NCBI RefSeq assembly: GCF_023091155.1
Contig: NZ_JAHWXK010000003.1
Location: 175,439-239,438, forward strand
Direction: 5' to 3'
DNA length: 64,000 nucleotides
Source of the DNA: Microbacterium sufflavum
Lineage (GTDB): Bacteria > Actinomycetota > Actinomycetes > Actinomycetales > Microbacteriaceae
Below are positions 1-64,000 of this stretch, piece by piece; the first letter of the stretch is position 1; the number at the start of each line of letters is the position of its first letter. The translations under genes were made by a program, and so were the position numbers. Under the pieces are notes generated by a model that did no database searches, had not been told where the DNA came from, and saw only the letters and a program-made list of their open reading frames with translations.

Positions 1-869
1 CCGGCGATGCCGCGGGCGGTGCCCGTATCCCCCTCGTCCAGCGCGACCTCCAGCAGCTGCGCGTTGTCGGTGAGCATGCGCTCGTAGTGCGGCACCGTCC
101 AGTCCCGCTGCGTGGCGTAGCGGAAGAAGCCGCCGTCCTCGTCGCGCAGGTCGGAGCCGGACATGGCCGCGAGCGCCCGCGTGGCCGCTGCCCCGGCGTC
201 GGGAGAACCCGCCCGCACCAGCGGATGCTGCAGCAGCCGCAGCGTGGTCGCCACCGGGAACTTCGGCGCCCCGCCGAAGCCTCCGAACAGCCGGTCCTCC
301 CTGGCCGCGATCCCCTCGGCGGCGGTGACGATCGCTGCCGCGTCGGGCAGGTCGGACGGCGCGGCCTCGGCCGCCCTGGCGAGGGCCTCGGTCACCGCGT
401 CCGCCGACTCCTCCGCCTGCGCGCGCCGCACCGTCCACGCCTCCCGCACGGCCGCGAGCACCTCGCGGAACGCGGGCATCGGCGGCCGGGGCTCGGGCGG
501 CCAGTAGGTGCCGGCGAAGAACGCGCGGCCACCCGGCGTCGTGAACACCGTGAGCGGCCAGCCGAGGTTCTGCGTGAACGCCGACGCCGCGGCCATGTAC
601 GCCGCATCGACGTGCGGGTGCTCCTCGCGGTCGACCTTGACCGCCACGAAGCCCTCGTCGATCAGCGCGGCCGTGACGGGATCGGAGAACGACTCGCGCG
701 CCATCACGTGACACCAGTGGCACGTGGAGTAGCCGATCGAGATCAGCAGCGGCACGTCCCGCCGTCGCGCCTCCGCGAACGCCTCCTCGCCCCACGGATA
801 CCAGTCGACCGGATTCTCGGCGTGCGACCGGAGGTAGGGGCTGAGGGTGTCCGCGAGCCGGTTGGTCAT
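1..869 (-). CDS. DUF255 thioredoxin-fold protein (YyaL/spermatogenesis-associated protein 20 family), 3' end missing
   Basis: The first 289 residues are present; the rest lies beyond the left edge. The N-terminus reads [20 protein letters not shown] and then [11 protein letters not shown], and a CHWCHVM motif follows with cysteines at residues 50 and 53, in the position of a thioredoxin active site. This order is the hallmark of the DUF255/YyaL family, whose members are normally 600-700 residues with a six-hairpin glycosidase-like domain after the thioredoxin domain. The cellular role of the family is unsettled, with redox or sugar-epimerase functions proposed. The start is supported by a TAGCGT box 7 nt upstream, consistent with a leaderless transcript. 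Family assignment is secure; function is not. Confidence 0.9.
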
Positions 870-876
870 GCCGTCC

Positions 877-882
877 ACGCTA
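877..882 (-). promoter_or_regulatory. -10 box of leaderless promoter for the DUF255 gene
   Basis: TAGCGT on the minus strand lies 7 nt before the ATG at 869, and no Shine-Dalgarno sequence is visible. The geometry matches leaderless transcription seen widely in actinobacteria. Confidence 0.5.
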
Positions 883-1006
883 CGCCGCGCGGCGGCACGG
901 CGGGCTGCGGCGGTGAGCACGGGATCGCGGCTCCCCCGCGAACGCCCCGCGTCGCGAGCGGCGACACGGGGCGTCCGGGTGCGGGGGTGGTGGTCGGTCG
1001 GCGCGA

Positions 1007-1110
1007 CCGGTCCGTTGCGTGACCGGTCGATCGGGCCGACTCCCGGGGGGCGGGGGTCAGCCGGTCCGTTGCGTGGCCGGTCGATCGGGGCGACTCCGTG
1101 GGCGGGGGTT
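1007..1110. repeat. 54-bp tandem duplication, two copies
   Basis: Copy 1 (from 1007) and copy 2 (from 1061) both begin CCGGTCCGTTGCGT, then (A/C)CCGGTCGATCGG-type sequence, then GACTCC and a G-rich tail. A few mismatches show they are diverged rather than an assembly copy. The array lies between the DUF255 promoter and the 3' end of the aldo/keto reductase, starting a few nt beyond that gene's stop codon. No gene is visible in 883-1114. Confidence 0.7.
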
Positions 1111-1114
1111 CCCG

Positions 1115-3216
<2,102 letters not shown>

Positions 3217-3229
3217 ACGATGGAGGGCT

Positions 3230-6200
3230 ATGTCCTCCCCCGTGATCTCCTATCCCCCGGAGCTGCCCGTCAGCGCCGCGCGGGAGGAGATCGCCGACGC
3301 CGTGCGCGACCACCAGGTCGTGATCGTCGCGGGCGCGACCGGTTCGGGCAAGACCACCCAGCTGCCCAAGATCGCGCTCGAACTCGGGCGCGAGCGCATC
3401 GCCCACACGCAGCCGCGTCGCCTGGCCGCCCGCACGATCGCGGAGCGCGTCGCGGAGGAGCTGCACGTCGAGCTCGGCACGCTCGTGGGCTACAAGGTGC
3501 GCTTCACCGACAAGGTCTCCGATGCCACGCGCATCGCGCTGATGACCGACGGGATCCTGCTCAACGAGATCCACCGCGACCGGCTGCTCACACGCTACGA
3601 CACGATCATCATCGACGAGGCGCACGAGCGCTCCCTCAACGTCGACTTCCTGCTCGGCTACCTCGCCCGCATCCTCCCGGAGCGCCCCGACCTCAAGGTG
3701 ATCATCACCTCGGCGACCATCGACCCGGAGAGCTTCGCGCGGCACTTCGCCGCGGCCGACGGCACCCCTGCCCCGATCATCGAGGTCTCCGGCCGCACGT
3801 ACCCGGTGGAGATCCGCTACCGGCCCCTCGTGGACGACGCGGATGAGGAGGCATCGGCATCCGGCGACCCGGAGGACGAGGTGTCCGCGATCGTCGCGGC
3901 CCTGCGCGAGCTGGACCGTGAAGCCCCCGGCGACGTGCTGGTGTTCCTGCCCGGCGAGGCCGAGATCCGTGATGCGGCCGATGCGGTGCGCGGCGCCTAC
4001 GGGAAGGACCGCTCCCCCACCGAGGTGCTGCCGCTGTTCGGACGGCTCTCGGCGGCTGAACAGCACCGGGTGTTCGAGCGCAGTCGCGTGCCGGGTGTGC
4101 GACGGCGGGTCGTGCTCGCCACGAACGTCGCCGAGACCAGCCTCACCGTGCCGGGCATCAAGTACGTGATCGACACCGGCACCGCCCGCATCTCCCGGTA
4201 CAGCAACCGCTCCAAGGTGCAGCGCCTGCCGATCGAAGCGATCTCCCAGGCCTCCGCGAACCAGCGCTCGGGGCGCGCCGGCCGCACGAGCGAGGGCATC
4301 GCGATCCGCCTCTATTCGGAGGAGGACTACGACCGGCGCCCGGAGTACACCGAGCCGGAGATCCTGCGCACCTCGCTCGCCTCGGTCATCCTGCAGATGC
4401 TGTCGCTGGGGTTCGGCGACATCGAGGCGTTCCCGTTCCTCACCCCGCCCGACTCCCGCGGCGTGAAGGCCGCGTTCGACCTGCTCACCGAGCTGGGCGC
4501 GGTCGAGCCGTCGCGGCGGGACGGCTCGACGCATCTCACGCGCGTGGGCCGCGACATCGCCCGCATGCCGATCGATCCGCGGTTCGCGCGCATGCTCCTC
4601 GAGGCGGGACGCGACCGCAGCGGCGCCGTCCTGCGCGACGTGCTCGCGATCGTCGCCGGACTCACGATCCAGGATGTGCGGGAGCGGCCGGAGGAGCGCC
4701 GCGAGGAGGCCGACCGCCTGCACGCGCGCTTCGCCGACCCCACGAGCGACTTCCTGACCCTGCTGAACCTGTGGAACCACCTGCGCGAGCAGCAGCGCGA
4801 GCTGGGGTCGAGCGCGTTCCGCCGGCTGTGCCGCGCCGAGCACCTCAACTACGTGCGCGTGCGCGAATGGTTCGACGTGCACCGCCAGCTGCGCACGCTC
4901 GGCAAGAACCCGGAGCGCGGCGCGGAGGCGGGTGGCGCGGCCGACCCCGACGCGATCCACCGCGCCCTGCTGTCTGGTCTGCTGTCGCAGATCGGCATCC
5001 TCGACGAGCGCACGGCCCCGGCCGGCAAGAGCCACTCCCCCGCGAAGGACCCGAAGCGCCGGGTGACCGAGTACCGCGGGGCCCGCGGCATCCGGTTCTC
5101 GATCTTCCCGGGCTCGGCGCTGCGCAAGAAGAGCCCGCGGGCGGTGATGGCGGCGGAGATCGTGGAGACCTCCCGCACCTTCGCCCGCACGGTCGCCCAG
5201 ATCGACCCCGCGTGGGCCGAGCCGCTGGCCGGTGACCTCGCGAAGCGTCAGGTCACGGAGCCGCACTGGTCGAAGGATGCCGGCGCCGCCGTCGCCTTCG
5301 AGAAGGTGACGCTGTTCGGGGTGGAGATCATCCCCCGCCGCCGCGTGCAGTTCGCCCGCATCGACCGGGCCGCGTCGCGCGAGCTGTTCGTGCGGCACGC
5401 GCTCGTGGAGGGCGAGTGGGATCCGTCGCGCATCGACAAGCGGGTGAGCGCGTTCTGGCGCAGCAACGCCGAGCTGCGCCGCCGCCTGGAGAAGCTGGAG
5501 GAGCGGGAGCGCCGCCGCGACATCCTCGCCGGCGACGAGGCCGTGTTCCGCTTCTACGACGAGCGCATCCCCGCCGACGTGTTCGATGTGCGCTCGTTCG
5601 AGAAGTGGTGGCGCGAGGCGCTCACGACCGCGCCGAAGCTGCTCGTGATGCGCGAGAGCGACCTGGTCGACGAGGCCGACCGCGCCGACCAGCGCGAGTT
5701 CCCCACGCGGTGGACGCAGGGCGACCAGGTGCTGGGGCTCGCCTACCGCTTCGCGCCCGGAGCCCCCGACGATGGCGTGAGCGTGGTGCTGCCCCTGCCG
5801 CTGCTCGCGCAGATCGAGGACCGCGGCTTCGACTGGCAGGTGCCGGGTCTGCGCGCCGAGCTCGTCACGGGACTGCTGCGCGCGCTGCCCAAGGCCATCC
5901 GCCGCCACGTGGTGCCCGCCGCCGACTGGGCGGAGAAGTTCGGCGCCGAGCTGGCCGACCAGGGCCCGGAGTCGCACGAGGGCCTTCCCCCGCGCACGCT
6001 CAAGGAGGCACTGGCCCGCCTCATCCAGCCTCTCGCGAACCAGCTCGTGTCGGCCGCGGACTTCGAGGACGACCGCGTGCCCGCGCACCTGCGCATGAAC
6101 TTCCGCGCCGTGGACGAACGCGGCCGCGTGGTCGGCTCGGGGCGCGACCTCCGGGCACTGCAGACCGAGCTGTCGGATCGCGCCCGCAGCAGCGTCGCCC

Positions 6201-7162
6201 GCTCCATCGCGGCGCCGTCACGACGCGCGAGCCCGACCGCGGCGGCGGGCGCCGAGCGCGTCGCGGCCGCCCCGGTGGAGCAGACCGGGCTGACCGCGTG
6301 GACCTTCGGCGACCTGCCCGAGGTGCTCGACACCCGGGTCGCCGGCGGCGTCGTGCGCGGTTACCCGGCGATCGTCGACGCGGGCAAGAGCGTCTCCGTA
6401 CGCGTGGAGGCGACCGCGGAGGCCGCCGCGACCGCGACCAGGGAGGGTGTGCTCCGGCTGGTGCTGCTCACGGTGCCCTCGCCGTCGTCGTACGTGCAGG
6501 AGCATCTGACGAGCCAGGAGAAGCTGGCGCTCGCGGCGTCGCCGTATCCCTCCGCCGCGGCGCTGATCGAAGACGCCAGGGCCGCGGTCGCCCGCCGCGT
6601 GATCGACGCGTCGACGGGCGGGCCGGACGGCGCCGGTCGCGGGATCGTGCGCACGGAGGCCGAGTTCGCCCGCGTCCGGGAGGCGGTGTCGGCGGTGCTC
6701 GTGGACGAGCTGTTCGCCGCCGTGTCCCTGGTGGCGCGGATCCTGGTCAAGGCGCGCGAGGTCGAGCGGGGCATCAAGGCGCAGAACTCCCTGGCACTGC
6801 TCGGACCGCTGAACGACATCCGCACGCAGCTGAGCGGTCTGCTGCACCCCGGGTTCGTGTCGGCGGCGGGCATCGACCGGCTCGCGCACTACCCCCGCTA
6901 CCTCGACGGCATGCTCGACCGCCTGAAGACGCTGGCGAACGAGCCGGGCAAGGACCGGGCGCGGCTGACCGAGTTCGAGCGCATGGCGACCGCGTTCACC
7001 GAGGCGGGCGGCACGATCCCGCTGCCGACCGACGCGCCGCCGACGCTGGTGGAGGTGCGGTGGCTGCTGGAGGAGTACCGCGTGAGCGTGTTCGCGCAGC
7101 GCCTCGGCACCGCACAGCCGGTCTCGCCGCAGCGGATCATGAAGGCGCTGTCCGGGCGCTGA
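3230..7162 (+). CDS. hrpA: ATP-dependent RNA helicase HrpA (DEAH box)
   Basis: 1310 residues, the usual length of bacterial HrpA. Superfamily 2 motifs appear in order: Walker A GATGSGKTTQ (35-44), PRRLAA motif Ia (62-67), DEAH (129-132), SAT (161-163) and QRSGRAGR motif VI (near 345). The C-terminal half carries the HrpA-specific DUF3418 region. HrpA unwinds RNA and in E. coli helps with stalled or collided ribosomes. The ATG has a GGAGGG just upstream, with only about 2 nt spacing, and a TACGAT box 8 nt before the start, so the mRNA may be nearly leaderless. The last codons and stop of this gene are the founding unit of the 17-bp repeat array that follows. Confidence 0.97.
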   Translation: MSSPVISYPPELPVSAAREEIADAVRDHQVVIVAGATGSGKTTQLPKIALELGRERIAHTQPRRLAARTIAERVAEELHVELGTLVGYKVRFTDKVSDATRIALMTDGILLNEIHRDRLLTRYDTIIIDEAHERSLNVDFLLGYLARILPERPDLKVIITSATIDPESFARHFAAADGTPAPIIEVSGRTYPVEIRYRPLVDDADEEASASGDPEDEVSAIVAALRELDREAPGDVLVFLPGEAEIRDAADAVRGAYGKDRSPTEVLPLFGRLSAAEQHRVFERSRVPGVRRRVVLATNVAETSLTVPGIKYVIDTGTARISRYSNRSKVQRLPIEAISQASANQRSGRAGRTSEGIAIRLYSEEDYDRRPEYTEPEILRTSLASVILQMLSLGFGDIEAFPFLTPPDSRGVKAAFDLLTELGAVEPSRRDGSTHLTRVGRDIARMPIDPRFARMLLEAGRDRSGAVLRDVLAIVAGLTIQDVRERPEERREEADRLHARFADPTSDFLTLLNLWNHLREQQRELGSSAFRRLCRAEHLNYVRVREWFDVHRQLRTLGKNPERGAEAGGAADPDAIHRALLSGLLSQIGILDERTAPAGKSHSPAKDPKRRVTEYRGARGIRFSIFPGSALRKKSPRAVMAAEIVETSRTFARTVAQIDPAWAEPLAGDLAKRQVTEPHWSKDAGAAVAFEKVTLFGVEIIPRRRVQFARIDRAASRELFVRHALVEGEWDPSRIDKRVSAFWRSNAELRRRLEKLEERERRRDILAGDEAVFRFYDERIPADVFDVRSFEKWWREALTTAPKLLVMRESDLVDEADRADQREFPTRWTQGDQVLGLAYRFAPGAPDDGVSVVLPLPLLAQIEDRGFDWQVPGLRAELVTGLLRALPKAIRRHVVPAADWAEKFGAELADQGPESHEGLPPRTLKEALARLIQPLANQLVSAADFEDDRVPAHLRMNFRAVDERGRVVGSGRDLRALQTELSDRARSSVARSIAAPSRRASPTAAAGAERVAAAPVEQTGLTAWTFGDLPEVLDTRVAGGVVRGYPAIVDAGKSVSVRVEATAEAAATATREGVLRLVLLTVPSPSSYVQEHLTSQEKLALAASPYPSAAALIEDARAAVARRVIDASTGGPDGAGRGIVRTEAEFARVREAVSAVLVDELFAAVSLVARILVKAREVERGIKAQNSLALLGPLNDIRTQLSGLLHPGFVSAAGIDRLAHYPRYLDGMLDRLKTLANEPGKDRARLTEFERMATAFTEAGGTIPLPTDAPPTLVEVRWLLEEYRVSVFAQRLGTAQPVSPQRIMKALSGR

Positions 7163-7353
7163 TCCTGTCCGGGCGCTGATCCGGTCCGGGCGCTGGTCCT
7201 GTCCGGGCGCTGATCCTGCCCGGGCGCTGACGGTGTCCTCCCCGGGCGGTGATCCTGACCGGGCGCTGATCCTGACCGGGCGCTGATCCTGACCGGGCGC
7301 TGATCCTGACCCGGCGCTGATCCGGTCCCGGCGCTGACCGTGTCCTCCCCGGG
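7148..7353. repeat. 17-bp tandem array (11 copies) seeded by the hrpA stop codon
   Basis: Copies of (T/A)CCGGGCGCTGATCCTG begin at 7151, 7168, 7185, 7202, 7219, about 7241, 7258, 7275, 7292, 7309 and 7326. The first copy is the end of hrpA itself: codons TCC GGG CGC and the TGA stop. Because 17 is not a multiple of three, the TGA recurs in all three frames. A higher-order duplication is also visible: GTGTCCTCCCCGGG at 7233-7246 is repeated exactly at 7340-7353, next to the promoter of the following gene. No open reading frame of interest lies in the array. Confidence 0.95.
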
Positions 7354-7359
7354 TAGCCT
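7354..7359 (+). promoter_or_regulatory. -10 box of leaderless promoter for quinone oxidoreductase
   Basis: TAGCCT followed by six nt (GGGGTC) and then the ATG at 7366. No separate Shine-Dalgarno sequence. Confidence 0.6.
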
Positions 7360-7365
7360 GGGGTC

Positions 7366-8310
7366 ATGGCCAGCGCGATCGTCTACACCGAGTTCGGCTC
7401 CCCCGATGTCCTGCACCTGATGGAGGTGCCCGATCCCGTCGCCGTGCGCGGCGAGGCCGTGGTGCGCATCGAGGCCGCCGGCGCGAACCCCATCGACGCG
7501 AAGCTGCGCAGCGGCAAGCGTCCGTCACCGCCGATCACCGAACCGCGGGGCGTCGGCTTCGACGGCGCGGGCGTGGTGGAGGTGCTCGGCGAGGGCGTCG
7601 ACGGGCTGGAGGTGGGCGACCGCGTCGCGATCCGTGACACGGTCGGCACGTACGCCTCGGCGCTCGCGGTCGAGGCCGACAAGCTGGTGAAGCTCCCCGA
7701 CGCGGTGACCGCGGCCGAGGGCGCCGCGATCGGCATCCCCGCCGGCACCGCGTATCAGGCGCTGCGCTCGCTCGGCGTGACCGCGGGCGACGTGCTCCTG
7801 ATGCACGGCGGCTCCGGCTCGGTGGGTCAGGCGGCGGTGCAGTTCGCGGTGGCCGGCGGCGCGACCGTGATCGCCACCGCGAGCCCCGCCCGGCACGAGC
7901 AGCTGCGCGAGCTCGGTGCCCTCCCCGTCGCATACGGAGACGGCCTGCTCGACCGCGTGCGCGCGGCCGCTCCGTCGCCCGTCACGGTGGCGCTCGACTG
8001 CGCGGGCACGGACGAGGCCATCGAGACCTCGCTCGCCCTGGTGCCCGACCGCGACCGCATCGCCACGATCGTGCGCGGCCCCGACGCGGCCGACTTCGGC
8101 ATCCGCGCGTTCTCGGGCGGCTCCCCCGTCCCGCTCACGGAGCAGGAGCTCGCCTGGCGCGCCGAAGCCCTGGAGAAGACCGTCGAGCTGCTCGCATCGG
8201 GCGACTTCACGATCGAGCTCGGCCCGGAGCTCCCGCTCGCCGAGGCGGCCCGGGCCCATGAGCTCATGGAATCCGGCGCCGCCTCGGGCAAGATCATTCT
8301 GGTGCCGTAG
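7366..8310 (+). CDS. Zinc-independent quinone oxidoreductase-like NADP-dependent alcohol dehydrogenase (MDR family)
   Basis: 314 residues, typical for the QOR branch of medium-chain dehydrogenase/reductases. The N-terminal GroES-like fold has the GAGVVEVLGEGVDGLEVGDRV pattern and the Rossmann domain begins at GGSGSVGQAAVQFA, the NADPH-binding loop. The Cys/His ligands for catalytic and structural zinc are absent, as in quinone oxidoreductases. It probably reduces quinones or enones with NADPH. It is convergent with the AhpD-like gene. Its own last codons and TAG stop are duplicated once immediately downstream. Confidence 0.92.
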   Translation: MASAIVYTEFGSPDVLHLMEVPDPVAVRGEAVVRIEAAGANPIDAKLRSGKRPSPPITEPRGVGFDGAGVVEVLGEGVDGLEVGDRVAIRDTVGTYASALAVEADKLVKLPDAVTAAEGAAIGIPAGTAYQALRSLGVTAGDVLLMHGGSGSVGQAAVQFAVAGGATVIATASPARHEQLRELGALPVAYGDGLLDRVRAAAPSPVTVALDCAGTDEAIETSLALVPDRDRIATIVRGPDAADFGIRAFSGGSPVPLTEQELAWRAEALEKTVELLASGDFTIELGPELPLAEAARAHELMESGAASGKIILVP

Positions 8311-8332
8311 CCATCACCCTGGTGCCATAGCC
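8293..8332. repeat. 20-bp tandem duplication containing the quinone oxidoreductase stop codon
   Basis: Copy 1 (8293-8312) is ATCATTCTGGTGCCGTAGCC, which contains the codons for ILVP and the TAG stop. Copy 2 (8313-8332) is ATCACCCTGGTGCCATAGCC. 17 of 20 positions match. Confidence 0.85.
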
Positions 8333-8345
8333 GGGGCCGCCCGGC

Positions 8346-9035
8346 TCAGGCCGGAGCCACGGGTCGACCGAGCGACAGCATCAGCCGGTTCGCCCAGTTG
8401 AAGAACGCGGCGCCGTGCACCACGTCGGCGATCTCGCCGTCGTCGAGCCCCGCGGATCGCAGGAGCGCGATGTGGTCGGCCCCGAACGCGCTGGGCGTCT
8501 CGGTCAGCGCGACGGAGGCCGCGACGATCGCGCTCCACCGCTCGCCGAGGTGGGCGGACACGCCCTCGTCGAGCAGCCGGTCCACGTCGTCTGGCCGCTT
8601 GCTGTGATGGGCCGCGAAGCGCGAGTGCACCGAGGCGCAGAACACGCAGCCGTTGCGCCGCGAGGCCGCGGTGGCCGCCAGCTCACGATCGGCCCTGGGC
8701 AGTCCGTCGGCGACGTTGTAGAAAATGTCCTTGTCGACCAGGGTGCGCGCCCGGAGCACCTCGGGGTCGCGCGCGAGCAGACGGAAGTAGTCGTTCTTGG
8801 CGCGAGCGGTGTCGACCAAACCGTCATAGTGCCGCTCGGCCAGCTCGTCCTCCGCGAGCGGGGGCAGGTGCGGCGTCCACCCGACCTCGGCGCGCGTGAA
8901 CCCGTGCGGGTGCGGGGCGTCGTCGTGTCGGAGCACGGTGTCGGCGGTGGCGGGCTCGGTGGTGGTGGCGGGGTCGGTGGTGTCGGTGGTGGTGGGCTCG
9001 GTGGTGGCGGGATCGGTGGTGTCGGTGGTGGTCAT
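8346..9035 (-). CDS. AhpD/carboxymuconolactone-decarboxylase-type peroxidase-related protein
   Basis: 229 residues. GCVFCASVH gives an AhpD-type CxxCxxxH active site (Cys130, Cys133, His137), expected to support peroxidase or thiol redox chemistry. It resembles the alkylhydroperoxidase-domain family that occurs beside luciferase-like monooxygenases and ABC transporters (the Avi_7169-type family). The first 30 residues are a low-complexity Thr/Asp/Pro/Glu stretch made of a duplicated 36-bp coding segment, unlikely to be part of the fold. The ATG at 9035 overlaps the preceding stop as ATGA, which fixes the start. This is the last gene of the operon. Confidence 0.85.
   Translation of the reverse strand: MTTTDTTDPATTEPTTTDTTDPATTTEPATADTVLRHDDAPHPHGFTRAEVGWTPHLPPLAEDELAERHYDGLVDTARAKNDYFRLLARDPEVLRARTLVDKDIFYNVADGLPRADRELAATAASRRNGCVFCASVHSRFAAHHSKRPDDVDRLLDEGVSAHLGERWSAIVAASVALTETPSAFGADHIALLRSAGLDDGEIADVVHGAAFFNWANRLMLSLGRPVAPA
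8950..9032 (-). repeat. Coding tandem repeat at the 5' end of the AhpD-like gene
   Basis: Two imperfect copies of a segment encoding approximately TTDTTDPATTEP. The period is a multiple of three, so the frame is kept. It extends the N-terminus by about two dozen disordered residues. Confidence 0.7.
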
Positions 9036-9682
9036 GCGGCCTCCTCCTCGGTCGGCACGGCGGTGGTGGGGGCGGTGGTGGCGGTGGTGGCGGTCGCGAG
9101 TCCGGCGGCGGCGAGCACGCGGAGCCCGGTCACGACGCGCTGCTGGAACGCCAGGAACGACACGAGCTGCGACACCGTGACGATGCCGTCGGGCGTCCAC
9201 CCCGCGTCGAGCAGGCGGCCCAGGTCGGCGGCCGAGGCCTCGCGCGGCCGCAGCACCAGCAGGTGCGCGTGGGCGAGCGCGGCGGCCAGTCGCTCGCCCA
9301 GAGCGTCCGTGGCGGTGGCGTCCGGCGCATACCTCAGCCCGTCGGTGCTCTCCCCCTGGAGCCCGGCCTCGGTGTACGCGCCGAACGGACCGGTGGCGGC
9401 GGCCCCGGCCAGCTCGGCCCTGACCACCGCGGCGCGCTCGGGATCGGCGGCCTCCGCCCGGTCGGCGTAGAACAGCGCGGTCGGGTCGTCGGCGCCGGCG
9501 AGCCCGGTCGCGAAGGCCGCGATCAGCTCTCGCTCGGCCTGCGACGCGTGCTGCACCGAGACGGGGCGGAACAGCGCGTCGAAGCTCGCCTGCAACTGCT
9601 CGCGCGTGATCGGACGGCGCCGCCGCAGCGCGTCGAGCCCCGGCGTCACCTCCGCGATGCGGTCGACGATGTCGTCGGTCAT
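9032..9682 (-). CDS. CMD-domain protein lacking the CxxC pair
   Basis: 216 residues, helical and Ala-rich, fitting the second carboxymuconolactone-decarboxylase-like protein that accompanies this type of cluster (Avi_7170-type family). Unlike its downstream neighbour it has no cysteine pair, so it may be a non-catalytic partner or act on a substrate without thiol chemistry. Start and stop both lie in ATGA overlaps with the monooxygenase upstream and the AhpD-like gene downstream, so the three should be made in fixed proportion. The C-terminus ends in a Thr/Ala-rich tail. Function not known. Confidence 0.8.
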   Translation of the reverse strand: MTDDIVDRIAEVTPGLDALRRRRPITREQLQASFDALFRPVSVQHASQAERELIAAFATGLAGADDPTALFYADRAEAADPERAAVVRAELAGAAATGPFGAYTEAGLQGESTDGLRYAPDATATDALGERLAAALAHAHLLVLRPREASAADLGRLLDAGWTPDGIVTVSQLVSFLAFQQRVVTGLRVLAAAGLATATTATTAPTTAVPTEEEAA

Positions 9683-10725
9683 GCGTTCTCCTTGAGGGTC
9701 GTGTCCGCGGGGGACGGGGTGAGGGCGTAGCCGAGTGCCGGGGCGACCTCGGCGGCGAACAGCTCGATCGAGCGCAGCACGTGCTCGTGGGGCGCGTCGA
9801 CCGAGTGCACCTGGAACGCGACCTCGGTCGCGCGGGACAGCGTCGCGTCGTCCGCGAGCGAGGCGGCCACCTCCTCCGGCGTGCCCAGGTGGGTGTCGAG
9901 CGCGGCGATCAGGTCGTCGAGGTCGTCGCCCGGGATCGTCTGCCCCTGGCGGCGGAAGCCCTCCGCGGCGCGCCGCAGCCCGACCTCCGCGAACCGCAGC
10001 GCCTCGGCCCTGTCATCCGCCACGAACACGGTGCGCGAGGCCGTGATGCGCGGCGTGACGCCGGCCGGCAGCGCGTCGAGGTAGACGTCGATGATGGGGT
10101 CCTGCAGCTCCGACAGCGGCGCGCGGAGGCGCTCGGCCGTGCGCGGCTGCGTGCGCGAGAGCAGCAGCCCGTGGCCGTGCACACCCGCGCGGCTCCCGCC
10201 CGCGGCCGAGAACGTCGCCTGCCAGACGCGTGAGGCGAGGTCGCCCGGGTCGGGGTACAGGGTGTTGTCGCCGCCGACGTCCTCGCCCGCGAGCGCGTCG
10301 AGCAGCACGCGCAGCTTGCGGTCGTACGTGGCGGCCTTGTCGCGCACGTCCTCCCCGAACGGTACGAACGACGAGGGCGTGCCCCCGCTGCCGAGCCCGA
10401 GATCGAGACGCCCGCCGGAGAGCAGGTCGGCGACCACCGCATCCTCCGCCACGCGCACCGGGTCTTCCAGTGGCAGCGTGATCACCCCGGTGCCGAGCCG
10501 GAGGCGGTTCGTATGCGCCGCGGCGTGCGCCAGGAACACAAGCGGCGACGGCAGCCCGCCCTCCGCGGCGCGGAAGTGATGCTGCGCGACCCACGCACGA
10601 CCGATGCCGTGCCGCTCCGCGTGCTGGAGCTGCGCCGTGGCCAGCGCGTAGCGATCGGCGGGCGACGCATCGTCGAGCAGACGGGTGAAGAACGCCACGG
10701 TGGGTGCGGCGGCTGGTGCGGTCAT
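9679..10725 (-). CDS. Luciferase-like FMN-dependent monooxygenase (KPN_01858-type)
   Basis: 348 residues with the bacterial luciferase-like TIM-barrel pattern: AFFTRLLDDASPADRYALATAQLQHAERHG at the start, RLRLGTGVITLPLEDPVRVAEDAVVADLLSGGR in the middle, and the DLGLGSGG turn. Such enzymes use reduced FMN and oxygen to oxidise small organic substrates. It is coupled through ATGA to the ABC ATPase upstream and the CMD gene downstream, so its substrate is probably the compound imported by the transporter. No flavin reductase gene is present in the operon; reduced flavin must come from elsewhere. Confidence 0.87.
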   Translation of the reverse strand: MTAPAAAPTVAFFTRLLDDASPADRYALATAQLQHAERHGIGRAWVAQHHFRAAEGGLPSPLVFLAHAAAHTNRLRLGTGVITLPLEDPVRVAEDAVVADLLSGGRLDLGLGSGGTPSSFVPFGEDVRDKAATYDRKLRVLLDALAGEDVGGDNTLYPDPGDLASRVWQATFSAAGGSRAGVHGHGLLLSRTQPRTAERLRAPLSELQDPIIDVYLDALPAGVTPRITASRTVFVADDRAEALRFAEVGLRRAAEGFRRQGQTIPGDDLDDLIAALDTHLGTPEEVAASLADDATLSRATEVAFQVHSVDAPHEHVLRSIELFAAEVAPALGYALTPSPADTTLKENA

Positions 10726-12365
10726 GCGAGGACCTCTCGGCTCTGGGGAGCGTCGCCGACGCCGGGCACGGCGGCGAGCAGCTCCCTGGTGTACTCGTGC
10801 TGCGGGTCGTGGAACAGCTCCTCGGTCCGGCCCTCCTCCACCACACGGCCGCGGCGCATGACCGACACCGTGTGACTGATGCGCCGCACCACCGCGAGGT
10901 CGTGCGAGATGAAGAGGTAGGTGAGCCCGAGCTCGGCCTGCAGCGAGGTGAGCAGCTCGAGGATGCGGGCCTGCACCGTCACGTCGAGCGCGGACACCGC
11001 CTCGTCGAGCACCACGATCTCCGGGTCGATCGCGAGGGCACGGGCGATCGCGACGCGCTGCCGCTGCCCGCCCGACAGCTCCCGCGGGGTGCGGCGGGCG
11101 ACGTCGGCCGGCAGCGCCACCCGGTCGAGCAGTGCGAGTGCGCGCTCCCGCCGTTCGGCCCTGCCGCCGACGCGGAAGTTCTGCAGGGGCTCCGCGACGA
11201 TGTCGACGACGTGCTGCCGCGGATCGAGCGACGCGAACGGGTTCTGGTACACGAGCTGGATGCGCCGGCGCAGCGCGCGCAGCGGCGCCCCCGTCGCGGC
11301 CGTCACGTCGGCCCCGGCGACCTCGATCGATCCGGCATCAGGGCGGTGGAACCGGGTGACGAGTCGTGCCGTGGTGGTCTTGCCCGAGCCCGACTCCCCC
11401 ACGAGCGCGTGCGTGGTGGCGCGGCGCACGCGGAACGACACGTCGTCCACCGCGCGGAACCGCTCGCGACCCGCCACGCGGAACTCCTTCACGAGCCCCT
11501 CGGCGACGATCGCGTAGGGGTTCTCGGCGGCGACCGCGGCCGCATCCCGCAGGAACGGCGGTGCGTCCGGCCGGCGGAACCCGGTCGCGAAGGCGGGCGC
11601 GTCGGCGAGCAGCTGCCGCGTGTACGGCTCCCGCGGCGCCGCGAGCACCGCGTCGCTCGCCCCCTGCTCGACGATGCGGCCGTCCTTGAGCACCACGAGC
11701 CGCGCGGCACGGTCGGCCGCGACCCCCAGGTCGTGCGTCACCAGCAGGATGCTCGTCCCCTCCTCGCGCTGGAGCTCGTCGAGAAGGTCGAGCACCGTGC
11801 GCTGCACCGTGGCGTCGAGCGCGCTGGTGGGCTCGTCCGCGATCAGCAGCCGCGGGCGCAGCGCCACCGCGGTCGCGATCAGCACGCGCTGCCGCATGCC
11901 GCCGGACAGCTCGTGCGGATACTGCCGTGCGCGCAGCCCCGGGTCGTCGATGCCCACGCGGTCGAGCAGCTCGATCGCCCTGGCCCGACGCGACCTCCGG
12001 TCGCGGTGCCCGTGCAGGCGCAGGATCTCCTCCACCTGCACCCCGACCGGGCGCACGGGGTCGAGCGAGGTGGTGGGGTCCTGCGGCACGAGCCCGATCT
12101 CGGGGCCGCGGATGCCGCGCAGGGCGCGGTCGCTCCAGCCGGAGATGTCGAGCTCGCCGAGGAGCACACGCCCCGCGTCGACGCGACCCCCCTCCGGCAG
12201 CAGCCCCAGCAGCGCGTGCGCCGTGGTGGACTTGCCCGACCCGGACTCGCCGACGAGCGCGAGCGTCTCACCCTCGGCGATGTCGAACGAGATGCCGTGC
12301 ACGACCTCCCGGTCGCCGTACGACACCGTGAGGCCGGTGGCGGTGAGGACGGGGCTCTCGCTCAT
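10722..12365 (-). CDS. Dual-domain ABC transporter ATPase (DppD-DppF fusion type)
   Basis: 547 residues starting MSESPVLTATG. Two complete nucleotide-binding domains are present: Walker A GESGSGKSTT (near residue 40), signature LSGGMRQR and Walker B LLIADEPTSALD; then GESGSGKTTT (near 320), LSGGQRQR and IVVLDEAVSALD. This fused arrangement powers peptide/nickel-family importers. The start at 12365 is chosen because its ATG overlaps the last mini-ORF stop as ATGA; a longer upstream reading of the same frame would run backwards through the 59-bp repeats and is not credible. It partners the two permeases and the solute-binding protein upstream. Confidence 0.93.
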   Translation of the reverse strand: MSESPVLTATGLTVSYGDREVVHGISFDIAEGETLALVGESGSGKSTTAHALLGLLPEGGRVDAGRVLLGELDISGWSDRALRGIRGPEIGLVPQDPTTSLDPVRPVGVQVEEILRLHGHRDRRSRRARAIELLDRVGIDDPGLRARQYPHELSGGMRQRVLIATAVALRPRLLIADEPTSALDATVQRTVLDLLDELQREEGTSILLVTHDLGVAADRAARLVVLKDGRIVEQGASDAVLAAPREPYTRQLLADAPAFATGFRRPDAPPFLRDAAAVAAENPYAIVAEGLVKEFRVAGRERFRAVDDVSFRVRRATTHALVGESGSGKTTTARLVTRFHRPDAGSIEVAGADVTAATGAPLRALRRRIQLVYQNPFASLDPRQHVVDIVAEPLQNFRVGGRAERRERALALLDRVALPADVARRTPRELSGGQRQRVAIARALAIDPEIVVLDEAVSALDVTVQARILELLTSLQAELGLTYLFISHDLAVVRRISHTVSVMRRGRVVEEGRTEELFHDPQHEYTRELLAAVPGVGDAPQSREVLA

Positions 12366-12424
12366 CGCGCTCCCCTTCCGAGGCGGTGGCTGATCGTGGT
12401 CGTGGACGCCGAGATCGCGCTCAT
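12362..12424 (-). CDS. Mini-ORF 3 in the 59-bp repeat array (20 codons)
   Basis: Encodes MSAISASTTT followed by ISHRLGRGAR. GGAAGGGGAG lies within the preceding repeat unit, about 5 nt before the ATG. Its stop overlaps the ABC ATPase ATG at 12365 as ATGA. Whether the peptide accumulates is unknown; the reading frame may serve to carry ribosomes to the next start. Confidence 0.5.
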   Translation of the reverse strand: MSAISASTTTISHRLGRGAR

Positions 12425-12483
12425 CGCACTCCCCTTCCGAGGCGGTGGCTGATCGTGGTCGTGGACGCAGAGATCGCACTCAT
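12421..12483 (-). CDS. Mini-ORF 2 in the 59-bp repeat array (20 codons)
   Basis: Encodes MSAISASTTT followed by ISHRLGRGVR. It starts in the ATGA that ends mini-ORF 1 and stops in the ATGA that starts mini-ORF 3. Ribosome-binding sequence GGAAGGAGAG precedes it. Confidence 0.5.
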   Translation of the reverse strand: MSAISASTTTISHRLGRGVR

Positions 12484-12542
12484 CGCACTCTCCTTCCGAG
12501 GCGGTGGCTGATCGTGGTCGTGGACGCAGAGATCGCGCTCAT
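12480..12542 (-). CDS. Mini-ORF 1 in the 59-bp repeat array (20 codons)
   Basis: Encodes MSAISASTTT followed by ISHRLGRRVR. Its ATG overlaps the permease stop codon as ATGA and it has GGAAGGGGAG upstream. The second half of the peptide matches the last ten residues of the permease (ISHRLGRGVR), showing that the unit arose by duplication of the gene end. Confidence 0.5.
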   Translation of the reverse strand: MSAISASTTTISHRLGRRVR

Positions 12543-13429
12543 CGCACTCCCCTTCCGAGGCGGTGGCTGATGCGGTTGGCGCTGAGCACCACCGCGACCA
12601 CGACGAGGCCGGGGAGGGCGGTGAGCCACCAGGCCGTCGCGATGTAGTTGCGCCCCTCGGCGATCAGCAGGCCCCACTCGGGCGTGGGCGGCGGAGCGCC
12701 GTAGCCGAGGAACCCGAGCGTGGAGATGGCGAGGATCGCGGTGCCGAACTGGAGCGCGGCGAGCGCGACGATCGGGGTGAGCGAGTTGGGCAGCACGTGG
12801 CGGCGCAGCACGGCGACGAACGTCCCGCCACTGCCGAACGCCGCCTCGACGTACTCGGTGCGCCGCACCCGCGCGACCTCGGCGCGCATCAGGCGCGCGA
12901 ACGCCGCGACGCTGCCGAGTCCCACCGCGATGGCCGCGTTGACGGTGCCGAACCCGAGCAGGATGATCACCGACAGCGACAGCAGCAGGCCGGGGATCGC
13001 CAGGAGCACGTCGACGATGCGCATCAGCACGTCGTCCACGATCCCGCCGACCGATCCGGCGATCGCACCGAGCACCGTGCCCAGGGCGAGGCCGACCGTC
13101 ACCGCGATCAGCGCGCCGGAGAGCGAGTGCACCGCGCCGTGCACGACCCGGCCGAACAGGTCGCGGCCGAGCGTGTCCGTGCCGAACCAGTGCGCGGCGC
13201 TCGGGGGCAGCAGCTTGTCGGCCGGCACGCCCGTGAGCGGGTCGCCCGGCGCGAACACCCCGGGGATCAGCGCCCAGAGCACCGCGAGCGCCACCGCGGC
13301 GACGGCCAGGTAGAGCCCCCACGGGCGGCGACGCAGGCCGCGACGGCGCCGCGGGGTCGCGGCGGGGGCGGGGGCCGAGGGTGTCGCGGAGACGGCGTCC
13401 GCGGTCTCGGCGATCACGGGCGCGGTCAT
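12539..13429 (-). CDS. ABC transporter permease, DppC/OppC type
   Basis: 296 residues. A basic cytoplasmic N-terminus with RRRRGLRRR precedes the first membrane helix (YLAVAAVALAVLWALIPGVF), then HWFGTDTLGRDLFGRVVHG, the classical DppC/OppC signature, and five further hydrophobic segments. Pairs with the DppB-type permease, its start overlapping that gene's stop as ATGA. The C-terminal tail ISHRLGRGVR and stop codon are the seed of the 59-bp repeats downstream. Confidence 0.93.
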   Translation of the reverse strand: MTAPVIAETADAVSATPSAPAPAATPRRRRGLRRRPWGLYLAVAAVALAVLWALIPGVFAPGDPLTGVPADKLLPPSAAHWFGTDTLGRDLFGRVVHGAVHSLSGALIAVTVGLALGTVLGAIAGSVGGIVDDVLMRIVDVLLAIPGLLLSLSVIILLGFGTVNAAIAVGLGSVAAFARLMRAEVARVRRTEYVEAAFGSGGTFVAVLRRHVLPNSLTPIVALAALQFGTAILAISTLGFLGYGAPPPTPEWGLLIAEGRNYIATAWWLTALPGLVVVAVVLSANRISHRLGRGVR

Positions 13430-14403
13430 GCGGTGGCCTCCTGCAGCGTGCGGCGGGGTTCGGGGCGACCGCGGCGGGCGGAGGTGCGCTGCCGCGGGTC
13501 GATGAGCGGCGTGGCGAGGTCGACCGCGAAGCTGATGAGCACGAAGCCGAGTGCCGACAGCAGCACCACCCCCTGCAGCACCGGGATGTCCTGGTTCGCG
13601 ACGGCCTGCTCCGTGAGGCGTCCGATCCCGGTTCGGCCGAACACGGTCTCCGTCACGACGGCGCCGCCCACGAGCTCACCGAACAGCACGCCCGCGATCG
13701 TGAGCGTCGGCACCGCCGCGTTGCGCGCGACCGAGCGCGTGAGCACCCACGCCGGCGGTGCGCCCTTCGCCCGCAGCACGGTCACGAACGGCTGCGCCTG
13801 CACCTGGTCGATCGCCCGCACCAGCACCTGGGCGAGGGGCGCGGAGATCGGCACGGCCAGGGTGAGCACGGGCAGCACGAGCCCGCTCACCGGGTCGGCT
13901 CCCACGATCGGCACCCAGCCGAGGCCGAACGAGAACACCTGGATGAGCAGGATCCCGAGCCAGAACACCGGCACCGCGACGAAGAGGCCAGGCACCTGGC
14001 GCAGTCCCGTGCGCAGCCACGCGAACGGCGCCAGCGACGACAGGCCGGCGATCAGCACGGCCAGCACGAGCGCCACCGCGAGCCCGAGCGACGCGAGCAG
14101 CAAGGTCGCGGGCAGCGCCTCGGCCAGCATCGTGCGCACCGGGGTGCCGAACTGCGTCGAGTAGCCGAAGTCGCCGGCGAGGAAGCCGAGCCCGGCGTGC
14201 ACGTACTGCTCCCACCACGGCAGGTCGGCGCCATAGGTCGCGCGGATCCCGTCGAGCTGCTCCGGCGAGAGCCCGAGGCTCGGGTCGGAGAACTTGATCA
14301 GGATCGCGTCGCCCGGCAGGAGCTGCAGCAGGAAGAAGGTGGCCGTGAAGGCCGCGGCCAGCACGATCGCGGCCTGCCCGGCTCGTCGGAGGACGAAGCT
14401 CAT
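13426..14403 (-). CDS. ABC transporter permease, DppB/OppB type
   Basis: 325 residues starting MSFVLRRAGQAAIVLAAAF, a first helix typical of DppB/OppB, followed by the periplasmic loop DPSLGLSPEQLDGIRATYG and five more membrane segments. VKG-like QPFVTVLRAKGAPPAWVLTRS is the cytoplasmic EAA-type loop that contacts the ATPase. Start chosen at 14403, 16 bp downstream of the solute-binding protein stop; a longer frame would have a poor arginine-rich extension. Confidence 0.92.
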   Translation of the reverse strand: MSFVLRRAGQAAIVLAAAFTATFFLLQLLPGDAILIKFSDPSLGLSPEQLDGIRATYGADLPWWEQYVHAGLGFLAGDFGYSTQFGTPVRTMLAEALPATLLLASLGLAVALVLAVLIAGLSSLAPFAWLRTGLRQVPGLFVAVPVFWLGILLIQVFSFGLGWVPIVGADPVSGLVLPVLTLAVPISAPLAQVLVRAIDQVQAQPFVTVLRAKGAPPAWVLTRSVARNAAVPTLTIAGVLFGELVGGAVVTETVFGRTGIGRLTEQAVANQDIPVLQGVVLLSALGFVLISFAVDLATPLIDPRQRTSARRGRPEPRRTLQEATA

Positions 14404-14419
14404 CGCGTCACCGTCGCCC

Positions 14420-16054
14420 TCAGTGCTCCGCGAGCCAGACGCCGGAGAACGTGGGGCGCCCGACCGACTCGAACGCCACGCCGTGCACGTACGTCGCGGC
14501 ACCGTAGACCTGCGGCTCCTCGAACAGCGGGATCACGTAGGCCTGCTCGGCGATGTAGTCCTGCACGGCCTGCGACGCGGCGATGCGCGCGTCGGCGTCG
14601 GGCTCGGAGGCCACGGCGAGCAGCAGCTCGTCGAGCGTCGCGTCCTGCGAGATCAGCACGTCGCGGTTCTTCGTGAAGTACTGGCTCTTGATCACGTCGA
14701 GGTCGGCGCGTCCGACCATCGAGTGATAGAACCCGGTCTTCAGCGGGTCGCGCGTGTCCTCGGCATAGGTGCCGGCATCGCCGGGCTTCACGGTCAGCTC
14801 GACGCCGACCTTCGCGAGCTGCTGGGCGATCAGCTCCAGCGTCTGCTTCGACAACGGCTGCGGCTTCGCCTCGTAGACCGTGATCGCGAGGCGCTCGCCG
14901 TCCTTCTCCCTGATGCCGTCGCCTGCGGGCGTCCAGCCGGCCTCGTCGAGCAGCTCCTCGGCCCGGTCGGGGTCGAAGGTGTAGTGCTCCGACTCGTCCT
15001 TGTAGCCGACCGCCTGGGAGGACAGCACCGACGTCGCCACCGGGTAGTTCTCGGTGAAGAGCGTGTCGACCACCTCCTGCGCGTTCACGGCCGCGATGAT
15101 CGCCTGGCGCACGCGGATGTCGGAGAGCAGCGGGTTGTCCGGCCGCAGGGCGATCGAGTTGTTCACGCCGCGGGTCTGCGGGGCGTAGAGCGTGAAGCCG
15201 GCGCCCTCCACACGATCCTCGTCGAACGCCTGCACGTAGCGCACGTAGTCGGCCTGCCCCGCGAGCAGCGAGCCGATGCGCACGGAGTCCTCCGGGGTGA
15301 TCAGCACGTGCACGGCGTCGAGGTACGGGCGGCCGTCGTTGTCGGCGCTCTCCGGACCCCAGGCGTAGTCGTCGCGCGCGGCGAGGGTGTACTCCGTGCC
15401 GAGCTTCTCGTCGGTGACGGTGAACGGACCGGAGCCGATGATGTCGGCCGCATTGCCCGCGCCGAAGTCCTCGATCGTGCCGTCGAGCGTGTCGGGTGAC
15501 AGCAGGCCGGAGTTGATGGTGGACGTGGCCTGCAGGAACCCGGGCGACGGGGCGGAGAAGCGGAACGTGACGGTGTCCTCGTCGACCACCTCGCTGCCGG
15601 CGTAGTTGTTGATCGCCTCGGACACGGTGAGCCCGCGGTCGGCGTCGCCCAGGCCGTAGGTGTCGAAGTTCTTCGCGACGGCGGCGGCGTCGAGGGGCGT
15701 GCCGTCCGAGAAGGTGACGCCGGGGTTCAGGTCGAACGTGTACTCGGTGGCGTCGTCGTTCACGGTCCAGTCCGCGGCGACCCACGGCTCGATCTCGAGC
15801 GTCTCCGGGTTCTGCCACGTGAGCCGGGCGGCGATGTTGTTGACGATGCCGCCATTCGGGTAGAAGCCGGCCTGCGGCGGGTACAGGTTCGTGTACGCCT
15901 GGTGCTCCAGGTACGTGAGCGTGCCGCCCGTGACAGGGGCCCCGGCGTCGGTCGGTGTGCCGGCGGGGGCGGCGGAGGTCGCGCACGCGGCGAGGCTCCC
16001 GGCCAGGACGAGGGGCAGCGCGACGGCGGCGGTGCGGATCAGGCGGCGGTTCAT
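14420..16054 (-). CDS. ABC transporter solute-binding lipoprotein, family 5
   Basis: 544 residues with a lipoprotein signal: basic MNRRLIR, hydrophobic VALPLVLAGSLAAC with the lipobox cysteine at 24. The body has the SBP family 5 pattern (GGTLTYLEHQAYTNLYP, EIEPWVAADWTVNDDATEYTF, LNPGVTFSDGTPLDA). It would capture the substrate outside the membrane for the permease pair. It resembles the KPN_01854-type binding proteins that co-occur with luciferase-like monooxygenases; the ligand is unknown but family 5 members bind peptides, nickel, opines or glycosides. First gene of the ABC segment. Confidence 0.92.
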   Translation of the reverse strand: MNRRLIRTAAVALPLVLAGSLAACATSAAPAGTPTDAGAPVTGGTLTYLEHQAYTNLYPPQAGFYPNGGIVNNIAARLTWQNPETLEIEPWVAADWTVNDDATEYTFDLNPGVTFSDGTPLDAAAVAKNFDTYGLGDADRGLTVSEAINNYAGSEVVDEDTVTFRFSAPSPGFLQATSTINSGLLSPDTLDGTIEDFGAGNAADIIGSGPFTVTDEKLGTEYTLAARDDYAWGPESADNDGRPYLDAVHVLITPEDSVRIGSLLAGQADYVRYVQAFDEDRVEGAGFTLYAPQTRGVNNSIALRPDNPLLSDIRVRQAIIAAVNAQEVVDTLFTENYPVATSVLSSQAVGYKDESEHYTFDPDRAEELLDEAGWTPAGDGIREKDGERLAITVYEAKPQPLSKQTLELIAQQLAKVGVELTVKPGDAGTYAEDTRDPLKTGFYHSMVGRADLDVIKSQYFTKNRDVLISQDATLDELLLAVASEPDADARIAASQAVQDYIAEQAYVIPLFEEPQVYGAATYVHGVAFESVGRPTFSGVWLAEH

Positions 16055-16182
16055 GCGGAGGACTCCTCGGGGGTGCGGGTGGGTGCAGGTGGGTACGGGT
16101 GCGGCGTGGGGTTCACGCTAGGAAGCGGCGGGCGGTGCGCGCCGGGCGGCGGACGCGGAAGGTCGCCCGGCGACACCCGCGG
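16055..16182 (-). promoter_or_regulatory. Leader and probable promoter of the ABC/monooxygenase operon
   Basis: A TAGCGT box on the minus strand at about 16119-16124 would start transcription near 16112, leaving a leader of about 60 nt. The leader holds a run of GGGTGCGGGTGGGTGCAGGT-like G-rich heptads (plus strand 16069-16110), so the RNA leader is C-rich and low-complexity. A GAGGAG lies just before the ATG at 16054. Confidence 0.4.
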
Positions 16183-17562
16183 TCACGCATCGACACGCGA
16201 CGTCACACGCAGGCGGTCGCGCAGCGTGATCGCGCCGTCACCGTGCTCGCGCAGCAGTCCGCGTCGCCGCAGCTCGGGCGCCGCCAGGTGCGTGAACGCC
16301 TCGAACTGCGCGGGCTGGAACGCCGAGAGCACGTTGAACCCGTCGGCCGCTCCCGCGTCGCGCCACGTCTCGAAGTGGTCGGCGACCGCGGCGGCGTCAC
16401 CGACCACGAACGCGGCGGGCACGGCGTGCGCGGCGACCAGATGCCGCCAGGTGAGGGCTGCGTCGGCGCCGATGCCGAGACCCGCGAGGTGGGCCACGCG
16501 CTCGATCAGGGCGGCCCCTCGTCCGCCGAGGCGCAGCGCCTCGGCGGGACCGACGGGGGCGTCGAAGGCCGCGTCGCGCAGGGGGTCGTCCCCCGGCACG
16601 TCGAAGGCGTCCGCGAGCGCCGCGACCGTGCGGTTCGCCGGGAACCCGGGGCGCTCGACCTGGGTCCCCTCCGCGAGCGGCACGAGCGCGAGCAACCGCG
16701 CCACGATGCGCTGCGCCTCGGCGTGCGTCTCGGCGACCACGGGCAGCACGGGCGCGATCACCCGCAGTTCCTCCGGCGAGCGCCCGGCCTCCGCCGCGAC
16801 CTCCCGCAGCCCCCGCCGCGTGGCGACCGCGTCGGCCAGGGTCGGCGAGGCGATGAGGGCGAGGTCGGCCGCGGTCGCGGCGAGCGCACGCGACCGCGGC
16901 GACGTGCCGGCGTGCACCACCGGGATGCGCCCCTGCGGCGGCCGTGCGACGTTGAGCGGTCCCGTCACGCGCACGTGCGCGCCCTCCAGGTTCGCGGCGC
17001 GCAGCCGGTCGGCGTCGATCAGCACCCCGCGCTCGGCGTCGGCGATCCAGGCGTCGGCGTCCCACGAGTCCCACAGCCGGCGCAGCGCCGTGACGAACTC
17101 CTCGGCCCGGTCGTAGCGGGTCTCGTTGTCGGCGTGCGCCTCGCGTCCGTGATTGCCCGCCGCGCGCGGCTCGGCCCCGGTGACCAGGTTCACCCCGGCG
17201 CGTCCGCCCGAGAGCACGTCGAGCGACGCCAGCGACCGCGCGGTCGTGTACGGGTCCGCGTAGGTCGTGTTGACGGTCGCGATGAGCCCGATGCGCGAGG
17301 TGAGGCCGGCGAGGAACAGCACGGCGCTGACCGGGTCGATGCGCGCGAGCAGGTACGGGTCGCGGAACTCCAGGTCGGGGCCCGTCGCGAGCCAGTCGCC
17401 GAAGAACAGGTAGTCGAGCCCGGCCTCCTCGCCCGCCGCGGCGATGCGCCGCAGGACCTCGGCGTCGCGTGCGGGGTCGCGGTGTGCTCCGGGGTGACGC
17501 CAGCCGGACGGGTAGGCACCGAGCGTGCGCACCATGGCGCCGATCACGAGGGGTTCGGTCAT
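16183..17562 (-). CDS. NtaA/SnaA/DszA-type FMN-dependent monooxygenase
   Basis: 459 residues, the size class of nitrilotriacetate/dibenzothiophene-sulfone-type monooxygenases. Visible features: LDYLFFGDWLATGPDL, TSRIGLIATVNTTYADPYTTARSLASLDVLSGGRAGVNLVTGAEP, then NHGREAHADNETRYDRAEEFV, the conserved FMN/substrate loop of this family. It is transcribed from its own leaderless promoter directly upstream of the ABC operon and in the same direction, so it likely acts in the same pathway as the second monooxygenase at 9.7-10.7 kb. Confidence 0.9.
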   Translation of the reverse strand: MTEPLVIGAMVRTLGAYPSGWRHPGAHRDPARDAEVLRRIAAAGEEAGLDYLFFGDWLATGPDLEFRDPYLLARIDPVSAVLFLAGLTSRIGLIATVNTTYADPYTTARSLASLDVLSGGRAGVNLVTGAEPRAAGNHGREAHADNETRYDRAEEFVTALRRLWDSWDADAWIADAERGVLIDADRLRAANLEGAHVRVTGPLNVARPPQGRIPVVHAGTSPRSRALAATAADLALIASPTLADAVATRRGLREVAAEAGRSPEELRVIAPVLPVVAETHAEAQRIVARLLALVPLAEGTQVERPGFPANRTVAALADAFDVPGDDPLRDAAFDAPVGPAEALRLGGRGAALIERVAHLAGLGIGADAALTWRHLVAAHAVPAAFVVGDAAAVADHFETWRDAGAADGFNVLSAFQPAQFEAFTHLAAPELRRRGLLREHGDGAITLRDRLRVTSRVDA

Positions 17563-17568
17563 GCCGTC

Positions 17569-17574
17569 ACGCTA
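17569..17574 (-). promoter_or_regulatory. -10 box of leaderless promoter for the NtaA-type monooxygenase
   Basis: TAGCGT on the minus strand, six nt (GACGGC) before the ATG at 17562. Confidence 0.6.
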
Positions 17575-17654
17575 GGAGCGCGGGACGGCGGCGACCATGG
17601 CGCGGAAGCCGGGGGTCACGCGACGTCACACGGCGACATGTCCACCCCACCCTC

Positions 17655-17660
17655 TACGCT
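17655..17660 (+). promoter_or_regulatory. -10 box of leaderless promoter for Gfo/Idh/MocA gene
   Basis: TACGCT with six nt (GAGAGG) to the ATG at 17667. GAGAGG abuts the ATG, so it cannot act as a normally spaced ribosome-binding site. Confidence 0.55.
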
Positions 17661-17666
17661 GAGAGG

Positions 17667-18662
17667 ATGACTGGTCTTCGTTGGGGAATCCTCGCGACCG
17701 GCGGCATCGCCGGCGCCTTCGCTTCCGACCTGCGCACGGCGGGCCTCGACCTGGTCGCGGTCGGCTCGCGCTCGCAGGAGTCCGCCGACGCGTTCGCCGC
17801 GCGGTTCGACATCCCGCACGCGCACGCCTCGTACGAGGCGCTCGTGGCGGATCCCGACGTCGACATCATCTACGTCTCCACACCCCATCCGATGCACCAC
17901 GAGAACGCCCGGCTCGCCCTGGAGCACGGCAAGCACGTGCTGGTCGAGAAGGCGTTCACGCTGAACCAGGCCGAGGCCGCCGACCTGCAGGCGCTCGCCG
18001 CCGAGCGCGGCCTGCTGGTCACCGAGGCCATGTGGACCAGGTATCTGCCGCACATGGTGCGCATCCGCGAGCTGATCGCCGAGGGGGCGCTGGGCGAGAT
18101 CCGCACCGTGAGCGCCGACCACACGCAGCTCCTGCCGACCGACCCGGCGCACCGCCTGAACGCGCTGGAGCTGGGCGGCGGCGCGCTGCTCGACCTCGGC
18201 ATCTACCCGATCTCGTTCATCTGGGACATCCTGGGTGCCCCCACCAGCATCCGCGCGGTGGGCCGCCTGGTCGAGACGGGCGCCGACTCCGAGGTCGCCA
18301 CGGTCATGACGCACGAGGGCGGCGCAGTGTCGACCAGCCTGTCGTCCTCGCGCGGCGCGGGCCCCAACGCGGCGAGCATCGTGGGCACCGCCGCCCGCAT
18401 CGACATCGATCGCGTCTGGTACGCGCCCACCACGTTCCGTCTGGTGCTGCCCGACGGCACGGTCGCGGAGGAGTACGTGACCGACATCACCGGGCGCGGG
18501 ATGCAGTTCGAGGCGATCGCGGCGGAGCGTCTCGTGGCCGAGGGGAACCTCGCCGGCGACATCCTCCCGATCGCCGAGAGCGTCGCGATCATGGGGGCGC
18601 TCGACGAGATCCGCGCCCAGATCGGCGTCCGCTACCCCGGCGAGGAGGACCACCGTGGCTGA
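17667..18662 (+). CDS. Gfo/Idh/MocA-family oxidoreductase (trans-dihydrodiol dehydrogenase-like)
   Basis: 331 residues beginning MTGLRWGILATGGIAGAFASDL, a Rossmann NAD(P) loop in which the usual GxGxxG is ATGGIAG. Next come VDIIYVSTPHPMHHENARLALEHGKHVLVEKAF with the catalytic-site Lys of the EKP-like motif (here EKAF), and TEAMWTRYLP. These are typical of the dimeric dihydrodiol dehydrogenase/glucose-fructose oxidoreductase branch. Substrate not predictable. The start is set by the promoter 6 nt upstream. It overlaps the NYN gene by 8 nt, so the two are co-expressed. Confidence 0.9.
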   Translation: MTGLRWGILATGGIAGAFASDLRTAGLDLVAVGSRSQESADAFAARFDIPHAHASYEALVADPDVDIIYVSTPHPMHHENARLALEHGKHVLVEKAFTLNQAEAADLQALAAERGLLVTEAMWTRYLPHMVRIRELIAEGALGEIRTVSADHTQLLPTDPAHRLNALELGGGALLDLGIYPISFIWDILGAPTSIRAVGRLVETGADSEVATVMTHEGGAVSTSLSSSRGAGPNAASIVGTAARIDIDRVWYAPTTFRLVLPDGTVAEEYVTDITGRGMQFEAIAAERLVAEGNLAGDILPIAESVAIMGALDEIRAQIGVRYPGEEDHRG

Positions 18663-19617
18663 GACCCCCGACGCCCGTGTCGCGGTCTACCTGGACTTCG
18701 ACAACATCGTCATCTCCTGGTACGACCGCGTCCACGGCCGCAACTCGTACGGCAAGGACCGCCAGCGCATCACCGAGAACCCCAACGACCCCGAGGTCGC
18801 CGAGCGGTTGAACAGGGCGATGATCGAGGTCGGCGCCATCATCGACTACGCCGCCTCGTTCGGCACCCTCGTGCTCACCAGGGCCTACGCCGACTGGTCG
18901 TCGCCCGTGAACGCCGAGTACCGCTCGCAGCTCGTGGCCCGTGCGGTCGACCTGGTGCAGCTGTTCCCGGCCGCCGCGTACGCCAAGAACGGCGCCGACA
19001 TCCGGCTCGCGGTCGACGCGGTGGAGGACATGTTCCGCCTGCCCGACCTCACCCACGTGGTGATCGTGGCGGGCGACAGCGACTACGTGCCGCTCGCGCA
19101 GCGCTGCAAGCGCCTCGGCCGCTACGTGATCGGGGTCGGCGTGGCCGGCTCCACCGCGAAGTCGCTCGCCGCCGCGTGCGACGAGTTCGAGTCGTACGAC
19201 TCGCTGCCCGGTGTCGCCCGCCCGGCGAAGAGCGTGAACCGCACGCCCGCGGAGGCCCCGGCGGAACTCGCGGCCCCACCGGCGGACACCGCGACCAAGC
19301 CGAAGGCGGCACCCAAGACGCGCGCGAAGGCCAAGGCCGCGAAGACCGAGGAGCCCAAGGTCGAGGAGAAGATCGACGACCAGGGCGAAGCCACGCGTCT
19401 GCTGGAGCGGGCCCTGCGCCTCGGGCACGACAAGGCCGATGCCGACGAGTGGCTGCACAGCTCAGCGGTCAAGACGCACATGCGCCGCATGGACCCGTCC
19501 TTCAGCGAGAAGGCGCTCGGCTACCGGTCGTTCTCCGACTTCCTGAAGTCGCGCGACGACATCGCCGAGCTCGAGGAGACGGGGCACGAGCGCCTCGTCC
19601 GCCTGCGCGAGCCCTGA
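18655..19617 (+). CDS. NYN-domain RNA-processing protein with C-terminal LOTUS/OST-HTH domain
   Basis: 320 residues with a GTG start preceded by GAGGAGGA. Residues 1-180 form a NYN (PIN-like) nuclease fold: acidic site residues in VAVYLDFDNIVISW, the NGADIRLAVDAVE loop and VAGDSDYVPLAQ match the LabA/DUF88 family. A Lys/Ala/Pro linker follows, then a C-terminal domain ending KALGYRSFSDFLKSRDDIAELEE, the winged-helix LOTUS/OST-HTH pattern, which binds RNA. The combination suggests a sequence- or structure-directed ribonuclease; the target is unknown. The final codons RLREP and TGA seed the 24-bp array. Confidence 0.88.
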   Translation: MAETPDARVAVYLDFDNIVISWYDRVHGRNSYGKDRQRITENPNDPEVAERLNRAMIEVGAIIDYAASFGTLVLTRAYADWSSPVNAEYRSQLVARAVDLVQLFPAAAYAKNGADIRLAVDAVEDMFRLPDLTHVVIVAGDSDYVPLAQRCKRLGRYVIGVGVAGSTAKSLAAACDEFESYDSLPGVARPAKSVNRTPAEAPAELAAPPADTATKPKAAPKTRAKAKAAKTEEPKVEEKIDDQGEATRLLERALRLGHDKADADEWLHSSAVKTHMRRMDPSFSEKALGYRSFSDFLKSRDDIAELEETGHERLVRLREP

Positions 19618-19743
19618 TCCCCCCGCCTGCGCGAGCCCTGATCCACCCGCCTGCGCGGGGCCTGATCCATCCGCCTGCGCGAGCCCTGATCCCCCCGCCG
19701 GCGCGAGCCCTGATCCCCCCGCCTGCGCGGGGCCTGGCCCATC
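19600..19743. repeat. 24-bp tandem array (6 copies) seeded by the NYN-LOTUS stop codon
   Basis: Units begin at 19600, 19624, 19648, 19672, 19696 and 19720 with consensus CGCCTGCGCGAGCCCTGATC plus four C-rich bases. Copy 1 is the gene end itself (codons for RLREP and TGA). Copies 3 and 6 share a GGGGCC variant, so a three-unit (72-bp) segment was probably duplicated secondarily. The period is eight codons, so the stop recurs in one frame. Confidence 0.95.
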
Positions 19744-19761
19744 CAGGCCGAGGTCCGGCCC

Positions 19762-20769
19762 CTACTGGTTGCTGAAGGCGGCGTCGAACGCGGCCTCGGG
19801 CGGCGGCCACAGCAGCGACCGCACGAAGCCGAGCGCTTCGGGGGCACCGTGGAGCCGGTCCATGCCGGCGTCCTCCCACTCGATCGAGATCGGGCCGTCG
19901 TAGCCGATCGCGTCGAGTGCCCGGAAGGCGTCCTCCCACGGCACGTCACCGTGACCGGTCGACACGAAGTCCCAGCCGCGCCGCGGGTCGCCCCACGGCA
20001 GGTGCGACCCGAGCACGCCCGCCCGGCCGTTGTGCGGACGCATCCGGGTGTCCTTGCAGTCCACGTGGTAGATGCGGTCGGCGAAGTCGACGATGAACCC
20101 GACCGGGTCGATGTTCTGCCACATCATGTGCGAGGGGTCCCAGTTGAACCCGAACGCCTCGCGGTGGTCGATCGCGTCGAGCGCACGCACGCTCGACCAG
20201 TAGTCGTAGGCGATCTCACCCGGGTGCACCTCGTGCGCGAACCGCACGCCCTCGCCGTCGAACACGTCGAGGATCGGGTTCCAGCGGTCGGCGAAGTCCT
20301 GGAACCCCTGCTCGATCACGGCGGCGGGCACGGGCGGGAACATCGCCACGTAGGGCCAGATCGACGAGCCGGTGAAGCCCACGACCGTGTCGACCCCGAG
20401 CTTGCGGGCGACCCGGGCGGCGCGCGTCATGTCCTCGGCCGCTCGCTGCCGCACCCCTTCGGCCTCGCCGTCGCCCCACACGTACGGGCGCAGGATGCTC
20501 TGATGGCGAAAGTCGATCGGGGCGTCGCACACGGCCTGGCCCGCCAGGTGGTTCGAGATCGCGAAGAGCCGCAGGCCGTGTCGGTCGAGGATCTCGCGGC
20601 GCGAGGCGAGGTAGGCGTCGTCCTCGTCGGCGCGGCGCAGGTCGAGGTGGTCCCCCGATGCCGCGACCTCCAGCCCGTCGTAGCCCCACTCGGCGGCGAG
20701 CCGGGCCACCTCCTCGAACGGCAGGTCGGCCCACTGGCCGGTGAACAGGGTGACCGGACGAGTGCTCAT
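19762..20769 (-). CDS. Sugar phosphate isomerase/epimerase-like TIM barrel protein
   Basis: 335 residues of the xylose-isomerase-like (AP-endonuclease 2) superfamily. Metal-ligand segments are visible: [38 protein letters not shown] and [10 protein letters not shown], giving the Glu-Asp-His-Glu set that usually binds a divalent cation. Members include epimerases, inosose dehydratases and glycoside-processing lyases. It is the last gene of the minus-strand sugar operon, 57 bp downstream of a second isomerase. Exact substrate unknown; the Gfo/Idh/MocA partner in the operon suggests a keto-sugar or cyclitol intermediate. Confidence 0.88.
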
Positions 20770-20826
20770 GGATCCTCCTTGGTCGCGGGTACGGGGTACG
20801 GGGGTCGGGCGGGCGGGGTCGCGGGG

Positions 20827-21678
20827 TCAGGCACCCAGGGCACGCAGATGGGCGATGCTGCGCGCGGCGAGCTCGTCCTGGCTCGCGGCGAGCGGGCGCC
20901 ACACCGACGCCGCGACCGCGATCGTCGCGTTCTCGCCGGTGAAGCTCTCCAGCCCGAGCACCCCGCGGTAGCCCGCGTCGTCGAGCGCCGCGAGGATGCC
21001 CGGCCAGTCGGTGTGGTCGTCGCCCACCGCCCCGCGGTCGCTGCCGCACACCTGCACGTGGGCGATCGCGGATCCCGCGGCCCTGATCGCGTCGGCCGGC
21101 CGCTTCTCCTCGATGTTGAGGTGGTACGTGTCGAGGGCGAGCCCCACGCCCGCGCCCAGCAGCGGCTCGAGCGCGTCGAGGCTCTGCGCGACCGTGTTGA
21201 GCACGCTCGTCTCATACCGGTTGAGGGGTTCGACGGCGAGGATGAGCCCGGCGGCCGCCGCCTCGTCCGCCAGGGGCGCCAGGTTCTCCCGCAGCTCCGC
21301 CACGACCGCGGTGCGCTCCCCCGCGTCCATCCGCCAGGTCGCTCCGGTGGGCGCGTAGAACGGACCGGCCACGACCGGGGAACGGAGGATCGCGGCCGCG
21401 TCGAGGCAGGCGCGCAGGTACTCCTGCGTCGCCGGCACGTCGCCCGCGCGTGCCACGAGCGACCGCCCCTGCCCCATCGCGCCGACCAGGACCGCGCCCA
21501 TCCCGAGGCCGTCCAGCACGGCACGCGCCCGCACGGGGTCCCAGTCGCCGGGGTTCTCCAGCGGCAGTTCCAGGGCGTCGTAACCCATCCGTGCGGCGGT
21601 GTGCGCGAGCGGCTCCAGCGTCTCGTCGGTGAGCGGAGACGTCCACACCCAGGTGTTGACGGCGATCGTGCGGGGCAT
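20827..21678 (-). CDS. Sugar phosphate isomerase/epimerase (ketose 3-epimerase-like TIM barrel)
   Basis: 283 residues starting MPRTIAVNTWVWTSPLTDETL, which resembles D-psicose/D-tagatose 3-epimerases (first strand NxxxW, then YDALELPLENPGDWD). Ligand segments LAVEPLNRYETSVLN, ALDTYHLNIEE, HVQVCGSDRG and LGLESFTG match this family (Glu, Asp, His, Glu). The YETSVLNT stretch is strongly characteristic. GAAGGA precedes the ATG. It lies 77 bp after the solute-binding protein gene, behind a possible attenuating hairpin. Confidence 0.9.
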   Translation of the reverse strand: MPRTIAVNTWVWTSPLTDETLEPLAHTAARMGYDALELPLENPGDWDPVRARAVLDGLGMGAVLVGAMGQGRSLVARAGDVPATQEYLRACLDAAAILRSPVVAGPFYAPTGATWRMDAGERTAVVAELRENLAPLADEAAAAGLILAVEPLNRYETSVLNTVAQSLDALEPLLGAGVGLALDTYHLNIEEKRPADAIRAAGSAIAHVQVCGSDRGAVGDDHTDWPGILAALDDAGYRGVLGLESFTGENATIAVAASVWRPLAASQDELAARSIAHLRALGA

Positions 21679-21700
21679 CGTTGTCCTTCGATCAGGGAGT

Positions 21701-21748
21701 CGCTCCCACCCTCCCACCCCGGTGACACGGAGCGGAAGGGCGGGAGCG
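21701..21748 (-). terminator. Hairpin between solute-binding protein and isomerase genes
   Basis: CGCTCCCACCC (21701-21711) pairs with GGGCGGGAGCG (21738-21748), an 11-bp stem with one G-U pair and a 26-nt loop, beginning 8 nt after the binding-protein stop. No U-tract. Could be a partial terminator, or a 3' stabiliser that raises binding-protein mRNA. Confidence 0.4.
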
Positions 21749-21755
21749 CAGGCGG

Positions 21756-22964
21756 TTACGGGATCTGCCGCTCCTGCCACACCGTCGGGTAGCCGGGGAG
21801 GTTCTCCCCGCCGAACTTGGCGTAGTGGCCGTCGGGCATGCCCTCGTTCGCCGCCAGGTAGTCGTCCAGCTCCGCCTCGGTGATGGGCTTCTGCGGCAGC
21901 ACCCACTCCTTCGGCACCTCCTGGCCGGCGAAGATCATCTGCGCCGCGAGCAGCGGGGTGCGCCACTGGAAGTTCGAGTACACCGGGGCGAGGCCGGTGA
22001 GGCCCGTGTCCTTCCACTTGCGCAGGAAGCTCATCTCGTCCTCACCGGTCATGACCGGGTAGTCCGCGCCGGCGTCCTCGAACGCCTCGATGGCCGCGAC
22101 GGCGCCGTCACCGGCGTCCATCCAGATGCCGTCGACGTCGCCCTTGGCGAGCTCGTCGCTGATGATGCTCTTGATCTCCGCCGGGTCGGCGCCCGTGAAG
22201 TAGTCCACGGCCTCGATGCCCGCCTCGTCGAACAGCTTCTCGGCACCGGCCCAGCGGTGCTCCAGCACGTCGACGCCGGGGAGGATGCGCAGGGCCACGA
22301 CCTTGTCGCCCTCCTCCAGGTTGTCGATCAGGAACTCGGCCGTGTCGATGCCCCAGGCGAAGCCGCCGATGGGGTGGATGAAGGTGACGGGGCAGTCGGT
22401 GTTCACACCGCGGTCGAACACCACCACGGGCTTCCCGGTCTCGCACGCCCGGTCGACGGCGGGCGTCATGGCCGCCGTGCTGTTCGGCGAGATGAGGAAC
22501 ACGTCGCAGTTCCCCTCCGAGATGAAGTAGTCGATGTCGGCGATCTGCGTGTCATCGGAGTCCTGCGCGTCGCGCGTCTCCATCTCGCTGATCGCCCCGG
22601 CCTCCTGCAGCGCCTTGAGCTGCTCGTTCATGGTGATCCAGCCCGTCTGCCGCCACGGGTTGGAGATCGAGGCGTTCGCGAAGCAGGCCTTCTTGGCCCC
22701 GGCGCTGGCGAACTCGGACGTGTCGACCATCTCGGCGTTGATGTGCTGCAGGTAGGGCTCGTCGGCGGGACCCTGGGGTTCCACGCCGCGCTCCTCGTCC
22801 TGCTTGTCGAACAGCTCCTGGTCGAACCACTCGGTCGTCTCCGCCGCCTGCTCGGGGTTCTCCGACTCCGCCGGCGCCACGGACGGGTCGGTCGTGCACC
22901 CGGCGAGCGCGATGAGGCCGAAGAGGGCCACCCCGGCGGTGGCGATCTTCATCGATCGTCGCAT
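21756..22964 (-). CDS. Sugar ABC transporter solute-binding lipoprotein (ribose/RbsB type)
   Basis: 402 residues, start supported by AGAGGAGA upstream. Signal peptide MRRSMKIATAGVALFGLIALAGC has its lipobox cysteine at 23. The mature domain follows the periplasmic-binding type I pattern (KACFANASISNPWRQTGWITMNEQLKALQ, DVFLISPNSTAAMTPAVDRACETGKPVVVFDRG, DGIWMDAGDGAVAAIEAFEDAG). Aromatic ligand-stacking residues are plausible at W59-type positions but unassigned. Placed last among the transport genes, 2 bp after the permease stop. Confidence 0.93.
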   Translation of the reverse strand: MRRSMKIATAGVALFGLIALAGCTTDPSVAPAESENPEQAAETTEWFDQELFDKQDEERGVEPQGPADEPYLQHINAEMVDTSEFASAGAKKACFANASISNPWRQTGWITMNEQLKALQEAGAISEMETRDAQDSDDTQIADIDYFISEGNCDVFLISPNSTAAMTPAVDRACETGKPVVVFDRGVNTDCPVTFIHPIGGFAWGIDTAEFLIDNLEEGDKVVALRILPGVDVLEHRWAGAEKLFDEAGIEAVDYFTGADPAEIKSIISDELAKGDVDGIWMDAGDGAVAAIEAFEDAGADYPVMTGEDEMSFLRKWKDTGLTGLAPVYSNFQWRTPLLAAQMIFAGQEVPKEWVLPQKPITEAELDDYLAANEGMPDGHYAKFGGENLPGYPTVWQERQIP

Positions 22965-22966
22965 TG

Positions 22967-24037
22967 CTAATCTCCTCTGGTTTCTGTGTGGATGGTGCGT
23001 GAGGTCGTGGCGGCCCCGTGGGTCACGGGCGCCGCGGGTTCGGGTTCCGCGGGCTCCGGCGCCGCGGATTGGGGGCCGCGTGCGCGGCGGGCACGGAAGG
23101 CGACGGCGGAGTAGGCCACCGCAGCGATGATGATGACGCCCTGCACGGCGTCGCGCAGCGTGGACGGCACGCCCGCGATGTTGAGGAGCATGAACAGCGC
23201 CTCGAGCGTGAACGCCCCGGCGACCGCGCCCACGATCCAGCCCCGGCCACCGCCGAGCACGACGCCGCCGAGCACGACCGCCGTGATGGCGGTGAACTCG
23301 TAGCCGCGGCCGACCGACGGGTGCACGCCCGCATAGCCGACCAGCAGCACGGCCGACAGCGTGGCCGAGAGCGAGGAGATCACGAACGCGCGCGTGGTGA
23401 CCCAGGCGCGGCGGGCACCGGCGTAGTCCACGGCCCTGGCGTTGTCGCCGATGGCGATGAGGGTCTTGCCGAGCGGCCGCTTCGTGAGGACGATGCCCAG
23501 CGCGAGCCACACGATCAGCAGCAGCACCGCCCACGGGATGAAGTCCAGCAGCGGCACGTCGCGCAGGCCGCCACGTCCGATCTCGCGGAAGCTGTCGGCG
23601 GGGTTTCCGGTGGCCGCTCCCCCTGTCCACCACATCACCCCGCCGAGCAGCGCGAGCATCATGCCGAGCGTCACGATGAACGACGGCACCTTCAGCAGCG
23701 TCGTGATCAGGCCGTTCACGAGCCCGACGGCCACCGCGAAGACCACCATGAGCAGCAGCACCGGGATGGTGCGGGCGTCGTCCTGGCCCACCAGGTTGCC
23801 GGCGATGATGACCTGCGCCGTGATGAGCGAGCCCTGCGACAGGTCGAACTCGCCGGCGATGATCACGAAGTACTGCCCGATCGCGACGATGGCGATGGGT
23901 GCGACCCGCTGCAGGAACCGCATGAACTGCCCCGGCTCGGCGAAGCTCGGGTTGAGGATCGTGACCGCGACGAGCAGCACCACCAGCAGCAGGAACACGG
24001 CGCCGCGCGGGCTGACGAGGGTGCGCAGGGCCTTCAT
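22967..24037 (-). CDS. Sugar ABC transporter permease (RbsC type), second copy
   Basis: 356 residues with eight or more hydrophobic segments and the RbsC hallmark VAIGQYFVIIAGEFDLSQGSLITAQVIIAG, GLINGLITT-like GLVNGLITTLLKVPSFIVTLG, and IGDNARAVDYAGARRAWV. The C-terminal tail PEPAEPEPAAP is Pro/Glu/Ala-rich and cytoplasmic. It forms a heterodimer with the permease encoded immediately upstream; the genes overlap by ATGA. Confidence 0.92.
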   Translation of the reverse strand: MKALRTLVSPRGAVFLLLVVLLVAVTILNPSFAEPGQFMRFLQRVAPIAIVAIGQYFVIIAGEFDLSQGSLITAQVIIAGNLVGQDDARTIPVLLLMVVFAVAVGLVNGLITTLLKVPSFIVTLGMMLALLGGVMWWTGGAATGNPADSFREIGRGGLRDVPLLDFIPWAVLLLIVWLALGIVLTKRPLGKTLIAIGDNARAVDYAGARRAWVTTRAFVISSLSATLSAVLLVGYAGVHPSVGRGYEFTAITAVVLGGVVLGGGRGWIVGAVAGAFTLEALFMLLNIAGVPSTLRDAVQGVIIIAAVAYSAVAFRARRARGPQSAAPEPAEPEPAAPVTHGAATTSRTIHTETRGD

Positions 24038-25134
24038 GAGCGCGTTCCTTCCGTCGTGGAGCCGGGACTGGGCGCGAGCTCCCGCGCCGCCGCCGCCATC
24101 TCGGCCTCCGCGGCTCTGGCCGCCGCATCGCCCCCGGTGCGCGTGCCCCCGGCGCCGAAGCGCGGGCGACGCCGCACGATCGCGCGACGGCTGTACACCG
24201 CGACCGCCGCGACGATGACCACGCCGCGCACCACGTCCTTCAGGAACGGGTTCACCTGCAGCACGCTCATCACGTTGTCGACCACCGCGAGGATCGCGAC
24301 GCCGCCGATCGTGCCCCAGATGGAGCCGCGGCCGCCGAGGAGCAGCGTGCCGCCCAGCACGACCGCGGCGATCGAGAGCAGCGCATAGCCGCCCTGCTGC
24401 CCGACGGTCGGGCTGCCGACGCCGAGGCGGCTCGCGAGCAGCAGTCCGGCGAGCCCTGCGAACACGGAGCACAGCACGTGCGCCCAGATCAGCGGCATCC
24501 GCGTGTGCACGCCGCTGAGCCGTGCGATCTCCGGGTCGCCGCCGACGGCGTACAGGTGCGCGCCGGTGCGGGTGCGGTTCAGCAGCACCCAGACCACCAC
24601 GGCGAGCACGATCATGATGATCGTCGACACCGGGACGGGCCCGACGCCGGTGGCGCCGATCAGCTGGAACGCCCAGGGGACGTTGCCCGCCGAGCCCTCG
24701 AAGTTCGTGTTGAGGATGCCCTGGAGGATCAGCCCCACGCCGAGCGTGGCGATGAAGCCGTTCACCTTGAGCACCGTCACGATCACGCCGTTGAGCAGCC
24801 CGATGCCCGCGCACACCAGCAGCGTGACGGCCACGGCGACCGGGATGTTGCCGGGGTTGCCGTTCATCAGGGTGGCCGCGAGCAGGCTCGACAGGCTGAT
24901 GACGTAGGTGACGGAGAGGTCGAGCGACGCCCCGAGCACCACGAGCGTCTGCCCGATCGCGACCAGTCCGAGCACGCTCATGCCGGTCAGCACGTCGCGG
25001 ATGTTGCCGGGGCTGAGGAAGTTGCGGCCGACGGTCGCGACGAGGATCGCCCCGACCACGAGGGTCAGCACGAGGATGCCGAGCACGATCACGGTGGAGT
25101 CGATGCGCAGCCGGGGGCGGGTGGCGGTGGTCAT
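24034..25134 (-). CDS. Sugar ABC transporter permease (RbsC type), first copy
   Basis: 366 residues. VLGLVAIGQTLVVLGASLDLSVTYVISLSSLLAATLM and GLLNGVIVTVLKVNGFIATLGVGLILQGILN are the conserved RbsC core; YAVGGDPEIARLSGVHTRMPLIWAHVL is the cytoplasmic loop contacting the ATPase. Tail rich in Ala/Glu/Arg. Start fixed by ATGA overlap with the ATPase stop. Confidence 0.92.
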   Translation of the reverse strand: MTTATRPRLRIDSTVIVLGILVLTLVVGAILVATVGRNFLSPGNIRDVLTGMSVLGLVAIGQTLVVLGASLDLSVTYVISLSSLLAATLMNGNPGNIPVAVAVTLLVCAGIGLLNGVIVTVLKVNGFIATLGVGLILQGILNTNFEGSAGNVPWAFQLIGATGVGPVPVSTIIMIVLAVVVWVLLNRTRTGAHLYAVGGDPEIARLSGVHTRMPLIWAHVLCSVFAGLAGLLLASRLGVGSPTVGQQGGYALLSIAAVVLGGTLLLGGRGSIWGTIGGVAILAVVDNVMSVLQVNPFLKDVVRGVVIVAAVAVYSRRAIVRRRPRFGAGGTRTGGDAAARAAEAEMAAAARELAPSPGSTTEGTRS

Positions 25135-26651
25135 CGCTGGCCTCCCTCGGTCGAGGGGCGCGCATCCGCACCGGTCGCCGCGGCGAGGATCTCGTGCTCC
25201 GCGGAGCCCGCGGGCAGCTCGGCGACCAGCTCCCCGTCGTGCATCACCAGGATGCGGTCGCTCATGCCGATCACCTCCGGCAGCTCGCTCGAGACCATCA
25301 GCACGGCCGTGCCCTGCGCCGCGAGCTGGCGCATCAGCTCGTACACCGCGTACTTCGCGCCCACGTCGATGCCGCGTGTCGGCTCGTCGAACAGCACGAT
25401 CTGCGGTCCGGTGAGCAGCCACTTCGCGAGCACGACCTTCTGCTGGTTGCCGCCGGAGAGGTACCGCACCTCCTGGTCGAGCCCGCGCGACGACACCTCC
25501 AGCGCGCTGAGCACGCCGGGCACCTCGCGGCGCGACGCGGCCGTGCGCCCGGCGAACACGCTGCGCACGACCAGCAGGGCGTTGTCGAGCACCGACTGGC
25601 CGAGCGCGAGGCCCTGCGCCTTGCGGTCCTCCGACACGAGCGCGAGCCCCGCACGGACGGCCGCCCGGGGGCCGGTGATGCGCACGGGGGCGCCGTCGAT
25701 GCGCATCGTGCCGCGCGTGAACGCCTGGATGCCGAACACGCCCTCCACGAGCTCCGTGCGTCCGGAGCCCTGGAGCCCGGCGACGCCGACGATCTCGCCG
25801 GCGCGCAGCGTGATCGACACCCCGTCCACGTAGGCGTTGCCGCAGCCGTCGAGCTCGAGCCGCGGCTCCCCCACCTCGGTGCCCTCGAGCGCGTCGGGGA
25901 AGTACGACTGGATGGAGCGGCCGACCATGCGCCGCACGAGCTCGTCGGTCGTGAGCGCCGCGGTGTCGTCGGTGGACACGAGGGCGCCGTCCTTGAGGAT
26001 GGTGATGCGGTCGCAGAGGTCGAAGATCTCCTTGAGCCGGTGCGACACGTAGAGCACCGCGACCCCGCGCGAGGTGAGCCGGCGGATGATGGCGTACAGC
26101 AGCTCGACCTCGCGGTCGCTGAGCGCCGCCGTCGGCTCGTCCATCGAGATGACCCGGGCGTCGAACGACAGGGCCTTCACGATCTCGACGATCTGCTGCT
26201 CGGCGACGGTGAGCGAGCCGACGCGGGCCTGCGGGTCGATGAACGACACTCCGAGGTCGTCGAGCAGTGCGCTCGTCTTCGCGTTCATGCCGCGCACGTC
26301 CACGAAGCCCGCCCGGCGCGGCTCACGTCCGAGGTACACGTTCTGCGCGACCGTGCGCTCGGGCAGGAGGGTGAATTCCTGGAACACGGTCACGATGCCC
26401 GCGTCCATGGCCTGACGCGGGTGCGCGTGGTGCACCTCTTCGCCGAGGTACGTCAGGGTGCCCTCGTCGGCGGGCTGCACTCCGGCGATGATCTTCATGA
26501 GCGTGGACTTGCCCGCACCGTTCTCGCCCACGAGGCCGTGCACCTCACCCGGTCGCACGTCCAGGTCGACGCCGTGCAGCACCTCCACGCCGAAGAACGA
26601 CTTGCGGATGCCGCGCGCCGCGAGCACGGGCTGCGTCGTCGTGGCGGTCAT
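25131..26651 (-). CDS. Sugar ABC transporter ATPase (RbsA type, two nucleotide-binding domains)
   Basis: 506 residues, the RbsA/MglA length. Domain 1 has Walker A GENGAGKSTL (near 40) and VISMDEPTAALSDREVELL. Domain 2 starts near 260 with a degenerate Walker A (GLQGSGRTELVEGVFG), as usual in this family, and then has LSGGNQQKVVLAKWLLTGPQIVLFDEPTRGIDVGAK. It energises import for the two permeases. Start at 26651 is set by ATGA overlap with the dehydrogenase stop. Confidence 0.95.
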   Translation of the reverse strand: MTATTTQPVLAARGIRKSFFGVEVLHGVDLDVRPGEVHGLVGENGAGKSTLMKIIAGVQPADEGTLTYLGEEVHHAHPRQAMDAGIVTVFQEFTLLPERTVAQNVYLGREPRRAGFVDVRGMNAKTSALLDDLGVSFIDPQARVGSLTVAEQQIVEIVKALSFDARVISMDEPTAALSDREVELLYAIIRRLTSRGVAVLYVSHRLKEIFDLCDRITILKDGALVSTDDTAALTTDELVRRMVGRSIQSYFPDALEGTEVGEPRLELDGCGNAYVDGVSITLRAGEIVGVAGLQGSGRTELVEGVFGIQAFTRGTMRIDGAPVRITGPRAAVRAGLALVSEDRKAQGLALGQSVLDNALLVVRSVFAGRTAASRREVPGVLSALEVSSRGLDQEVRYLSGGNQQKVVLAKWLLTGPQIVLFDEPTRGIDVGAKYAVYELMRQLAAQGTAVLMVSSELPEVIGMSDRILVMHDGELVAELPAGSAEHEILAAATGADARPSTEGGQR

Positions 26652-27757
26652 GCCGTCACCTCCACCCATCGGCCGTCGTGCGCCGCCGAGTCGAGCACGG
26701 CCTCGGTGAGCACGGCGGAGCGGTGTCCGTCGGCGAAGGTCGGGAGTCCGTCCGGTCGGGCCCCGCCGATCGCGGCGTACACGTCCGCCACGAAGCCGTT
26801 GAACGCGTCCTGGTAGCCCATCGCATGCCCCGCTGGCACCCGCTGCAGCCGGGCCGCATCGGCGCCGGCGGTCGCGGGGTCGCGCAGCAGCAGCCGGGAC
26901 TCCTCGCGCATCCCGACCCAGAGCTCCTCCGGGCGCTCCTGCTCGAACCGCAGGCTCTGCCGCGAGCCGTGCAGCTCCAAAGTGAGGGCGTTCTTCCGCC
27001 CCGGTGCCATCTGCGAGATGAGCAGCGTGCCGAGCGCGCCGGAGCCGGTCTCGACGAGCACGGCGACGAGATCCTCGGTGTCGACGGCGTGCCCGCCGCG
27101 CTCCGCGTAGACGCGGCGGCTGCGGGCGCTGAGGGCACGGATGCGCTCTCCCGTGACGAACTCGATCAGGTCGCACAGGTGCGAGCCGATGTCGGCGAAG
27201 GCGCGCGAGGCGCCGCCTGCCTCAGACCTCACGCGCCAGTCGTCGTCACCGGGCAGCAGCATCCAGTCCTGGAGGTAGGAGCAGTCGAGGGTGAGCAGGT
27301 CTCCCGCCTCTCCCCTGGCGATGCGGGCCCTGGCCTCGCGCACCATGGGGTGGTAGCGGTAGATGAAGGGGACGGCGCCGATGAGGCCGGCCGCGGCGGC
27401 CGCCTCCGCGAGCTCGCGGGCGTCGTCCGCGGTGGTCGCGAGCGGCTTCTCGCAGATCACGTGCTTGCCGGCGTGCAGCGCGCGGCGCGCGAGGTCGGCG
27501 TGCGTGGCGTTGGGGGTGCAGATGTGCACCACGTCGATGTCGTCGGCGTCGAGGAGGGCGTCGGCGTCGACCTCCGCCCGTTCGGCCCCCAGGGCCTGCG
27601 CCGCATCGCGTCCGCCCGCGGCCGACCGGGTGGCGATCGCCCGCAGCTCTCCCCCTGCGTCGCGCGCTGCCGCGCGGTGGACGCGGGCCATGAATCCCCC
27701 GCCGAGGATGCCGGCTCGGATCGTCCCGAGACCGGTGTCTGTGACATCCGTTGTCAT
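26648..27757 (-). CDS. Gfo/Idh/MocA-family dehydrogenase heading the sugar ABC operon
   Basis: 369 residues. Rossmann loop GILGGGFMARVHRAAARDA, then DIDVVHICTPNATHADLARRALHAGKHVICEKPLA (EKP motif) and VPFIYRYHPMVREARARIA, with DIGSHLCDLIEFV, whose Asp and His serve as catalytic residues in inositol and glucose-type dehydrogenases of this family. First gene of a five-gene chain (dehydrogenase, ATPase, two permeases, binding protein), divergent from the ROK regulator across a 114-bp operator region. Confidence 0.92.
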   Translation of the reverse strand: MTTDVTDTGLGTIRAGILGGGFMARVHRAAARDAGGELRAIATRSAAGGRDAAQALGAERAEVDADALLDADDIDVVHICTPNATHADLARRALHAGKHVICEKPLATTADDARELAEAAAAAGLIGAVPFIYRYHPMVREARARIARGEAGDLLTLDCSYLQDWMLLPGDDDWRVRSEAGGASRAFADIGSHLCDLIEFVTGERIRALSARSRRVYAERGGHAVDTEDLVAVLVETGSGALGTLLISQMAPGRKNALTLELHGSRQSLRFEQERPEELWVGMREESRLLLRDPATAGADAARLQRVPAGHAMGYQDAFNGFVADVYAAIGGARPDGLPTFADGHRSAVLTEAVLDSAAHDGRWVEVTA

Positions 27758-27779
27758 GTCGGGGAGTCTGACACACCCC

Positions 27780-27815
27780 GAACGACTTTTGCTAGCTTTT
27801 CGTCAAAAGTTGTTC
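27780..27815. promoter_or_regulatory. Operator-like inverted repeat between sugar operon and ROK regulator
   Basis: GAACGACTTTTG (27780-27791) and CAAAAGTTGTTC (27804-27815) form a 12-bp inverted repeat with one mismatch and a 12-bp AT-rich spacer, about two helical turns between half-site centres. A/T-rich patches are rare here, so the site stands out. Two TTCGAA palindromes follow (27813-27818, 27824-27829). Candidate binding site for the ROK protein. Confidence 0.7.
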
Positions 27816-27840
27816 GAACCGAATTCGAAGTTCTGCGTCT

Positions 27841-27854
27841 GCACTCCGAAGTGC
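27841..27854. promoter_or_regulatory. Second small inverted repeat next to the ROK start
   Basis: GCACT (27841-27845) and AGTGC (27850-27854) lie about 20 bp before the ROK start codon and could be a second operator or RNA hairpin. Confidence 0.35.
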
Positions 27855-27871
27855 TGTGGTTTACTGACCGA

Positions 27872-29089
27872 ATGGTTGACGTGCTGAGGCCGGTCACGGT
27901 GCCCTCCCCGGGGACGGGCGAGATCTTCCAGATCCTCCGCGACGGCCAGGCGCGCACCAAGGCCGAGCTCGCGGCGCTCACCGGACTCGCCCGCTCGACC
28001 GTCGCCCTCCGTGTCGACGCGCTCCTCGCCGCCGGGCTCCTGCGGCCGGCGGGCGAAGCCGCCTCCACGGGCGGACGCCCGCCCGCGCGGGTGGCCTTCA
28101 ATCCCCGCGCCGGACTCTCGCTCGCGGTCGACCTCGGGGCCACGCACGCCACGGTCGCGGTCGCCGATCTGTCCGGCGTCATCCTCGACGCCCGCACGCG
28201 CACGATCGACATCGGCGACGGCCCCGAGAAGCTCCTCGACACCATCCTGGCCGACGGCGCCGCGCTGCTCGCGGCGACCGCGGACGGACTACCGCTGGTC
28301 GGCGTCGGCATCGGGGTGCCCGGCCCCGTCGAGCACTCGACCGGACGGCCCACGAACCCGCCGATCATGCCGGGGTGGGACCGCTTCGACGTTCCCGCCT
28401 ATGTGCAGCGGACATTCGACGTGCCCGTGCTGGTCGACAACGACGTGAACATCCTCGCGCTCGGCGAGCAGGCCACCAGCTGGCCCCGCGTCGACGACCT
28501 GATCTTCGTCAAGGTGTCCACGGGCATCGGCGCCGGCATCATCGCGGGCGGACAGCTGCAGCGCGGAGCCCAGGGCTCGGCGGGCGACATGGGCCACGTG
28601 CAGGTGCCGCGGGGGGCGGGATCCGAGCGCGATCCGGACGACGAGCGCGACCTCGAGGCCCTGGCCAGCGGCTCGGCCCTCGCGATCGCGCTGCGCGCCG
28701 CGGGGCACGAGGTGCACAGCGCCTCCGACGTGGTCGACCTCGTGCGCGGAGGCAACGCGGCGGCGATCGAGGCGACCCGGCAGGCGGGCCGCGACGTGGG
28801 CGAGGTGCTCGCCACCGTCGTGAACCTCCTCAACCCGTCGATCATCGTGCTGGGCGGCAGCATCGCGCGGGCCGGCGAGCATCTGCTGGCCGGTGTCCGC
28901 GAGGTCGTGTACCGCCGGTCGATCCCCCTCGCCACCCAGCACCTGGCCATCGTGCAGTCCCAGGCCGGAGACCGGGCCGCGGTGCTGGGGGCGGCGATCA
29001 TGGTCGCCCGCGAGGTGCTCTCCCCCGCGAGCGTCGACCGCTATGTCGCGGCGAAGGGGTCGAAGTCGGCCGACAGCGCGCCGACCTGA
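27872..29089 (+). CDS. ROK-family transcriptional regulator (NagC/XylR type)
   Basis: 405 residues. N-terminal winged helix-turn-helix: IFQILRDGQARTKAELAALTGLARSTVALRVDALLAAGLL (about 15-60). ROK fold follows with LAVDLGATHATVAVADLSG, VGIGVPGPVEHSTG and DNDVNILALGEQ. The segment after GDMGHVQV is GAGSERDPDDERDLEALASG, so the usual zinc motif CxCGxxGCLE has been lost. Likely repressor of the divergent sugar operon, relieved by a sugar. Its 3' end overlaps the convergent dehydrogenase by 49 bp. Confidence 0.92.
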   Translation: MVDVLRPVTVPSPGTGEIFQILRDGQARTKAELAALTGLARSTVALRVDALLAAGLLRPAGEAASTGGRPPARVAFNPRAGLSLAVDLGATHATVAVADLSGVILDARTRTIDIGDGPEKLLDTILADGAALLAATADGLPLVGVGIGVPGPVEHSTGRPTNPPIMPGWDRFDVPAYVQRTFDVPVLVDNDVNILALGEQATSWPRVDDLIFVKVSTGIGAGIIAGGQLQRGAQGSAGDMGHVQVPRGAGSERDPDDERDLEALASGSALAIALRAAGHEVHSASDVVDLVRGGNAAAIEATRQAGRDVGEVLATVVNLLNPSIIVLGGSIARAGEHLLAGVREVVYRRSIPLATQHLAIVQSQAGDRAAVLGAAIMVAREVLSPASVDRYVAAKGSKSADSAPT

Positions 29090-30177
29090 TCGAGCGTGCT
29101 GGCCACCTCGACGAAGCGGCGCTGTTCCGCGGCCTCCTCGATCGACAGCAGCGTGTCGAGCACGTGGTACGCGAACTCGCCCGTGGCGACGTGCGGGCGG
29201 TCGTCCGCGATCGAGCGGACCATGTCCAACAGGCCGATGCCGCGACCGGCGAGCACGCCCTCCTGGGCGACGTCGACGATCTCCTGCTCCACGGGCTCCG
29301 GCGGCACGAAGTGGCGCGCGAGCGGGCGGGTGATCGTGATCGGTCCCCCGAAGGTGTTGGGGTCGGGGATCGTGATCGTGCCCTCGGTCCCGGTGATCTC
29401 CACGATGCCCTGCCGCACGAGGGGCGAGTCGGTGCTGTAGAGGCTCTGGGCCTGACCGCCGCCCTCGAAGTCGAGCAGCACGCTCAGCGTCGACGGGATC
29501 TCGACGGGGAACTCCTGCCCGGCGAGCTCGCCGACCTGCACCCGCCTGGTCGGCGCACCCTGCAGCCCGAGCGCGGCGACCGCCGCCACCGGGCCGAACA
29601 CGTGCACGAGCGTCGAGACGTAGTACGGGCCCATGTCGAGCAGCGGACCAGCGCCCCTGGCGTAGAGGAACGCCGGGTTCGGGTGGAAGATCTCCGGGCC
29701 CTGCCACTGGAACGTCGTCTGCCCGAACAGCGGCCGCCCGATGTCGCCGCGGGCGATCGCGCGCTTCGCGGTCTGCACCCCGGGGCCGAGCACCGTGTCG
29801 GGCGCGGCGCCGATGCGCCGTCCGGCCGCCTCGGCGGTGCGCAGCAGCCGGCTGGCCTCCTCCCGGCTCACGCCGAGCGGCTTCTCCGTCCACACGTGCT
29901 TCCCGGCGCGGATGATCGCCTCGGACACCGCGACGTGCGCGGCCGGGATCGTGAGGTTGACGACCACGGCGATGTCGGGGTCGTCGAGCACCACGTCCAC
30001 GCCGCCCGCCCGCGGCACGCCGTACGCCTCGGCCTGAGCGCGGGCGCGCTCCGGGAGGAGGTCGCCGATCGCGAGCACCCGCACGTCGGGGAACCGGGTC
30101 AGGTTCTGCAGGTACTGGTCGCTGATGTTGCCCGCGCCGATGATGCCGACGCCGACCGCGTCGCCTGCGCGCCCCAT
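29041..30177 (-). CDS. Gfo/Idh/MocA-family oxidoreductase
   Basis: 378 residues. GVGIIGAGNISDQYLQNLTRFPDVRVLAIGDLLPERA is the Rossmann domain, IAVVVNLTIPAAHVAVSEAIIRAGKHVWTEKPLG contains the EKP motif, and MGPYYVSTLVHVFGP supplies the C-terminal domain signature. Same family as the dehydrogenase at 26.6-27.8 kb but not closely similar. Its ATG overlaps the isomerase stop by one nt (TGATG), forming a two-gene operon under the divergent TetR regulator. Substrate probably a sugar, cyclitol or oxidised glycoside. Confidence 0.91.
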   Translation of the reverse strand: MGRAGDAVGVGIIGAGNISDQYLQNLTRFPDVRVLAIGDLLPERARAQAEAYGVPRAGGVDVVLDDPDIAVVVNLTIPAAHVAVSEAIIRAGKHVWTEKPLGVSREEASRLLRTAEAAGRRIGAAPDTVLGPGVQTAKRAIARGDIGRPLFGQTTFQWQGPEIFHPNPAFLYARGAGPLLDMGPYYVSTLVHVFGPVAAVAALGLQGAPTRRVQVGELAGQEFPVEIPSTLSVLLDFEGGGQAQSLYSTDSPLVRQGIVEITGTEGTITIPDPNTFGGPITITRPLARHFVPPEPVEQEIVDVAQEGVLAGRGIGLLDMVRSIADDRPHVATGEFAYHVLDTLLSIEEAAEQRRFVEVASTLDQVGALSADFDPFAAT

Positions 30178-30983
30178 CAGCCCGCGACCTCCGCGTCGAG
30201 GAACCGCCGACTGCGCTCGATCGCGTCGAACAGGTCGCCCTCGTAGTGGTCGAACTCCACGATGGCGAGCTCGAGCGCGGGGGCCGCCGCGATGGCCGCC
30301 ACGAGCGGGACGGCGCCGTCGCCCGCGGGCACCTGGTCCGCCGGCGGGTAGGCGTCGAGCAGGGCGGGGTCGAGCGTGCCGTCCTTGGCGTGCACCGCGA
30401 TCACGCGGTCGCCCAGGCGCTCCAGCAGGGCCTCGGGGTCGACCCCACCGCGCGCCACCCAGTAGAGGTCCACCTCCAGCACCACGCGGTCGTCGAGCAG
30501 GCCCGCCAGCACCTCCAGCCCCGTCACGCCGTCGAACGCGGCCTCGAGCTCGTGGGCGTGGTTGTGGTAGCCGACGCGCACGCCCATCGCGGCGCCGACC
30601 TCGGCCGCGGCGTTGAGCAGTCGGGCGGTCTCGGCGATCTGCTCCACCGACTCCCAGCGGGCAGGTTCGGTGTACGGGTCGATCACGGTGTGCATGCCGA
30701 GCGTCTTCGCCGCCGCGAACACCTCGGCGGGCGCGGGCACGGGCAGGGTGGTGCCGCTGCCGTCCGGGTTGACGAACGACTCCGACGCCAGGAACGCGTG
30801 TCCGGAGGGCGCGGTGAGGCCGGCGGCGGCGAGCGCGGCGGCCATCGCCTCGGCCCTGCGCACGAAGTCGTACGGCTCGACGGCCGTGAACCCGCGCGCG
30901 GCGACGGCGGCGAGAGTGCCGTCGAGGTCGGCCTCCAGCTGCTCGCGGATGGTGAACAGCTGCAGGGACGTCTGGATCGTCAT
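30177..30983 (-). CDS. Sugar phosphate isomerase/epimerase-like TIM barrel protein
   Basis: 268 residues starting MTIQTSLQLFTIREQLEADL, which resembles the inosose-dehydratase/ketose-epimerase-like IolE/IolI superfamily (SLQLFTIR is frequent). Metal-ligand regions: YHNHAHELE, LEVDLYWVARGG, IAVHAKDGT and AIVEFDHYEGD. GAGGAG precedes the ATG at 30983. Translated together with the following dehydrogenase. A keto-sugar pathway role is inferred from context only. Confidence 0.88.
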   Translation of the reverse strand: MTIQTSLQLFTIREQLEADLDGTLAAVAARGFTAVEPYDFVRRAEAMAAALAAAGLTAPSGHAFLASESFVNPDGSGTTLPVPAPAEVFAAAKTLGMHTVIDPYTEPARWESVEQIAETARLLNAAAEVGAAMGVRVGYHNHAHELEAAFDGVTGLEVLAGLLDDRVVLEVDLYWVARGGVDPEALLERLGDRVIAVHAKDGTLDPALLDAYPPADQVPAGDGAVPLVAAIAAAPALELAIVEFDHYEGDLFDAIERSRRFLDAEVAG

Positions 30984-31050
30984 CGGTCGTGCTCCTCGGG
31001 TCGTCGGCGACTCGCGGGTGGTGCCCCGCGCTGGCACGCTATCACCGAAT

Positions 31051-31066
31051 ACCTCCACATGGAAGT
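31051..31066. promoter_or_regulatory. TetR-type operator palindrome
   Basis: ACCTCCA CA TGGAAGT: 7-bp arms with one mismatch and a 2-bp centre, located 12 bp before the TAGACT box of the TetR gene and between two divergent transcription units. Natural site for autoregulation and control of the isomerase/dehydrogenase pair. Confidence 0.6.
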
Positions 31067-31077
31067 TTTGGTCGCAC

Positions 31078-31083
31078 TAGACT
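31078..31083 (+). promoter_or_regulatory. -10 box of leaderless promoter for TetR regulator
   Basis: TAGACT, then CGGCCC, then ATG at 31090. Confidence 0.6.
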
Positions 31084-31089
31084 CGGCCC

Positions 31090-31740
31090 ATGCCCCCCTC
31101 CTCCGCCGACGGTCCCGAGCGCCCACGCGCCCGCGGCGCCTACGCCAAGGGGATCGCGCGTCGGCAGGAGATCCTCGACCGCGCGATCGAGGTGTTCGCG
31201 ACCCGCGGCGCCGACCGCACGAGCCTGCGCGCGATCGCCAGCGAGGTCGGCGTCACGCACGCCGCGCTCACGCACTACTTCGGCTCCCTGGAGGAGCTCC
31301 TGGTCGCGGTCTACCGCGAGAGCAACGCCCCTGGCCGGCACCCCGAGGCGCGAGACGACGCGACGCCCGTGGAGAGCATGATCCTGTCGGCCAGGGTCAA
31401 CCGCGAGGTGCCAGGCCTCGTGCAGCTGTACTCGGCCCTGGTGGCCTCCGCGCTGGAGGAGGGCCATCCGGCGGCGAGGGAGTTCGCCACCGACCGGTTC
31501 GCGCGACTGCGAGCGAGCATCGCCGCGACCGTGCGGCAGCAGCAGCGCGAGGGGCGCATCCGCGACGACGCCGACCCCGAGGCGGTCGCGGCCCTGGTCA
31601 TCGCCGCCTCGGACGGCCTGCAGACGCAGTGGCTGCTCGACCCCGACGCCCCGCAGCACGAGGCGCTGACACTGCTGGACCGCCTGCTCCGCCCCACCTC
31701 GGGTGCCGAGCCCCGACCACCGGAGGATGACCGCGCATGA
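31090..31740 (+). CDS. TetR-family transcriptional regulator
   Basis: 216 residues. The N-terminal helix-turn-helix reads RRQEILDRAIEVFATRGADRTSLRAIASEVGVTHAALTHYFGSLEELLVAV (about 25-75), typical TetR. The C-terminal ligand domain is not recognisable. It is divergent from the isomerase/Gfo pair with an operator-like palindrome in between, so it probably represses those genes in the absence of ligand. Its stop codon overlaps the next gene's ATG as ATGA. Confidence 0.92.
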   Translation: MPPSSADGPERPRARGAYAKGIARRQEILDRAIEVFATRGADRTSLRAIASEVGVTHAALTHYFGSLEELLVAVYRESNAPGRHPEARDDATPVESMILSARVNREVPGLVQLYSALVASALEEGHPAAREFATDRFARLRASIAATVRQQQREGRIRDDADPEAVAALVIAASDGLQTQWLLDPDAPQHEALTLLDRLLRPTSGAEPRPPEDDRA

Positions 31741-32699
31741 GCACAGGACGGGTCGTGGTGGGCGGGTCCACCGGATTCATGGGGCAGTACCTCACCGAAC
31801 GCCTGCGCGGGCAGGGGCGGGAGGTCGTCACGGTCTCTCGCGCGGGCGCCGACCTCGCCTGGACCGACCAGGCCGGGATCGACGCCGCGGTCGAGGGTTC
31901 CGCGCTCGTCCTCGGCCTCGCGGGCAAGAGCGTCAACTGCCGGTACACGCCGGCGAACCGCGCCGAGATCTTCCGCTCCCGGCTCGACACCACCGCCGCC
32001 CTGCGCACCGCGATCGCGCGCGCCTCGGCCCCGCCCGCCCTGTGGATCAACTCGTCCACCGCGACGATCTACCGCCACGCCGAGGACCGGCCGATGACCG
32101 AGGCGGACGGCGAGCTCGGCAGCGGCTTCTCGGTCGAGGTCGCGAAGGCCTGGGAGCGGGAGCTGTTCACGGGCGCGCTGCCCGGCACGCGCCGTGTCGC
32201 CCTGCGCAGCGCGATCGTGCTGGGCGACGGCGGAGTGCTCGGCCCGCTGCGCACCCTCGCCCGCCTGGGCCTCGGTGGTCCGCAGTACGACGGGCGCTGG
32301 CCGGTGAGCCGTGCGCGCCGGGAGGCCGGCACCGCGCATCGCTTCGGCGCACGCCGCGGTCGCCAGCGGTTCAGCTGGATCCACCTCGACGATGTGGCTC
32401 GGATCGTGGAGTTCCTGGAGCAGACGCCGGCGCTGGAGGGTCCGGTGAACGCCGCGTCGCCGAACCCCGTGGACAACGTCGCCTTCATGGCGGCCGTGCG
32501 TCGCGCGCTGGGGGTGCGTCTCGGCCCGCCGACGCCGCGGTGGATGCTGGAGCTGGGCGCGATCGGCATCCGCACCGAGACCGAGCTCGTCTTGAAGAGC
32601 CGGTGGGTGCTGCCCGAGAAGCTCCGTGCCGCGGGCTTCACGTTCCGCTATCCCGACCTCGATGAGGCGCTGCGCTCCTCCTTCGCCGCGTCGACCTGA
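31737..32699 (+). CDS. TIGR01777-family epimerase (SDR, DUF1731 C-terminus)
   Basis: 320 residues. Rossmann motif VVVGGSTGFMGQYL, then GLAGKSVNCRYTPANRAEIFRSRLDTTAAL, a signature of this extended-SDR group, and FSWIHLDDVARIVEF. C-terminal residues from about 245 correspond to the DUF1731 domain (RRALGVRLGPPTPRWMLELGA, SRWVLPEKLRAAGFTFRYPDL). Enzymatic role is unknown for the family; related proteins affect cell division in cyanobacteria. Coupled to TetR through ATGA. The stop codon sits inside a strong terminator stem. Confidence 0.9.
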   Translation: MSTGRVVVGGSTGFMGQYLTERLRGQGREVVTVSRAGADLAWTDQAGIDAAVEGSALVLGLAGKSVNCRYTPANRAEIFRSRLDTTAALRTAIARASAPPALWINSSTATIYRHAEDRPMTEADGELGSGFSVEVAKAWERELFTGALPGTRRVALRSAIVLGDGGVLGPLRTLARLGLGGPQYDGRWPVSRARREAGTAHRFGARRGRQRFSWIHLDDVARIVEFLEQTPALEGPVNAASPNPVDNVAFMAAVRRALGVRLGPPTPRWMLELGAIGIRTETELVLKSRWVLPEKLRAAGFTFRYPDLDEALRSSFAAST

Positions 32700-32729
32700 T
32701 CGCACCCCGGCGCGCGATCAGGTCGACGC
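32688..32729. terminator. Bidirectional terminator spanning the epimerase stop codon
   Basis: GCGTCGACCTGATCGC (32688-32703) and GCGATCAGGTCGACGC (32714-32729) form a perfect 16-bp stem with a 10-nt loop. The TGA at 32697-32699 is within the left arm. Convergent genes lie on both sides. Confidence 0.8.
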
Positions 32730-32741
32730 CTCCGGCGAGGG

Positions 32742-33686
32742 TCACACCGAACGCTGCAGGGCCGGGAACGTCCAGCTCCCGTCGAGGAGCTCGGCCCGCG
32801 GACGGTACAGACGCACGAGGTAGTTCCACCCCTCCGGAATCGGGATCACGTTCGGCACGCCGTCGGGGTGGTCGCCGAACCGCACCGTGATGGCGCCGTC
32901 GTCGTCCCGGACTCCGGTGATGTTGTTGATCGTGTAGGCACCGCGGTCGTTCGGCTCGAAGAAGCCGTCGGCGTTGTACACCGAGATGGACCAGAACCCG
33001 TCCACGGGAACGTCGACCACTCGGAGCTCGTACCGCCCCCGCGGCAGCCGCGGGTCGACGCCGATGTACTGAGCCTCCCAGGAGGGCAGCCCTCCCCACC
33101 CCGCCGCGGTTCCGATCAGGTGACGGATCGGATCGACTTCGGCCTCGGCCCCGAACATGCGGTCGAAGCCGCGCAGGTTCCGCGCAAGAGTCAGCAGCGC
33201 CCCGCGTGTCTCGTCCAGGTCCGCGGGGTCGTCGTCGGGGAGGGGGAAGGGCTCGGCGGACGCACTGTCGATCCCGAGCTGATCCTGGAGCGCCGTCACG
33301 ACGGCCACGTCTGCCTGGTCTTCCGGGTCGACGAGGATGCGCACCGCGACCACGACGTAGGGTGTGCCGAACCGCTCGGTGGTCAGCCGGTACTCTCCGG
33401 GGTCGTGGAAGACGGCGTCCACGTAGTGGCGTTCGTTGACGACCATCGCCGAGAGGTAGCGATCGCCGTGGTCCGGGATCGTGAGCGTCGCCCCCGCGCG
33501 GATGTCGACGACGGCGAAGCTGTAGAGCGTGTCGCGGTTGAGCCGGATGACCGTCTGATGCTCGATCGCGGCCGGCTCCCTGTTGTGTCGGAACCGGTTC
33601 ACGCCCCCGGCATCGCGCTGCAGGTCGGACATCATGCGGTGGGTCTCGGCGACGGCGAAGTTCTCCACGTTCACGGGTGCGCTCAT
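32742..33686 (-). CDS. DUF1254/DUF1214-domain protein
   Basis: 314 residues. The N-terminal domain is DUF1254-like (RLNRDTLYSFAVVDIRAGATLTIPDHGDRYLSAMVVNERHYVDAVF). The C-terminal DUF1214 part reads GFWSISVYNADGFFEPNDRGAYTINNITG followed by NVIPIPEGWNYLVRLYRPRAEL. No signal peptide, so this copy is cytoplasmic, unlike many family members. Function unknown. It stands alone between a terminator and the PLD-N gene. Confidence 0.85.
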   Translation of the reverse strand: MSAPVNVENFAVAETHRMMSDLQRDAGGVNRFRHNREPAAIEHQTVIRLNRDTLYSFAVVDIRAGATLTIPDHGDRYLSAMVVNERHYVDAVFHDPGEYRLTTERFGTPYVVVAVRILVDPEDQADVAVVTALQDQLGIDSASAEPFPLPDDDPADLDETRGALLTLARNLRGFDRMFGAEAEVDPIRHLIGTAAGWGGLPSWEAQYIGVDPRLPRGRYELRVVDVPVDGFWSISVYNADGFFEPNDRGAYTINNITGVRDDDGAITVRFGDHPDGVPNVIPIPEGWNYLVRLYRPRAELLDGSWTFPALQRSV

Positions 33687-33753
33687 ACCGGCATGATGGC
33701 ACCGACGCGCACCCCGAGCCAGGACCGTCTCGAACGGCCGGTCTCCGAACCGT

Positions 33754-34137
33754 CTACGCTCCCGCCGCGGGCGCGTCGCCGTCGTCGCGTCGCCGCTTCT
33801 CGAGTTCCTCGCGCAACCGCCACTCCTCGATCTCGCGGTCGAGGTCGGCGATCTGCTGCTCCGTCGTGCGGGTGTCGCGGGGCCGGGAGGGGGGCGCCGT
33901 CACGGTGGGTGCGGCGGGTCGTTCGGCCCTCCGCATCCGGGGGATCGCGACGCCGCCCTCGCCGTACTCGCGTCCGAGCGCGAACCACAGCAGGCTTCCG
34001 ACGAGCGGCAGCAGGATCACGATGATCAGCCACACCATCTTGGGCAGGTGCTTCACCTGCCCGTCGTCGCGGGTGATGATGTCGATCAGCGCACCGACCA
34101 TCAGCGCGATGATCAGCAGCGAGAACAGGAACGGCAT
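33754..34137 (-). CDS. Small membrane protein with PLDc_N domain and charged coiled-coil tail
   Basis: 127 residues. Two membrane helices: MPFLFSLLIIALMVGALIDII and KMVWLIIVILLPLVGSLLWFALGR, the PLDc_N pattern found at the N-terminus of cardiolipin synthases and in stand-alone small proteins. The C-terminal half, EQQIADLDREIEEWRLREELEKRRR, is predicted coiled coil. No catalytic HKD motif, so it is not itself a synthase. Leaderless promoter 6 nt upstream. Confidence 0.85.
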   Translation of the reverse strand: MPFLFSLLIIALMVGALIDIITRDDGQVKHLPKMVWLIIVILLPLVGSLLWFALGREYGEGGVAIPRMRRAERPAAPTVTAPPSRPRDTRTTEQQIADLDREIEEWRLREELEKRRRDDGDAPAAGA

Positions 34138-34143
34138 GAGTTC

Positions 34144-34149
34144 AGGGTA
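34144..34149 (-). promoter_or_regulatory. -10 box of leaderless promoter for the PLDc_N gene
   Basis: TACCCT on the minus strand, then GAACTC, then ATG at 34137. Confidence 0.6.
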
Positions 34150-34175
34150 GACGACGGGTCGTGCGCCGCGCCGCC

Positions 34176-35105
34176 CTAGGGCAGGAGATGCCCGGCGGCG
34201 CGGAACAGCTCGTACCACTCGGGCCGCGTGAGGACGACGTCGGCGCCGGCCGCCGCGTCCCGCACGCGCTCGGGGGTCGTGGTCCCCAGCACGACCTGCA
34301 TCCCGGCGGGGTGCCGCGTGATCCACGCGGTGGCGATCGCGATCGGCTCGACGCCGTACTGGGCCGCGAGCCGGTCGATCACGGCGTTCAGCTCGGCATA
34401 CTCCGGACTCCCCAGGAAGACACCGGCGTCGGTGCCGCTCTGGAACGGCGACCACGCCTGCACCGTGATGCCGTTCAGCCGGCAGTAGTCGACGATGCCG
34501 CCGCCGTCGCGCACGATGCTCTGGTCGTGTCCGCCGATGTTCGCTGCGACCGGCTGCGCGATGATCGGCGCGTGGGTGAGCGACAGCTGCAGCTGGTTGG
34601 CGATCAGGGGCTGGCGGACGGCCGTGCGGAGCAGGTCGATCTGCGACGGGGTGTGATTCGAGACGCCGAACGCCCTGACCTTGCCGGAGGACTCGAGGTG
34701 GTCGAACGCGCGCGCGACCTCGTCGGGCTCGACGAGCGCGTCCGGTCGGTGCAGCAGAAGGACGTCGATGCGATCGGTGCGCAGCGCCGCGAGCGATCCC
34801 TCGACCTGGGTGACGATGTGGTCGTAGGAGAAGTCGAACATCCCCTGCGTCGGCACGATGCCGCACTTGGTCTGCAGCACGATCTCGTCGCGCTCGCCCG
34901 GGCTGAGGGCGAGCGCCTCCGCGAAGCGGGCCTCACAGCGGTGCATCGCACCGCCGTAGATGTCGGCGTGGTCGAAGAAGTCGATGCCGGCCTCGCGGGC
35001 TGTCGCATACAGCTCGCGGATGTGGGCGTCGTCCTTGTCGGCGATACGCATCATCCCGGCGATGACGGCGGGGGCGGTGGCGGTTCCGAAGGGCACGGTC
35101 TTCAT
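34176..35105 (-). CDS. Aldo/keto reductase (YdhF-like)
   Basis: 309 residues from MKTVPFGTATAPAVIAGMMRI. Asp and Tyr of the catalytic tetrad lie in GIDFFDHADIYGG, Lys in VLQTKCGI and His in VLLLHRPDAL. SNHTPSQIDLL and QAWSPFQSG match the YdhF branch rather than the AKR5 type seen at 1.1 kb. A potential redox enzyme for carbonyl compounds; substrate unknown. Start chosen because TAGCGT lies 7 nt upstream. Confidence 0.9.
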   Translation of the reverse strand: MKTVPFGTATAPAVIAGMMRIADKDDAHIRELYATAREAGIDFFDHADIYGGAMHRCEARFAEALALSPGERDEIVLQTKCGIVPTQGMFDFSYDHIVTQVEGSLAALRTDRIDVLLLHRPDALVEPDEVARAFDHLESSGKVRAFGVSNHTPSQIDLLRTAVRQPLIANQLQLSLTHAPIIAQPVAANIGGHDQSIVRDGGGIVDYCRLNGITVQAWSPFQSGTDAGVFLGSPEYAELNAVIDRLAAQYGVEPIAIATAWITRHPAGMQVVLGTTTPERVRDAAAGADVVLTRPEWYELFRAAGHLLP

Positions 35106-35112
35106 GGTCGCC

Positions 35113-35118
35113 ACGCTA
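35113..35118 (-). promoter_or_regulatory. -10 box of leaderless promoter for YdhF-like reductase
   Basis: TAGCGT on the minus strand with a 7-nt spacer to the ATG at 35105. Confidence 0.55.
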
Positions 35119-35126
35119 TCGCGCAC

Positions 35127-35357
35127 TCACGGGTCCACGGCAGTCGAGAACGGCAGGAGGTCCGTCACCGGGATGTCGAGCGCCGCCGCGATGCGCGCGA
35201 GGTCGACCATGGTGAAGTCCACGCGCGCGTCGAAGAGGTCGTGCAGTCGACGAGCGGAGATGCCTGATCGATCCGCCAGCCGGTCGAGCGACACTCCGGC
35301 GTGCAGTCGCGCCGCCTCCACCGTCGATGCCATCGTGTGACTCAGTTCTGTCCCCAT
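35127..35357 (-). CDS. Small XRE-family helix-turn-helix protein
   Basis: 76 residues. ARLHAGVSLDRLADRSGISARRLHDLFDARVDFTMVDLARIAAALDIPVTDLLPF is a full XRE/Cro HTH and little else, so this is a single-domain DNA-binding protein. A TAGTGT box lies 6 nt upstream of the ATG. A 17-bp direct repeat straddles the start codon and probably mediates autoregulation. It is divergent from the larger XRE-ImmA pair. Confidence 0.8.
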   Translation of the reverse strand: MGTELSHTMASTVEAARLHAGVSLDRLADRSGISARRLHDLFDARVDFTMVDLARIAAALDIPVTDLLPFSTAVDP

Positions 35358-35387
35358 ACGCCGACACTACCCCCACACGCGGACACT
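35352..35387. promoter_or_regulatory. Direct-repeat operator overlapping the small XRE promoter
   Basis: CCCCATACGCCGACACT (35352-35368) and CCCCACACGCGGACACT (35371-35387): 15 of 17 positions match, 19 bp apart, on the same helix face. The first copy covers the start codon and -10 box of the small XRE gene. Confidence 0.65.
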
Positions 35388-35438
35388 CACTCGGGAAGAA
35401 TGAACCGATATGACGGCATCTTGATCTCGGAGCGCTGC

Positions 35439-35444
35439 TAGGGT
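35439..35444 (+). promoter_or_regulatory. -10 box for the XRE-ImmA pair
   Basis: TAGGGT with a 7-nt spacer to the ATG at 35452. Confidence 0.55.
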
Positions 35445-35451
35445 GTGCCGA

Positions 35452-35823
35452 ATGAGGACACCTGCCGAGCAGTTCAACGAGGCCGTCGGGCGGCAGATGC
35501 GGGCCGAGATCGCCGCCGCGCGCAGCAGCATCGCGGCGATGGCGCGCAGCGTGGGGATCGCACGCAGCGCCCTCGACAACTACGTCACCGGAAAGCGCGC
35601 GATCCCGGTGCCCGTGGTCTATGCCGTGTGCGCGACTCTCGGGATCGAGCCGCACGTCCTGGTCGCGAGAGCCGAGGAGCGCCTCGACGCCGACGGCACC
35701 ACCGCCATCATCACTCCCCTGCGCCGCACCGCCGATGTCGCCACCCCGCGCGACAATACCCGCGAGGTCGCCTTCGAATCCGACGAGCGGCACGACGCCG
35801 ACACCGACGACCTCTACGACTGA
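35452..35823 (+). CDS. XRE-family repressor-like protein (phage-immunity type)
   Basis: 123 residues. The helix-turn-helix is EIAAARSSIAAMARSVGIARSALDNYVTGKRAIPVPVVYAVCATLGIEPHVLVARAEE, in the style of phage and ICE repressors. The acidic tail ESDERHDADTDDLYD is disordered and could be the ImmA cleavage or recognition region. Followed 25 bp later by an ImmA/IrrE peptidase, the usual partner that inactivates such repressors. Likely regulator of a small module, or a remnant of an integrated element. Confidence 0.85.
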   Translation: MRTPAEQFNEAVGRQMRAEIAAARSSIAAMARSVGIARSALDNYVTGKRAIPVPVVYAVCATLGIEPHVLVARAEERLDADGTTAIITPLRRTADVATPRDNTREVAFESDERHDADTDDLYD

Positions 35824-35848
35824 CGCCGACGACCGTGGGAGGACGCAC

Positions 35849-36244
35849 ATGCAGCAGCTCCTCCTGCGCGCCGAAGACCTCGGTCTGCGCGTGATCGAGC
35901 GCCCGGGACGCACGCGCGGCGGGTTCGATCCCGCGACCGGCACCATCCGCCTCGCGCCGGGCATGAGCAGACGGACGGCCCGCAGCGTGCTGGCGCATGA
36001 GCTGGGTCACGCACATCTCGGTCATCGACCCACCGAGGTCCCCCACACCCGCGAACGCCAGGAACGGGCGGCGGACGAGTGGGCCGCCCGGCTCCTCCTC
36101 ACACCGCAGGCGTATGCCGCCGCCGAGCGGGCTCGCGGCGCGCACCTCGCGAGCCTCGCCTTCGAGCTCGATGTCACTGTCGAGATCGTCGTCGCCTTCC
36201 AGCGTCTGCTGCGCCAGGGGACCACCGCGACCCGGGCGGCGTGA
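35849..36244 (+). CDS. ImmA/IrrE-family metallopeptidase
   Basis: 131 residues. Zinc protease motif HELGH (His50, Glu51, His54) in LAHELGHAHLGH, and a third ligand region ERAADEWAARLLL. Strong GGGAGGA 6 nt upstream of the ATG. In ICEBs1 the ImmA protease cleaves its neighbouring repressor upon DNA damage; in Deinococcus IrrE cleaves DdrO. Here the neighbouring XRE protein is the obvious substrate. Confidence 0.9.
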   Translation: MQQLLLRAEDLGLRVIERPGRTRGGFDPATGTIRLAPGMSRRTARSVLAHELGHAHLGHRPTEVPHTRERQERAADEWAARLLLTPQAYAAAERARGAHLASLAFELDVTVEIVVAFQRLLRQGTTATRAA

Positions 36245-36265
36245 GGTCCCCCCGCATCGCACTGG

Positions 36266-36271
36266 TTGAAT
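36266..36271 (+). promoter_or_regulatory. -10-like box for the GNAT gene
   Basis: TTGAAT, then GGGGAC, then ATG at 36278. Imperfect match to TANNNT. Confidence 0.4.
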
Positions 36272-36277
36272 GGGGAC

Positions 36278-36880
36278 ATGGCCTTCCTCGTCCCGCCCGC
36301 CCCCGTGACCCTGACCGGCGACCTCGTCGAGCTGCGTCCCCTCGATCGCTCCCACATCGACGGGCTGGTCGACGCCGTCCGCGAGGGCGAGCTGTGGAAG
36401 ACGGCGTGGTACACGTCGGTCCCGGAGCCCGACGGCGTGGCCGCGGAGGTGGATCGGCGGCTCGGGCTCGTCGACCGCGGCGAGATGCTGCCGTTCACCG
36501 CGATCGACGCGAGCGGACGGATCCTCGGCCTCACGTCGTACTACGACATCGTCGCCGACGTGCCCCGGCTCCACATCGGCTACACCTGGAACCGCCCGTC
36601 CGCGCACGGAACCGGAACCAACGCGGAGTCGAAGCTGCTGCTCCTGCGGCACGCGTTCGAAACGCTCGGGGTGTTCCGCGTGGGGCTCACCACGCAGTGG
36701 GTCAACTTCCAGTCGCGCACGGCGATCGAGCGACTGGGCGCCAAGCAGGACGGCGTGATGCGCGCGATGAGTCGTTACCGCAACGGCGCGCTCCGCGACA
36801 GCGTCGAGTACTCCATCATCGAGCCCGAGTGGCCCGCGGTCCGGGCGAACCTGGAGGCGCGGTTGTCCCGTCGGCGCTGA
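36278..36880 (+). CDS. GNAT-family N-acetyltransferase (RimJ/RimL-like)
   Basis: 200 residues. VELRPLDRSHIDGLVDAVREGELW is the usual start of RimL-type acetyltransferases. Acetyl-CoA pyrophosphate loop is GTGTNAESKLLLLRHAFE, and RTAIERLGAKQDGVMRA the final strand/helix. It would transfer an acetyl group to a protein N-terminus or small amine; the acceptor is unknown. A perfect 11-bp stem spans its stop codon (36867-36897). Confidence 0.9.
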   Translation: MAFLVPPAPVTLTGDLVELRPLDRSHIDGLVDAVREGELWKTAWYTSVPEPDGVAAEVDRRLGLVDRGEMLPFTAIDASGRILGLTSYYDIVADVPRLHIGYTWNRPSAHGTGTNAESKLLLLRHAFETLGVFRVGLTTQWVNFQSRTAIERLGAKQDGVMRAMSRYRNGALRDSVEYSIIEPEWPAVRANLEARLSRRR

Positions 36881-36897
36881 GCGATCGCGCCGACGGG
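36867..36897. terminator. Terminator spanning the GNAT stop codon
   Basis: CCCGTCGGCGC (36867-36877) and GCGCCGACGGG (36887-36897), perfect 11-bp stem with a 9-nt loop containing the TGA. Between convergent genes. Confidence 0.7.
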
Positions 36898-36904
36898 GTC
36901 GGCC

Positions 36905-37111
36905 TCACTCGGTCGGGCTGCCGGTCCAGTTCTTGGAGCGGCGCGTGGCCGAACCGCGCTGCCGCATCGCGAAACCGAGGGCGAGCGAGACCAGGATGAT
37001 GCCGGCGCAGAAGGTGAGCGCGGCGGCAGTGTCGGGAAGCTCGTGCGCGATCCCCAGCAGCCAGAAGCCTCCGAGGAAGAGGATCATGAAGAACAAGAAG
37101 CTGAGGATCAC
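36905..37111 (-). CDS. Small two-helix membrane protein
   Basis: 68 residues from a GTG start at 37111 with AGGAG 5 nt upstream. ILSFLFFMILFLGGFWLLGIA and AALTFCAGIILVSLALGFAM are membrane segments; the tail is basic. No recognised family. Longer upstream reading of the frame gives an arginine-rich, non-membrane extension and was not used. Confidence 0.6.
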   Translation of the reverse strand: MILSFLFFMILFLGGFWLLGIAHELPDTAAALTFCAGIILVSLALGFAMRQRGSATRRSKNWTGSPTE

Positions 37112-37199
37112 GGGATCTCCTGTCGTCGGTGCCCTACCAGGATAGCCCGGGCCCGGGAAGGCCCTGTGCCGCGGTCTCCGGCCCTGGTGTGATCGTCGC

Positions 37200-37811
37200 A
37201 TGACCAGTACGCTCACCGCCCTCGCGATCTCCTGCACGCTCAAGCCCTCCCCCGCGGAGTCGAGCTCCGATCTCCTCTCGCGCCAGCTGCTCGACGCCCT
37301 GTCCGCTCATGACGTCTCGGGCGACGTGGTGCGGGCCGTCGACTTCGACATCCGCCCCGGCGTCGAGAAGGACATGGGCGACGGCGACCAGTGGCCGACT
37401 CTGCGTCGGCGGGTGCTGGCGGCGGACATCCTCGTGTTCGTGACGCCGACCTGGATGGGCCAGCACTCGAGCGTGGCGCAGCGCGTGCTCGAGCGGCTCG
37501 ACGCCGAGCTGAGCGAGACCGACGACCAGGGCCGCCCGATCCTGTTCGACAAGGTCGCGATCGCCGGCGTGCTCGGGAACGAGGACGGCGCCCACCACAT
37601 CTCGGCGATCCTGTTCCAGGCGCTCGACGACATCGGCTACACGATCCCCGCCCAGGCCTCGGTGTACTGGAACGGCGAGGCGATGCAGACGGTCGATTAC
37701 AAAGACCTCGAGGAGACCCCGGAGAAGGTGGCCTCGGCCATCCAGACGGCCGCGCGCAACGCGGCACACCTCGCACGGCAGCTGACCGCGCAGCCGTACC
37801 CGGCGTCCTGA
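37200..37811 (+). CDS. Flavodoxin-like NAD(P)H-dependent oxidoreductase
   Basis: 203 residues. ALAISCTLKPSPAESSSDLLSRQLLDAL is the FMN phosphate-binding first loop of the NADPH-dependent FMN reductase/flavodoxin fold, DILVFVTPTWMGQHSSVAQRVLERL the second, and GNEDGAHHISAILFQALDDIG the third. Such proteins reduce quinones, flavins or iron chelates with NAD(P)H. Partner not evident. Confidence 0.87.
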   Translation: MTSTLTALAISCTLKPSPAESSSDLLSRQLLDALSAHDVSGDVVRAVDFDIRPGVEKDMGDGDQWPTLRRRVLAADILVFVTPTWMGQHSSVAQRVLERLDAELSETDDQGRPILFDKVAIAGVLGNEDGAHHISAILFQALDDIGYTIPAQASVYWNGEAMQTVDYKDLEETPEKVASAIQTAARNAAHLARQLTAQPYPAS

Positions 37812-37836
37812 CGCGAGGACACCCGCCGCGGCGCCC

Positions 37837-39573
37837 TCACTCCGTGGCCGCGAGGCGCCGGCGCCAGTAGTCGATCTCCGCCTTCGACCGTGGATGGCTC
37901 AGGGGATCGACCGCGGCATCGGCGTCGTCGAGCCACGCCTGCGCGGAGAGCCGGTCCCCGGCCACGCACGACAGGGCGCCGAGCGCGATGCCGGGCGTGA
38001 ACGGTCGGGTGCGCAGGTGGAGCGTCGTCTCGGTGTGGCCGGTCACCGGATCCCGCACGCCCTCCGCAGCCGGGATGCCCTCCCCTGTGGTGAGCACCGC
38101 CGCGAGCCGAGCCCGGTCGCCGCAGGCGCCCAGGAACGGCACGATGGCCGAGCGCACGCGGGCGGCCAGCCGCTCGAGGGTGTCCTCCTCCGCGAACCAC
38201 GCGCTCTCCACGATCGACACATCGAGCTGGTAGGGCTTCACCCGCTGCGGGTCGCGGTGGGCGGCGACGCCGTCCTCCGGATGCAGCGCCGGGAACAGCA
38301 CGCCGTAGTGCACGCTCATGTGCAGGCCGCTGGAGAAGAAGTCGATGACCTCGACGCGGTCCTCCACGGTCCGCCGCCACGTGCGCCCCGACTTGCGGAA
38401 GCCGAATCCGCGCATCGTGCCGTCGACGTGGTCGCGCAACAGTCGATCGACCTCACCACGCAGCACCCGGGGGATCGGATTCGCCTTGGCCCGTACGGCC
38501 GCCGCTTTCTCCCGCTTCAAGTCGTCGTCGCGCGTCGCCGCTCGGGCCGTCGCCTCCGAGCCGAGCGCCGCTCCGATGCGCTTCACCAGATCGCGGCGTG
38601 CGATGCTCTCCAGCAGCGCCTCGATCTCTGCGGTGTCGGCGGGCGCATCGCGCTGCACCAGACTGTCGATCGCCGCGGTCGCCACCCGCAGGGCGAGCGA
38701 CTCGGTCTGCGGGGGTCGCGTGGCGGCGCCCTGGCGGGCGAGCGCGCCGAGTAGCGGCGCGGGTACGTCGTCCGAGGACAGCCAGCGCGCGGCGACGACG
38801 GCCGCGCGCACGAGATCCTCGTTCGACGGCGTGAAGAGATGGCCGTCCGCGGCCACCCCGGTCTCGGCCGCGGCGCGTATCCACTCGCGCACCAGACGGC
38901 GGCCGGCGTCGGACTGCACGTGCTGCCGCGCCTGGCGCTGCCAGGTCTGGGACGGCGCCTTGTGTCCGAGCGCGGCCAGGTGCCGCACGATCGGTTCGAT
39001 GTCATCCACGGGCAGCGCGCGGGCGAGTCGTCGTGCCGACTCGGCCCACTCGTCTCCGTCGTCGACCACCGTGAGGTCGAGGACTCCCGACGGCAGGAAC
39101 GACGCCCGCAGGCGGCGCGCGACCTTGAGATCCTTGTCGACGCCGTAGCGAGAGGCGAACCGTCCGGACATCAGCCCGTCGAGGTGCTGCACGCTGGCCT
39201 CGAGCGCCTCATACAGCTCGGCATCCCGATGCCCGGCGTCCGTCGCCGTCTCGGCGCCGCGCAGCGCCGGGGCGCACACATAGCTCATGGCATCGATGGC
39301 GAGCGCGGCGCGCAGGGCGAACGCCGCGGTCTCTGCGTCCCAGGGCAGCTTCTTGCGCGGGAGGGATCGGATGAGATCGTCTTCGGCCGATCGATGCCGC
39401 CACCCGTTCACGAGCTGCGGGCTGACGTCCATGATCAGCAGCAGCGCGACGAGCTGGAGGCGCGGTGTCGACGCTCTCCCGGCGAAGGCCTCCGCCCAGT
39501 CGGTGTCCGACGACACGGGACGACCGAGGGCCTCCCCCAGCTCACGGCGCAGTGCCTCGCGGGTCAGTGCCAC
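37837..39573 (-). CDS. Large protein of unknown function with DUF4304-like C-terminal region
   Basis: 578 residues, soluble, Arg/Ala-rich. No known domain in the first 350 residues. The stretch from about 370 (VDRLLRDHVDGTMRGFGFRKSGRTWRRTVEDRVEVIDFFSSGLHM) resembles the DUF4304 family in arrangement (gFxKsGrtWrR, then a beta strand over which the protein is compared with whole-molecule readouts), though I cannot confirm it. No transmembrane segment or signal. It sits with the DUF7882-like gene downstream of the flavodoxin. Functions unknown; do not infer enzymatic activity. Confidence 0.75.
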   Translation of the reverse strand: MALTREALRRELGEALGRPVSSDTDWAEAFAGRASTPRLQLVALLLIMDVSPQLVNGWRHRSAEDDLIRSLPRKKLPWDAETAAFALRAALAIDAMSYVCAPALRGAETATDAGHRDAELYEALEASVQHLDGLMSGRFASRYGVDKDLKVARRLRASFLPSGVLDLTVVDDGDEWAESARRLARALPVDDIEPIVRHLAALGHKAPSQTWQRQARQHVQSDAGRRLVREWIRAAAETGVAADGHLFTPSNEDLVRAAVVAARWLSSDDVPAPLLGALARQGAATRPPQTESLALRVATAAIDSLVQRDAPADTAEIEALLESIARRDLVKRIGAALGSEATARAATRDDDLKREKAAAVRAKANPIPRVLRGEVDRLLRDHVDGTMRGFGFRKSGRTWRRTVEDRVEVIDFFSSGLHMSVHYGVLFPALHPEDGVAAHRDPQRVKPYQLDVSIVESAWFAEEDTLERLAARVRSAIVPFLGACGDRARLAAVLTTGEGIPAAEGVRDPVTGHTETTLHLRTRPFTPGIALGALSCVAGDRLSAQAWLDDADAAVDPLSHPRSKAEIDYWRRRLAATE

Positions 39574-39591
39574 GCCGGCACCGCCGAGCGC

Positions 39592-39903
39592 TTACTCGGC
39601 GGGACCATCGATGACTTCGTCGACCAGGCTGATACCTCCGGACGAGCTCGCCTCGACCATCAGCGCCTGGATCCACTTCACGTTGAGCTGCGGGGTCTCC
39701 GGCTCCTCGAACGTGAACCGGAGCGGGATGGACGGGTGCAGCCAGATGGTCGAGCGACCGGGCGTATCGCCCTCGGGGTGACGCCAGGAGAGCGTGAAGC
39801 TCTCGTTGCGGCGGAGCTTGGTCGCGATCGCGACCTTGAGGTGTGCGAGGGCGCGGTCCTCGATCTGGATCTCGCTGCCGCTCCCGTACTGCATGGTTCC
39901 CAT
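39592..39903 (-). CDS. DUF7882-like small protein
   Basis: 103 residues starting MGTMQYGSGSEIQIEDRALAH. The pattern LKVAIATKLRRNESFTLSWRHPEGD, then RSTIWLHPSIPLRFTFEEPE, is typical of a small protein family that is widespread in Microbacteriaceae and often mislabelled as ATP-dependent DNA ligase; no ligase motif is present. Leaderless promoter TACAGT 6 nt upstream fixes the start. Role unknown. Confidence 0.85.
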   Translation of the reverse strand: MGTMQYGSGSEIQIEDRALAHLKVAIATKLRRNESFTLSWRHPEGDTPGRSTIWLHPSIPLRFTFEEPETPQLNVKWIQALMVEASSSGGISLVDEVIDGPAE

Positions 39904-39909
39904 GCCACG

Positions 39910-39915
39910 ACTGTA
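39910..39915 (-). promoter_or_regulatory. -10 box of leaderless promoter for the DUF7882-like gene
   Basis: TACAGT on the minus strand, then CGTGGC, then ATG at 39903. Confidence 0.6.
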
Positions 39916-40011
39916 GCGGGCGGCTCTCCCGCATGCGAAGGCCGTGCTGCGCTCGCGGGAGGAGGACTCGTCCGGGGCTGTCAAGGCCCTGGGCCCGGCG
40001 CGGTGCGGGTG

Positions 40012-40017
40012 TAGGTT
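40012..40017 (+). promoter_or_regulatory. -10 box of leaderless promoter for the membrane protein at 40024
   Basis: TAGGTT, then CCGCGC, then ATG. Confidence 0.6.
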
Positions 40018-40023
40018 CCGCGC

Positions 40024-41028
40024 ATGGAGACGATCAGAGTGGGTCTCGTCGCGGATCCGGCGTCGCCCACCGCCGTTGCGCGCCGGATGACCGGCCTCAC
40101 TCCACCGCTCGCCGCCGAGGCCGACGGATGGATCGTCGAGCTCGTCAGCGAGCCGTTCACCCTCGGGTCGGAGGATGTGGACGTCGCTCTGGAGCGACTC
40201 CGCTCGCACGCCGATCAGCACGGGTGGGACCTCGTCATCGGCGTCACCGAGCTTCCGCTCCGCGACGACGACGGCCGCTATCTCCTGGCAGCGGTCCACC
40301 CTCGACGGCGCTCCGCCGTCCTGTCGCTTCCCGCACTGGGAGGGTTCCGGGTGCAGCGCCGCGCACGACACGCGGTTCGGGGCCTCGTGGACGGGATGGC
40401 TGAACCCGTCTCGCCGGAAGAGCAGCGCCTGCCGCTCCCCCGGCTCAGCGCCCGGGGGCGTGTGCTCCTGGGCATGGTGCTGGCCAACCGCCCGTGGCGG
40501 CTCGCCGCGGGTCTCAAATCGGCGCTCGTCGCCGCCCTCGCCACCGGCGCGGTGGCGACCATCGAGCCGACCGTGTGGTCTCTCGCCCTCTCGCTGTCGC
40601 CCTGGCGCCTGGTGGCGGCGACGGTGGCCTCGATCGCGATCATCATCGCCTGGATCGTGATCGACGGCAGGCTGTGGGACCGACCCGACGACGACTCGCC
40701 CGCGGCGCGGGAGCGATCCCGTCTCTACAACACCTCGACGCTGCTGACCCTCACCGTCGGGATCGTCATCTGCTATCTGACGCTCTACGTCGTGAACCTG
40801 GCGTGGGCGCTGTTCGTCCTCGACCCCGCGGTCATGAGTGAAGACCTCGGGCGGTCCGTCGAGTTCGGCGATCTGTTCGTGCTCACCTGGTTCGTCGCGT
40901 CGGCGGCGACTGTCGGCGGGGCGTTGGGCACCGGCCTGGAGTCCGACGAGGCGATCCGGGCCGCCACGTACTCCAAGCGCGAGGAGGAGCGCCGCGCCCG
41001 GTTGGCCGACGAGCGCGACGCCCGGTGA
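40024..41028 (+). CDS. Membrane protein of unknown function, N-terminal soluble domain
   Basis: 334 residues. Residues 1-155 are soluble, beginning ETIRVGLVADPASPTAVARRM and containing WDLVIGVTELPLRDDDGRYLLA. This is followed by four hydrophobic segments at about 164-185, 195-215, 242-268 and 284-305, and an acidic-basic C-terminal tail. No known family was recognised. Its isolated position and promoter imply an independent transcription unit, ended by a strong hairpin. Confidence 0.7.
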   Translation: METIRVGLVADPASPTAVARRMTGLTPPLAAEADGWIVELVSEPFTLGSEDVDVALERLRSHADQHGWDLVIGVTELPLRDDDGRYLLAAVHPRRRSAVLSLPALGGFRVQRRARHAVRGLVDGMAEPVSPEEQRLPLPRLSARGRVLLGMVLANRPWRLAAGLKSALVAALATGAVATIEPTVWSLALSLSPWRLVAATVASIAIIIAWIVIDGRLWDRPDDDSPAARERSRLYNTSTLLTLTVGIVICYLTLYVVNLAWALFVLDPAVMSEDLGRSVEFGDLFVLTWFVASAATVGGALGTGLESDEAIRAATYSKREEERRARLADERDAR

Positions 41029-41057
41029 CGACTGCCGGGTGCACGTCCACGCGGAAG

Positions 41058-41096
41058 GGCCCCGCCACCTGCTCATGGTGAGCGGGTCGCGGGGCC
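41058..41096. terminator. Bidirectional terminator between membrane protein and nrdF
   Basis: GGCCCCGCCACCTGCTCA (41058-41075) and TGAGCGGGTCGCGGGGCC (41079-41096) form a 18-bp stem with two mismatches and a 3-nt loop. No U-tract, as usual in high-GC genomes. Confidence 0.8.
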
Positions 41097-41124
41097 TATC
41101 GATCGTCGACGTCGGCCGGGGGAC

Positions 41125-44277
<3,153 letters not shown>

Positions 44278-44281
<4 letters not shown>

Positions 44282-44712
44282 TGAAGTTCCCACCGTCGTT
44301 CCAATCCGTCGCTCACGCGATCCACGTCGTCCTGTGTGCCGAAGATCTCGAGCCGATACAAGTGAGGCACGTGGCACTTGCGGCTGATGATGTCGCCGGC
44401 GAGGCAGAACGCGTCGCCGAAGTTGGTGTTGCCCGCGGAGATCACTCCGCGGATGTGGCGCCGATTGCGCTCGTCGTTGAGGAACCGGATCACCTGTTTG
44501 GGCACCGCGCCCTTCTCGACGCCGCGCCCCGCACCCCCACCGTAGGTGGGGGTGACCAGCACGAAGGGCTCGTCGACGACGAGGTCTTCGTCCGTGCGGT
44601 GAAGGGGGATGCGTCGGGCGGGGAACCCGAGTTTCTCGATGAAGCGCGCGGTGTTACCCGACACGCTCGAGAAGTAGACCAGGAGCGGCGCTGCGGTCGC
44701 GACGGCGCTCAT
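44278..44712 (-). CDS. nrdI: NrdI flavodoxin, class Ib RNR activator
   Basis: 144 residues. [17 protein letters not shown] is the FMN phosphate loop, [11 protein letters not shown] the flavin-binding turn, and [15 protein letters not shown] a second flavin loop. NrdI supplies the oxidant that assembles the Mn-tyrosyl cofactor in NrdF. It lies 6 bp after nrdH and overlaps nrdE. Confidence 0.96.
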
Positions 44713-44718
44713 GGCCGA

Positions 44719-44952
44719 TCACGCCAGGCGGGAGGCGAGCTCGTCGATCTTGTCGGGACGGAAGCCCGACCAGTGGTCCTCGTCGGTGACGACGACCGGC
44801 GCCTGCATGTAGCCGAGCGCCTTGACCTGCTCCAGGGCCGTCGGGTCCTCCGACAGGTCGTGGATCTCGTACTCGATGCCCTTGGCGTCGAGGGCGCGGT
44901 AGGTGGCGTTGCACTGAACGCAGGAAGGCTTGGTGTAGACCGTGATCGACAT
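44719..44952 (-). CDS. nrdH: NrdH glutaredoxin-like redoxin
   Basis: 77 residues, MSITVYTKPSCVQCNATYRALD, with the CVQC active site (Cys11, Cys14). It reduces NrdE after each turnover, with electrons from thioredoxin reductase. GAGGGGAA lies before the ATG. First gene of the operon, controlled from the region 44995-45060. Confidence 0.96.
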   Translation of the reverse strand: MSITVYTKPSCVQCNATYRALDAKGIEYEIHDLSEDPTALEQVKALGYMQAPVVVTDEDHWSGFRPDKIDELASRLA

Positions 44953-45005
44953 CTGATTCCCCTCGAATCTCTGGTTTCTCCGGCAGGCCCCCGCCGGGAT
45001 CTCAA

Positions 45006-45053
45006 TACTACATATGGGTGCGGACATTCGGAGTGACCACAAGGGGTAGTAGT
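45006..45053 (-). promoter_or_regulatory. Candidate NrdR box pair and promoter upstream of nrdHIEF
   Basis: TACTACATATGGGTG (45006-45020) and its approximate inverse ACCACAAGGGGTAGTAGT (45036-45053) share ACTAC...T.G.G elements. Their centres are 31 bp apart, three helical turns, as in known NrdR box pairs. On the minus strand TATGTA (within the first box) can be read as a -10 with GTCACT 17 bp upstream, so bound NrdR would cover the promoter. Sequence fit is partial. Confidence 0.4.
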
Positions 45054-45066
45054 TACATCCGTGTAG

Positions 45067-45196
45067 TTTTTCCACCGCTCTCCACTGATACAACACAGGT
45101 TCTCCACCGTTTCTTCCACAGGCGGAGGTGCGCTCGCAGCCCTCCCGAACCGCGTGAAATCGCGGCTGGGAAGACGCTGGGAGAGATCCATCCACA
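45067..45196. other. Cluster of DnaA-box-like TCCAC motifs in the nrdH/MFS intergenic region
   Basis: TTTTCCACC (45068-45076), CTCTCCACT (45078-45086), TTCTCCACC (45100-45108), TCTTCCACA (45112-45120) and CCATCCACA (45188-45196) each match 6-7 of 9 positions of TTATCCACA. The cluster falls in the 378-bp gap 44953-45330, where I see no gene. Confidence 0.35.
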
Positions 45197-45318
45197 GGGG
45201 GCACCGTACGCCGGGCCTCGGACATCCGAATGCCTGTGGAATTCGCTCTTCGGCGTGTCGCGGGCGTGTCGCGGCGTGTCGTCCCCGACGCCGTCTCCGC
45301 AGCCCCCTCGCGGGCCGG

Positions 45319-45324
45319 TACCGT
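45319..45324 (+). promoter_or_regulatory. -10 box of leaderless promoter for the MFS gene
   Basis: TACCGT, then TGTCGG, then the GTG start at 45331. Confidence 0.6.
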
Positions 45325-45330
45325 TGTCGG

Positions 45331-46539
45331 GTGGCGGGCTATCGGGATCTCCTTCGCACGCCGGGAGTCGGGCGCATGATCGCCGCCCAGCTCACCGCGC
45401 GGTTCCCCAACGGGATGATGTCTTTGGCGATCCTGCTGCACGTCGAACAGCAGACCGGCTCCTACGGATCGGCCGGTCTCGTGCTCGCCGCGACCAGCGT
45501 CGGACAGGCCGTCGCCGGGCCGATCACCAGCCGCTGGATGGGCGCGTGGGGCATGCGTCGCGTGCTCACCCTCACCCTGACGGTGTGCGTGCTCGCCGTG
45601 CTCGGCCTGGCCGTCCTCCCGCTCTCGGTGCCGGGATACATGGCGCTCGGCATGGTCGCCGGGCTCTCCACCCCTCCCGTGCAGGCCGCTGTGCGCACGA
45701 TCTACCCCAAGCTCGTCAACGCCGGTCAGCTCACCCCGCTCTTCTCGCTCGACGCCTCGCTGCAGGAGATCATCTGGGTGCTCGCCCCCGTCGTCATCAC
45801 CCTGGTCTCCACCCAGATCGGCACGACCGAAGGGCTGCTGCTGGTCGCGATCGTGCTCGTGGGCGGCGGCGCGTGGTTCATCCTCTCCCCCGAGGTGGGG
45901 CGCGTGCGCATCCCGCGCAGCCGCAACGCGCTCGGCACGGTCGTGCTCAAGCCCCCCGTGCTGCTGGCCACCGTGATCGGCTTCCTCCTGATCGGCGCCT
46001 GCTCGGCCGTGGAGGTCGGCGTCGTCGCGACATTCGAGCACGGCAGCCTCGCGGCGGGCCTCATCCTCGCGGTGTTCTCGGCGGGCAGCCTGGCCGGAGG
46101 CCTCGCGTTCGGCCACATCCCGATCGGCCCGTGGGCCATGGCCCGACGGCTCCTCATCGTCACGGTCGGGCTCGCGCTCACCATGGTCATGCTCAACGTT
46201 TTCTGGCTCGGGGGCACCCTGATCCTGGCGGGCATCGGCATCGCCCCCGCGCTCGCTGTCCTGTTCGCCATCACGACCGCGAGCGTCAAGTTCAGCGAGA
46301 CAGCGGAGGCCTTCGGCTGGGCGGGAACCGGGCAGCTGATCGGCGCCGCCGCGGGGTCCGCCGTCGCGGGCTTCCTCGTCGACGTCGGCGACTGGCGCGG
46401 CGCCTACCTCGCCGCCACGATCTTCGCCGGCGTCGGTCTCCTGGTCTCCATCGTCTTCGTCCGCGCCTTCCCCGACCTGCGTCACCGCGACGCGAGCCCG
46501 CATCCCGACACCGAACCCCTGGCGGTCACCCCCTCATGA
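45331..46539 (+). CDS. MFS transporter
   Basis: 402 residues from a GTG start with 12 hydrophobic segments. MIAAQLTARFPNGMMSLAILLHVEQQTGSYGSAGLVLAATSVGQAVAGP is typical of the first helices of an MFS exporter, and GPITSRWMGAWGMRRVL is the cytoplasmic loop 2-3 motif region. Substrate not predictable; the partner gene is a sugar kinase coupled by ATGA, which suggests a sugar or sugar acid. The start is decided by the TACCGT box. Confidence 0.88.
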   Translation: MAGYRDLLRTPGVGRMIAAQLTARFPNGMMSLAILLHVEQQTGSYGSAGLVLAATSVGQAVAGPITSRWMGAWGMRRVLTLTLTVCVLAVLGLAVLPLSVPGYMALGMVAGLSTPPVQAAVRTIYPKLVNAGQLTPLFSLDASLQEIIWVLAPVVITLVSTQIGTTEGLLLVAIVLVGGGAWFILSPEVGRVRIPRSRNALGTVVLKPPVLLATVIGFLLIGACSAVEVGVVATFEHGSLAAGLILAVFSAGSLAGGLAFGHIPIGPWAMARRLLIVTVGLALTMVMLNVFWLGGTLILAGIGIAPALAVLFAITTASVKFSETAEAFGWAGTGQLIGAAAGSAVAGFLVDVGDWRGAYLAATIFAGVGLLVSIVFVRAFPDLRHRDASPHPDTEPLAVTPS

Positions 46540-47453
46540 GCCTCCCCGTCCCCTCCCCCGCGCCCGAGATCGTCTGCGTCGGCGAGTCGATGGCCCTGAT
46601 CACCCCCATCGGCGCACCGCTCGCGGACGCCGACACCGCGACCCTCACCCATGCCGGCGCGGAGGCCAACGTGGCCGTCGGCGTCGCGGCGGCCGGGCAC
46701 CGCGCCGCCTGGGCCTCGCGCCTCGGCGACGACCCGCTGGGCGACCGTCTCGCCGGCGAGCTCGAGCGTCGCGGGGTCGAGCTGTGGGTCGAGCGCGACG
46801 GGGACGCGCCGACCGGGGTCATGTTCAAGGATCCCGGTGTCGAGTCGTCCGCGGTCTACTACTACCGGCGCGGATCCGCGGCCTCCCGCATGGCCCCCGG
46901 CTTCCTCGACGCCGCCCGGCTCGAGGGCGTGCGCATCGTGCACACCACCGGCATCACCCCGGCGCTCTCCGCCACCTGCCTGGCGATGGTCGATGCGCTG
47001 TACGCCGACGCCCGCGCCACGGGAGCCACCGTGTCGTTCGACGTGAACGACCGCCGCGCCCTGTGGAGCCCGGAGGACGCGGCCTCGACGCTCGCGCGAC
47101 TCGCGGACGCCGCCGACATCGCCTTCGTCGGCCGCGACGAGGCGGAGCGCATCTGGGGCACCGCGACACCGGCCGCGATCCGGGCGCACCTCCCCCACTG
47201 CGCGCTGCTCGTGGTGAAGGACGGCGACGTGGGCGCGACCGCGTTCACGCACGACGCCGAGCCCGTTTTCGTCCCGGCCCCCACGGTGGACGTGGTCGAG
47301 CCGGTGGGAGCCGGCGACGCGTTCGCCTCCGGCTTCCTCGCGGCGACGCTCGAGGGCGAGGACCTCGCCGCACGCCTGGCCGCCGGGCACGCCGCCGCCG
47401 CCCGGGTCCTGCGGATCGCGGCCGACCTGCCCCCACTGACCCGCGTCGGCTGA
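46536..47453 (+). CDS. PfkB-family sugar kinase (2-keto-3-deoxygluconate kinase-like)
   Basis: 305 residues. N-terminal IVCVGESMALITPIG and THAGAEANVAVGVAAAGHRAAWASRLGDDPLGDRLAGEL fit ribokinase-fold KDG-kinase-like enzymes. The C-terminal motif VVEPVGAGDAFASGFLAATL contains the catalytic Asp (GAGDAF). It phosphorylates a ketose or deoxy-keto acid using ATP. ATG overlaps the MFS stop as ATGA, so the transporter and kinase probably handle the same compound. Confidence 0.9.
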   Translation: MSLPVPSPAPEIVCVGESMALITPIGAPLADADTATLTHAGAEANVAVGVAAAGHRAAWASRLGDDPLGDRLAGELERRGVELWVERDGDAPTGVMFKDPGVESSAVYYYRRGSAASRMAPGFLDAARLEGVRIVHTTGITPALSATCLAMVDALYADARATGATVSFDVNDRRALWSPEDAASTLARLADAADIAFVGRDEAERIWGTATPAAIRAHLPHCALLVVKDGDVGATAFTHDAEPVFVPAPTVDVVEPVGAGDAFASGFLAATLEGEDLAARLAAGHAAAARVLRIAADLPPLTRVG

Positions 47454-47489
47454 GCCCCGCCGGGCCGACCGGTGCCGCGGCCGCGGTCG

Positions 47490-47495
47490 TAGGCT
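47490..47495 (+). promoter_or_regulatory. -10 box of leaderless promoter for alpha/beta hydrolase
   Basis: TAGGCT, then GGTGCC, then ATG at 47502. Confidence 0.6.
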
Positions 47496-47501
47496 GGTGC
47501 C

Positions 47502-48260
47502 ATGCCCGCACCCCTCACCCTGCCCCGACGGTCGTGGGGCGATCCCGCAGCCGCGCACCGCATTCTCCTCGTGCACGGACTCGGCTCGTCGGGCGCCCTC
47601 ATGTGGCGCCTGGGCGATGCGATCGCCGCGACCGGAGCGACCGCGACCGCGGTCGACCTGCGCGGGCACGGTGACGCCCCCCGCTCCCTCGACTACACCG
47701 TCGACGCGTACGCCGCCGACCTCGCGGCGACGACACCCGACGACGGAGGACCGTGGGACGCGGTCGTCGGCCACTCGCTCGGCGGCGCGGCCGCGACGGT
47801 CGCCGCCGCCGGCTCGCCGGACTGGACGCGACGCCTCGTGCTGATCGACCCCGCCCTCCACGTCGAGGGACGCGACGCGGGCATCGTGCGGCGCAGCCAG
47901 GAACGGGCCTTCTCCGACAACCGGATCGAGGTCGTCCGGGAGGAGCACCCGCACTGGCACCCGCAGGATCACGAGCTGAAGATCGACGCCGTGCGGCGCG
48001 CGAGCGCCTGGGCCGTGGAGCAGACCAGCGCGCAGAACCAGCCGTGGGACGTACGCGCGCACGCCGCCCGTCTCACCGTCCCCGCCCATGTCATCGGCGC
48101 CGATCCCGCCGTGTACAGCATCTTCGCGGGCGACCTCGCCGCCGAGGTGCTCGCCGGCAACCCGCGGATCACGATGTCGGTCGTGGCGGGCGCCGGGCAC
48201 TCCCTTCATCGCGACCGGCCGGAGGAAGCGATCCGACAGCTCCTGGAGGCACTCGCATGA
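47502..48260 (+). CDS. Alpha/beta hydrolase
   Basis: 252 residues. HRILLVHGLGSSGALMWRL contains the oxyanion-hole HG, WDAVVGHSLGGAAATVAAAG has the nucleophile elbow GHSLGG, VIGADPAVYSIF lies near the acid, and AGAGHSLHRDRPEEA the catalytic His. Substrate unknown. Coupled by ATGA to an acyl-CoA dehydrogenase, so a thioester or ester-releasing step in the same pathway is plausible. Confidence 0.92.
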   Translation: MPAPLTLPRRSWGDPAAAHRILLVHGLGSSGALMWRLGDAIAATGATATAVDLRGHGDAPRSLDYTVDAYAADLAATTPDDGGPWDAVVGHSLGGAAATVAAAGSPDWTRRLVLIDPALHVEGRDAGIVRRSQERAFSDNRIEVVREEHPHWHPQDHELKIDAVRRASAWAVEQTSAQNQPWDVRAHAARLTVPAHVIGADPAVYSIFAGDLAAEVLAGNPRITMSVVAGAGHSLHRDRPEEAIRQLLEALA

Positions 48261-49417
48261 CCGCGTTCGACCCGACCCGCTACCTCCCGGACGACCTCCT
48301 CGCGCGCATCCGCGAACGCGCGCCGATCCACGACCGCGAGAACACGTTCCCGCAGCAGGACCTCGACGAGCTCCGCGACGCCGGCTACCTGTCGATCCTG
48401 GTCCCGGTCGAGCGCGGCGGCGCCGGACTCGGGCTCGCCGAGGCCGCGATCCTTCAGCAGCGTCTTGCGGGCGCAGCCCCCGCCACAGCCCTCGCGATCA
48501 ACATGCACCTGGTGTGGACCGGGGTCGCGAAGGTCTTCTCCGACCGGGGTGTTCCCGGGCTCGAGTTCGTGCAGGACGGCGCGGTCGCCGGCGAGGTGTT
48601 CGCGTTCGGCATCAGCGAGGGCGGCAACGACCTCGTGCTGTTCGGCAGCGACACGGCCGCGGTGCCCGACGCCGACGGGGGCTACGCGTTCACGGGCACC
48701 AAGATCTTCACCTCGCTCGCGCCCATCTGGACCAGGCTCGGACTGCACGGCCTCGACACCACCAGCGCGGACGCCCCGAAGCTCGTGTTCGCGTTCGTCG
48801 AGCGGACCGACGCCGTCACCACCTCGGACGACTGGGACACGCTCGGCATGCGCGGCACCCAGAGCAGGACGACGCGGCTCGACCGCGCCGTCGCCGACGC
48901 GGCGCACGTGGTCCGGCGGATCGACCAGGGCCCGAGCGCCGACCCCATCGTCTTCGGCATCTTCTCGGTGTTCGAGATCCTGCTGGCCTCGGTGTACACC
49001 GGCGTCGCCCGCCGTGCCCTCGAGCTCGCGGTCGCGACCGCGCAGACCCGTCGCTCCAAGAAGAGCGGCGCCACCTACAGCCAGGACCCCGACATCCGTT
49101 GGCGCATCGCCGACATGGCGATCGCCTACGACGCGCTGCCGCCCCAGATCGCCGCGCTCGCGCGCGACGTGGACGAGCGCGTCGACCACGGGCCGCGCTG
49201 GTTCCCCGCCCTGTCCGGCCTCAAGCACCGTGCCGTGACGATGGCCAAGAGCGTGGTCGACGAGGCGATGCTGGTGGCGGGCGGCGGGTCCTACTTCTCG
49301 GGGAACGAGCTCTCCCGGCTGTACCGCGATGTGCTCGCCGGGATGTTCCATCCGTCCGACCCCGAGTCGGCGCACGCGACCGCGGCGAGCGCCTGGCTCG
49401 GACCCGTGGAGGCCTGA
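48257..49417 (+). CDS. Acyl-CoA dehydrogenase family protein
   Basis: 386 residues. Domains in order: N-terminal helical region (LDELRDAGYLSILVPVERGGAGLGLAEAAILQQRL), beta domain with GEVFAFGISEGGNDLVLFGS and YAFTGTKIFTSLAP (FAD pocket), and C-terminal helices TGVARRALELAVATAQTRRSKKSGATYSQDPDIRWRIADMAI with ending GGGSYFSGNELSRLYRDVLAGMFHPSD. Could act on an acyl-CoA or as a nitroalkane or flavin monooxygenase relative; the specificity cannot be fixed. Co-transcribed with the hydrolase. Confidence 0.88.
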   Translation: MTAFDPTRYLPDDLLARIRERAPIHDRENTFPQQDLDELRDAGYLSILVPVERGGAGLGLAEAAILQQRLAGAAPATALAINMHLVWTGVAKVFSDRGVPGLEFVQDGAVAGEVFAFGISEGGNDLVLFGSDTAAVPDADGGYAFTGTKIFTSLAPIWTRLGLHGLDTTSADAPKLVFAFVERTDAVTTSDDWDTLGMRGTQSRTTRLDRAVADAAHVVRRIDQGPSADPIVFGIFSVFEILLASVYTGVARRALELAVATAQTRRSKKSGATYSQDPDIRWRIADMAIAYDALPPQIAALARDVDERVDHGPRWFPALSGLKHRAVTMAKSVVDEAMLVAGGGSYFSGNELSRLYRDVLAGMFHPSDPESAHATAASAWLGPVEA

Positions 49418-49489
49418 CCGAACGCACGGATCGTGCAGGTCGGCCACTCAGATTCGACGGATCCGGTTGTCCATGACCGCCGCCAGTGC

Positions 49490-49495
49490 CAGGAT
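49490..49495 (+). promoter_or_regulatory. -10-like box for the Lrp gene
   Basis: CAGGAT, then CGCAGC, then ATG at 49502; one mismatch to TANNNT. Confidence 0.4.
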
Positions 49496-49501
49496 CGCAG
49501 C

Positions 49502-49969
49502 ATGGCACCGGCGAAGAAGAACTCCGCCCTCGACGCGATCTCCAAGACCATCATCGAGCTGCTGCAGGACGACGGGCGTCGCTCCTACTCCGACATCGGC
49601 CGCGTGGTGGGCCTCAGCGAGGCAGCGGTCCGCCAGCGCGTGCAGCGGCTCACCGAGACCGGCGTGATGCAGATCGTCGCGGTCACCGATCCGATGCAGC
49701 TCGGCTTCCACCGCCAGGCGATGATCGGCATCCGTGTGGCCGGGGACGCCCGGCACGTGGCGGAGGCGATCGCGGAGATCGACGCCGTCGACTACGTCGT
49801 CATCACGGTGGGCTCGTTCGACGTGATCGTCGAGGTCGTGTGCGAAGACGACGACCACCTGCTGGCCCTCGTGAACGACGTGATCCGTCCGATCGACGGC
49901 GTGCTGTCGACCGAGACGTTCATCTACGCGAAGCTGCAGAAGCAGCTCTACAACTGGGGGACCCGATGA
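49502..49969 (+). CDS. Lrp/AsnC-family transcriptional regulator
   Basis: 155 residues. Helix-turn-helix DAISKTIIELLQDDGRRSYSDIGRVVGLSEAAVRQRVQRLTETGVMQIVAV (about 10-60) and a RAM ligand-sensing domain HRQAMIGIRVAGDARHVAEAIAEIDAVDYVVITVGSFDVIVEVVCED. It senses an amino acid and regulates catabolism. Stop overlaps the aminotransferase ATG as ATGA, so it is probably an autoregulated activator or repressor of that gene. Confidence 0.95.
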   Translation: MAPAKKNSALDAISKTIIELLQDDGRRSYSDIGRVVGLSEAAVRQRVQRLTETGVMQIVAVTDPMQLGFHRQAMIGIRVAGDARHVAEAIAEIDAVDYVVITVGSFDVIVEVVCEDDDHLLALVNDVIRPIDGVLSTETFIYAKLQKQLYNWGTR

Positions 49970-51357
49970 CCTCGCGCTCCGTGCCGTCCGCGTCCGCGCT
50001 GCAGTCCATGGCGAAGGATCACCTCTGGATGCACTTCACCCGCCAGTCGACCATGGCGGACTCCGGCGTGCCGATCATCGTCCGGGGCGACGGGCACCGC
50101 ATCTGGGACGTCGAGGGCCGGGAGTACATCGACGGTCTGGCGGGACTGTTCGTGGTGAACGCGGGACACGGCAGGCGCCGGCTCGCCGAGGCCGCGGCGG
50201 CGCAGGCGTCCGAATTGGCGTTCTTCCCGCTGTGGTCGTACGCGCACCCCGCGGCGATCGAGCTCGCGGACCGGCTGGCGGACGAGGCGCCCGGCGACCT
50301 CAACCGCGTGTTCTTCTCCACGGGCGGCGGCGAGGCGGTGGAGACGGCCTTCAAGCTCGCGAAGCACTACTGGAAGCTGCAGGGGAAGCCCGCCAAGCAC
50401 AAGGTGATCTCGCGTGCCGTCGCTTATCACGGCACCCCGCAGGGGGCCCTCGCGATCACGGGGATCCCCGCGATGAAGGCGATGTTCGAGCCGGTCACAC
50501 CCGGCGGGTTCCGCGTGCCCAACACCAACTTCTATCGTGCGGCCGAGATGGGCGCGCCCGCCGACGACCTCGAGGCGTTCGGGCGCTGGGCCGCCGACCG
50601 CATCGAGGAGATGATCCTGTTCGAGGGTGCGGACACCGTCGCGGCCGTGTTCCTCGAGCCGGTGCAGAACTCGGGCGGCTGCTTCCCCCCGCCGCCCGGC
50701 TACTTCGCCCGCGTGCGCGAGATCTGCGACCGGCACGACGTCCTGCTGGTGTCAGACGAGGTGATCTGCGCGTTCGGGCGGCTCGGGCACACCTTCGCCT
50801 GCACGGGACTGGGGTATGTGCCCGACATGATCACGTGCGCCAAGGGCATGACCAGCGGCTACTCCCCCATCGGCGCCACGATCGTGAGCGACCGCGTGTA
50901 CGAGCCGTTCGCGCAGGGCGATGTCTCCTTCCCGCACGGCTACACGTTCGGCGGCCACCCCGTGTCGGCCGCGGTGGCCCTGGAGAACCTCGCGATCTTC
51001 GACGAGGAAGGGCTCAACGCGCACGTGCGGGAGAACTCGCCGGTGTTCCGCGCGGAGCTGGAGACACTGCTCGACCTCCCGCTCGTGGGAGACGTGCGCG
51101 GCGACGGGTACTTCTTCGGCATCGAGCTGGTCAAGGACACCGCCACGCGGGAGACGTTCGACGAGGAGGAGTCGGAGCGGTTGCTGCGCGGCTTCCTCTC
51201 GCCCGCACTGTTCGAGGCCGGGCTGTACTGCCGGGCGGATGACCGCGGCGACCCGGTCATCCAGCTCGCCCCGCCGCTGACCGTCGGACCCGCGGAGTTC
51301 CGCGAGATCACGCAGATCCTGCGGGACGTGCTCACGCGGGCGCAGGCGGTGCTCTGA
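49966..51357 (+). CDS. Class III PLP-dependent aminotransferase (omega-transaminase type)
   Basis: 463 residues. GLAGLFVVNAGHGRRRLAEA and STGGGEAVETAFKLAKHYW are class III motifs; VLLVSDEVICAFGRLG contains the PLP-ring Asp, and ITCAKGMTSGYSPIGATIV the Schiff-base Lys. The likely donor is an omega-amino compound such as beta-alanine or a diamine, with pyruvate as acceptor. Coupled to Lrp, which implies amino-acid-responsive control. Confidence 0.92.
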   Translation: MTSRSVPSASALQSMAKDHLWMHFTRQSTMADSGVPIIVRGDGHRIWDVEGREYIDGLAGLFVVNAGHGRRRLAEAAAAQASELAFFPLWSYAHPAAIELADRLADEAPGDLNRVFFSTGGGEAVETAFKLAKHYWKLQGKPAKHKVISRAVAYHGTPQGALAITGIPAMKAMFEPVTPGGFRVPNTNFYRAAEMGAPADDLEAFGRWAADRIEEMILFEGADTVAAVFLEPVQNSGGCFPPPPGYFARVREICDRHDVLLVSDEVICAFGRLGHTFACTGLGYVPDMITCAKGMTSGYSPIGATIVSDRVYEPFAQGDVSFPHGYTFGGHPVSAAVALENLAIFDEEGLNAHVRENSPVFRAELETLLDLPLVGDVRGDGYFFGIELVKDTATRETFDEEESERLLRGFLSPALFEAGLYCRADDRGDPVIQLAPPLTVGPAEFREITQILRDVLTRAQAVL

Positions 51358-51373
51358 GCCACGCCGTGCGGCG

Positions 51374-52921
51374 TCAGGAACGTTCTCGGGCTCCGCGGGG
51401 CCGCGCCAGCAGCGCGATGTGCAGCGCCGCCAGCACCTCGCCGTCGTCGAGGTCGACGGCGAGCAGGTCCGCGATGACGGCGAGGCGCTGGTAGAACACG
51501 GAGCGGGACAGGTGGCTCGCCGTCGCGGCCGCCGACCGGTTCCCCGGGTGGGCGACGAGCGCGGCGAGCACGTCGAGCAGATCCCCGCGGCGCTCCCGGT
51601 CGTGGCGGATCAGCGGCGCGAGCATGCGTTCGCCGTGCTCTTGCAGTCGGCGGTCATCGCCGAGCGCCGCCACCAGCTGCGCCAGCGGACGGTCGGCCAC
51701 GCGGCGCACGGTGTCGGCGGCGTCCTCCGGGGCCCGGGCGGCGAGTTCCAGTGCAGCCCTGGTGGACGCGAGCAGGCCGGGCACATCGTCGGCCGGCTGA
51801 CCGATGACGACCGCGACCGCGGGGCCGGCGATGCGGCGCGCGGCGGCGTCGCTCAGACCTCCGGCTGGCGGGACGACGAGCAGCACGACCGTGTCGTCGC
51901 GTCGGGCGGCGAGCGCGGCCACCCCTTCCGCGGTCGCGCGGGCTCGGATACGCTCCGCCGCCTCGGTCGTGCGCACGACCACGCCGCACGCCGGACGCCC
52001 GCCCACGTCGAGCCCCAGTCGGGCGAGCCGTGCCGCGACATCGTCGACGCGCGCGAACCGCGACCCCAGCAGGTCGTCGATCAGCGTGCGATGCGCGAGC
52101 ACCGTCCACTCCGCCGCTCCGTCGGCGAGGCATCCGAACGCGAGCGCGGTGGCCCCCAGCTCCAGGACCGTGAGCCGACCGGCCGGGTGCGGGGGCCCCA
52201 CGAGTGCCGTGAGCGACCCCCAGCGCACACCCCTCGCCTGCACGGGTACCCGCTCGGACGCCCCGTCGGCGACCAGCGCGAGCACCTCGGCGACGGGACG
52301 GGACAGCGCTTCGGTGGCGATCACCTCTCCCGCCAGGTTCTCCAGCACGACCGGCACGTCGAGCGCGCGGGCCGTCTCGGTCACGATCACGTCCGCCGGG
52401 GCTCCCCGCAGGCTGAGGGCCGTGAACAGCTCGTGCAGTCGCTGGCGTTCGCGCAGGGCGGCCGTCTGCGCGTCGATCAGTGCGCGGTGCACGGCCTCCG
52501 TCACGGTGACGAACTTGACCTCTCCAGCCAGCGCGACCAGGGCGAGCGACGCCTCCGCGCACGCCTCGACCACGGCGTCCGGCACGCGCGGCATCCGGTC
52601 GCCGAGCTCCACCACGACCCCGGAGACGCCGACCGCGGCCAGCTCGCGCACGAGCGCGCGCAGCGAGCGGGCGTCGCGCGGCCAGGCGGCCGCCGTGGTC
52701 AGCAGCAGCTCTCCCCCGTCGAGCAACCGCGCGACCCCGGCACTGTCGGACGCGTGCACCCAGCGCACGCCCGCGTCCAGCGCCGCCCCGCCCACGAGCA
52801 CGCGCGGCGCACCGTCCTGCACCACGGGGAGCGCGACCACGTCCGCCACGCGCAGCAGCGGCGATCCGTGTCGCTCCGGACGATCTGTCTCGGACGGGGA
52901 GAACTCCCGACGTTCTGACAC
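51374..52921 (-). CDS. PucR-family transcriptional regulator
   Basis: 515 residues from a GTG start at 52921 preceded by GGAGATGCGGA. N-terminal PucR sensory domain (LRVADVVALPVVQDGAPRVLVGGAALDAGVRWVHASDSAGVARLLDGGELLLTT), a CdaR GGDEF-like region (about 290-420) and a C-terminal PucR HTH (LLDVLAALVAHPGNRSAAATASHLSRSVFYQRLAVIADLL). PucR proteins control purine, pyrimidine or amine catabolism, usually activating with an effector. Divergent from the mmsA operon. Confidence 0.9.
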   Translation of the reverse strand: MSERREFSPSETDRPERHGSPLLRVADVVALPVVQDGAPRVLVGGAALDAGVRWVHASDSAGVARLLDGGELLLTTAAAWPRDARSLRALVRELAAVGVSGVVVELGDRMPRVPDAVVEACAEASLALVALAGEVKFVTVTEAVHRALIDAQTAALRERQRLHELFTALSLRGAPADVIVTETARALDVPVVLENLAGEVIATEALSRPVAEVLALVADGASERVPVQARGVRWGSLTALVGPPHPAGRLTVLELGATALAFGCLADGAAEWTVLAHRTLIDDLLGSRFARVDDVAARLARLGLDVGGRPACGVVVRTTEAAERIRARATAEGVAALAARRDDTVVLLVVPPAGGLSDAAARRIAGPAVAVVIGQPADDVPGLLASTRAALELAARAPEDAADTVRRVADRPLAQLVAALGDDRRLQEHGERMLAPLIRHDRERRGDLLDVLAALVAHPGNRSAAATASHLSRSVFYQRLAVIADLLAVDLDDGEVLAALHIALLARPRGARERS

Positions 52922-52989
52922 TCCGCATCTCCTGCCGGCTCTGTGACCATGGACTCGCACCCAGCGTAGCGAGCGCCGGTCAGAGTGTC
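52917..52989. promoter_or_regulatory. Spaced inverted repeat between pucR and mmsA
   Basis: GACACTC (52917-52923) and GAGTGTC (52983-52989) flank the intergenic region in inverted orientation. Possible PucR binding half-sites, but distant. Confidence 0.3.
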
Positions 52990-53019
52990 CGGTCACGCGC
53001 ATCACCCAGCGGAGGAACC

Positions 53020-54504
53020 GTGGACATCGTCCGACACATCATCGACGGCAGCGAGACCGCGGCGGCACGCCGCACCGCCCCCGTGTACGACCCCGCGACG
53101 GGCCGGATCACGAAGCAGGTGGCGCTCGCCGACGCCACGGAGGTCGAGGCCGCCGTCACCGCCGCGGCAGCGGCGCTCCCCGCGTGGCGGGCCACCAGCC
53201 TGATCAAGCGCGCCGACGTGTTCTTCCGGTTGCGGCAGCTGCTCGCCGACCGCACGTCCGAGCTCGCGGCGATCGTGACATCCGAGCACGGCAAGGTGCT
53301 CTCCGATGCGGCGGGCGAGGTGTCGCGCGGCATCGAGAACGTCGAGTTCGCCGCCGGGCTCGTGCACCTGCTCAAGGGCCAGCGCAGCGAACAGGTCGCC
53401 CGCGGCGTGGACGTGCACTCCGTCAAGCAGCCGGTCGGTGTCGTGGCGGCCATCACCCCGTTCAACTTCCCGGTCATGGTGCCGCTGTGGATGGTCGCGT
53501 CCGCGATCGCGTGCGGCAACACGGTCGTGCTCAAGCCCAGCGAGAAGGACCCCTCCGCCGCGGTCTGGCTCGCGAAGCTGTTCCGGGAGGCCGGGCTCCC
53601 CGACGGCGTGCTCAACGTCGTGCACGGCGACCGGGAGGCCGTCGAGACCCTGCTCGACTCGCCCCGCGTGGATGCGGTGAGCTTCGTCGGCTCGACACCC
53701 ATCGCGCGCTCGATCTACCGGCGGGCGTCGGCCGCGGGCAAGCGGGTGCAGGCGCTCGGCGGCGCGAAGAACCACATGGTCGTGATGCCCGATGCCGACC
53801 TCGACGCCGCGGCCGACGCGGCCGTGTCCGCCGCCTACGGCTCCGCGGGTGAACGCTGCATGGCGGTGTCGGTGCTGGTCGCGGTCGGCGACGTGGCCGA
53901 CGACCTGGTGGCCGCGGTCGCCGCACGCATCGGCGGACTCCGGATCGGCCCCGGCACCGACGCCGCGAGCGACATGGGGCCGCTCATCACGCGCGAGCAC
54001 CGTGACGCGGTCGCCTCGTACGTGCACGGCGCACCGGCGGAGGGCGCGACGGTCGTCGTCGACGGCACGCGGCAGGAGTTCGACTCCGACGGGTTCTTCC
54101 TCGGCGTGAGCCTGCTCGACCATGTGCGTCCCGGCATGGCCGCGTACGACCAGGAGATCTTCGGCCCGGTGCTGTCGGTCGTCCGTGTGGACACCTACGC
54201 CGACGCGGTCGCCCTCGTGAACGCCAACGCCTACGGCAACGGCACCGCGATCTTCACGCGCGACGGCGGCACCGCCCGCCAGTACGAGTTCGACGTCGAG
54301 GTCGGCATGGTGGGGGTGAACGTGCCGATCCCTGTACCGATCGGCGCGTACTCGTTCGGCGGATGGAAGGACTCGCTGTTCGGCGACTCCCACATCTACG
54401 GTCCCGAGTCCATCCACTTCTACACCCGCTCGAAGGTCGTCACGACTCGCTGGCCCGACCACACCCCCTCCCAGATCGACCTGGGCTTTCCGAGCAACCA
54501 CTGA
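53020..54504 (+). CDS. mmsA: CoA-acylating methylmalonate-semialdehyde dehydrogenase
   Basis: 494 residues, GTG start with GGAGG 5 nt upstream. Aldehyde dehydrogenase fold: TPFNFPVMVPLWMVASAIACGNTVVLKPSE, VGSTPIARSIYRRASAAGKRVQALGGAKNHMVVMPDADL, catalytic Cys280 in GSAGERCMAVS. The ELGG catalytic glutamate of ordinary ALDHs is replaced by ALGGAKN, the mark of MMSDH/IolA enzymes. It converts malonate or methylmalonate semialdehyde to acetyl- or propionyl-CoA. Together with the aminotransferase it completes beta-alanine or valine catabolism. Confidence 0.94.
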   Translation: MDIVRHIIDGSETAAARRTAPVYDPATGRITKQVALADATEVEAAVTAAAAALPAWRATSLIKRADVFFRLRQLLADRTSELAAIVTSEHGKVLSDAAGEVSRGIENVEFAAGLVHLLKGQRSEQVARGVDVHSVKQPVGVVAAITPFNFPVMVPLWMVASAIACGNTVVLKPSEKDPSAAVWLAKLFREAGLPDGVLNVVHGDREAVETLLDSPRVDAVSFVGSTPIARSIYRRASAAGKRVQALGGAKNHMVVMPDADLDAAADAAVSAAYGSAGERCMAVSVLVAVGDVADDLVAAVAARIGGLRIGPGTDAASDMGPLITREHRDAVASYVHGAPAEGATVVVDGTRQEFDSDGFFLGVSLLDHVRPGMAAYDQEIFGPVLSVVRVDTYADAVALVNANAYGNGTAIFTRDGGTARQYEFDVEVGMVGVNVPIPVPIGAYSFGGWKDSLFGDSHIYGPESIHFYTRSKVVTTRWPDHTPSQIDLGFPSNH

Positions 54505-54529
54505 CCACCGCGACCGGAGGGCACGACTC

Positions 54530-55918
54530 ATGACCACCTACACCGATCGGCACGGCGCCACCCTTCCCCTGCCCGATGCGGCGGCCGACGCGCGCGTGCG
54601 TTCCGACGACCGCTCGCACGTCTTCCACTCCTGGAGCGCGCAGGCGGCGATCGATCCGCTGCCCGTCGCCGCGGGGCACGGCTCCACGTTCTGGGACTAC
54701 GACGGCAACGCCTACCTCGACTTCTCCAGCCAGCTGGTCAATCTGAACCTCGGTCACCAGCACCCCGACCTCGTGGCCGCCATCCAACAGCAGGCGGGGC
54801 GGCTCTCGACCATCCAGCCGGCCATGGCCAACGACGTCCGCGGCGAGCTCGCCCGGCTGATCTCCGAGGTGGCGCCCGACGGCTTCGAGAAGGTGTTCTT
54901 CACCAACGGCGGCGCCGAGGCGAACGAGTACGCGGTGCGCATGGCACGCCAGTCCACCGGGCGCCGCAAGGTGCTGTCGATGTACCGCAGCTACCACGGC
55001 TCCACCTCGACCGCGATCTCGCTCACGGGCGACCCCCGCCGCTGGGCGAACGACACCGCCGACGCGGGAGCCGTGCGCTTCTTCGGCCCGTACCTGTACC
55101 GCTCCCCGTTCCACGCCGAGACGCCGGAGCAGGAGGCCGAGCGCGCCCTCGCCCACCTGGAGCAGACCATCCAGCTCGAGGGACCGCAGACGATCGCGGC
55201 GATCATCATCGAGACGGTCGTCGGCACGAACGGCGTGCTGGTGCCGCCGCCCGGCTACCTCCCGGGGGTGCGCGAGCTGTGCGACCGCTACGGCATCGTC
55301 TACATCGCCGACGAGGTGATGGTGGGGTTCGGACGCCTGGGCGAGTGGTTCGGCATCGACGCGTTCGGCGCGCAGCCCGACCTCCTCACCTTCGCGAAGG
55401 GCGTGAACTCGGGCTACGTGCCCCTCGGCGGTGTCGTGATCTCCGACCGCATCGCCCGCGCGTTCGACACGATGCCGTTCGCGGGCGGGCTCACGTACTC
55501 CGGGCATCCGCTGGCGTGCGCGGCCGGCGTCGCGACGTTCGAGGTGTTCCGCCGGGACGGGATCCTGGAGCGCGTCCGCGACCTCGGCGAGCGCGTCGTC
55601 GAGCCGACCCTGCGCTCCTGGGTCGAACGGCACCCGTCCGTGGGCGAGGTGCGGGGGCGCGGGCTGTTCTGGGCGGTCGAGCTCGTGCGGGATGCGGAGA
55701 CCAGGGAGCCGTTGGTGCCGTTCAACGCCGCGGGGGCCGACGCTGCGCCCATGGTCGCGTTCGCCGCGGCCGCTCGACGCGCAGGGGTCTGGCCGTTCAC
55801 GCACTTCAACCGCGTGCACATCGCGCCGCCGCTGGTGATCGAGGAGGAGGAGCTGCGGCGGGGGCTGCGAGTGATCGACGAGGCGCTGGCCGTGGCGGAC
55901 GAGGTGGCCGCCGGCTGA
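54530..55918 (+). CDS. Class III PLP-dependent aminotransferase
   Basis: 462 residues, 25 bp after mmsA. FSSQLVNLNLGHQHPDLVAAIQQQAGRL, FTNGGAEANEYAVRMARQSTG, IVYIADEVMVGFGRLGEWFGID (Asp) and LTFAKGVNSGYVPLGGVVIS (Schiff-base Lys). The two class III aminotransferases in the window are paralogous but clearly distinct. In an operon with mmsA it probably produces the semialdehyde that mmsA oxidises, for example from beta-alanine or 3-aminoisobutyrate. Confidence 0.92.
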   Translation: MTTYTDRHGATLPLPDAAADARVRSDDRSHVFHSWSAQAAIDPLPVAAGHGSTFWDYDGNAYLDFSSQLVNLNLGHQHPDLVAAIQQQAGRLSTIQPAMANDVRGELARLISEVAPDGFEKVFFTNGGAEANEYAVRMARQSTGRRKVLSMYRSYHGSTSTAISLTGDPRRWANDTADAGAVRFFGPYLYRSPFHAETPEQEAERALAHLEQTIQLEGPQTIAAIIIETVVGTNGVLVPPPGYLPGVRELCDRYGIVYIADEVMVGFGRLGEWFGIDAFGAQPDLLTFAKGVNSGYVPLGGVVISDRIARAFDTMPFAGGLTYSGHPLACAAGVATFEVFRRDGILERVRDLGERVVEPTLRSWVERHPSVGEVRGRGLFWAVELVRDAETREPLVPFNAAGADAAPMVAFAAAARRAGVWPFTHFNRVHIAPPLVIEEEELRRGLRVIDEALAVADEVAAG

Positions 55919-55939
55919 GGAGCCGGGCGGCCGGCGGGG

Positions 55940-56212
55940 CTACTTGGAGTCGAAGTCGAACGCCTTGAGCAGTTCCAGGACGGCCTTGTCGCGCTCCTCG
56001 CCGCCCTCCTCGAACATGTGGGTCACGTGCGTGCGCAGGTGGTTCTCGAGCAGCAAGCGGTTGAGAGACTCGAGGGAGCGCTGGATCGCCCGGGACTGCG
56101 TGATGATGTCCATGCAGTACTCCTCGTTCTCGATCATCCGCGCGACGCCGCGCATCTGACCCTCGAGGATGCTCGTGCGATGCAGGGCGCGCTTCTTGAT
56201 GTCTTCGATCAC
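55940..56212 (-). CDS. CsoR/RcnR/FrmR-family metal- or aldehyde-sensing repressor (DUF156)
   Basis: 90 residues from a GTG start. IEDIKKRALHRTSILEGQMRGVARMIENEEYCMDIITQSRAIQRSLESLNRLLLENHLRTHVTHMFEEG. Cys33, His58 and His62 stand at the positions of the CsoR metal ligands, so the pattern is C-H-H as in RcnR/FrmR rather than the C-H-C of copper sensors. TACCCT lies 6 nt upstream of the GTG, supporting this start. It is divergent from a DUF445 gene, but no metal transporter is adjacent. Confidence 0.9.
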   Translation of the reverse strand: MIEDIKKRALHRTSILEGQMRGVARMIENEEYCMDIITQSRAIQRSLESLNRLLLENHLRTHVTHMFEEGGEERDKAVLELLKAFDFDSK

Positions 56213-56218
56213 GTATCG

Positions 56219-56224
56219 AGGGTA
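56219..56224 (-). promoter_or_regulatory. -10 box of leaderless promoter for CsoR-family gene
   Basis: TACCCT on the minus strand, then CGATAC, then the GTG start at 56212. Confidence 0.6.
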
Positions 56225-56248
56225 CTCGCCCCGTGAAAGGATGACGTC

Positions 56249-57526
56249 ATGCCGCGAACACCCACGACGCTGCTCTCCCTCGCCGATCAGGAACGGCGGC
56301 GAGCGCTGCGGCGGATGAAGGCCGTCGCCCTCGGCGCCCTGCTGTTCATGGCCCTCGCGTTCGTGATCGCCTTCGCGTTCCAGGAACGCGTCGGCTGGCT
56401 CTCCTACGTGCGCGCGGCGGCCGAGGGTGGCATGGTCGGTGCTCTCGCGGACTGGTTCGCGGTCACGGCGCTGTTCCGTCGCCCCCTGGGGCTGCCCATC
56501 CCGCACACGGCGATCATCCCGAACCGCAAGGACGAGATCGGCCGTACGCTCGGCGAGTTCGTGGAGACGAACTTCCTGGCCGCCGACGTGGTGCGCACGA
56601 AGCTGTCGACCACCGCGATCGCGCGCCGCGCCGGCGAGTGGCTGCGGGAGGAGCCCCATGCGGAACGCGTCGCCGCGGAGGGCGCGACGATCGCGACGGC
56701 GGTGCTCAACGCCCTGAGCGACGACGACGTCCGTGACCTGCTCACGGATCTCGCCCGTGAGCACCTCGTGGCGCCGGAGTGGGGTCCGCCCGCCGGTGCC
56801 TGGCTGGAGAAGATCGTCGAGTCCGAGGCGCACCACGGCGCCGTCGACCTGGCGGCCGACAGCATCGAGCGCTGGCTGGAGGCCAACGCCACCTCGTTCA
56901 CCGGGCTCGTGTCGCGACGCCTCCCCGGCTGGGTTCCGAAGCTCGCGCATCGGTTCGTCGACGACACGGTGTACAACGAGGCCCTCAAGTTCGTGCGCGC
57001 CGTGCAGGCCGATCCGCACCACCCGGCACGCCTGGCCGTCGACGGCTATCTGGCCCGGCTGGCCGACGCCCTGCAGAACGACCCGGCGACCCGCGCGAAG
57101 CTCGAGAGCGCGAAGGCGTCGCTGTTCGACAGCCCCCGGGTGGGAGCGCTGGCCGCCGAGGCCTGGAACACCGCGAAGAACGGACTGCTCACCTCGCTCG
57201 CCGATCCGGAGAGCGGACTGCGGAGCCGGGCGGTGCAGGCGCTGCAGGAGGTGGGCGAGCGCCTCACCACGGACGCCGCCCTGCAGCGTCGCGTCGACAC
57301 CTGGGTGTCCGACGCCGCGGTCTTCCTGGTCGAGCGCTACCGTCATGACATCGCCTCGATCATCACCGACACCGTGGAGCGCTGGGACCCCGCCGAGACC
57401 ACCGAGAAGATCGAGCTGATGGTGGGCAGGGACCTGCAGTACATCCGCCTGAACGGCACCGTGGTGGGCGCGCTCGCGGGCCTGGCGATCTTCACGCTCG
57501 CGCACGCCCTGATCCCGGGAGTCTGA
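56249..57526 (+). CDS. DUF445-family membrane-anchored protein
   Basis: 425 residues. An N-terminal membrane helix (AVALGALLFMALAFVIAFAF), then the DUF445 core with RAAAEGGMVGALADWFAVTALFRRPLGLPIPHTAIIPNRKDEIGRTLGEFVETNFL, the family signature, helical repeats, and a C-terminal hydrophobic end VGALAGLAIFTLAHALIPGV. Function unknown (the family is often described as YheB-like). It ends one base before the next gene's ATG and so is co-transcribed with the HutG-like gene. Confidence 0.88.
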   Translation: MPRTPTTLLSLADQERRRALRRMKAVALGALLFMALAFVIAFAFQERVGWLSYVRAAAEGGMVGALADWFAVTALFRRPLGLPIPHTAIIPNRKDEIGRTLGEFVETNFLAADVVRTKLSTTAIARRAGEWLREEPHAERVAAEGATIATAVLNALSDDDVRDLLTDLAREHLVAPEWGPPAGAWLEKIVESEAHHGAVDLAADSIERWLEANATSFTGLVSRRLPGWVPKLAHRFVDDTVYNEALKFVRAVQADPHHPARLAVDGYLARLADALQNDPATRAKLESAKASLFDSPRVGALAAEAWNTAKNGLLTSLADPESGLRSRAVQALQEVGERLTTDAALQRRVDTWVSDAAVFLVERYRHDIASIITDTVERWDPAETTEKIELMVGRDLQYIRLNGTVVGALAGLAIFTLAHALIPGV

Positions 57527-57527
57527 C

Positions 57528-58445
57528 ATGGCACTGTCCCACGACCCGCTCTGGCCCCGTGCCGGATCCTGGCCCGCGTTCGATGCCGCGGCCGACGCCG
57601 TGCTGCTGGGCGTGCCGACCTGGCGCACCTCGCTGTCGCCCACCGGAGCGCACGCCACGCCCGCCGCGATCCGCGAGGCCCTTCCCCGCTACGGCACCGC
57701 GCTGATGGGTCCGCCGCCCCGCGACCTGAACGAGCTACTGCGCATCACCGACGCCGGTGACATCGCCGAACCGGACGGGCCCGAGGGCGAGTCGGAGGTG
57801 ATCGACCGCGTGCGAGAGCTCTCGGAGGCGGCGGAGCTCGTGGTCGCCCTCGGCGGAGACAACTCCCTCACGTACCCGGTCGCTCTCGGTGCGCGGGCCA
57901 CGGGGCTCATCACGTTCGACGCGCACTTCGACCTCCGCGACGGCGTGTCCAACGGCAGCCCGGTGCGGCGCCTGGTCGAGGACACCCCGGTGGCGTCGCT
58001 CCTGCCGACGACGCGGCTCGACCCCACCAGGGTCGTGCAGATCGGGATCGCGGACTTCGCGAACTCGGTCGCCTACGCCCGGCGCGCCTCGGAGTGGGGC
58101 ATCCGGGTGATCACGCTCGACGAACTGCGGCGGCGGGGTGCCGCCGACGTGGTGACCGAGGCGCTGGAGGTCGCGGGGGCGGGCGCCGACCCGCGCGTGC
58201 ACCTCGACATCGACGTGGACGTGTGCGACCGCGCCGTCGCTCCCGGCTGTCCGGCGAGCGTCCCCGGTGGGCTGCAGGCGTGGGAGCTCCGCGCCCTCAC
58301 GCGTGCCGTGGGGTCGGATCCCCGCGTCGTGAGCGCCGACGTCGCCGAGGTCGACGCGACCGCCGATGCCGCCGACGCGCGGACGGTGCGACTCGCTGCC
58401 CTGTGCGTGCTGGAGCTGCTGACCGGGCTCGCGCTCCGGCGATGA
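57528..58445 (+). CDS. hutG: Arginase/agmatinase-superfamily enzyme, probable formimidoylglutamase
   Basis: 305 residues. Ureohydrolase fold with binuclear metal motifs: GGDNSLTYP at 109-117 (His of the canonical GGDHS is Asn112), DAHFDLRD (Asp131, His133, Asp135) and VHLDIDVDVCD. Location beside hutI, hutU and hutH supports formimidoylglutamase, which yields glutamate and formamide, the last step of histidine breakdown. Agmatinase or guanidinobutyrase are alternatives. Ends convergently to hutI; starts right after the DUF445 gene. Confidence 0.78.
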   Translation: MALSHDPLWPRAGSWPAFDAAADAVLLGVPTWRTSLSPTGAHATPAAIREALPRYGTALMGPPPRDLNELLRITDAGDIAEPDGPEGESEVIDRVRELSEAAELVVALGGDNSLTYPVALGARATGLITFDAHFDLRDGVSNGSPVRRLVEDTPVASLLPTTRLDPTRVVQIGIADFANSVAYARRASEWGIRVITLDELRRRGAADVVTEALEVAGAGADPRVHLDIDVDVCDRAVAPGCPASVPGGLQAWELRALTRAVGSDPRVVSADVAEVDATADAADARTVRLAALCVLELLTGLALRR

Positions 58446-58517
58446 GGATCGTGCCGGCGAGGCCGGCGAGGGTGTCCGCGGCGGACGCTGTCCGCTCCTG
58501 AGCCGGAGCGCGGGCGG

Positions 58518-59699
58518 TCAGCCGACCTCGACGCCGTCCTTCCACACCCGGTGCACGAGCGGAACGCCGGGGCGGTAGGCCAGGTGCACGCGGCTCGGCG
58601 CCTCCAGCAGCACCAGGTCCGCGCGTGCACCCGGTGCGAGCGTGCCGATGTCGTCTCTGCGCAGGGCGCGGGCGCCGCCGGCCGTGGCCGCCCACACCGC
58701 TTCCGCCGGGGTCATGCCCATATCGCGCACGGCCACGGCGATGCAGAACGGCATCGACGAGGTGAAGCTCGACCCCGGGTTGGTGTCGCACGCGAGCGCC
58801 ACGGTCACCCCCGCATCGAGCAGTCGTCGCGCGTCCGGGTACGGCTGACGCGTAGAGAACTCCACCCCGGGCAGCAGGGTGAGCACGGTGTCGGATCCGG
58901 CGAGCGCCGCCACGTCCGCATCGGTCAGGTAGGTGCCGTGGTCGATCGACGCGGCGCCGAGCTCGACCGCGAGCTGGACCCCCGCGCCGGGGCCGAGCTG
59001 GCTGGCGTGCACCCGCGCGCCCAGTCCCCGGGCGATGCCGGCTTCCAGCACGCGCCGCGACTGCGCGGTGGTGAAGGCGCCGGTCTCGCAGAACACGTCG
59101 ATCCACCGGGAGTGCGGCGCACAGGCGTCGAGCATGGGACCCACCACCAGGTCCACGTACTCGTCGGCGCGATCCGCGTACTCCGGTGGCACGACGTGCG
59201 CTCCGAGGAACGTGACCTCGGGCGTGATCTCGGCGGCGAGCCGCACGAGCCGTTCCTCGTCCTCGACGCTCAGCCCATACCCGCTCTTGATCTCGACGGT
59301 CGTGGTGCCCTGCGCGAGCATCTCGTCGCGGAACCGCCGCAGCCGCAGCCGCAGCTCGGCGTCCGTCGCGGCCCTGGTCGCGGCCACGGTGGAGCGGATG
59401 CCTCCGGCGGTGTACGGGCGCCCCGCCATGCGGGCCTCGAACTCGGCGGCGCGGTCGCCCGCGAACACGAGGTGGCTGTGGCTGTCGACGAACCCGGGGA
59501 TCACGGCACGTCCGGCAGCGTCCACGACCTCGAGGTCTGCCAGCCCGGCGGTGCGCGCCGCGGCATCGCCAGCGGGGCCCGTCCAGACGACACGCCCCTC
59601 GTCGAGGAGCACGGCTGCGTCGACGGCGGTACCGCAGGGATCGCGGTCGCTCACGACGTTCGTGGTGAGTTCGCCGATGCGGGTGATGAGCGTGGGCAT
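58518..59699 (-). CDS. hutI: Imidazolonepropionase
   Basis: 393 residues, amidohydrolase fold. Metal His pair in [29 protein letters not shown] (His74, His76). Downstream [17 protein letters not shown] and [18 protein letters not shown] supply further ligands and substrate contacts; the last is a hallmark of HutI. Converts 4-imidazolone-5-propionate to N-formimidoyl-glutamate. AGGAG precedes the ATG; 23 bp after the hutU stop. Confidence 0.96.
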
Positions 59700-59722
59700 G
59701 CGGTCTCCTGGGTCCGGGCGGG

Positions 59723-61387
59723 TCAGAGCATCGGGATCGTCAGGCCGCGCTCGCGCGCCACCTCGCGGGCGTGATCGTACCCGGCGTCCACGTGCCGCAT
59801 CACACCCGTCCCCGGGTCGTTCGTCAGCACTCGCGCGAGCTTCTCGGCCGCGAGGTCCGTGCCGTCCGCGACGGTCACCTGGCCCGCGTGGATCGAGCGC
59901 CCGATGCCGACGCCGCCGCCGTGGTGGAGCGACACCCAGGAGGCGCCCGAGGCCGTGTTGAGCAGCGCGTTGAGCAGCGGCCAGTCGGCGATCGCGTCTG
60001 AGCCGTCCTTCATCGCCTCGGTCTCGCGGTACGGCGACGCCACCGACCCGGCGTCGAGGTGATCACGACCGATCACGATCGGCGCGGAGAGCTCCCCCGA
60101 GGCCACCATCTCGTTGAACTTCAGCCCGGCGAGGTGCCGTTCCTGGTAGCCGAGCCAGCAGATGCGTGCCGGGAGGCCCTCGAACTGCACGGAGGACCCG
60201 GCCTTGTCCAGCCAGCGACGGAGGGCGGTGTCCTGCGGGAACAGCTCGGCGATCGCGCGGTCGGTCTTCGCGATGTCGGCGGGGTCGCCGGAGAGCGCAA
60301 CCCAGCGGAAGGGCCCTCGACCCTCCTCGAACTGGGGACGGATGTAGGCGGGTACGAAGCCGGGGAACACGAACGCGCGGTCGAAACCGCCGAGCTCGGC
60401 TTCCGCGCGGAGGGAGTTGCCGTAGTCGAACACGGCCGCCCCGTCGTCGAGGAACCCGACCATCGCCTCGACGTGCGCCGCCATCGACGCCCGCGACCGT
60501 CGGGTGAACTCCTCCGGGTCCCGCGCGGCTTCTGCTCGCCAGTCCGCCACGGATACGCCGACGGGCAGGTAGGCGAGCGGGTCATGCGCGCTGGTCTGAT
60601 CCGTCACGATGTCGATGGGCACTCCGCGGCGCCGCAGCTCGGGGAAGATCTCGGCGGCGTTGCCGACCACGCCCACGGAGCGCGCCTGTCCTGCGTCCTT
60701 CGCGGCGACCGCTCGGGCGACGGCGGCGTCGAGGTCGTGCGTGTACTCGTCGAGGTAGCCGTGTTCGACGCGACGCGCGAGCCGGGTCTCGTCCACGTCG
60801 ACGATCAGCACGGCCCCCTCGTTCAGCGTCACGGCGAGGGGCTGCGCGCCCCCCATGCCCCCGGCGCCGGCGGTCAGCGTGAGAGTGCCGCGCAACGAAT
60901 CGCGTCCGAGCGAGCGGGCGACGGCCGCGAACGTCTCATACGTCCCCTGCAGGATCCCCTGCGTGCCGATGTAGATCCACGACCCCGCGGTCATCTGCCC
61001 GTACATGGTGAGCCCGAGCTCCTCCAGCCGACGGAACTCGGGCCACGTGGCCCAGTCGCCCACGAGGTTCGAGTTCGCGATGAGCACGCGGGGCGCCCAC
61101 TCGTGCGTGCGGAACACGCCGACCGGCTTGCCCGACTGCACGAGCAGGGTCTCGTCGGGCTCGATCTCGTCGAGCGTGCGGACGATCGCCTCGTATGCGG
61201 CCCAGCTGCGCGCCGCGCGGCCCGTCCCGCCGTAGACCACGAGCTCTTCGGGGTGCTCGGCGACCTCGGGGTCGAGGTTGTTCATGAGCATGCGCTTGGC
61301 GGCTTCCGCGCCCCAGCTCTTGGCGGTGCGGGTGTTCCCTCGCGGTGCGCGGACGGTGCGGCTCTTTGGTTCGACGGTGTCACTCAT
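59723..61387 (-). CDS. hutU: Urocanate hydratase
   Basis: 554 residues, the family length. Visible: [58 protein letters not shown] (NAD+-binding glycine stretch), and [54 protein letters not shown]. It converts urocanate to imidazolonepropionate using tightly bound NAD+. Start overlaps the hutH stop by 8 nt (ATGAGTGA). Confidence 0.97.
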
Positions 61388-62921
61388 GCATGTGCTCCTT
61401 TGCGATGCGGGCGACCTGGCCCGACTGGACGAGTGCGGTCACGGCTTCCATGTCCGGCGAGAGGTAGTGGTCGGGGCCCGGACCGGCGGCGACGGTCCGC
61501 ACGAGGTCGCGGATGGCGCCGGTCGCGGCTCCGGCCTCGAGGGGCGCGCGCAGATCGAGGGCTCGCGCAGCCGTGAGGATCTCGATCGCGAGCACGCGCG
61601 ACAGTCCATCGATCGCACGGCGCAGCTTGCGGGCGGCCGCCCAGCCCATCGAGACATGGTCCTCCTGCATCGCCGACGACGGGATCGAGTCGACCGAGGC
61701 GGGCACGGCCAGGCGCTTGAGCTCGGAGACGATGCCCGCCGCGGCGTACTGGGCGATCATGAGGCCCGAGTCCACGCCCACCTCCGCGGCCAGGAAGGGC
61801 GGCAGTCCGTGGCTGCGCGCGGGGTCGAGCGCGCGGTCGGTGCGGCGCTCCGACACCGAGGCGACGTCGGCGACCGAGATGGCCAGGAAGTCCAGCACGG
61901 CGGCGACGGGTGCGCCGTGGAAGTTGCCATTGGACTCGATGCGGCCGTCGAGGGTGATGACCGGGTTGTCGATCACGCTGGAGAGCTCACGCAGCGCGAT
62001 CGTCTCGGCGTGCGCGACCGTGTCCCGGGCGGCCCCGTGCACCTGCGGAGAGCACCGGAGGGAGTAGGCGTCCTGCACACGTCCATCCTCCGGCCCCTTG
62101 TGGCTGGCCACCATGGGCGAGTCGGCGAGCAGCGCGCGAAGGTGTGCCGCCGAGATCGACTGTCCCGCCTGCGGGCGCAGCGCCATCAGGTCCGCAGCGA
62201 AGACGGCGTCGGTACCGAGCTGCGATTCGATCGACATCGCCGCGGCCACGTCCGCCGTGAGAAGAAGTGTGTCGAGGTCGTGCAGGGCCAGCGCCAGCAT
62301 GCCGAGCATGCCGTCCGTGCCGTTGATCAGCGCGAGGCCTTCCTTCTCGACCAGTGTCAGCGGAGCGATCGCCGCGGCAGCCAGGGCGTCGGCGGCGGGG
62401 AGGAGAGTCCCCTGCGCGTCGCGCACGTCCCCCTCCCCCATGGTCGCGAGCGCGATGTGGGCGAGGGGCGCCAGATCGCCGGAGCAGCCGAGGGAGCCGT
62501 ACTCGCGCACGACCGGTGTGATGCCGGCGTTGAGGAGCGCCGCGTACGTCTCCACCACCGCGGGCCGCACCCCGGTGCGACCGGAGGCGAGGGTCTGCAG
62601 GCGCAGCAGCTGCAGTCCGCGGACCACCTCGCGCTCGACCTCCGGACCGGTACCGGCGGCGTGCGAGCGGATCAGACTCGCCTGCAGCTGCAGACGACGC
62701 TCGGGCGCGATGAACGTCGTGGCCAGCGCGCCGAAGCCGGTCGACACTCCGTAGTGCGGGTGCGGATCCGACGCGAGCCCGTCGATCACACGACGGGTCT
62801 CGGCCACCCGCTCCAGGGCCTCGGCGGGAACGACGACGGGTGCTCCGTGACGAGCCACGCGGACGACATCCGCGAGAGACACGGGACCGCGACCGACGAC
62901 GACGGGGGTGGAAGAGCTCAT
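61380..62921 (-). CDS. hutH: Histidine ammonia-lyase
   Basis: 513 residues. It forms trans-urocanate and ammonia from histidine. The MIO-forming loop is [14 protein letters not shown], so the tripeptide is Cys146-Ser147-Gly148 where most family members have Ala-Ser-Gly; the Cys form is also seen in other actinobacteria. Tyr57 in HYGVSTGFG is the catalytic tyrosine. Head of the hutHUI operon, divergent from the IclR gene. Confidence 0.97.
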
Positions 62922-62974
62922 GGATCCGATTCCACACCCGACGGCCCCGTCGCGCGGTGTCTTCGTGAGATCCT

Positions 62975-63778
62975 GTGTCTGTGATCCCAGACAGCAGCGA
63001 GCGCGCCGTGGCCGGTACGAGCGTGCCGGCCGCCGATCAGACGCTGCGGATCCTGAGCCACCTGGCCACCCGTCCGGCGCCGGTCGCGGCGTCGGCGATC
63101 GCGCGGGAGCTCGGGCTTCCGCGGTCCAGCGTCTATCACCTGCTGAACACGCTGGCCGCCCGCGGCTTCGTGATCCACCTTCGCGACGACCAGCGGTGGG
63201 CGCTCGGCACCGCCGCGTTCGAGCTCGCGGGCGGGTATGCCCGACAACAACCGCTCGCCCGTCTCGGCCGGCCGATCGTCGCGGCGCTCTCCGACCGCCT
63301 GGGAGAGAGTGCGCACCTCGCCGTGATGAGCGGCAGTGACGTGCTGTACATCGTGGAAGAACGTGCGGCCCGGCGCCCGACCCTGGTCACCGATGTCGGC
63401 GTGCGCCTCCCCGCTCATCTCACGGCGACGGGCCGTGCCATGCTCGCCGCGCTGCCCCGTGAACAGATCAGGGCGCTGTATCCCGGGCCCTCGGCGTTCC
63501 CGGACCGGACGGGTCGCGGTCCTCGTCGGCCGTCGGAGCTGCGCGAGCTGCTGCGGCAGGTGAGGGAGCGCGGGTACGCCACGGAGGACGGCGAGGTCGC
63601 GGACGGCCTGCGGTCCGTCGGTGCCGTCGTCGCGGATCGCACAGGATGGCCTGTCGCTGCGGTGGCGGTCACCTGGGCCGGCGACACCCGAGACGCACCG
63701 CAAGACGGCCGCGACGCAGCACTGGCCACGGAGGTCCGCGAGGCTGCAGCGCTTCTCGAGGCCCGCACGACGCGTTGA
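62975..63778 (+). CDS. IclR-family transcriptional regulator of hut genes
   Basis: About 267 residues. N-terminal winged helix LRILSHLATRPAPVAASAIARELGLPRSSVYHLLNTLAARGFV (about 27-70) and effector domain including HLAVMSGSDVLYIVEERAARRPTLVTDVGVRLPAHLTATGRAMLAAL. Divergent from hutHUI, so a local regulator with urocanate or histidine as likely effector. Start uncertain: GTG at 62975 or GTG at 62981; the latter has GATCCT 6 nt upstream and suits a leaderless transcript. Confidence 0.9.
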   Translation: MSVIPDSSERAVAGTSVPAADQTLRILSHLATRPAPVAASAIARELGLPRSSVYHLLNTLAARGFVIHLRDDQRWALGTAAFELAGGYARQQPLARLGRPIVAALSDRLGESAHLAVMSGSDVLYIVEERAARRPTLVTDVGVRLPAHLTATGRAMLAALPREQIRALYPGPSAFPDRTGRGPRRPSELRELLRQVRERGYATEDGEVADGLRSVGAVVADRTGWPVAAVAVTWAGDTRDAPQDGRDAALATEVREAAALLEARTTR

Positions 63779-63803
63779 GGCCGTGCCCTGCGCGCGCAGG
63801 TTC

Positions 63804-63849
63804 GGCGGCGCGGCCCGTTAACGCAAGGCGGCGCGGCCCGTCAACGCAA
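63804..63849. repeat. 23-bp tandem duplication beside the rRNA terminator
   Basis: GGCGGCGCGGCCCGTTAACG and its tail at 63804-63826, repeated at 63827-63849 with one change (T to C). It extends to the start of the terminator stem. No gene in 63779-63846. Confidence 0.7.
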
Positions 63850-63880
63850 GAAGGCCACCCAGCATTGGGTGGCCTTCTTG
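63847..63880 (-). terminator. Terminator of the rRNA operon
   Basis: CAAGAAGGCCACCCA (63847-63861) and TGGGTGGCCTTCTTG (63866-63880) form a perfect 15-bp stem with a GCAT loop. It lies just past the 5S rRNA 3' end on the minus strand and can also end the IclR transcript. Confidence 0.9.
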
Positions 63881-63891
63881 ACTAAAAGGAG

Positions 63892-64000
63892 TCCGGCGGT
63901 GTCCTACTCTCCCACAGGGTCCCCCCTGCAGTACCATCGGCGCTGTGAGGCTTAGCTTCCGGGTTCGGAATGTGACCGGGCGTTTCCCTCACGCTATGGC
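63892..64000 (-). rRNA. rrf: 5S ribosomal RNA, 5' end cut off
   Basis: On the minus strand the sequence runs GCCATAGCGTGAGGGAAACG, followed by CCCGGTCACATTCCGAACCC, GGAAGCTAAGCCTC, GATGGTACTGC, and GGGAGAGTAGGACACCGCC. This is the standard actinobacterial 5S rRNA order. The first few nucleotides and the rest of the operon lie beyond the right edge. 3' end position is approximate. Confidence 0.95.

Follow-up and report, generated by a model that had tools for sequence, protein, structure and literature searches.

The window, meaning the whole 64,000-nucleotide stretch of Microbacterium sufflavum DNA analyzed here, carries an ABC transporter operon on its minus strand in which a short tandem array lies between a permease gene and the adjoining ATPase gene. 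The features are given below in minus-strand order, with duplex energies referring to pairing of the Shine-Dalgarno (SD) sequence with the anti-SD.

14420–16054, minus strand: substrate-binding protein TIGR04028 (SBP_KPN_01854), 783.9 bits against a cut-off of 468.5
13426–14409, minus strand: DppB/NikB-type permease, start codon taken at 14409; Opp2B, 230.6 bits, below the cut-off of 350
12539–13429, minus strand: DppC/NikC-type ABC permease; NCBIfam Opp2C/NikC matches under the curated cut-off
12359–12571, minus strand: tandem array in which the permease-ATPase junction is present in three additional copies, from TRF and the sequence
12547–12556, minus strand: SD of mini-ORF 1, GGAAGGGGAG, within the permease end; duplex energy -8.5
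12480–12542, minus strand: mini-ORF 1, MSAISASTTTISHRLGRRVR followed by a stop, from the sequence
12488–12497, minus strand: SD of mini-ORF 2, GGAAGGAGAG; duplex energy -9.4
12421–12483, minus strand: mini-ORF 2, 20 codons, ATGA at both ends, from the sequence
12429–12438, minus strand: SD of mini-ORF 3, GGAAGGGGAG; duplex energy -8.5
12362–12424, minus strand: mini-ORF 3, 20 codons, ATGA at both ends, from the sequence
12370–12379, minus strand: SD of the ATPase, GGAAGGGGAG; duplex energy -8.5
10722–12365, minus strand: fused two-domain dipeptide/nickel-type ABC ATPase; NF008453 (dipeptide ABC ATP-binding), 467.7 bits against a cut-off of 408
9679–10725, minus strand: luciferase-like monooxygenase TIGR04027, ATGA-coupled to the ATPase; 506.4 bits against a cut-off of 412.9
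9032–9682, minus strand: CMD domain protein TIGR04029, ATGA-coupled; 158.6 bits against a cut-off of 100.75
8346–9035, minus strand: AhpD-type protein TIGR04030, ATGA-coupled and the last gene of the coupled run; 267.4 bits against a cut-off of 233.15

TRF describes the array at 12359–12571 as a 59-bp tandem repeat (period 59, 3.6 copies, 96% matches, score 398). The permease stop codon is the TGA at 12541–12539, and the repeat derives from the last codons of the gene, which encode ISHRLGRGVR. Along the minus strand, the permease stop is followed by mini-ORFs 1, 2 and 3 and then by the ATPase start codon, an ATG at 12365 that is coupled to mini-ORF 3. Each mini-ORF consists of 20 codons plus a stop, and all four array junctions carry ATGA (12542–12539, 12483–12480, 12424–12421 and 12365–12362). 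Every start is preceded by GGAAGG(G/A)GAG, which ends 4 nucleotides upstream and has a duplex energy between -8.5 and -9.4. The C-terminal end of each mini-ORF repeats the permease C-tail (ISHRLGR..), the beginning resembles the N-termini of ATPases from relatives, and the three units are distinguished by point changes. No unusually stable fold is present in the RNA of the window array, which shows less folding than 200 shuffled sequences (z = +3.26). This lack of structure, together with linkers that vary among lineages, does not fit a regulatory leader peptide.

A first-pass annotation of this DNA had described three 20-codon mini-ORFs, each ATGA-coupled and each with its own SD, and the sequence confirms all four junctions and their SDs. 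The same annotation stated that ATGA overlaps join all genes between the DppB permease and the AhpD gene, which holds at every junction (the others, taken from the ORF ends, are 13429–13426, 10725–10722, 9682–9679 and 9035–9032). One point is corrected here: the array adjoins the DppC/NikC-type permease, and the DppB/NikB-type permease is one gene further upstream. Two points are absent from that annotation, namely that the units copy the permease tail together with its coupling signal and that mycobacterial MIRUs provide a precedent.

Homologous junctions were sought in 366 Microbacterium genomes by means of the permease end, for which 164 genomes gave a match at E <= 1e-50. The sample comprised 131 loci in 130 of the higher-scoring genomes, with two loci in G365, and 129 of these were parsed; the other two are L076, which reads as a plain overlap, and L193. 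The tails of at least five loci (L073, L078, L079, L218 and L219) fall into a group of their own, and these loci may be paralogs. A single start/stop overlap is found at 122 of the 129 parsed junctions (104 ATGA, 13 GTGA and 5 TGATG). The junction thus shows what is expected of a translationally coupled pair, a short stop/start overlap that is conserved in relatives and is preceded by an SD in the upstream gene. The remaining seven carry extra units of 59 (three copies), 59, 65, 65, 65, 68 and 56 nucleotides, and all seven keep RTGA at both ends and a period that leaves a remainder of 2 when divided by 3 (2 mod 3). Thus, every allele found preserves the chain. Alleles with chain-breaking periods, which the first-pass annotation had named as the observation that would count against it, do not occur among these seven, and its view that coupling survived the expansion is supported by an ATGA or RTGA chain at seven of seven extra-unit junctions. 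Its question of whether a period of 59 bp is always kept is answered in the affirmative within the species (two genomes); between species the period is 56, 65 or 68, and only the remainder modulo 3 is retained.

By their linkers, the extra units fall into five lineages, with periods of 59, 65, 65, 68 and 56. If these were independent and each had one chance in three of being in frame, five of five would be expected with a probability of about 0.004, but their independence is uncertain. The extra units are confined to the group of 47 loci whose permease tail has SHR, seven of which carry them, against 0 of the 82 other parsed loci. On a tree of 52 loci, the extra-unit label needs six gains or losses, three of them forced by well-supported branches. 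A set of named loci, 48 of 80 of which were parsed, yielded an extra unit only in L080, whose sequence matches G023. Across lineages, the mini-ORF products have 19 to 23 residues and N-terminal halves that differ, whereas most tails read ISHR(L/I)GR (ISHHLGR in G295 and GHRIGSS in G300). For nine mini-ORF tails, the nearest permease tail is from the same genome in seven cases, from the other strain of the species in one (G160) and from other species in one (G308), as expected from lineage-specific copying or conversion.

Copy number also differs within the species of the window, with three extra units in the window genome (G000) and one in the second available genome, G160, an assembly of one contig that is 100% complete. 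The array thus differs between strains as MIRU arrays do, as judged from two genomes. Because the tandem units differ by point changes and the second genome has one unit, the array is more than a chance pattern. Other tandem arrays near the junction likewise differ between these two strains, which indicates that the region is prone to duplication.

We favor, with a probability of about 0.7, a model in which the array is a short VNTR that arose by local duplication of the operon junction; each unit would be a full termination-reinitiation module, tolerated since its period spares both proteins and the coupling. Each unit would copy the last ~30 nucleotides of the permease, including the SD inside the gene and the ATGA stop/start, plus a linker resembling an ATPase start. 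With a length of 2 mod 3, each copy becomes a closed mini-ORF, which would join an ATPase-like N-terminus to the C-tail of the permease as a chimera. The last 15 nucleotides of the upstream gene are described as enough for termination-reinitiation at E. coli menD-menH (PMC10666635), and so the ~30 nucleotides copied here could comprise the whole coupling module. The anatomy of the junction suggests that the permease and ATPase are translationally coupled. A ribosome ending the permease at ATGA would restart on mini-ORF 1, proceed to mini-ORFs 2 and 3, and then reach the ATPase, with a separate SD at every start. Ribosomes probably travel along the mini-ORF chain in this manner.

Periods of this kind alone keep the two proteins and the coupling between them unharmed, which would explain why the array is tolerated. 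Duplications with other periods presumably arose and were then removed because they would change the N-terminus of the ATPase or break its coupling. The array is probably close to neutral, and any effect on the ATPase level is likely to be modest at most. Some relay ends do not look intact: the ATPase SD is weakened in G300 (duplex energy -3.5), and in G295 the start of the ATPase is off the frame by one base. Between the two readings offered in the first-pass annotation, adjustment of the permease-to-ATPase ratio and mere tolerance of an array whose period preserves coupling, the second is the better.

Adaptive tuning, in which each relay loses or recruits ribosomes to set the permease-to-ATPase ratio and copy number acts as a slow rheostat, is unlikely in our judgment, although several observations are in its favor. 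The extra units are found in five linker lineages, all within the 47 SHR-tail loci. Moreover, when the genus was scanned for pairs of SD-ATGA modules at the spacing of the array, 42 of 366 genomes matched, six of them at the junction locus; the other matches seem, by eye, to be chance occurrences within genes. Synthetic short upstream ORFs are reported to raise translation up to 20-fold (PMC13255528), and a minigene increases txe expression (PMC8708949). However, extra units are absent from most species, and variation between the two strains also affects nearby arrays that are not part of the junction. The last SD of the chain, that of the ATPase, is weak in the G300 allele. A broader proposal is that Microbacterium species have repeatedly multiplied the coupling module in parallel because the number and strength of relays set the subunit ratio, and that operon junctions are thus evolvable, copy-number-tuned regulatory elements of which MIRUs are one instance. 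We regard this translational rheostat as quite improbable.

The shared remainder could instead have a purely mechanical origin. Duplication between codon-aligned microhomologies, N-R-I-S in the permease and L-R-I-S in the ATPase, would give 2 mod 3 without selection on the frame, and recombination between such 'RIS' stretches could create this bias. Consistent with this, the right breakpoint ATCAGYCAC is common to four of the five lineages, the RIS codon sets of the permease and ATPase are 59 nucleotides apart in the relative L009 when counted, and ATDL-IS is kept at the G023 junction. In contrast, the periods vary (56, 59, 65 and 68) and the expected LR-IS junction is absent from linkers outside G023; we consider a purely mechanical cause unlikely. 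The breakpoint shared by four lineages might also reflect one old duplication followed by conversion, losses and in-frame indels in the linker.

The source of the linkers was examined by aligning them, anchored at the start codon, to ATPase starts of the clade (47 in number, of which every third was used), with 60 shuffles each. The real linkers beat 60 of 60 shuffles for the window species, G160 and G023, whereas shuffles did as well in 1 of 60 cases for G308, 2 for G295, 6 for G108 and 11 for G300. An ATPase origin of the linker is thus not supported for G108 and G300. When linkers were aligned locally to ATPase starts without anchoring, all five tested scored at or inside the range of 100 shuffles.

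The first-pass annotation also considered that the 20-residue peptides could be real products. Functional peptides of 19 to 23 residues might act on the transporter, for example by mimicking the permease C-tail, and it is true that every product ends in a copy of that tail; yet the tail is common to all because it belongs to the DNA that was copied, and the N-terminal halves vary by lineage. The one testable species pair that shares a mini-ORF, G308 and G295, differs in it by six nonsynonymous and no synonymous changes, one of which alters the R of ISHR, whereas the last 160 permease codons differ by 3 nonsynonymous and 38 synonymous changes (Fisher 7.8e-6 against the mini-ORF). The peptide is therefore not conserved in this pair, which gives no sign of the purifying selection on amino acid sequence expected of a conserved small protein, and the proposal of real products is left unsupported. 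Differences between G000 and G160 are mostly synonymous (0–1 nonsynonymous and 2–3 synonymous per unit, few changes in all), and by our reading of the alignment the G023 mini-ORF start differs from its own ATPase start by synonymous codon differences and a three-codon insertion. These two patterns lean, on small numbers, against a complete lack of selection. On balance, functional peptides appear very improbable.

An assembly artefact or a chance chain hardly merits consideration, for although the assemblies of G023 and G108 are drafts, with completeness of 83% and 79%, and chance RTGA chains are frequent in the scanned DNA, the window units differ by point changes, extra units are found in five lineages, and the unit in the complete single contig of G160 refutes an artefact for the window.

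Background scans indicate which features are informative. Among 1.95 million strand-bases, a search for RTGA chains returned 117 rows, 8 of which are the arrays described here. Such chains are common enough that a bare RTGA chain is weak evidence, and we rejected it as a marker of arrays; 14 of the 117 rows, including all 8 arrays, have an SD-like core ahead of their first junction. The two other chains examined closely were rejected: one on the minus strand of the window near 61,440, which has no repeat and reads in frames that neither of the two genes at that place uses (by eye, these genes resemble hutH and hutU), and one in L139, which has no repeat and is on the strand opposite to the operon. 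A match in G210 is a 30-nucleotide repeat elsewhere in the genome rather than a junction array. The two-module scan of the genus covers a single SD spacing and does not pick up G300, and is therefore no proof that the junction is unique. A search of the window's own genome with 341 nucleotides of the junction returned its own locus and one 22-nucleotide match, and thus the unit is not dispersed in the way of MIRUs.

Our literature search, with most subscription papers outside its scope, found neither a description of the array itself nor, apart from MIRUs, any duplicated coupled junction. The MIRU arrays of mycobacterial senX3-regX3 are the closest precedent. Accounts of them (Supply et al. 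1997, as covered in the review PMC12548453 and in PMC4213456) describe repeat units within the operon that carry an ORF whose coupling to the following gene is through a -4 overlap, and strain types with either three 77-bp units or two 77-bp units and one of 53 bp. Like the Microbacterium units, 77 and 53 are 2 mod 3 by arithmetic, and the ORF of each Microbacterium unit is likewise coupled to its neighbor by a -4 overlap, at four ATGA junctions. However, MIRUs are described as interspersed and appear mobile, whereas the Microbacterium unit occupies one genomic place and is built from its own flanking genes, with other lineages having other units.

Ordinary -4 (ATGA) coupled pairs and termination-reinitiation systems (PMC10666635, PMC12548453) share the tetramer, an SD in the upstream gene and an association with subunits of one complex. 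Here, the junction itself is multiplied to give tandem mini-cistrons between two genes. In synthetic bicistronic designs and nfORF leaders (PMC13255528, PMC12548453) and in the axe-txe minigene (PMC8708949), a short ORF whose product has no known function is described as affecting or feeding the next gene. The short ORFs of the Microbacterium chain may be of this type, but the chain is natural, follows a full gene within an operon and places several in series. An RTGA also joins mycobacterial small ORFs to the next gene, but those described (PMC4633059) are at the 5' ends of leaderless transcripts, whereas the Microbacterium mini-ORFs are internal duplications.

These junctions constitute a natural allelic series, with 0, 1 or 3 relays and periods from 56 to 68, that bears on the debated issue of how efficiently terminating ribosomes restart and what results from repeated hand-over. 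They suggest a simple rule for how operon junctions can lengthen while sparing both proteins, and also that MIRU-like architecture can arise anew through local duplication rather than from mobile elements alone.

The 59-bp tandem array lies in a minus-strand operon whose members were assigned by family searches.

Components of the operon that carries the array
Substrate-binding protein (TIGR04028), minus strand
Two permeases, minus strand, the second adjoining the array
59-bp tandem array, window 12359-12571, minus strand
Fused ABC ATPase, minus strand, on the far side of the array from the second permease
Luciferase-like monooxygenase (TIGR04027), minus strand
CMD protein (TIGR04029), minus strand
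AhpD-type protein (TIGR04030), minus strand

The array occupies the interval between the second permease gene and the ATPase gene and, read on the minus strand, carries three ORFs of 20 codons each. Each mini-ORF is preceded by GGAAGG(G/A)GAG and is chained to the next via an overlapping start and stop codon (ATGA). The structural description in the first-pass annotation holds on all of these points, but it named the wrong permease as the neighbor of the array. The opposite strand carries a 582-codon open frame (window 10704-12452, plus strand) antisense to the ATPase and the array, which is probably an effect of high G+C content.

With the permease end as a DNA query, 164 of 366 genomes of the genus gave matches at E <= 1e-50. 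We took 131 loci from 130 genomes and could parse 129, and at least five of the surveyed loci may be paralogs. The parser tries all three frames for the Walker A motif of the ATPase, and therefore is not biased towards coupled alleles. Single overlaps are present at 122 of the 129 parsed junctions (104 ATGA, 13 GTGA and 5 TGATG), and extra units, which are additional copies of the junction, at seven.

Extra units at parsed junctions, by Microbacterium genome
G000 (the window): three units of 59 bp
G160 (same species as the window): one unit of 59 bp
G108: one unit of 65 bp
G308 and G295: one unit of 65 bp each, with a common linker
G023: one unit of 68 bp
G300: one unit of 56 bp, with a GTG start

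All seven are among the 47 parsed loci with an SHR-containing permease tail, and extra units are absent from the other 82, whose tails lack SHR. From a second set of 80 named loci, 48 were parsed; most are plain overlaps, and no such unit occurs among them except in L080, which is G023 again. The ATPase start lies behind the permease stop in L131 (+2), L132 (+5) and L157 (+40), and an ATPase was not found nearby in five further named loci. At the G295 locus (L168), the ATPase start that follows the mini-ORF is shifted by one base relative to the frame of the remaining ATPase, in a C-rich stretch, and the sequence would fit either a sequencing error or a real frameshift. In Glaciibacter superstes (L087), an in-frame 15-bp repeat (LSQA..LSQA..) in the ATPase N-terminus, after the permease stop, is another mode of growth of this junction.

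In every unit, the final ~30 nucleotides are a copy of how the permease gene ends, ATCAGCCACCGCCTCGGAAGGGGAGTGCGATGA. This stretch codes for ISHRLGRGVR plus a stop and contains the Shine-Dalgarno (SD) site and start codon of the following ORF. The linker, or first ~30 nucleotides, opens like an ATPase start. When aligned from the start codon with every third of the 47 ATPase starts of the clade, the linker outscores every one of the 60 shuffles for the window species, for G160 and for G023, 59 in G308 and 58 in G295, but only 54 in G108 and 49 in G300. Free local alignment of linkers to ATPase starts gave no signal above shuffles, and thus the linker origin is only partly established. Given the anchored result and the copied tail, each mini-ORF is probably an ATPase-like start joined to a permease tail, a chimera that would be the expected product of tandem duplication across the junction. 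The G023 mini-ORF (L022) begins MTAVISA..ATDL, the same protein as the ATPase start of that genome but with different synonymous sites, perhaps through unequal exchange with a related strain.

The lengths of all five kinds of unit equal 2 mod 3, and with no other remainder would the two overlaps, the C-terminus of the permease and the N-terminus of the ATPase all stay as they are. At 0 mod 3 the ATPase would gain N-terminal residues, because the permease tail is open in that reading (QPPPRKGSAMS), and at 1 mod 3 the chain would be interrupted. The chance of five out of five kinds at 2 mod 3 is ~0.004 given independent origins and random lengths, both of which are assumptions that can be questioned. 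On the tree, six changes of the extra-unit label are needed, three of them forced by well-supported branches. For seven of nine mini-ORF tails, the closest permease tail is the one in the same genome; the G160 tail is nearest to the G000 permease tail, and the G308 tail to those of other species. Such affinities speak for separate origins or ongoing conversion. One breakpoint is common to four lineages, as would also be expected from one ancient event or from a hotspot of microhomology.

A conserved peptide appears unlikely, a verdict drawn from one species pair. The mini-ORF common to G308 and G295 has six nonsynonymous and no synonymous codon changes, versus 3:38 in the last 160 permease codons (Fisher 7.8e-6), and its frame, overlaps and SD are retained. 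Units of G000 and G160 differ by 0-1 nonsynonymous and 2-3 synonymous changes each, small numbers with the opposite lean, and in G023 synonymous codons and an insertion set the linker apart from the ATPase start of the same genome. Because these changes lean the other way and G308/G295 is the sole pair against a peptide, our judgment goes no further than unlikely.

Termination-reinitiation is a well-documented process at gene pairs with -4 overlaps. Ribosomes ending the permease would pass to mini-ORFs 1, 2 and 3 and then to the ATPase, with fresh initiation possible at every SD along the chain; ribosome loss at each relay is conceivable. By analogy, the copied ~30-nucleotide tail with its SD and ATGA is plausible as a portable coupling module, because passages of a study on an E. 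coli gene pair describe the final 15 nucleotides of the upstream gene as enough for termination-reinitiation (PMC10666635). Upstream nonsense ORFs can increase output, according to portions of two reports (PMC13255528; PMC8708949). We favor repeat turnover that is tolerated and filtered by reading frame, because other tandem repeats in the same genome stretch also differ between the window strain and G160.

A 17-bp array of 11.4 copies (..CCGGGCGCTGATC..) at window 7148-7345, directly before the gene at 7366, has about 4-5 copies in G160, and all eight own-genome matches to its two-unit pattern fall inside window 7148-7345. A 24-bp array at window 19598-19744, at the end of the gene at 18655-19617 and beyond, has 5.8 copies, versus 4.8 in G160. 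The G160 locus (L250, 1827-1906) contains a tandem array with a 20-bp unit, in which the end of what we take by eye to be a quinone-oxidoreductase-like gene is repeated together with its TAG stop; TRF did not list this array at the matching place in the window strain. A Thr/Asp/Pro repeat (window 8937-9032) opens the AhpD-type protein directly after its ATGA junction and varies between the two strains, yet stays in frame.

Sections of a 2025 review describe mycobacterial MIRUs as repeats that contain an ORF coupled, at -4 spacing, to the following gene (PMC12548453). The senX3-regX3 array, in the relevant passages of another report, comprises three 77-bp units or two 77-bp units and one 53-bp unit, depending on the strain (PMC4213456); by our own arithmetic, both lengths equal 2 mod 3. 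As far as these passages describe MIRUs, the Microbacterium array works in the same way, with an ORF in the repeat coupled to the next gene. However, it is not interspersed, and a genome search finds it only once in its own genome. Because it works alike yet is confined to a single locus, we regard the array as a variant of a known MIRU-like kind.
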